Source: a virus. Taken from it: a stretch of DNA of 20,007 bases. The stretch covers positions 1 through 20,007 of IMG/VR virus record IMGVR_UViG_3300031857_001770; one strand, written 5' to 3'. Position numbers and translations under genes: made by a program. How positions within the stretch are numbered: position 1 is the stretch's first letter; each line of letters begins with the position of its first letter. This document shows, piece after piece, positions 1 through 20,007 of this stretch. The notes under the pieces are model-generated. The model saw nothing but the letters and a program-made list of their open reading frames with translations, had not been told where the DNA came from and searched no databases.

Positions 1-79
1 ATGTGGTCATTCATTATTTAGAATCATTACAAATTAACATAGGGACTTGCGTATCTCATTTTTATTTTGTTTTTTTTAC

Positions 80-167
80 AAGTTAAGTTACTTGATTAGT
101 TAACTTAATCAACTTTCAAGTTAACTCAAGTTAGTAGTTAGTCAACTCTTAACTTAACCAACTAACT
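80..167. repeat. Dense AGTTA/TAACT repeat field
   Basis: Ten copies of one pentamer lie within 87 bp: AGTTA on the plus strand at 81, 86, 98, 119, 129 and 136, and its complement TAACT at 101, 122, 150 and 163. Two of them overlap into the perfect palindrome AGTTAACT at 98-105 and 119-126, exactly 21 bp (two helical turns) apart. The first is embedded in a longer dyad, TTGATTA (92-98) with TAATCAA (106-112). The pattern resembles multi-site operators or iterons, and its role is unknown. Confidence 0.7.
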
Positions 168-234
168 TAAAGAAAAAGAAACTAAACAAAGAAAAAGAAT
201 ACAATCTTTGATTTGCGGGCTTCAAATACCTCAA

Positions 235-302
235 GGTATAGAACTATACCCTTTCGCATATAAAGTCGCTTAAAACGGCTCTAATGTATCTTAAAGGGTA
301 TA
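235..302 (-). terminator. Overlapping inverted repeats after the spanin gene
   Basis: Directly after the spanin stop, TATACCCTTT (302-293 on the coding strand) can pair with AAAGGGTATA (254-245) across a 38-nt loop, a perfect 10-bp match. The second arm also overlaps AAAGGGTATAG, which can pair with CTATACC (241-235) in a perfect 7-bp stem of GGTATAG/CTATACC with a 2-nt centre. Only one can form at a time. There is no T-run directly after, so termination by a simple hairpin is uncertain. Confidence 0.5.
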
Positions 303-303
303 A

Positions 304-699
304 TTACTCCAATAGTTTATCTATCCACTTCTTTACGAAGTACGCAGCGACCAAAACAAGGGCAAGCATCGTAAGCCCACCTTCGAGAGTCCAACCCCTT
401 TGCTTCTTCTCCTTCGTTAGAATCTTGGTCTGTGTGACTCGGATGGTATCGGGCAAGCAGGTTGCCTTAACGAATACCTTTCGGTCTATGTACTGCATTT
501 GAAGACGCACCTTGTCTTGGTAGATGGTCGTGTCCTTGTAGAGTTCCAGAGTGTCGGTTAGGTACTTTGTCTTGGTGACAATCACCGTATCCCTTACAAT
601 CACACTCTGAAGGACGGGTTTCACAGTAGCGCAACTGCTAACTACCGCAAGAGTCGCAGTCAGCAGGATTGTCCACATTGCAAGTCGGTTGTTGAGCAT
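304..699 (-). CDS. Putative unimolecular spanin (lipoprotein with C-terminal membrane helix)
   Basis: A 131-residue protein. The N-terminus has a lipoprotein signal: basic start (MLNNR), hydrophobic core (MWTILLTATLAVV) and lipobox VSSC with Cys23. The middle (24-106) is polar and strand-rich (VIVRDTVIVTKTKYLTDTLE, YKDTTIYQDKVRLQMQYIDR). Residues 107-122 (GGLTMLALVLVAAYFV) form a membrane helix with a positive KKWIDK tail. An outer-membrane lipid anchor plus an inner-membrane C-terminal helix is the layout of u-spanins such as phage T1 gp11, which fuse inner and outer membranes at the end of lysis. It follows the amidase by 24 nt, the expected place. The homology itself is not checked. Confidence 0.75.
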   Translation of the reverse strand: MLNNRLAMWTILLTATLAVVSSCATVKPVLQSVIVRDTVIVTKTKYLTDTLELYKDTTIYQDKVRLQMQYIDRKVFVKATCLPDTIRVTQTKILTKEKKQRGWTLEGGLTMLALVLVAAYFVKKWIDKLLE

Positions 700-723
700 T
701 TTCTAAATCGTTGATGAAGTCCT

Positions 724-1143
724 CTAAAGAAGCCAATGGAATTTGGTTTTGACGTTGAACGAAGGGCAAGCCTTTGCAGCAAACTCGTTGTGACCGTGTA
801 GGGTCATTTCTCCGTGTGCTGCTCGTAATGCCTCTATCAAATTAACCATCGCTACCTCTTGCGCTTCGTTTAAGGTGTCCTTCGCTTTCATCTTGGAATC
901 ACACCCACCAACGTAGACCACGCCTATGGAGTCGGCATTGTGACCGGTTGTATGTGCGCCTACCTGCTCAATGGGTCTACCCTCGTGTACCGAGCCATCC
1001 AAGTAAATGACGTAATGGTAGCCGATGTCCTTCCACCCTCTGTCCTTGACGTGCCAGTTGCGGATGGTGTCAACGCTAACGTGGCGGCCTTCTGGCGTAG
1101 CGGTGCAATGCAAAATGATTCGGGAGAGTTTACGCTTGGTCAC
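724..1143 (-). CDS. N-acetylmuramoyl-L-alanine amidase, T7-lysozyme-like endolysin
   Basis: A 139-residue Amidase_2/PGRP-fold protein. Zinc ligands fit T7 lysozyme: H12 (RIILHCTATP), H118 (TLHGHNEF) and C126 (AAKACPSFNV), with H118 to C126 eight residues apart as in T7 (H122, C130). Y42 in IGYHYVIYLDG and K124 two before C126 match the catalytic Tyr and Lys. It cuts the MurNAc-L-Ala bond of peptidoglycan during lysis. No signal peptide is seen, so it needs a holin for export, in keeping with the two membrane proteins upstream. The start is GTG at 1143; no in-frame ATG lies between the preceding stop and this codon. Confidence 0.93.
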   Translation of the reverse strand: MTKRKLSRIILHCTATPEGRHVSVDTIRNWHVKDRGWKDIGYHYVIYLDGSVHEGRPIEQVGAHTTGHNADSIGVVYVGGCDSKMKAKDTLNEAQEVAMVNLIEALRAAHGEMTLHGHNEFAAKACPSFNVKTKFHWLL

Positions 1144-1192
1144 GTTTTTAATATCAAGATTTGTAATTTTTACACATTATGCGCATTTTGCA

Positions 1193-1271
1193 TAGTGCCT
1201 TTAATTGCACTAAAGTGAAACTTCTTGATGCTTTAATCGGACATTATCCGAATTAGTGCGCCTTAATGCAC
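1193..1271. repeat. Two GTGC-N8-GCAC dyads in the gap before the amidase
   Basis: The gap 1144-1274 has two imperfect copies of one dyad. TAGTGC (1193-1198) and GCACTA (1207-1212) form a perfect 6-bp dyad with an 8-nt centre. GTGC (1256-1259) and GCAC (1268-1271) form a 4-bp dyad with the same 8-nt centre. Their centres are 61 bp apart. Two smaller inverted repeats lie in the same gap (TCGGA/TCCGA near 1238-1252 and TATGC/GCATA near 1178-1194). They may be operators, hairpins or processing sites. Confidence 0.45.
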
Positions 1272-1274
1272 ATT

Positions 1275-1403
1275 TTAACGACCTTGCGACTTGTAGGGCT
1301 TGGAGTAGTTCTTACTCGCTTTATTGGCAGATGCACTCTTGGAATGCTTGCCTCGCTTCTTGCTCTTACTTATCCTTTGGCTTATCGCCTGTTGCTTCGC
1401 CAT
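1275..1403 (-). CDS. Tiny, highly basic 42-residue protein
   Basis: A short frame from ATG 1403 to TAA 1275, overlapping the 3' end of the second holin-like gene by 38 nt in the +1 frame. The product is MAKQQAISQRISKSKKRGKH then SKSASANKASKNYSKPYKSQ and GR: 14 Lys/Arg, no acidic residue, one hydrophobic-poor chain. The leader CCTAAAG before the ATG is A-rich like other genes here. I recall Lys-rich peptides with a similar KPYKxQGR end next to lysis genes in related phages, but cannot check this. It may bind nucleic acid or membrane phospholipid. The short length means it could be chance. Confidence 0.5.
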   Translation of the reverse strand: MAKQQAISQRISKSKKRGKHSKSASANKASKNYSKPYKSQGR

Positions 1404-1566
1404 CTTTAGGGTCTTTAAGAAATAGTAGTGCGAACGCACCCATCATAAAAGCACTTACCTCCGTAAGCGATGCCTTCTCATAGAAGACAAGCACGAAGCA
1501 TAGTGCGATGATTAGCAGCCCTAAAAGCGTGGTCTTGGGGTTGCCGAAGATGCGCTCAATTAGCAC
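1366..1566 (-). CDS. Holin-like small membrane protein 2
   Basis: A 66-residue product from the GTG at 1566. An ATG at 1623 would add 19 residues (MPHWATRYGSGAG…) that overlap the upstream gene over 68 nt and look like read-through sequence. Two hydrophobic helices are seen at about 13-29 (TLLGLLIIALCFVLVFY) and 36-50 (EVSAFMMGAFALLFL), joined by a short EKASLT turn, with a charged tail KDPKDGEATGDKPKDK. This two-helix hairpin with a charged tail is the usual shape of small phage holins. It probably forms the pore that starts lysis, perhaps with the preceding protein as its partner. Confidence 0.68.
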   Translation of the reverse strand: MLIERIFGNPKTTLLGLLIIALCFVLVFYEKASLTEVSAFMMGAFALLFLKDPKDGEATGDKPKDK

Positions 1567-1726
1567 CTTTGTCCTTGAGATAGTCCCTGCGCCACTTCCA
1601 TAGCGTGTAGCCCAATGAGGCAACTAATACCATAAGCCCAAAGGCTTGGTGAACGTAGCTCACAAGCAGCCCTGTGCCTGTCAGAGACCAAGAGGTTACA
1701 ACGCTATCAGCCGACTCCTTTGTCAT
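1556..1726 (-). CDS. Holin-like small membrane protein 1
   Basis: A 56-residue product from the ATG at 1726 (MTKESADSVVTSWSLTGTGL). ATG codons at 1747 and 1774 would add 7 or 16 residues but lie inside the preceding gene. One clear membrane helix spans about residues 25-42 (VHQAFGLMVLVASLGYTL), followed by a positive WKWRRDYLKDK tail, so the C-terminus should be cytoplasmic. A weaker hydrophobic stretch at 9-24 could give a second pass. Position after the fibre and before the amidase fits a holin or antiholin. It overlaps the next membrane protein by 11 nt. Confidence 0.6.
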   Translation of the reverse strand: MTKESADSVVTSWSLTGTGLLVSYVHQAFGLMVLVASLGYTLWKWRRDYLKDKGAN

Positions 1727-1841
1727 CTTTGTTAAGGGTGTTCTCATAGGCAGATACCAAGACACGAACCTCATCTAATTGCATTAGTAGATTCGCCTCT
1801 TGCTGCTTTAATGCATCCAAGCGTTGTTGTAGGTGTTCCAT
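1707..1841 (-). CDS. 44-residue coiled-coil protein
   Basis: A short gene starting at the ATG directly after the previous stop and ending at TGA 1707, overlapping the next holin-like gene by 20 nt. The product reads MEHLQQRLDALKQQEANLLM then QLDEVRVLVSAYENTLNKDD and KGVG. Leu and Val recur at heptad spacing across residues 4-37, so a coiled-coil helix is likely. It could be a lysis regulator, an antiholin partner or a fibre stub. The sequence does not decide. Support is the tight spacing, the sensible composition and the absence of another frame in this stretch. Confidence 0.6.
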   Translation of the reverse strand: MEHLQQRLDALKQQEANLLMQLDEVRVLVSAYENTLNKDDKGVG

Positions 1842-2093
1842 TTACTCGGCTGCTGCCTCCTCAACCACAATGGGCGTTGGAACCATTGCCCAAGCATCTG
1901 AAGCCAAAGTGCGGTAGTAGCCATCAACTCCCAATACCTCATCGGCAGCAGGGTCGTTGACTTGGAGTACCGTGCGCCAATAAGATGAAGCGATTACGGC
2001 TCCGTCTTTTACAACGTCTGTGGTTTTGCGGACTGCGATAGTTCCGTCAAGGCTGACGTTGAATTCGCTGATGTAGATTACTTCTTCAATCAT
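1842..2093 (-). CDS. Small conserved protein after the fibre gene
   Basis: An 83-residue protein. It starts MIEEVIYISEFNVSLDGTIA, continues RKTTDVVKDGAVIASSYWRT and LQVNDPAADEVLGVDGYYRT, and ends in an acidic Ala/Glu tail. It looks like a single small beta sheet. I recognise similar small proteins after fibre genes in several phages, but no function is agreed. Fibre assembly help or a fibre-tip attachment is possible from position. The stop TAA abuts the next ATG directly (TAAATG). The leader before the ATG at 2093 is A/T-rich without a Shine-Dalgarno box. Confidence 0.65.
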   Translation of the reverse strand: MIEEVIYISEFNVSLDGTIAVRKTTDVVKDGAVIASSYWRTVLQVNDPAADEVLGVDGYYRTLASDAWAMVPTPIVVEEAAAE

Positions 2094-2111
2094 TTTGTTT
2101 AGTTTTATTTA

Positions 2112-3143
2112 TTATACGAAGTAGGTGAGGCTAACTTGAATCTGTGAGTTGTTACCAAATGCTGATATTGGCAAATCTATTGGGGCTGCATTATCAAGAA
2201 CCTCAGCAAAGTAAAAAATTGATGTTGCGGCTACGCTATTAAATTCAGCAATAACGTACTTTGTTGATGCATTAAAGTCCACAGTACCAAATTTTGCAGT
2301 TGCCGCAATTTGTTGGTTAGCACTTTTGGTAAAGGGCAGTCCCGTGATTATAGCATAACCCGTACCCCCACCCGTAACGGCAGCGGCAAGGTTAAAAATC
2401 ATATTTATGCTCACTTGCCGACCTATCTTGGTGTAATTAGCAAACACCGAATCCGTTTCATAAGTACCCGCAGTAGCAGCACCACGCAACACAGGAGTCC
2501 AAGTCCCCTCCTCGTAGTCATCAAGGGCGTTGGCTGCTGCGGTGTCACCATTGAAGGTTAGGCCGTTTGCAGTAACACGAACACGCTCGCTACCACCTAC
2601 AAAAGCACGAAGTCCCGTGCTTGCTCCACCATACAAAGCCACGTTGTTAGTAGTTCCACCCGTGTAGAATGAAATGAATGGGTCGCCTCCTGTGCGGTCT
2701 AAAATGATATTCTCACCCGCAACGTGCAATTTAGCAGCAGGCGCACTCGTGCCGATGCCTACGTTGCCTCCTACGGGTTGTAAATTCAGAGGATAAGGAA
2801 CCGCTAAATTAGTATCGCTCGCTTGAATGTATGAACCATAATCACCCGTAGCAGTATTAGAACCAATGTTTAATTGGTTTCCTAAACTGCCCTTTATTTG
2901 CAATAGTGAGTTGGGTGTAGTTCCGCTTGAAGGCGGTTGTGCGGAAGTTCCTGCAATAGTTAATTTTCCAACGGGGGTGTTGGTACCAATACCTACCGCC
3001 GTAGTTGAAAGAGCAAGAACCGAATCATTGCCCAATCCATCAGATAGGTATTTAGCCGTACCGCTTAACGGCCCGTTGTCGGTAACCTTAATAAGGCTAT
3101 CGTAAGTGTCTTGGGGAGTAGTCCCCGTTAAAGTTGTTCCCAT
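2112..3143 (-). CDS. Tail fibre / receptor-binding protein
   Basis: A 343-residue Gly/Thr/Ala-rich fibre-like protein. The N-terminus (residues 1-45, DTYDSLIKVTDNGPLSG…) is probably the virion anchor. Two copies of a shaft repeat follow: VGIGTNTPVGKLTIAG at 50-65 and VGIGTSAPAAKLHVAG at 128-143, a type common in trimeric fibres and host surface proteins of Bacteroidota. Later residues 196-222 (GLTFNGDTAAANALDDYEEG, then TWTPVLR) begin a C-terminal beta domain that includes YTKIGRQVSINMIFNL and ends ISAFGNNSQIQVSLTYFV. That domain is the likely receptor-binding head. No intramolecular chaperone (S74) catalytic motif was seen. Confidence 0.8.
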   Translation of the reverse strand: MGTTLTGTTPQDTYDSLIKVTDNGPLSGTAKYLSDGLGNDSVLALSTTAVGIGTNTPVGKLTIAGTSAQPPSSGTTPNSLLQIKGSLGNQLNIGSNTATGDYGSYIQASDTNLAVPYPLNLQPVGGNVGIGTSAPAAKLHVAGENIILDRTGGDPFISFYTGGTTNNVALYGGASTGLRAFVGGSERVRVTANGLTFNGDTAAANALDDYEEGTWTPVLRGAATAGTYETDSVFANYTKIGRQVSINMIFNLAAAVTGGGTGYAIITGLPFTKSANQQIAATAKFGTVDFNASTKYVIAEFNSVAATSIFYFAEVLDNAAPIDLPISAFGNNSQIQVSLTYFV

Positions 3144-3145
3144 AA

Positions 3146-3355
3146 TTAACTATTCCAAGTTGTTGACCAAGTATTCCAAATTTCTTCTATCAACTGCCAA
3201 GCACCTTGCTCGTTGTTGCCGTAAAGGTTAGTCGTAGGATGACCATAAGACAATGGCTGAACCATACCCCAAGAGATACTATTCGTTGCAGCAGCTTGAC
3301 CCCAAAAGATGTCATTGTTTGCTGCTCCTTGTCCCCAATCGCCTTGAACTCCCAT
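3146..3355 (-). CDS. Small WG-repeat protein with W-x6-W-x6-W C-terminus
   Basis: A 69-residue protein. The first half is three tandem 11-residue units with WG at 7, 18 and 29 (GDWGQGAANND, IFWGQAAATNS, ISWGMVQPLSY). The end (AWQLIEEIWNTWSTTWNS) has Trp at 53, 60 and 67 in a seven-residue step, plus W63, the same motif as in the 74- and 708-residue proteins. Nine of 69 residues are Trp or lie in Trp-containing turns, which is highly unusual. It ends 2 nt before the fibre gene, so a role in fibre attachment or tail-tip assembly is likely. Exact function is unknown. Confidence 0.7.
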   Translation of the reverse strand: MGVQGDWGQGAANNDIFWGQAAATNSISWGMVQPLSYGHPTTNLYGNNEQGAWQLIEEIWNTWSTTWNS

Positions 3356-3376
3356 TGTCTAAATAACTCTTTAACT

Positions 3377-3814
3377 TCACAATGTTGCTACGCTTCGGTG
3401 TGTAGGTGCGTATTTTCCCCTCCAACCCGTTTTGCCGTGATTCAGACCCGTTGCCCAAGCGTGTTTGGTTTGTTCGCTTCTTGTTGCCCATTCTAAATTA
3501 TCAATTTGATTATCAACCTTTATCCCGTTCTTATGGTTAACTGTTTCTTTATTATCTACGTTAGGTATAAAGGCATTTGCCACGAGGCGGTGAACTAAAT
3601 GATTTGACTTCTTGCCCTCTTTATTTAGTGTCATACGCAAATAACCAAAATTTGTTATCCACATAGTTACAAGCTTTGACTTGTACATATTATGAGATGG
3701 CTGACCGAACTTACCAAGCCGTTCCGCCCTTCTGTCTAAGCTTCGGACTCGGCCTATGTTGCTGACTTCATAAAATCCTTCGAAGCCTACGACTTCTTTC
3801 CATTCTTCTTGCAT
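3377..3814 (-). CDS. NUMOD4/HNH homing endonuclease, inserted
   Basis: A 145-residue protein. The N-terminus has a NUMOD4 motif (EWKEVVGFEGFYEVSNIGRV, residues 4-23). It is followed by an HNH_3-type nuclease core: HRLVANAFIPN at 75-85, TVNHKNGIKVDNQIDNLEWA at 91-110 with H94, N96 and N106 as likely active-site and metal residues. A basic tail (TKHAWATGLNHGKTGWRGKY) probably touches DNA. Such genes are selfish elements that cut intron- or gene-less alleles and copy themselves, and they often sit between structural genes without harming them. Here it lies between connector and WG-protein genes. Unlike its neighbours it uses no ATGA coupling. No intron boundaries are evident. Confidence 0.88.
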   Translation of the reverse strand: MQEEWKEVVGFEGFYEVSNIGRVRSLDRRAERLGKFGQPSHNMYKSKLVTMWITNFGYLRMTLNKEGKKSNHLVHRLVANAFIPNVDNKETVNHKNGIKVDNQIDNLEWATRSEQTKHAWATGLNHGKTGWRGKYAPTHRSVATL

Positions 3815-3836
3815 ACGCTTTTTTTGTTAAAGATAA

Positions 3837-4337
3837 CTACAAAACCCAACTTGAAAAGTTAGAGTCAGTATCAGGGTAAACGTCAGCGTTGTTGTTGCTA
3901 TTGTATTCGGGGAATGAGGCTTGGTTGTAGCTCATATAAGTGATAAACCTGTCGGTGTAATACTGCGCTAAGTCACGAGCCTTGTTCACCAAATAGTCAA
4001 CCTCAATCTTTTCTGCGGTAGTGCTATTCTCGGAGTTGTGCTTGAACACACCACCGTTGCCGATGGTATAAGCAGCAAACGGCAAATACTCCACCATAGC
4101 CCAATGGATGAGCATCGGTTGAAGGTAGTCGTTCACCAACGCCAAGTAAGGATTGGCAAGAGTATTGGCGATGATGTCATTGCTGATTTTATCATACAAC
4201 TTCGTGCCTGTGTAGTTTTGGATGTGTATCTCCTGCGCTATCTTGATGAACTGGATAAATTTGTCCGTGTCCACGTTACCGCCAATCGCGGTGTTGCGAA
4301 CCAAGTCCTCTCTCTTAATAAATAATGCCGTTGCCAT
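3837..4337 (-). CDS. Head-tail connector protein (DUF6712-like)
   Basis: A 166-residue mostly helical protein: FIKREDLVRNTAIGGNVDTD, KFIQFIKIAQEIHIQNYTGT, KLYDKISNDIIANTLANPYL, DYLQPMLIHWAMVEYLPFAA, then VFKHNSENSTTAEKIEVDYL and ARDLAQYYTDRFITYM, with an Asn-rich acidic tail. The pattern of N-terminal helices followed by one long pair is that of gp6-like head-completion proteins, and I place it in the DUF6712-type family of Bacteroidota phages. It starts 3 nt after the portal stop, in line with a ring docking under the portal. The alternative is a general neck protein. Confidence 0.75.
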   Translation of the reverse strand: MATALFIKREDLVRNTAIGGNVDTDKFIQFIKIAQEIHIQNYTGTKLYDKISNDIIANTLANPYLALVNDYLQPMLIHWAMVEYLPFAAYTIGNGGVFKHNSENSTTAEKIEVDYLVNKARDLAQYYTDRFITYMSYNQASFPEYNSNNNADVYPDTDSNFSSWVL

Positions 4338-4340
4338 TTC

Positions 4341-6377
4341 TTATCTGTATTTTAATGAGCCTCTTGATGGCGTGTCAATAGGTCGTGTTTGAGCCGCATC
4401 CCATCCGTTAGGAACGAGCTTACTGGTAGGCACTCCTTCTTTGATTGCCTGCTCGGTGCTTACGAGCTTATCATTGTCCAGACCTTCGTTGGGAAGGAAC
4501 TTGCCACCCTGCCGCTTGCGGAAGTAAACCAAACGCCTCCAAGCGTGATGGCAGAACGCTCCACCCTTCCACTTCCAGATAGAGTACACGCTCTGACCTT
4601 CCGGTGCAAACTGACCATTCTCACCGCTAAAGCTCATCATATCTATATCCTCCTTGCGGAATACTGTTCCTCCGTTTGCTGCTCCCACCATCTCACGGCA
4701 GAACTCGCGGGAGTTGCTGCTGATGTTACGGGTGTAAGCATAGCGTATCTTGTAAAGTCCACTATCAAAGCTGCTCTTGGATTCCGAGTTACTGAAGTCC
4801 TCTACGGCAAAGTTGTACTGCGTGGCGAGGTGGGTGTCCTCATTGTCGGGGTCGTTGACTACCTCATCGCTGATGAGTTCCCATTCTTCTAAATCAACGA
4901 CCTCACCCTTTCCCCGCAGAGCATCTATCCACTTATGCTCATCTTCTTGGGAGAAATTAGGTACTTCGCTCTTGAACTTGTGCGACTTCATCTGCGAAAT
5001 AATAGCAGAGGAGTTGCCCTTAAAGAGAGCGTTTGCGACCTGTGGGTCGAACTGAAGCATCTGCACCAAGAACGTGATGGCTTGGTCAACCGTTAAAACG
5101 CCATCCTTTACGCTCTGCATAATCTGCAAAGAGCTTGCAATCTGCGCTCCATTGTATGATGCCTCTTTTTGGATTAGCTCCTCGTTGACTTCACTCACTT
5201 GCATTGGGTCAATGGATTCGGTTTTAACGCCTGTTGCTTCTTCTACGACCTCTGCATCTTGTATCTCCGTTTCGGTGAACTCCAAAGGCTGAAGGGTCTT
5301 GAAGTAAAGGTTTAGGCTGATGTCGTTGTATGACAAGATTTGGTCTATGCCGTCAATGATAATCTCCTGCTTGGGGCGAATAACAAGGTTATCCAAAAGA
5401 ATAGAAGCGGTCTTTAGTTCATCTGCGTTATTGCCAAGTCCCGAATTATCCTTAATGCCCAAAAGCATCGGGCTTACGATACGATGCGAGACCATCAGTT
5501 TCTGTGTTGCCTCTGCGCTCAAGAACTGATACTGCTCCGCAGCATCCGATAGCTGAACGGGGTCAACCGTTGCAGCAAGGTCTTTGTTATCGTTGAACGC
5601 AAGGATGAACTTGCCAGAGTTTGAACTACCGCTAAACTTCGTTGCAATCTGCTGCTCAATGGTTCTGCGTTCTTCTTCGCTTGGTACTCCGTTGTTGAAG
5701 TTGATTAGCATAGAGGGTGCAAGGCCGTTCTGGATGTTGTTGATGTGGTAGTTGGCAATCTCCTCCTCAAGCTCTGCGTAGGGTAGCCCACCTTGATAGT
5801 CTACTGGGGAGTAGTAGTAGAATCCTGCTCGGTAGGGTTTGATGTACAGAATCTCCAAACCTTCCTTACTCGTGCCGAATGCAGGGATGCGTACCGCAGT
5901 TTCTTTTCTGCTGCTCACCGCAAGCCAATCCTTTGCGTAGTAGTAAGCCTCAACCTCGCCATCTTCGTTGCACCTTGCGGCTCTCAACGTCTCTACGGGG
6001 ATGTGCTGCACCTCTACAATCATATTGTGGTCTTGCGAGTACACCACTTGAAAAGAGCATTGCCCCATCATCACATAGTCAGCAACAACCTTCTGCAAGC
6101 AAGACTTTGTGAACAAGCCCCTCATCGCTGCGTACTCGCTTGGCTTCTTGCCAGAGTCCGTAGCATCCAAGCCCTTGCCGTAGGTCATATCCATCAACGA
6201 GTTGAGGATGGCGTTGTTGGTGGGTGAGCCGTTGTAGCGGTCAATTAAATACCCGAAGTAATCGTTGTTATCTCCGTATTCTACATAGTCCTTCCCTTGC
6301 ACCTCTTTTACAACCGGTGTGGTATAGGAGCTGAAGTTCACAACGTGGACTTTAGATGATGATGTACTCATTGTCAT
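4341..6377 (-). CDS. Portal protein with C-terminal MuF-like region
   Basis: A 678-residue protein. Residues 1 to about 380 are portal-like: VEYGDNNDYFGYLIDRYNGS near the start, AILNSLMDMTYGKG, LQKVVADYVMMGQCSFQVVY, EEEIANYHINNIQNGLAPSM, SAEATQKLMVSHRIVSPMLL and ILLDNLVIRPKQEIIIDGID (the stem/crown helix). A linker of helices follows, then residues about 551-623 (REFCREMVGAANGGTVFRKE, FAPEGQSVYSIWKWKGGAFC, CHHAWRR), which resemble the C-terminal part of MuF-type head morphogenesis proteins. A normal HK97-type portal is about 400-500 residues, so this is a fused product. It forms the 12-fold DNA entry ring that TerL docks on. Confidence 0.85.
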   Translation of the reverse strand: MTMSTSSSKVHVVNFSSYTTPVVKEVQGKDYVEYGDNNDYFGYLIDRYNGSPTNNAILNSLMDMTYGKGLDATDSGKKPSEYAAMRGLFTKSCLQKVVADYVMMGQCSFQVVYSQDHNMIVEVQHIPVETLRAARCNEDGEVEAYYYAKDWLAVSSRKETAVRIPAFGTSKEGLEILYIKPYRAGFYYYSPVDYQGGLPYAELEEEIANYHINNIQNGLAPSMLINFNNGVPSEEERRTIEQQIATKFSGSSNSGKFILAFNDNKDLAATVDPVQLSDAAEQYQFLSAEATQKLMVSHRIVSPMLLGIKDNSGLGNNADELKTASILLDNLVIRPKQEIIIDGIDQILSYNDISLNLYFKTLQPLEFTETEIQDAEVVEEATGVKTESIDPMQVSEVNEELIQKEASYNGAQIASSLQIMQSVKDGVLTVDQAITFLVQMLQFDPQVANALFKGNSSAIISQMKSHKFKSEVPNFSQEDEHKWIDALRGKGEVVDLEEWELISDEVVNDPDNEDTHLATQYNFAVEDFSNSESKSSFDSGLYKIRYAYTRNISSNSREFCREMVGAANGGTVFRKEDIDMMSFSGENGQFAPEGQSVYSIWKWKGGAFCHHAWRRLVYFRKRQGGKFLPNEGLDNDKLVSTEQAIKEGVPTSKLVPNGWDAAQTRPIDTPSRGSLKYR

Positions 6378-6687
6378 AGCTTGTTTCTTCGGTGTAGACG
6401 TTTTGGTTCACCGTAAATTTCTCGTAATCTGTTTGCGAAGTTACGAATACCCTATCCCGATATATTAGATTTCCCGATGCAAAAACCTTCAAGCCATAGA
6501 ATCTATTGTTGACAAGGCTGAACGTGCCTGTAAGGGTCATAAAACCATTAGCAGAGGCAGCAGTAACCGCAGGTGTTGCGGTGGTGTTTGTTGATTCATC
6601 AATCAGCGCAATCGTAACACTCGCAGGGAATGTGCGAGGTATGATTACTATTGCTTGTGGTGAGGCTGATACTTGAAGGATGTGCAT
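6352..6687 (-). CDS. Small beta-rich structural protein before the portal
   Basis: A 111-residue protein with alternating hydrophobic strands (MHILQVSASPQAIVIIPRTF, FMTLTGTFSLVNNRFYGLKV, GNLIYRDRVFVTSQTDYEKF) and an acidic end, SYDNEYIII. It overlaps the portal gene by 26 nt. No signal peptide, helix bundle or enzymatic motif is visible. The fold looks like a small immunoglobulin-like or jelly-roll domain, so a decoration, neck-fibre or connector role is possible. I recognise the type from Bacteroidota phages but not a function. It is the first gene after the terminator at 6727-6749, so it may begin a new transcript. Confidence 0.65.
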   Translation of the reverse strand: MHILQVSASPQAIVIIPRTFPASVTIALIDESTNTTATPAVTAASANGFMTLTGTFSLVNNRFYGLKVFASGNLIYRDRVFVTSQTDYEKFTVNQNVYTEETSYDNEYIII

Positions 6688-6694
6688 CTTACAT

Positions 6695-6711
6695 AAATAA
6701 CCTTTTAGTTT
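6695..6711 (-). repeat. AAATAACCTTTTAGTTT box, copy 1
   Basis: A 17-bp sequence identical to that at 17262-17278. On the coding strand it reads AAACTAAAAGGTTATTT and lies 8 nt before the ATG of the 111-residue gene. Related, less exact copies occur at 18747-18763 and 3361-3377, also next to gene starts. Confidence 0.6.
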
Positions 6712-6726
6712 GGATTTGTTTGAAAA

Positions 6727-6749
6727 TAGAAAAGGGGCTTACGCCCCTT
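6727..6749 (-). terminator. Rho-independent terminator after tail-tube gene
   Basis: A perfect 7-bp GC-rich stem, AAGGGGC with GCCCCTT (6749-6743 with 6738-6732), has a GTAA tetraloop on the coding strand. It is followed by a T-rich tract TTTTCTATTTTC running to about 6722. It sits about 23 nt after the stop of the 182-residue gene. Confidence 0.85.
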
Positions 6750-6772
6750 CAACTATTTCACCTTGCGGTAGA

Positions 6773-7321
6773 TTACGAATTTGAACCTACTACAATGGTA
6801 TCATTTGCACCTGCAAGTCCTGCGAAAGGATTGGCAGTAGTAGCACCTGCGATGAAGTTAGCAGGAAGTTGCTCCTGTGCTTCCATTGTCAAAGTGTAGC
6901 CCGATAGGTCTCCCATACTCGAACCCGTGACTATGCTGCCCCCTGTGACTTCTGCACCGTAGTTCAGACCCATCATAAAGGCGTTGCCGTTGTAGTCTTG
7001 CACCACAACATAAGGCCGACCATAAGCAAGCAGCTTCAATTCTTTGTTGTCCTCCTTTGTGAGTTTGGTCAACGTAAGGCTCAAAGTCTGCGTGAAGAAG
7101 GTAGTACCATTCTCACGGCTTGAGTTAAAGGTTTGCTCAAAAGATGAGTTACCTTTTACCAAGTATTGGTAAGCAGAGAAAGTACCACTGATGTTGGTAA
7201 TCTCATCGTTGGTGAGGGTCACCGTACCCAAGTCACCGAAGTCTACAAAGTACACGGCATAAATGCCACCTACTACGTCTTTACAGGGTACTGCCCTGCC
7301 TTTTGTTAAATCACAAGCCAT
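6773..7321 (-). CDS. Major tail (tube) protein candidate
   Basis: A 182-residue protein beginning MACDLTKGRAVPCKDVVGGI, a start I recognise from tail-tube proteins of Bacteroidota phages. The middle is beta-rich (IYAVYFVDFGDLGTVTLTND, SFEQTFNSSRENGTTFFTQT, LSLTLTKLTKEDNKELKLL), and a loop LAYGRPYVVVQDYNGNAFMM precedes GGSIVTGSSMGDLSGYTLTM. Size, beta content and the strong terminators on both sides suit an abundant polymerising tube subunit. Some phages place a capsid decoration protein here, which is the main alternative. The start is ATG at 7321 with an A-rich leader. Confidence 0.7.
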   Translation of the reverse strand: MACDLTKGRAVPCKDVVGGIYAVYFVDFGDLGTVTLTNDEITNISGTFSAYQYLVKGNSSFEQTFNSSRENGTTFFTQTLSLTLTKLTKEDNKELKLLAYGRPYVVVQDYNGNAFMMGLNYGAEVTGGSIVTGSSMGDLSGYTLTMEAQEQLPANFIAGATTANPFAGLAGANDTIVVGSNS

Positions 7322-7344
7322 TGTTTCTTTGTTTTATTAGAATT

Positions 7345-7381
7345 AAAAAAGAGGGCGAGGACATAGCCCAAGCCCCCTCTT
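7345..7381 (-). terminator. Rho-independent terminator after capsid gene
   Basis: On the coding strand AAGAGGG (7381-7375) pairs with CCCTCTT (7355-7349), with extra G/C pairing possible in the 19-nt loop, and T6 (7350-7345) follows. It begins 19 nt after the capsid stop. It probably limits read-through and stabilises the abundant capsid mRNA. Confidence 0.85.
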
Positions 7382-7399
7382 GATTTACATTAACTCGGA

Positions 7400-8326
7400 T
7401 TAAGAGTAAAGGACTACGTCTGAACCGATACCGTACTGAACTCCTGCGAAGAAGCGAAGGATAACACGGATATTGTCTGAACCGTCAAGGTCAGCCATAT
7501 CAAGTACACGAACCTCGTTACGCTCGTTCAAAAGACCAGTTCCGAAGAATAGGTTTGAAGATTGAGCAGCAACCATCTTGTTTGAAGGAAGGCCGTTTGC
7601 CATAGCAACGCGGATGCCATCAAAGAACAAGTCTCCGTTACCATACCAAGTAGTGCCTTTATTGTCAACACCATTCGCTCCAAGACCTGAAGTTCCGAAT
7701 CCACCAAGCGCACGGACATAAGCCTTTGCTACGTTTTGTGGAACGTAGATGGTCAAGTCCTCCTTGCCGTAAAGGGCAGATGGGATAGCGTCTACAACTT
7801 TGCCAAGCTCGGTGATTACGTTAGCAGCAGTCACGGTGGTGGCAGTTACGTCAATAACGTCAGAGTCAGCAGTCATCAATGAAAGGAATCCAGAGAACTC
7901 ACCTGCACTTGCGGCAGTACCGTTCCAAATGTTCTGCTCAATCTTTTGGGCAGTCTTGGCAGCAACGTGAGCGATAAGGAAGTCGGCAAAAGAAGCAGGG
8001 ATGCTATCGTAAGCAGAGAAGCCCATCTGACCACCAATCCAAGAATCGTAGTAGTCCTTCTTGCAAAGCTGCAAGTTCACTTGAAATGGCTCAACCTCAA
8101 GAATGCGGTCAGTCAAAGTCAAGGTAGAAGTTGCATCAAAATCACAAGTGGCATCTTTTACGATGTCATTGGTGTTCACCTTCTGAAGGGTGGTGCGGTA
8201 GTTTACGTTTGGAAGAATCTCAACGAGACCCTTGTCAAGCGTGTCAGCAGAAAGTAATGCAGCAGAGATGTACTTGCTTGCAAACGCTCCTGCATAGTTC
8301 GTGGTGATTGAAGTAGTTGTTGCCAT
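7400..8326 (-). CDS. Major capsid protein (HK97 fold)
   Basis: A 308-residue protein with the composition and layout of an HK97-fold capsid protein of Bacteroidota phages. An N-terminal arm (ITTNYAGAFASKYISAALLS) leads to RTTLQKVNTNDIVKDATCDF, then CKKDYYDSWIGGQMGFSAYD, a spine-helix region (FADFLIAHVAAKTAQKIEQN), the A-domain strand DLTIYVPQNVAKAYVRALG, and a C-terminal NIRVILRFFAGVQYGIGSD strand. It lies after protease and scaffold genes and is followed by a strong terminator. The leader before ATG is A-rich (AACAAATAAACA) with no Shine-Dalgarno box. No long N-terminal delta domain is visible, which fits a separate scaffold protein. Confidence 0.9.
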   Translation of the reverse strand: MATTTSITTNYAGAFASKYISAALLSADTLDKGLVEILPNVNYRTTLQKVNTNDIVKDATCDFDATSTLTLTDRILEVEPFQVNLQLCKKDYYDSWIGGQMGFSAYDSIPASFADFLIAHVAAKTAQKIEQNIWNGTAASAGEFSGFLSLMTADSDVIDVTATTVTAANVITELGKVVDAIPSALYGKEDLTIYVPQNVAKAYVRALGGFGTSGLGANGVDNKGTTWYGNGDLFFDGIRVAMANGLPSNKMVAAQSSNLFFGTGLLNERNEVRVLDMADLDGSDNIRVILRFFAGVQYGIGSDVVLYS

Positions 8327-8336
8327 TGTTTATTTG

Positions 8337-8915
8337 TTATTTATTCATTCGTGCAAGGACTCGGTCAATCGTCTTTTCGGGGCGATTAGAACTCATCTTT
8401 TGGACTTGCTTTGTTTCGGGGTTGTGCTTGATAGGCTTCGCAGCAGGAGCAGCAGATAGTTCAGCTTTGATAGCTGACATCTCCTCCTTCTTGGCGTATG
8501 AACCCATCTCCTCACGCATTGCTTTCATCTCCTCACGCATCATCGCAACTTCTTCGAGAACTTTCTCAATGATTGCGACAACCGCAGGAGCTTCTTCTTT
8601 TACTTCCATTTCGGCAAGTTCAGTAGCTTCTTCGGCTTGTGCCTCAACTTCTTCAGCCGCTTCTTCAGCAGCTTCTTTAATTTCAGCGATTACGCCTTCT
8701 TCTTCAATGACCAATACACGGCCATCTTCAAGTAGGTGTTCGCCAACTGGAGCAGCAACTCGGTCTTCGCCACTAATGACAAATACTTCGTTGCCTGCTT
8801 CAAATGATTCAGCCTCAAGAACTGCTCCGTTCTCAAGTGTCATTTGCGCAAACTGAACTTCACGGATGGAGGACAGCTCGGCAAGGATGCGGTTAAGGAT
8901 ATTGTTTGCTTTCAT
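8337..8915 (-). CDS. Capsid scaffold protein candidate
   Basis: A 192-residue, strongly acidic protein. Residues 20-75 form a small strand-rich unit with VFVISGEDRVAAPVGEHLLE and GRVLVIEEEGV. Residues about 78-155 are Glu/Ala-rich helix with coiled-coil character (EEVAMMREEMKAMREEMGSY). The C-terminus turns basic (KPIKHNPETKQVQ, RPEKTIDRVLARMNK), a usual place for capsid binding in scaffold proteins. It sits between the protease and the major capsid gene, the standard scaffold position, and has the expected composition. No direct homology can be shown from the sequence alone. Only 10 nt separate it from the capsid gene. Confidence 0.75.
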   Translation of the reverse strand: MKANNILNRILAELSSIREVQFAQMTLENGAVLEAESFEAGNEVFVISGEDRVAAPVGEHLLEDGRVLVIEEEGVIAEIKEAAEEAAEEVEAQAEEATELAEMEVKEEAPAVVAIIEKVLEEVAMMREEMKAMREEMGSYAKKEEMSAIKAELSAAPAAKPIKHNPETKQVQKMSSNRPEKTIDRVLARMNK

Positions 8916-8955
8916 ATCTAACTAATTAAAGGGGTTTTGATTATTTGTAACATTT

Positions 8956-9180
8956 TTATAGGTCTTGCCATAGCGTATTGGTGGACTCCCATCGGGTGTT
9001 GATGGTCTGCCACTCCTCGCCTCGTATCCTAACGCTTATGCCTTGACCCACTAAAGCACCAACGCCTTGTGCCTGCAATGAGCCATCGCAGCAGTTGGAC
9101 TTGTAGGTGTTGTCTTTGCATAAGCACCCACGCCTTCCACCTCTCGGTGAAGCTACGGGGAGTTTCTGTGGTCTATACAT
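8956..9180 (-). CDS. Small Cys-rich virion-associated protein with W-x6-W-x6-W tail
   Basis: A 74-residue protein overlapping the protease stop by 8 nt. Residues 15-45 (GRRGCLCKDNTYKSNCCDGS, then LQAQGVGAL) are a compact Cys-containing signature with C19, C21, C30 and C31, which I recognise from small proteins in structural clusters of Bacteroidota phages. The C-terminus EEWQTINTRWESTNTLWQDL has Trp at 57, 64 and 71, matching the spacing in the 708-residue tail protein and the 69-residue WG protein. The function is unknown. Given its neighbours it may be a minor virion or assembly part. The Cys pairs could bind metal, but no standard zinc spacing is complete. Confidence 0.72.
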   Translation of the reverse strand: MYRPQKLPVASPRGGRRGCLCKDNTYKSNCCDGSLQAQGVGALVGQGISVRIRGEEWQTINTRWESTNTLWQDL

Positions 9181-10258
9181 TCTTTAGGTCTTCTTTATGG
9201 TATAGGTACTCGCTATCTTCGGTATGGGTTGCACCAGTCATAAGTCTGCCATCGGCATCCTTGTGCGTTAAACCGGTGTAGAGTTTGCCGTCTGCGGTGT
9301 AGTGAGGTACGCCTACTGCAAGTTCAATCTTGCCAAGTTCTTTGAGCTTGGATTCTGCCCATCGCTTGCCTGCAAGACCTCCCCATAGCAGGAACGATAT
9401 TGTGCCACAGGCTTCGCTATTGCTTTCATCGTAGTATTCTTCGGCTCTTGATAGGTATGAGTACATCCGTGTGATGGTCTCTACGCTCACAGGCTTGCCC
9501 TGTGCGAGCTGCTGCGCCCTTACCTTACCGACAGGCGTTGCACACTTGTTGCCGTTCTTCTCGTTTAGCTCAATGCCACGCTTGGCGTTGTCCTTCACCG
9601 CATCGGGGTAGTCGGCATAAGATTCCATCTCTATGCGCTTGCCCGTCTTTTTGCGCCCATCTCTTTTGATGATAGCGACAATCTGCGATAGCATCAACGC
9701 TGCTTCCTGCTCCTCTATTTGTGCCATCTCTTGCTTGGCAAGGTTTAGCTTGTCCACAAAATACCCCTCAATGCTAAAGCCTTTGACCTTTCCCGTCTTG
9801 ACAAAGTTTGTCCAAATCTCTGGGTTGTTGACTTTCATAGATACCATCCACGTTCCAACAGGCAAATCAAAGCCGTACTTCTTGCTCTTGTCGTGGACTT
9901 CATCTTCTATAATCCACGACTCTACAACCGTCAATCCGTTGATGCCTACTTCGTGTTCAAGCGTAGCGTTGTTCTGCTTGGACTTCTGAAAGAACATCTC
10001 GCTTGCTTTGCGAATGGTGGCTTCGCTGAAGTAAACGTAGAACTCCTCTTGCCCCTCTGCTCGGTAGATGGGCTTATTAGGTACGAGTGCTGCTCCCATA
10101 AGGATGCGCTTCTCATCGCTCTGCGTAGCGAACTCAACCCGTTGTGAGTTCAGCGCAATGAAGTCCTCCTCAATAGCAGGATATTCTACAAGGGAGATTG
10201 CGTCAATGCCCGTGAGCAGCATTGATTCATCAAGTATTAGTTCAATTAGTTTCATCAT
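9173..10258 (-). CDS. Prohead protease (XkdF / S78_2-like) with extra C-terminal domain
   Basis: A 361-residue protein. Residues 1-175 match the XkdF-type capsid maturation protease: LVEYPAIEEDFIALN near 23-37, ATLEHEVG with likely catalytic His102, then VHDKSKKYGFDLPVGTWMVS, and VKGFSIEGYF with likely catalytic Ser162. After a helical linker, a second unit (about 212-310) reads YADYPDAVKDNAKRGIELNE, then CATPVGKVRAQQLAQGKPVS and FLLWGGLAGKRWAESKL. I have seen this domain in other phage head proteins but know no function for it. The end carries an 11-residue tandem repeat (ADGKLYTGLTH, ADGRLMTGATH). It should trim scaffold and capsid proteins in the prohead. It precedes the scaffold candidate, as expected. 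Confidence 0.8.
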   Translation of the reverse strand: MMKLIELILDESMLLTGIDAISLVEYPAIEEDFIALNSQRVEFATQSDEKRILMGAALVPNKPIYRAEGQEEFYVYFSEATIRKASEMFFQKSKQNNATLEHEVGINGLTVVESWIIEDEVHDKSKKYGFDLPVGTWMVSMKVNNPEIWTNFVKTGKVKGFSIEGYFVDKLNLAKQEMAQIEEQEAALMLSQIVAIIKRDGRKKTGKRIEMESYADYPDAVKDNAKRGIELNEKNGNKCATPVGKVRAQQLAQGKPVSVETITRMYSYLSRAEEYYDESNSEACGTISFLLWGGLAGKRWAESKLKELGKIELAVGVPHYTADGKLYTGLTHKDADGRLMTGATHTEDSEYLYHKEDLKNV

Positions 10259-12069
10259 CCGAATGTTGCGGTTCTTACTCTTTGGCGTTGTAGTTGTTGC
10301 GAGGTCGTTACGTCACCACCCACAACGTATGCACGGATAGGTTGTTGGAACTGCCCACCTATGCTCTGCGCAAGTTGGTTTACTCCACCCTGTCCTACGA
10401 CATTAAATTGTGGTGGTTGTGATGGCGCAGAAGGGGAGGTGATTGTTGCAGGCGGTGAGCCTCCTCCTGTTGGTTCTGCTGCATTGATGTTGCGGATGGA
10501 TGCAACGGTTGTTGCTGCGAGTGCTGCTAATTGTATGCCCCTGTTTATTGAGCCAAAAGGCTCTGGTAGGGAGGTGCTATTCTTAAAGATTCCGACTGCT
10601 GCTTGCGCTGCATCTACAATTACGTTTGCCGTTGCTACGGCCTTGCTATTCTTAAATACTGCACCAAGCGCACCCTGCACCGCATCAATGCTTTGGTTTA
10701 CCATTGCAGCCTTTGAGTCTTGTGCTGCCTTCTCTAATGCGGTTGTAGCATCCGTTGTCTTTTTTGTGATGGCAACAATCTCTGCTGACTGCTTTTCTTC
10801 AAGAGCAACCCTCTGCTCTGCCGACAACTCATCCAACTGAAGCAAGGCGAAGTACTTATCACGGACTGCGTTTATCTCACGTTGTTGGTCGGTGAGTAGG
10901 GTCTCAAATGCCTTATCTAAAAGCGCACCCTGTGAAACTGCATAGTCAGAGGCTGCCTTCTCCTGCAACGCTGCAAAGGCTTCTTCGGCTTTTATCTTCT
11001 CATCGGCTGCTGCTTTCTCCTCTGCCCTTAATCCCTTTACTTCAGTACCAAGCCTGCGCTTGCGAGCGATGCTCGCCTGCTCTAACTCCGATACACGAGC
11101 CTCTGCCTCTGCAATGGCTACCAACTGCTCCTCGTTTGTTTCTGATATTCTCGCTTGCGCTTGAAGTGCTGAAAGCCTTAACTTTTGGTTTTTGATTTCT
11201 TTGGCTGCGACTGATTCTTCTAACTCCCCTGCTTTTAGTACCGCAGCGATACGCTCCTCTGTGCTTTTGGTTAGGTCATCAGCAACGAAGCGAGCCTCTG
11301 CAATCTGCTTGTTTGCCTTTGCACGTTCTACAATGAGCGCACGTTCTGCATCTTCTACATCGTTTAATAGTCCTGCGACTCTTGCTCCCTCTTTGGCTGC
11401 TGCTGCTAATGACTTGCTAAATTCAACCGCAGCCGCACCTGCTGCCGCAACCTTATCGGTTACGTTCTCAACTCCAAGTGCAATCTTGCCTGCGGCATCA
11501 GCAGCCGTCTTTGCTGCTGCGGAGAACTCACCCTTTAATGCAAGACCGATTGCTTTGCCAAGAGCAGGCAGCAACTCCAAAAGCCCCTCAATGCGGTTGG
11601 TGATATTTTCTTTTAGCAGCTTGCCAAAGTCCTTGAGGGCTTGCTGCGGATTCTGGAATGCCTCAAAGAGTTTCTCGCCAAGTTTAACGAGTACATCCGT
11701 CAACTTGCCAACGACTGCACCAAGTGCGCCAAGAACAACCGCTAACGCATCACCACCACGTTCCGTGTTCTTAAAGTAAGTGACAAGCGATGTTACTGCG
11801 ACAAGCAGCGCACCCAATCCCGTAGCAATGATTGCTCCTTTAAGCGTACCGAATGCTTTTACCGCACTACCAATACCGCCCTGTAAGCTCTTGAACGCAG
11901 ATACTGCACCGCCTGTGCGCTTATCAAGTGCCTCAAGACCGCTACTGATAGCCTCGTTTGTCTCTTTGGCTTTTGTCTGGGTCTTGTCAGCCTCTATCCC
12001 TACGGCTTTAAGCGCAGCGATAGCGGATGTAGCATCCCCTTTAATCTCAATTATTTCAACTGCCGCCAT
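10255..12069 (-). CDS. Tape measure protein
   Basis: A 604-residue Ala/Lys/Glu-rich, mostly helical protein. Order: N-terminal helix region 1-65; hydrophobic stretch about 73-98 (GAIIATGLGALLVAVTSLV) and a second at about 107-125; long charged coiled-coil-like region about 225-450 (e.g. EERIAAVLKAGELEESVAAK); hydrophobic Ala-rich helices to about 530; a Pro/Gly/Gln linker; and a conserved-looking end with QQPIRAYVVGGDVTTSQQLQ. This is typical of tape measure proteins, which span the tail lumen and set its length. By the usual ~0.15 nm per residue, a tail near 90 nm would follow (inference). The stop overlaps the protease start by ATGA. Confidence 0.88.
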   Translation of the reverse strand: MAAVEIIEIKGDATSAIAALKAVGIEADKTQTKAKETNEAISSGLEALDKRTGGAVSAFKSLQGGIGSAVKAFGTLKGAIIATGLGALLVAVTSLVTYFKNTERGGDALAVVLGALGAVVGKLTDVLVKLGEKLFEAFQNPQQALKDFGKLLKENITNRIEGLLELLPALGKAIGLALKGEFSAAAKTAADAAGKIALGVENVTDKVAAAGAAAVEFSKSLAAAAKEGARVAGLLNDVEDAERALIVERAKANKQIAEARFVADDLTKSTEERIAAVLKAGELEESVAAKEIKNQKLRLSALQAQARISETNEEQLVAIAEAEARVSELEQASIARKRRLGTEVKGLRAEEKAAADEKIKAEEAFAALQEKAASDYAVSQGALLDKAFETLLTDQQREINAVRDKYFALLQLDELSAEQRVALEEKQSAEIVAITKKTTDATTALEKAAQDSKAAMVNQSIDAVQGALGAVFKNSKAVATANVIVDAAQAAVGIFKNSTSLPEPFGSINRGIQLAALAATTVASIRNINAAEPTGGGSPPATITSPSAPSQPPQFNVVGQGGVNQLAQSIGGQFQQPIRAYVVGGDVTTSQQLQRQRVRTATFG

Positions 12070-12203
12070 TGTAGCTTAATATATTCGTTCCATCCTTCGG
12101 GGAGTTTGTGCTTGCCTTTGGCGATTTCAACGCAATCACCTGCTCCAATCCACTCCTGTGAGTTTAGTATTTCAATTAAATAACTTAAATAGGTTGGCTT
12201 CAT
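12051..12203 (-). CDS. Small 50-residue protein between tail-tip and tape measure genes
   Basis: A short gene that fills the otherwise empty 130-nt gap. It begins with the ATG of an ATGA overlap at 12203 and ends with TAA at 12051, running 19 nt into the tape measure gene. The product starts MKPTYLSYLIEILNSQEWIG, continues with GDCVEIAKGKHKLPEGWNEY and ends IKLQWRQLK. It is compact and mixed in composition, with four Trp/Tyr-rich turns. Support comes from the coupling overlap and the absence of any other explanation for the gap. Function is unknown. Small proteins beside the tape measure can be assembly chaperones, but nothing in the sequence shows that. Confidence 0.65.
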   Translation of the reverse strand: MKPTYLSYLIEILNSQEWIGAGDCVEIAKGKHKLPEGWNEYIKLQWRQLK

Positions 12204-14326
12204 ACTACGTTAAGGAGTTCAAATGTTGCTTTGCCTGTGGTCATATTCAGACTCACGTTGTTAATTAGGTACTTGGTGTTGTTCCAAATGATTGCATTCT
12301 GAAGGTTCAGCGTGATGATTTTACCGATAGGCAGCACCGCTTCCACGTTGTACAACCTGCGTTGCTTGGCGTATAGGTCGGTGATGTAGTTGCTCCACTC
12401 GTTGTTGTAAAGAGTTCGGTTTACCGATTGCAGGTGGTACGGGTCTATGTCTGCGCCAAACGTGATAGTATGCGATGCCCCTGCGCTTGAGTAGCGGTTG
12501 GAGGTGTTGGCGTACCAAGCAACGGTGACCTCCTCGCTTGTGTTATTATCAGCGTTTACAAATGCCACCGAGTTGGCCGATAAGTCGTAGTCATCAAAAT
12601 AAGCATAAAATAAGATAGGCGCACCCAAGTAGGGATTAAACGTGCCATCCTCATTTGTCTCACTTGTGATGCTTTTATAGACAAGTACATTCGTAAGAGT
12701 ACCTGTCTCTCGGTCTGTAAGCCTTTCAAATAGTGGACATTCAAACGGCAGTTCAATCAAAAACTCATCGCCATCAAAAGTGAAGTCAACATTCAAATCA
12801 CCATAGCCTACGTTGTTTGTTTGTTGGTATTGGAAGCCAAGTATCTGCTCGGTAGGTTGGTACTTAAATTCTATCTCCCTGTAAAGCGGTGGGCGGTTTA
12901 CCACATACTCGGTTATGTCTAAATACTCTTGGTAGTCTTTGTCGCTTCCTGCTGCGTACCAATCATCCAACGGCTGAAGCAAGAAGCTCGTAGATGTAGT
13001 TGGCACAATCACCATATTGTACATCTTCAGAATCCCTGCCAAGAAGTCCTTTACCTTTATTTCGGGCATAATGTCTTGCACTACCACTTGAAAGGAATAG
13101 CTTGCAGATGCAGTTTGGTCAACTGAAAATTCACTTGTTGAAGTAACGGAATCAATACCCGAATAGTCCGTGCATTGGTAGGTCATTGAAGTTGGCTGCT
13201 GTGGTCTAATAAACAACTGCACTTGCGCTCCTGTACCAAAGCCCAAAGAGGCCATAGTTGTAGTCACCGAAGATGCGGGGTGAGCGTTGACCTTAACCGC
13301 ATAATCAAAAACCCCACCCTTAAAAACTGCAAGTTCATAGTTCTCACTTACGTCTTTCATTGTGATTTGCAAATCGTAAGGAGCGTCATCGGGGACAGTC
13401 CAAGTGTCTGTGGCTAAATTAAACTGCGAACCGCTACCCGTATTGCGATTCATATTTATGAGTTGGTATTCTATGTCGTTACCACTCGCAAATAGATACC
13501 CCTCGTATCGGTGCAGCCATAGCGACAAATCAACAAACGGAGTAGCAGCCAAGAACGCACCCGTAAACGTGATGCCGTACTTCTGCTCCATTGCATCAAG
13601 AATAGCCGTCACCTTCAAGGCAGGCTTTAACTCGTAGTAGTGTATGCCGTGTTGTTCACTTGCGCCTTTGTAGTGAAGGTTGGAATCGTTTTTATCTGCG
13701 GCATCAGAATCATAAAACCAATTCTTTACAGGGCTGCATAGCGGATAAAACAACGGAGCGTAGGTATCGGTAGTAAGCCTATCAAATACCGCAGTATCGG
13801 AGTATTGGTGGTTTAGTTCTGCAAAGTCAAGGTCGTACAGATAGTCCTCGCCAAACAAATCAACAAGCGTTACAACATCCCCATAAAACGTCAAGGTGTA
13901 AGCGTACGGCTCTGTGCCTTTGAGTTGCACGTTCTCTACCTCTATCACCCCTGTGCGGAATGGCAAGGAGTTTATTTCAATTCTTGCTGCCTGTCGCAGC
14001 CTGCCATCAAAAGTATTGGCAACAGAGGTGCTTGTTGCGCCTGCGTTCCAAGCCGTGTTAAAGGTATTCCAAGTGATGCCGATGCTATTCCATACCGGTG
14101 AGCCTCCCGTCTCGGTAGTGATAACCGAACTTGTGATGTTAGCGTTGTAGTAGTGCTGAAGTATCTCGTTATTGCGTGGGCTTGCAGGGATAGTGAACCC
14201 CTGCGTGAAGTCCGTGAACACCTTGCTGATGTCCTGCACGTTCTGTACCGACAGGTTGATGCTTATCTCCTCATCATCAAAAATGTCAAGCCTAAAGCCA
14301 TTGACGTAAATATCAACCTTGTTCAT
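12200..14326 (-). CDS. Large tail-tip / baseplate-like protein
   Basis: A 708-residue protein. The N-terminus (VDIYVNGFRLDIFDDEEISI, then NVQDISKVFTDFTQGFTIPA) is a signature I associate with tail proteins of Bacteroidota phages. Residues 79-94 hold three Trp spaced exactly seven apart (W79, W86, W93), the motif also found in two small proteins here. The rest is beta-rich with GVIEVENVQLKGTEPYAYTL and a C-terminal IWNNTKYLINNVSLNMTTGK. Size and location just before the tape measure suggest a hub or tip protein. It is joined by ATGA overlaps to the 409-residue gene upstream and to the 50-residue gene downstream. No lysozyme or peptidase motif was seen. Confidence 0.62.
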   Translation of the reverse strand: MNKVDIYVNGFRLDIFDDEEISINLSVQNVQDISKVFTDFTQGFTIPASPRNNEILQHYYNANITSSVITTETGGSPVWNSIGITWNTFNTAWNAGATSTSVANTFDGRLRQAARIEINSLPFRTGVIEVENVQLKGTEPYAYTLTFYGDVVTLVDLFGEDYLYDLDFAELNHQYSDTAVFDRLTTDTYAPLFYPLCSPVKNWFYDSDAADKNDSNLHYKGASEQHGIHYYELKPALKVTAILDAMEQKYGITFTGAFLAATPFVDLSLWLHRYEGYLFASGNDIEYQLINMNRNTGSGSQFNLATDTWTVPDDAPYDLQITMKDVSENYELAVFKGGVFDYAVKVNAHPASSVTTTMASLGFGTGAQVQLFIRPQQPTSMTYQCTDYSGIDSVTSTSEFSVDQTASASYSFQVVVQDIMPEIKVKDFLAGILKMYNMVIVPTTSTSFLLQPLDDWYAAGSDKDYQEYLDITEYVVNRPPLYREIEFKYQPTEQILGFQYQQTNNVGYGDLNVDFTFDGDEFLIELPFECPLFERLTDRETGTLTNVLVYKSITSETNEDGTFNPYLGAPILFYAYFDDYDLSANSVAFVNADNNTSEEVTVAWYANTSNRYSSAGASHTITFGADIDPYHLQSVNRTLYNNEWSNYITDLYAKQRRLYNVEAVLPIGKIITLNLQNAIIWNNTKYLINNVSLNMTTGKATFELLNVV

Positions 14327-15552
14327 CGTACCAAGCTGCGCTCATCAAAGCCAAAGTCAAAGGACATCGTGTAATTGATAAGTTTCGTATTCACACTCTT
14401 TTGGTACTCTATCGTTCCCCGATTGGGAACTGCACTCACCCAGTTGCTATTGGTATAGACCGCAACATATTCGCTCATCAAAATGTCCTCAATCGTTTCA
14501 TCATAGTCTTGGTCAACGAACCCTGTGTTTAGGGTTAGGGTGTTGCGAGAGTTGACGTTAAAGGATTGATACTTGCCTACCTCCAATGAAGGGGTGGTGA
14601 AGCCATCGTTGTAGATGCTCTTTTGGTAAGAGTCCTGCGTGAAGTTACCGCGCTCATCGCTGCGCTTGAAGAAGGTGATAAAGTCAGCAACTCCAAAGCG
14701 GTTGATGAACGCCACCTGTACAGGAGTGTACTTCGCCTCACATTGAACATAGTACCTCACCGTTCCAATCGTGGTATTTGATGCGTTCTTTAGAATTACA
14801 TCGTAGTACTGCCCTATGCCACCATTAGGTTGTGCGCTCGGCTTTAACTCGGAAGGCAAAAAAGGATTGTTCTCAAGGTTTGCTGCGCCAACGCCTGCAT
14901 AGATTACAAGGTTTTGTGAGTTGTTGGTTGCGCGTGTTGGTGGGGCGGTGCTGACGGAACTCACATAAAAATCATCAGAATCACCACTCTGCCAACTGAT
15001 AACAATTTTCGCAAGAGCATTGGCATTGCTATTGTTAATCGCAAGGGATTCGTAGTTACCGACAAGCACCTGCCGATTGCGATTCGTGGCAAGCACGGGT
15101 TGAGATACCGCAACAGGAGCGATGTTATCACGGGTTGCCCATCCATCAGTCGTTAGGTATGCGTAGGCGGTAGGGGATTCATCTGGGAAGGTTGCGTTGG
15201 CGGGTGCTGCTCCGTTATTAGAGAATGTCACAGAGCCTTCGGGTACTATCCACAACGCCTCACCCTGTGGGCTTTGCGTGTAGCCTATGTCATTCCATAC
15301 GCTGAAGTCGTGGTAGAACTCCGAGCGCACAAGGTCGCTGATTTCAAAGTTGATGACTTGGTTTATTGAATAGTCTTTGCTCAACGAGTAGTTAAACGAA
15401 CCCGATGCAGCAAGGACACCTGTGCGAATACGCAAGTTTAAGTCCATCTCTGTGAGCGTGTCAAGAGCAAGAGCGTTATTCTTTGCCGTGATAAATTGTG
15501 GGCTTCTTGCCATTGCAAGGCTGCTCGGTGTGGAAAATACAGGTGTACTCAT
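14323..15552 (-). CDS. Structural (tail) protein of unknown exact role
   Basis: A 409-residue beta-rich protein, Ser/Thr/Asn-rich with few long helices. Visible segments include VINFEISDLVRSEF, FSVWNDIGYTQ, YYVQCEAKYTPVQVAFINRF and FGVADFITFFKRSD, and a closing stretch with KLINYTMSFDFGF. I have seen similar proteins before the large tail-tip gene in Bacteroidota phages. A distal tail, tail-tip or baseplate part is likely. It overlaps the next gene by ATGA, so the two products are probably needed together. No enzymatic motif or signal peptide is seen. The start is ATG at 15552. Confidence 0.6.
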   Translation of the reverse strand: MSTPVFSTPSSLAMARSPQFITAKNNALALDTLTEMDLNLRIRTGVLAASGSFNYSLSKDYSINQVINFEISDLVRSEFYHDFSVWNDIGYTQSPQGEALWIVPEGSVTFSNNGAAPANATFPDESPTAYAYLTTDGWATRDNIAPVAVSQPVLATNRNRQVLVGNYESLAINNSNANALAKIVISWQSGDSDDFYVSSVSTAPPTRATNNSQNLVIYAGVGAANLENNPFLPSELKPSAQPNGGIGQYYDVILKNASNTTIGTVRYYVQCEAKYTPVQVAFINRFGVADFITFFKRSDERGNFTQDSYQKSIYNDGFTTPSLEVGKYQSFNVNSRNTLTLNTGFVDQDYDETIEDILMSEYVAVYTNSNWVSAVPNRGTIEYQKSVNTKLINYTMSFDFGFDERSLVR

Positions 15553-15559
15553 TGTGTTT

Positions 15560-16057
15560 TTAGAAACTATTTTTTATTGCGTTAGCAATATCTGGTGGCA
15601 GTTTGTTAAATGCGATATTAAATGGTGTGCTAAAGAACTTCGTTGCAGGAATTCCCTGCCGATATACGGACTCACGGACTGCAAAAGGATTTAGCCCTTT
15701 GCTCTCTGACCAAGCCTTGAATGCAGACACAGGAGGCTTCTTGTCCTTGTAGGCAAATGGACTGTTGGGTGCTTTTTGCCTCCATATCTTGCCCTTGTTG
15801 TTTCGCCTGTTGAATGCACTCGTAGTCCTTCTCGTGCCTCCTGCGCCCTTTACTCCTTTGTCTTGGAACTCACCATAGTCCTCCATAAAGAAACTCATTG
15901 AGAACTTATCATTTGAGTAGTACACGCTATACCGAAGGGAATTGTAAAGGGTCTTGTTGAAGTTGTGCTTTCCTTTGGTGAGGTTGGTTCTCGCCTGCTG
16001 AATGACATATTTGCCAAAGTTAATTAGCACCGCAGCAACCAAGTCCTCCCGTGCCAT
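15560..16057 (-). CDS. HK97 gp10-like tail completion protein
   Basis: A 165-residue basic protein. It has the landmarks of the HK97 gp10-like family: an N-terminal helix with VIQQARTNL, a strand with SVYYSNDKFSMSFFMEDYGE followed by FQDKGVKG, and a C-terminal FAVRESVYRQGIPATKFFST segment, where family members place a Pro-aromatic helix that packs in the ring. Such proteins close the head-to-tail joint or the tail end during assembly. The middle (TRRTTSAFNRRNNKGKIWRQ) is an unusually basic insert. It starts one base after the previous stop. Confidence 0.75.
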   Translation of the reverse strand: MAREDLVAAVLINFGKYVIQQARTNLTKGKHNFNKTLYNSLRYSVYYSNDKFSMSFFMEDYGEFQDKGVKGAGGTRRTTSAFNRRNNKGKIWRQKAPNSPFAYKDKKPPVSAFKAWSESKGLNPFAVRESVYRQGIPATKFFSTPFNIAFNKLPPDIANAIKNSF

Positions 16058-16058
16058 T

Positions 16059-16526
16059 TTAGCAGACGCTTATCTCGGTGTTAGCAAGCAGCACATCAAA
16101 GGTTGCAGTCCATCCTGCAAGCAGGTTCTCGAACCTCTCGCTGAAGGGAACGCAAGAGGCAGTACCATCCAACTGATAAAGGTCGGTGTACAACGTACCC
16201 CTGCGCAGTTCTGTGATGACATCGTTGATGACCGCTAACTGGGTGTTCAAGATATCCTGCTCATTGCTAACCCCATAGAACGGCTCTGCCTGTAAGCGTG
16301 GATTCTCTTTGGTTTCATCTACCAAGTCCATACAAACAAGGCTTACATTCATACGGACTATCTGTCCATCAAATGTTGCTTGGTTGATGATGATGTGACT
16401 CAAGGGGAAGATGGTCTGCTTGTTTAGGTCTATGTCAAAAATATCCCCTGTCGTTACCACGCTGACTTGGCTATGCGCCTCAAGGGTGTCTTTCAGCTTG
16501 GTGGTGATGTCGTAGAACTGTCTCAT
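16059..16526 (-). CDS. Neck / tail-terminator-like structural protein
   Basis: A 155-residue protein starting at the ATG of the ATGA junction and ending one base before the next gene. The N-terminal helix (YDITTKLKDTLEAHSQV) is followed by VVTTGDIFDIDLNKQTIFPL and SHIIINQATFDGQI, then a strand-rich middle (VRMNVSLVCMDLVDETKE), and a helix with QDILNTQLAVINDVITEL. The alternating helix/strand pattern, size and place before an HK97 gp10-like protein suit a tail terminator or neck ring protein. I recognise the family from related phages but it has no settled name, so function is by context only. Confidence 0.6.
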   Translation of the reverse strand: MRQFYDITTKLKDTLEAHSQVSVVTTGDIFDIDLNKQTIFPLSHIIINQATFDGQIVRMNVSLVCMDLVDETKENPRLQAEPFYGVSNEQDILNTQLAVINDVITELRRGTLYTDLYQLDGTASCVPFSERFENLLAGWTATFDVLLANTEISVC

Positions 16527-16777
16527 TTTATTGACTTCTTTATTAGGTCGTTTTCAACCTCTTGCTTTTGCTTTTCAAAGGTGAGGAAGTGTAGGCATTG
16601 GTGGATGGAAAGTTGTGTAATTGACTCAAACTGCCTAATGTCTCCCTTAGCGAGTTGATAGATTGTTGCATACCATCCCCATTGCTTGGCGAATTGTCCT
16701 TGCTTGGAGTATTCGTTTGACTCTTCGCCTCCAAAGAGGTCAGCATAGCTTGCAGTAACTCGTTCCCTAAATGCCAA
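16523..16777 (-). CDS. -1 frame C-terminal extension of the 17256 gene
   Basis: This 84-codon frame has no convincing start of its own; its first usable codon is a TTG inside the T9 run. It reads as the natural continuation of the upstream gene after a -1 slip: residues 1-160 joined to LAFRERVTASYADLF, then KQWGWYATIYQLAKGD, then ITQLSIHQCLHFLTFEKQKQ, giving about 244 residues. The hydrophobic pattern and the WGW/LAKGD segment look like real protein, more than frame 0 does. Its stop is the TGA of an ATGA overlap with the ATG of the next gene at 16526, exactly the junction used elsewhere in this cluster. It may arise by programmed frameshifting, or the run may contain a one-base sequencing error. 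Confidence 0.72.
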   Translation of the reverse strand: MAFRERVTASYADLFGGEESNEYSKQGQFAKQWGWYATIYQLAKGDIRQFESITQLSIHQCLHFLTFEKQKQEVENDLIKKSIK

Positions 16778-17256
16778 AAAAAAAGCGTTGCGCCCATCGC
16801 AACATTCATCGGGGCTTGCTTCATCTGCTCCGAGTACTTGCCTGCTCCCTCGTATGGCTCTATCAGGTACCGATGCTTGACCTCGCTTGTGATAGGGCGA
16901 TACAATACCGCCATCGCTTTGTGCAGGTCTTGTACGTCTTGCAGGTAGCCGTCAAGGTCAACGAACTCACCGTAGGTGATATTGTCAAGCTCTGGTATGA
17001 ACCCGTACTTGGTGTCCCCCATCGTGAAGGTTGGCGTGAGGCTTGGCTTCTCGTTTATCATCGCACTAATGTGCTTGCTGATATGGCTCACATCTTTGAT
17101 GCGTACGTTAGGAAGATTGGCAAGAGGCACTCCGCAGAATATCTCAAGCATCTTGTGTGTCAAGAACTCCTCATCGCCCTCAAGCCTCGCAAAGCGTTGG
17201 TATTGGTCAAGCGTTATCTCCGACAGGGAGGTGGGTACAATTACCTTTAGTTCCAT
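16543..17256 (-). CDS. Putative tail-assembly-chaperone-like protein, frame-0 product
   Basis: A 237-residue frame starting with ATG at 17256. Residues 1-160 look like a coherent globular domain (ITLDQYQRFARLEG, FCGVPLANLP, TYGEFVDLDGYLQD, LHKAMAVLYRPI) that I recognise as recurring in Bacteroidota phages without an agreed function. At L158-F160 the coding strand has CTTTTTTTTTGG. In frame 0 the rest (161-237) begins WHLGNELLQAML and then becomes rich in Ser, Thr, Asn and Lys, ending at the TAA at 16543 with no relation to the next gene. The -1 frame instead gives a better-looking C-terminus (separate entry). Tail assembly chaperones (lambda G/GT type) commonly use -1 frameshifting, so that role is an inference. 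A neck or connector role is possible. Confidence 0.7.
   Translation of the reverse strand: MELKVIVPTSLSEITLDQYQRFARLEGDEEFLTHKMLEIFCGVPLANLPNVRIKDVSHISKHISAMINEKPSLTPTFTMGDTKYGFIPELDNITYGEFVDLDGYLQDVQDLHKAMAVLYRPITSEVKHRYLIEPYEGAGKYSEQMKQAPMNVAMGATLFFWHLGNELLQAMLTSLEAKSQTNTPSKDNSPSNGDGMQQSINSLRETLGSLSQLHNFPSTNAYTSSPLKSKSKRLKTT
16776..16784 (-). promoter_or_regulatory. T9 slippery run, candidate -1 frameshift site
   Basis: Nine T in a row on the coding strand (C-T9-GG). Frame 0 reads CTT TTT TTT TGG. A one-base backward slip gives TTT TTG GCA and enters the open frame that ends at 16523. T-TTT-TTT fits an X-XXY-YYZ slip heptamer, allowing both tRNA-Phe to re-pair. I did not find an obvious strong hairpin just downstream by eye. 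Confidence 0.6.
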
Positions 17257-17261
17257 TATTA

Positions 17262-17278
17262 AAATAACCTTTTAGTTT
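17262..17278 (-). repeat. AAATAACCTTTTAGTTT box, copy 2
   Basis: The identical 17-bp copy between the TerL stop and the ATG at 17256, 5 nt before it on the coding strand. It could be a translation-enhancing leader, an RNA processing site or a phage promoter element. Confidence 0.6.
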
Positions 17279-18438
17279 TAGCGTATGGCATACCTTCCAA
17301 AGTTAGGTCTGCTGAGTTTGTTGTAGGTCGCATAGCGAAGAGCATCAATGGCGTGGTTGAATGCATCAATGGGGCGATTAAGTAGGTTGCCGTTCTTATC
17401 TTCTACCCATTTGTAATTCTGAAGTTCCTTGATTAGGTTGCTGCTTCGTGGGGTTACAAATAGCTTGTGCCGCTTCAGCACGTCAATACCCACTATGACG
17501 CTATCTGCGCCCTTCTGCGTGGGTTTCACGTTCCACCCCATACGATGCAGCTCCTCAATAGATTTGGGTTCAGCAGAGTCAGCATATATCTCCGTACGTC
17601 TGTCAAGCCCAAGTGAGGCAAGTACGTTGCTAATGTCGGGATTTGTCATCCCCGTGCGGTAAATCAACTCATCCACATAAAGGTTGTCCCCCGACTTATA
17701 AACTGCCACAAGTGCAGTTGGGTCGTTGGTGTAACCAAAGTCCATCCCGTGACATAAGAGCGTGGCATCCGTTGGTATCTCTGCCTGCCCGTATTGGAAG
17801 ATGGTGGCTCTGCTCATACCACGTTCTCCTAATCCATAGATTCTCCAGTAGTCATTGTCCGTATGTTGCAGCCTTTCTATCTCCTCCACGATTGAGGCAT
17901 CCAAGAACGGATTGTCAAGGTAGGTGGACTGGATGTAGGTAACGTCATCCCTCGTTAGCAGCTTATCGTATATCCAATGGAATGCATCTGAGGGGTTGTA
18001 GTCAACCCATATCTTGCCTGTGGTACGAATCAAGAGCTGAAAGAAATCCTCCCAAGTAAGTTCGTTGGCTTCATTGCAGAATAGGTAGTCACGTCTTGCT
18101 CCTCGTTTCTTCTGCGGTTGGTCAAGGCTGATAAACTCAAAGAGGTTGCCATTCAACTCGTAGGTGTAGTCGCTCTTGTTATGCCGTGCCTCATCATAGA
18201 GACCGTTGGCATTTAGGATTTCAAAGAAGTCACGATAGGCCGTCATCTTCAGAGACGGCAGAGACTTGCGCACAATAGAATACACCTTGCCCCTATCCTC
18301 CATCGCCATCACGATGAGCATCTGCAAAAGCGAGTAGGTTTTACCAGAACGGCTGCCGCCTTGATTGACTACTATCCGAGTTGGTGCGGTGTAGTTCTTC
18401 TCAAAGAGTTCGCTACTCTTTAGGTTTAGTTCGGACAA
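17278..18438 (-). CDS. terL: Terminase large subunit (packaging ATPase and nuclease)
   Basis: A 386-residue protein of Terminase_3 (PBSX/SPP1 type) layout. The ATPase half has Walker A GGSRSGKT at 27-34, the Walker B region DYLFCNEANE at 117-126 with the acidic catalytic residue in NEA, and the coupling motif STYLDNPFLD at 171-180. The RNase H-like nuclease half has GMDFGYTND (D233), IYADSAEP (D287) and NRPIDAFNHAIDALRY (D358 and D365), the expected acidic metal-binding set. Length is near the lower end for complete TerL proteins, and no motif is missing. The only start that keeps the N-terminus is a TTG at 18438; the next Met is residue 40, past Walker A. It translocates genome DNA into proheads through the portal. 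Confidence 0.95.
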   Translation of the reverse strand: MSELNLKSSELFEKNYTAPTRIVVNQGGSRSGKTYSLLQMLIVMAMEDRGKVYSIVRKSLPSLKMTAYRDFFEILNANGLYDEARHNKSDYTYELNGNLFEFISLDQPQKKRGARRDYLFCNEANELTWEDFFQLLIRTTGKIWVDYNPSDAFHWIYDKLLTRDDVTYIQSTYLDNPFLDASIVEEIERLQHTDNDYWRIYGLGERGMSRATIFQYGQAEIPTDATLLCHGMDFGYTNDPTALVAVYKSGDNLYVDELIYRTGMTNPDISNVLASLGLDRRTEIYADSAEPKSIEELHRMGWNVKPTQKGADSVIVGIDVLKRHKLFVTPRSSNLIKELQNYKWVEDKNGNLLNRPIDAFNHAIDALRYATYNKLSRPNFGRYAIR

Positions 18439-18712
18439 TCTCTACCTTGATTTTCGTTAGCTCATCCGATACCTCGTGAGAGTTCTCAACCCTTGCGAGT
18501 TTAGGTGTCGTGTACTCTGCCATCTTGTTCAAGAGGTCAAGTGCGCCCTTTGGGTCATCGGCTGCAACCTGTGTCAACCAGATGGTCATATTCTCAAGAT
18601 TGGCTTCTATGAGGGTTTGGAATGCCTCTCTGATTTTGTTTGTGGTCTTGTTTGGTGTTCCCGCAGGGCGGCCTGTGTTGCCTGCGATGAACCTGCCTTT
18701 GTCATCTTTCAT
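18413..18712 (-). CDS. terS: Terminase small subunit candidate
   Basis: A 99-residue protein directly before the large terminase, overlapping it by 26 nt. The N-terminus is basic and Gly/Pro-rich (GRFIAGNTGRPAGTPNKTT), a DNA-contacting element typical of small-terminase-like and DUF5681-like phage proteins. A helical middle follows (IREAFQTLIEANLENM, then WLTQVAADDPKGALDLLNKM), with a charged tail ending in KVEIVRTKPKE. Small terminases recognise the packaging site and load the large subunit. The assignment rests mainly on position and the GRPAGTPNK motif, because TerS sequences diverge strongly. The start is ATG at 18712, 33 nt after the HNH stop. Confidence 0.68.
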   Translation of the reverse strand: MKDDKGRFIAGNTGRPAGTPNKTTNKIREAFQTLIEANLENMTIWLTQVAADDPKGALDLLNKMAEYTTPKLARVENSHEVSDELTKIKVEIVRTKPKE

Positions 18713-18744
18713 ATCCGTTTAGTTCCGTTATTTTCGGTTTATGT

Positions 18745-19005
18745 CTAAATAACCCTTTTAGAGAGGTGGTGGTTGTGTGTTGCTTGAAGTCGCTCCTTCC
18801 ATTCTTTAATATCGCCATAAGCAACGTGACAGGCTCGGCATAGAGCCATAAGATTTTCTATCCGGTCAGCGAGCTTGCTACCGCCCATCCCTCTGGACTC
18901 TATGTGGTGGATGTCAACGGCAGTACCTCCACAGACCTCACAGGCAATCCACGAATTTGTATCGTAGCCAAATGCCTTTAGATAGACCTTCGTATGGTTT
19001 TTCAC
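18745..19005 (-). CDS. Small HNH endonuclease next to terminase
   Basis: An 86-residue HNH nuclease if started at the GTG at 19005, which overlaps the methyltransferase stop as GTGA. A TTG at 19023 would add six residues, but the 4-nt overlap matches other junctions here. Zinc is held by CEVC (C22, C25) and CRAC (C56, C59). The catalytic HNH core is IHH at 32-34, then ENLMALC near 50-56, then CH at 59-60. Free-standing HNH proteins directly before TerS/TerL are common in HK97-type phages (HK97 gp74 is the reference case), where they assist terminase cleavage during packaging. That role is inferred from position. A homing nuclease is less likely because no DNA-binding NUMOD region is present. 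Confidence 0.85.
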   Translation of the reverse strand: MKNHTKVYLKAFGYDTNSWIACEVCGGTAVDIHHIESRGMGGSKLADRIENLMALCRACHVAYGDIKEWKERLQATHNHHLSKRVI

Positions 19006-19529
19006 TTTTGGTATATCCAACAATCATCTATAAAGGTGGCGTGAGGCAGTAGCTCATCTACCGCTTGGATTACTCCCTTCCAATGTTCGTGGTAGTCATC
19101 TCCTGCGATGTAGCCTCCCTTCTTTACTTTGGGAAGCCATAGCTTGATATCTTCCTTTACCGCCTCATAGGAATGGTCAAGGTCTATGAATACCACGTCT
19201 AAAGATTCTGCCTTGAACTTCTTTGATGCTGATTTGGATGTTGCTTTGATTGCCTTGTACTTGCGCTCACCCATATTCTCGGTAAAGAGCTTGTAGATGT
19301 CTTGGGTCTTTGCAAGCCGATAGAAGGAGTCTATGTACTCTGCCGTTCCCTTGAAGGAGTCTATGATTGTGATTTCTTGGGATGTTGCTTTGTCGCATAG
19401 GTAAGCCGATGACTTACCGAGCCACGCACCCAACTCTACGAATGTGCCGTCTTGGGGCATATTGGCAAGGAGGTAGTCGTATGCTGCTTGGTGGTTGAAC
19501 CACCCGTCTATGTCTTTTGATGCTTTCAT
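19002..19529 (-). CDS. Class I SAM-dependent methyltransferase (Methyltransf_24-like)
   Basis: A 175-residue protein with a Rossmann methyltransferase pattern. Motif I is at residues 30-44 (FVELGAWLGKSSAYL). An acidic residue ends the next strand (ITIIDSF, D57). The strand DVVFIDLDHSYEAV is at 111-124, and KGGYIAGDDYHEHW at 137-150 follows the last helix. This arrangement is usual for the small Methyltransf_24 / cephalosporin-hydroxylase-like group, whose members often sit beside glycosyltransferases. It overlaps the glycosyltransferase upstream by ATGA and the HNH gene downstream by GTGA. The pair may act on the same glycan, which is inference from position only. No DNA-methylase motif (DPPY/NPPY) is seen, so a DNA modification role is less likely. 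Confidence 0.78.
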   Translation of the reverse strand: MKASKDIDGWFNHQAAYDYLLANMPQDGTFVELGAWLGKSSAYLCDKATSQEITIIDSFKGTAEYIDSFYRLAKTQDIYKLFTENMGERKYKAIKATSKSASKKFKAESLDVVFIDLDHSYEAVKEDIKLWLPKVKKGGYIAGDDYHEHWKGVIQAVDELLPHATFIDDCWIYQK

Positions 19530-20007
19530 TTTAGTGCGTTATAGTAACAAAGGTACTGCTCTACGCAGATAAGTGTTCCCCGTTCGGATGCTGCTTGGGC
19601 AAAAGTACCATCTGCCTCGTACGTCATCTCAAAGCGTAGGTTGGGCAGGTCGTGGGGTTTGAACATATAGCAGGCGGTATCTATGTTCCCGACTCTCGGT
19701 TGGTCGGTAGGGCGTAGCCTGCCAACTTGTCCCCACGTCACAATAGAGCAGTCAAGGCTATGCAGGTTGCTCCACTCCTCAAGGAACTTTGGGTGCAGCA
19801 CATTGTCATCATCAAGGTAGTAAACCCAATCTTCTTTGGTAAAGGAATCAGCATACAACTCAAGGAACTCGTTGCGTAGAGGGTGTCCCCAATCACCTGT
19901 GCGGTTGGAGTAGTGTGTGATTGATGCGCTTGTTGCTCCCTTGTAATTGGTAGAGGCATCCATCATCACCACCCACGTTGCGTATTCGGGTATGCCTTGT
20001 TTTAGCC
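19526..20007 (-). CDS. Glycosyltransferase-like protein, 5' end cut off by window edge
   Basis: The reading frame stays open from position 20007 to the TAA region at 19526, so the gene begins outside the window. An apparent GTG start at 19972 is internal, because open codons (…QGIPEYATWVVMMD) run upstream of it. The visible ~160 residues look like the donor-binding half of a GT-A fold glycosyltransferase (family 2-like): a hydrophobic strand leads into YYLDDDNVLHP, the acidic DxD-type metal/nucleotide-sugar site, followed by FLEEW and a later ADGTFAQAASERG segment. The stop overlaps the methyltransferase start by 4 nt (ATGA), so the two are probably co-translated. The acceptor is unknown. Virion, DNA or cell-surface glycan modification are all possible. 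Fold assignment is by motif only. Confidence 0.72.
   Translation of the reverse strand, partial: LKQGIPEYATWVVMMDASTNYKGATSASITHYSNRTGDWGHPLRNEFLELYADSFTKEDWVYYLDDDNVLHPKFLEEWSNLHSLDCSIVTWGQVGRLRPTDQPRVGNIDTACYMFKPHDLPNLRFEMTYEADGTFAQAASERGTLICVEQYLCYYNALK

Follow-up and report, generated by a model that had tools for sequence, protein, structure and literature searches.

Features at the late/early boundary

The window analysed here is the whole of a viral fragment of 20,007 bases, with its genes on the minus strand; relatives reached through its last late (lysis) gene extend past the window end. Its terminase is found at 17.3–18.4 kb and is followed by structural genes, an amidase and a small lysis-type gene. 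The features of the boundary region, in the direction of transcription, are these:

724–1143, minus strand: N-acetylmuramoyl-L-alanine amidase (endolysin); phrog_822 3e-54, Pfam Amidase_2 1e-13
304–699, minus strand: final late (lysis) gene; its small lipoprotein/membrane-like product resembles a spanin in position alone
168–202, minus strand: pyrimidine-rich tract, adjoining the field on its upstream side in the direction of transcription
80–167, no strand assigned: AGTTA/TAACT field, a presumed multi-site protein-binding array of half-sites (from sequence, shuffles and conservation in relatives)
140–147: third site, AGTCAACT, which is AGTTGACT on the minus strand, within the best-kept core AAGTTAAGAGTTGACTAACTACTAACT (minus-strand consensus)
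119–126, no strand assigned: second AGTTAACT palindrome, 21 bp from the first
98–105, no strand assigned: first AGTTAACT palindrome, enclosed by a 7-bp dyad
58–79, minus strand: A-rich tract, separating the field from the presumed promoter
28–57 (approximate bounds), minus strand: presumed early promoter, by comparison with relatives
1–11, minus strand: start of the early operon, a conserved 39-aa ORF (MNDHIY...) cut by the window end

The product of 304–699 has no match in PHROG or Pfam. Read in the direction of transcription, the order is lysis gene, pyrimidine tract, field, A-rich tract, promoter-like sequence and early operon, the name 'early' being one that we infer from gene content. A first-pass annotation had placed the field beyond the late operon, which is correct as far as it goes, but the early operon follows the field directly. 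Given that it always has the last of the late (lysis) genes on one side and the early-operon promoter on the other, the field belongs to the upstream control region of the early, or replication, operon.

The early operon is complete in one relative (L186), where it comprises the 39-aa ORF and genes for a nucleotide-kinase-like protein, a RusA-like resolvase, an SSB-like protein (so named from its sequence; databases gave no match), a primase/helicase homologue (phrog_18375, 5e-36), a DnaA-domain-IV-like protein and a sigma-like protein. The 39-aa ORF (MNDHIYIYWDDVPL...; window 1–11, minus strand, before L186:6705) overlaps the nucleotide-kinase-like gene out of frame, and its start is also kept in a sister lineage described below.

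Clustering of the pentamers

Counting both strands, AGTTA starts at positions 81, 86, 98, 101, 119, 122, 129, 136, 150 and 163: 10 copies in 87 bp, from a total of 41 in the whole 20-kb window. AGTTAACT is found in the window only at 98–105 and 119–126, and reading the sequence places the first copy within the dyad TTGATTA (92–98) / TAATCAA (106–112). The ten pentamers, the two palindromes 21 bp apart and the 7-bp dyad of the first-pass annotation were thus all recovered. The third site, AGTCAACT, extends the exact 21-bp step (98/119/140).

The window total of 41 is what base composition predicts, so that the unusual feature is the clustering alone. This lies far above chance: across 300 dinucleotide shuffles of the window no 88-bp stretch had more than 4 pentamers, against 10 observed, and shuffling the AT-rich surroundings (60–219) 2000 times gave a maximum of 7, reached once. 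Pairs of palindromes spaced by 21 bp arose in none of 5000 local shuffles, against 2 observed, in a test devised after the spacing had been seen. A functionless chance cluster in AT-rich DNA could draw on the fact that such DNA favours AGTTA-type pentamers, and on the count of the commonest pentamer (any pentamer), which is not significant under local composition. Against it stand the shuffles of AGTTA itself and the maintenance of position, core and flanks in 84 distinct regions, with a diverged array in the sister lineage; we consider chance scarcely credible.

Conservation and spacing in relatives

Within the main lineage the position of the field is kept in 84 distinct intergenic sequences. 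The best-kept blocks among them are AAGTTAAGAGTTGACTAACTACTAACT, AGTTGATTAAGTTAAG, TTAACTTG, the A-tract and the promoter; in the stretches that separate them the field varies by cassettes and duplications (for example in L235). The pyrimidine tract beside the field, CTTTTTCTTTGTTTAGTTTCTTTTTCTTT, is kept in most relatives, though not in all. In the sister lineage a diverged field occupies the same place and is built of AAGTTA, AAGTCA and AAGTAA half-sites (AAGTNA); here identity to the main lineage is about 50–68% for the lysis gene, 76–83% for the helicase and 44–53% for the DnaA-domain-IV-like protein. The first-pass annotation had named the absence of conservation among close relatives as an outcome that would count against its reading; the 84 sequences and the diverged sister field show the opposite.

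The commonest exact spacings between palindromes across relatives are 59, 21, 42 and 38 bp, of which 59 and 38 bp are roughly half-turn offsets. The proposal that several protein molecules sit on one face of the DNA suits the variant in the window. As a general rule, however, helical phasing fails at spacings of 59, 38 and 17 bp; because neither the number nor the spacing of sites is kept, the one-face arrangement is not general. A period of ~8.4 bp was seen in the AGTT/AACT spacings and is not claimed, the related sequences being non-independent. By sequence comparison, then, what is conserved is the position, the flanking tracts and the half-sites, while site number and spacing vary.

The field within whole genomes

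Ten relatives of 28.7–32.1 kb were compared over their whole genomes. In each of the ten the field is single: it holds 6–10 pentamers per 100 bp, whereas no other place exceeds 4. Several copies of the site therefore cluster at one place in the genome, as initiator sites do in an iteron origin. Equal AGTTA density in many other intergenic regions, which the first-pass annotation had also named as counting against its reading, was not seen. The field also coincides with the G+C minimum of the genome in 10 of 10 relatives (150- and 250-bp windows), which gives it the adjacent AT-rich region of an iteron origin, with unwinding a prediction.

Cumulative GC skew, which the first-pass annotation had proposed as a check, shows no switch at the field, its minimum being about 9–18 kb off, and so lends no support to an origin there. 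DnaA boxes (TTWTNCACA) number zero in the fields of the ten genomes, the nearest being at about −500 or −980.

By inspection, the major genes of one relative (G003) all lie on one strand, and neither an integrase nor a repressor was recognised in it; no ParA/ParB-like gene was recognised either. Some contigs have overlapping ends, as in circular or terminally redundant genomes. The G003 contig also carries two related tail-fibre-like genes (L245:91-1059; L246, record 28608-29546), each followed by a copy of a MIEEVIYIS gene; the fibre gene may have been duplicated, or assembly may have produced this where the contig ends.

These data bear on the suggestion that the field serves in attachment, partition or packaging (pac/cos). 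Such sites are known to carry repeat clusters of similar size, and several contigs, including the window, end near the field. The attachment and partition variants, both raised by the first-pass annotation, have no support: neither an integrase nor a ParA/B-like gene was recognised, and where an attachment site would lead one to expect prophage forms, a relative of the terminase was confirmed in none of the genomes of 84,980 bacterial and archaeal species (one genome each). As to packaging, the field is far from the terminase genes and mapped contig ends fall at many places along the genome; both left and right ends (21 and 16) occur near the field, and their excess there is uninterpretable because nearby genes had served to select the loci. 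We judge a role of this kind very improbable.

Other arrays in deeper relatives

Some deeper relatives, among them L116, L131, L139 and L146, were reached through the amidase. The late/early boundaries of deeper relatives carry a variety of arrays. L101 and L105 have a TAACTTAAG field at the boundary, with a helicase of about 50% and a DnaA-domain-IV-like protein of 24–29% identity. In each of L116 and L131 there are three direct repeats of 16 bp (CAACACCCACTAAA), and L146 has 16-bp repeats with AAGTTACT; these iteron-like direct repeats lie at L116:2771-2818, L131:7680-7731 and L146:4982-5083. Stretches rich in CTAGT or AGTA are found at the boundary in L139 and L162. An apparent AT-rich palindrome of ~50 bp (TTTTATTTATTTATATATATCCCTAAAGGGATATATATAAATAAATAAAA in L102 and L106) lies at the boundary of L102, L103, L106 and L107, past the gene that follows the amidase. 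No array is present in the boundary gap examined of L155 and L157. A lineage-specific repeat array ahead of the replication genes thus seems to be a recurrent arrangement, with the look of iteron origins and of operators, and is not universal.

A candidate binding protein

The leading, unproven candidate for the protein that binds the field is a 139-aa DnaA-domain-IV-like protein encoded at L186:9671-10090, its likeness to DnaA being suggested by sequence and structure comparison. Of the 12 members aligned, 11 match Pfam Bac_DnaA_C (best 8e-7), the score of the first member being under the curated cut-off. In a profile search of solved structures (PDB), DnaA DNA-binding domains came top but were weak (E 0.034). 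An AlphaFold model (mean pLDDT 84) resembles DnaA domain IV with DNA (3pvp_B, probability 0.97, E 0.16; 1j1v_A, 0.82), with no match of the model to structures at E 0.001. A search of the phage collection with the protein gave nothing. One member weakly matches phrog_323, a 'D5-like transcriptional regulator' (E 0.034).

The gene is found in each of the three groups whose fields are of the AGTTA/AAGTNA type, and divergence of the field parallels that of the protein, although both may merely follow phylogeny. Its presumed recognition segment is DnaA-like (DHSS), yet the field is unlike the DnaA box. No copy of the gene was found in the stretches searched of L116, L131, L139, L146, L155, L157 and L162; the case of L146, which has the AAGTTACT repeats without a copy detected in the stretch searched, counts against this protein as the binder.

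The sigma-like 178-aa protein is an unlikely binder, for the field stays the same in genomes where this protein is 31% identical. The gene itself (L186:10217-10753) exists in two forms of 31% identity when compared with G002 and G007, although the genomes are otherwise close, which suggests allele swapping.

The field and the early promoter

In most relatives the predicted promoter reads TTGACA-N17-TAATTT/TAATAT; the window has ATGAGA at the −35 position, and a sigma-70 scan of the window did not call the promoter at 28–57. The distance from the edge of the field to the predicted −35 position is nearly fixed in relatives at ~22 bp, with the A-tract between.

Sites at a near-constant distance from a predicted promoter are what an operator would have. 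The field may therefore be purely a transcriptional operator or enhancer of the early promoter, the origin lying elsewhere: a phage regulator (the DnaA-domain-IV-like protein or another) or a host protein would bind upstream of the −35 and activate or repress. That domain-IV-like HTHs can serve as plain transcription regulators (the weak phrog_323 match) fits such a role, as does a GC skew that gives no sign of an origin. Some 10 sites over ~90 bp, in contrast, exceed the needs of an ordinary operator, and the genome-wide G+C minimum and the iterons that some deeper relatives have at the same place fit an origin as well. We regard pure operator function as a real possibility that falls well short of probable.

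Predicted folding points to a further rival. A field acting as single-stranded DNA or RNA – as a cruciform or a hairpin cluster, for example in a single-strand initiation site or a late 3′ UTR – would be in keeping with a predicted minus-strand fold of −17.1 kcal/mol (shuffles −8.8±1.9, z −4.4) and a mean z of about −2.4 across 73 distinct fields. By inspection, however, the predicted folds differ among the 73 variants and have no common architecture, and foldability without a shared fold is expected when inverted binding sites create it. An Rfam match (MIR6135) is spurious, being far under the gathering score. A structural role appears quite improbable.

Discussion

The best-supported reading is that the field, placed in the region that controls the early/replication operon, acts as a multi-site binding array. 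The first-pass proposal of a multi-site operator or iteron-type origin gains from its uniqueness in each genome and its maintenance in 84 sequences and the sister lineage. Going further, we put at about an even chance that it functions as an iteron-like replication origin that probably tunes the early promoter as well. Helicase, RusA-like and SSB-like genes follow the field, and for the initiator there is a candidate only. Points against an origin are the missing skew switch, the relatives without an array (L155 and L157) and the irregular spacing.

A mechanism can be proposed from these comparisons. In a phage of ~30 kb with genes on one strand, the field would sit in the sole control region between late and early operons. 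A phage DNA-binding protein – the leading candidate being the 139-aa protein, encoded a few genes downstream – may read AAGT(T/N)A-type half-sites, single or palindromic (AGTTAACT, AGTTGACT), and load the array cooperatively. The array lies where the DNA of the genome is least stable, flanked by the A-rich tract and promoter on one side and the pyrimidine tract on the other, and loading would most likely open this DNA. Opened DNA could then admit the phage-encoded DnaB-like helicase, as at an iteron-type origin, while the loaded array would probably tune the adjacent early promoter as well. A more specific version – that a short DnaA-domain-IV-like protein lacking AAA+ reads a fast-reshuffling AAGTNA/AGTTAACT array and recruits the helicase, array and reader co-diverging – is a speculation that we think unlikely to hold in full.

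Plasmid iteron origins have repeats upstream of the rep gene, near AT-rich DNA. The field is similarly located, directly upstream of the replication operon and beside AT-rich DNA, and plasmid-like 16-bp direct iterons are present in some deeper relatives (L116, L131 and L146), to which true direct iterons are limited. The window differs in having short palindromes and half-sites on both strands rather than direct repeats, and no Rep-type initiator was recognised here. Because direct repeats at regular spacing are missing – the sites occur on both strands and their spacings are irregular in relatives – and origin activity is a prediction, we do not file the field as a proven iteron origin.

Bacterial oriC contains DnaA boxes, TTATCCACA. 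The possible binder of the field likewise has a DnaA-domain-IV-like HTH, but is far too short for the AAA+ domain of DnaA, and the sites are AGTTAACT/AAGTNA rather than TTATCCACA, with no DnaA-box match in the field.

The origin of lambdoid phages consists of O-protein iterons and an AT-rich region, and in lambda the O gene itself contains the iterons (PMC7466680). The field resembles it in having several initiator-type sites by an AT-rich tract, tied to phage replication genes. It differs in being intergenic, upstream of an early promoter and irregularly spaced among relatives; no O-like initiator was recognised here, the candidate being the DnaA-domain-IV-like protein.

The field thus adds a new case, from uncultured freshwater Bacteroidota-type phages, to a known kind of element. 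The terminase is below 60% identity to all GenBank phages compared (best 43%), the helicase reaches at most 32%, and the DNA of window positions 1–1300 matched known phages in the lysozyme gene only; the titles and abstracts of a small open-licence set of literature hold no description of the element. The finding locates the probable master control region of uncultured freshwater phages that are common in metagenomes and that showed no close relative among GenBank phages. Should the field prove to be an origin, these phages would offer a natural series of related arrays in which the core is kept while number and spacing are shuffled and, with a small candidate reader protein, would make site recognition and its evolution directly testable.
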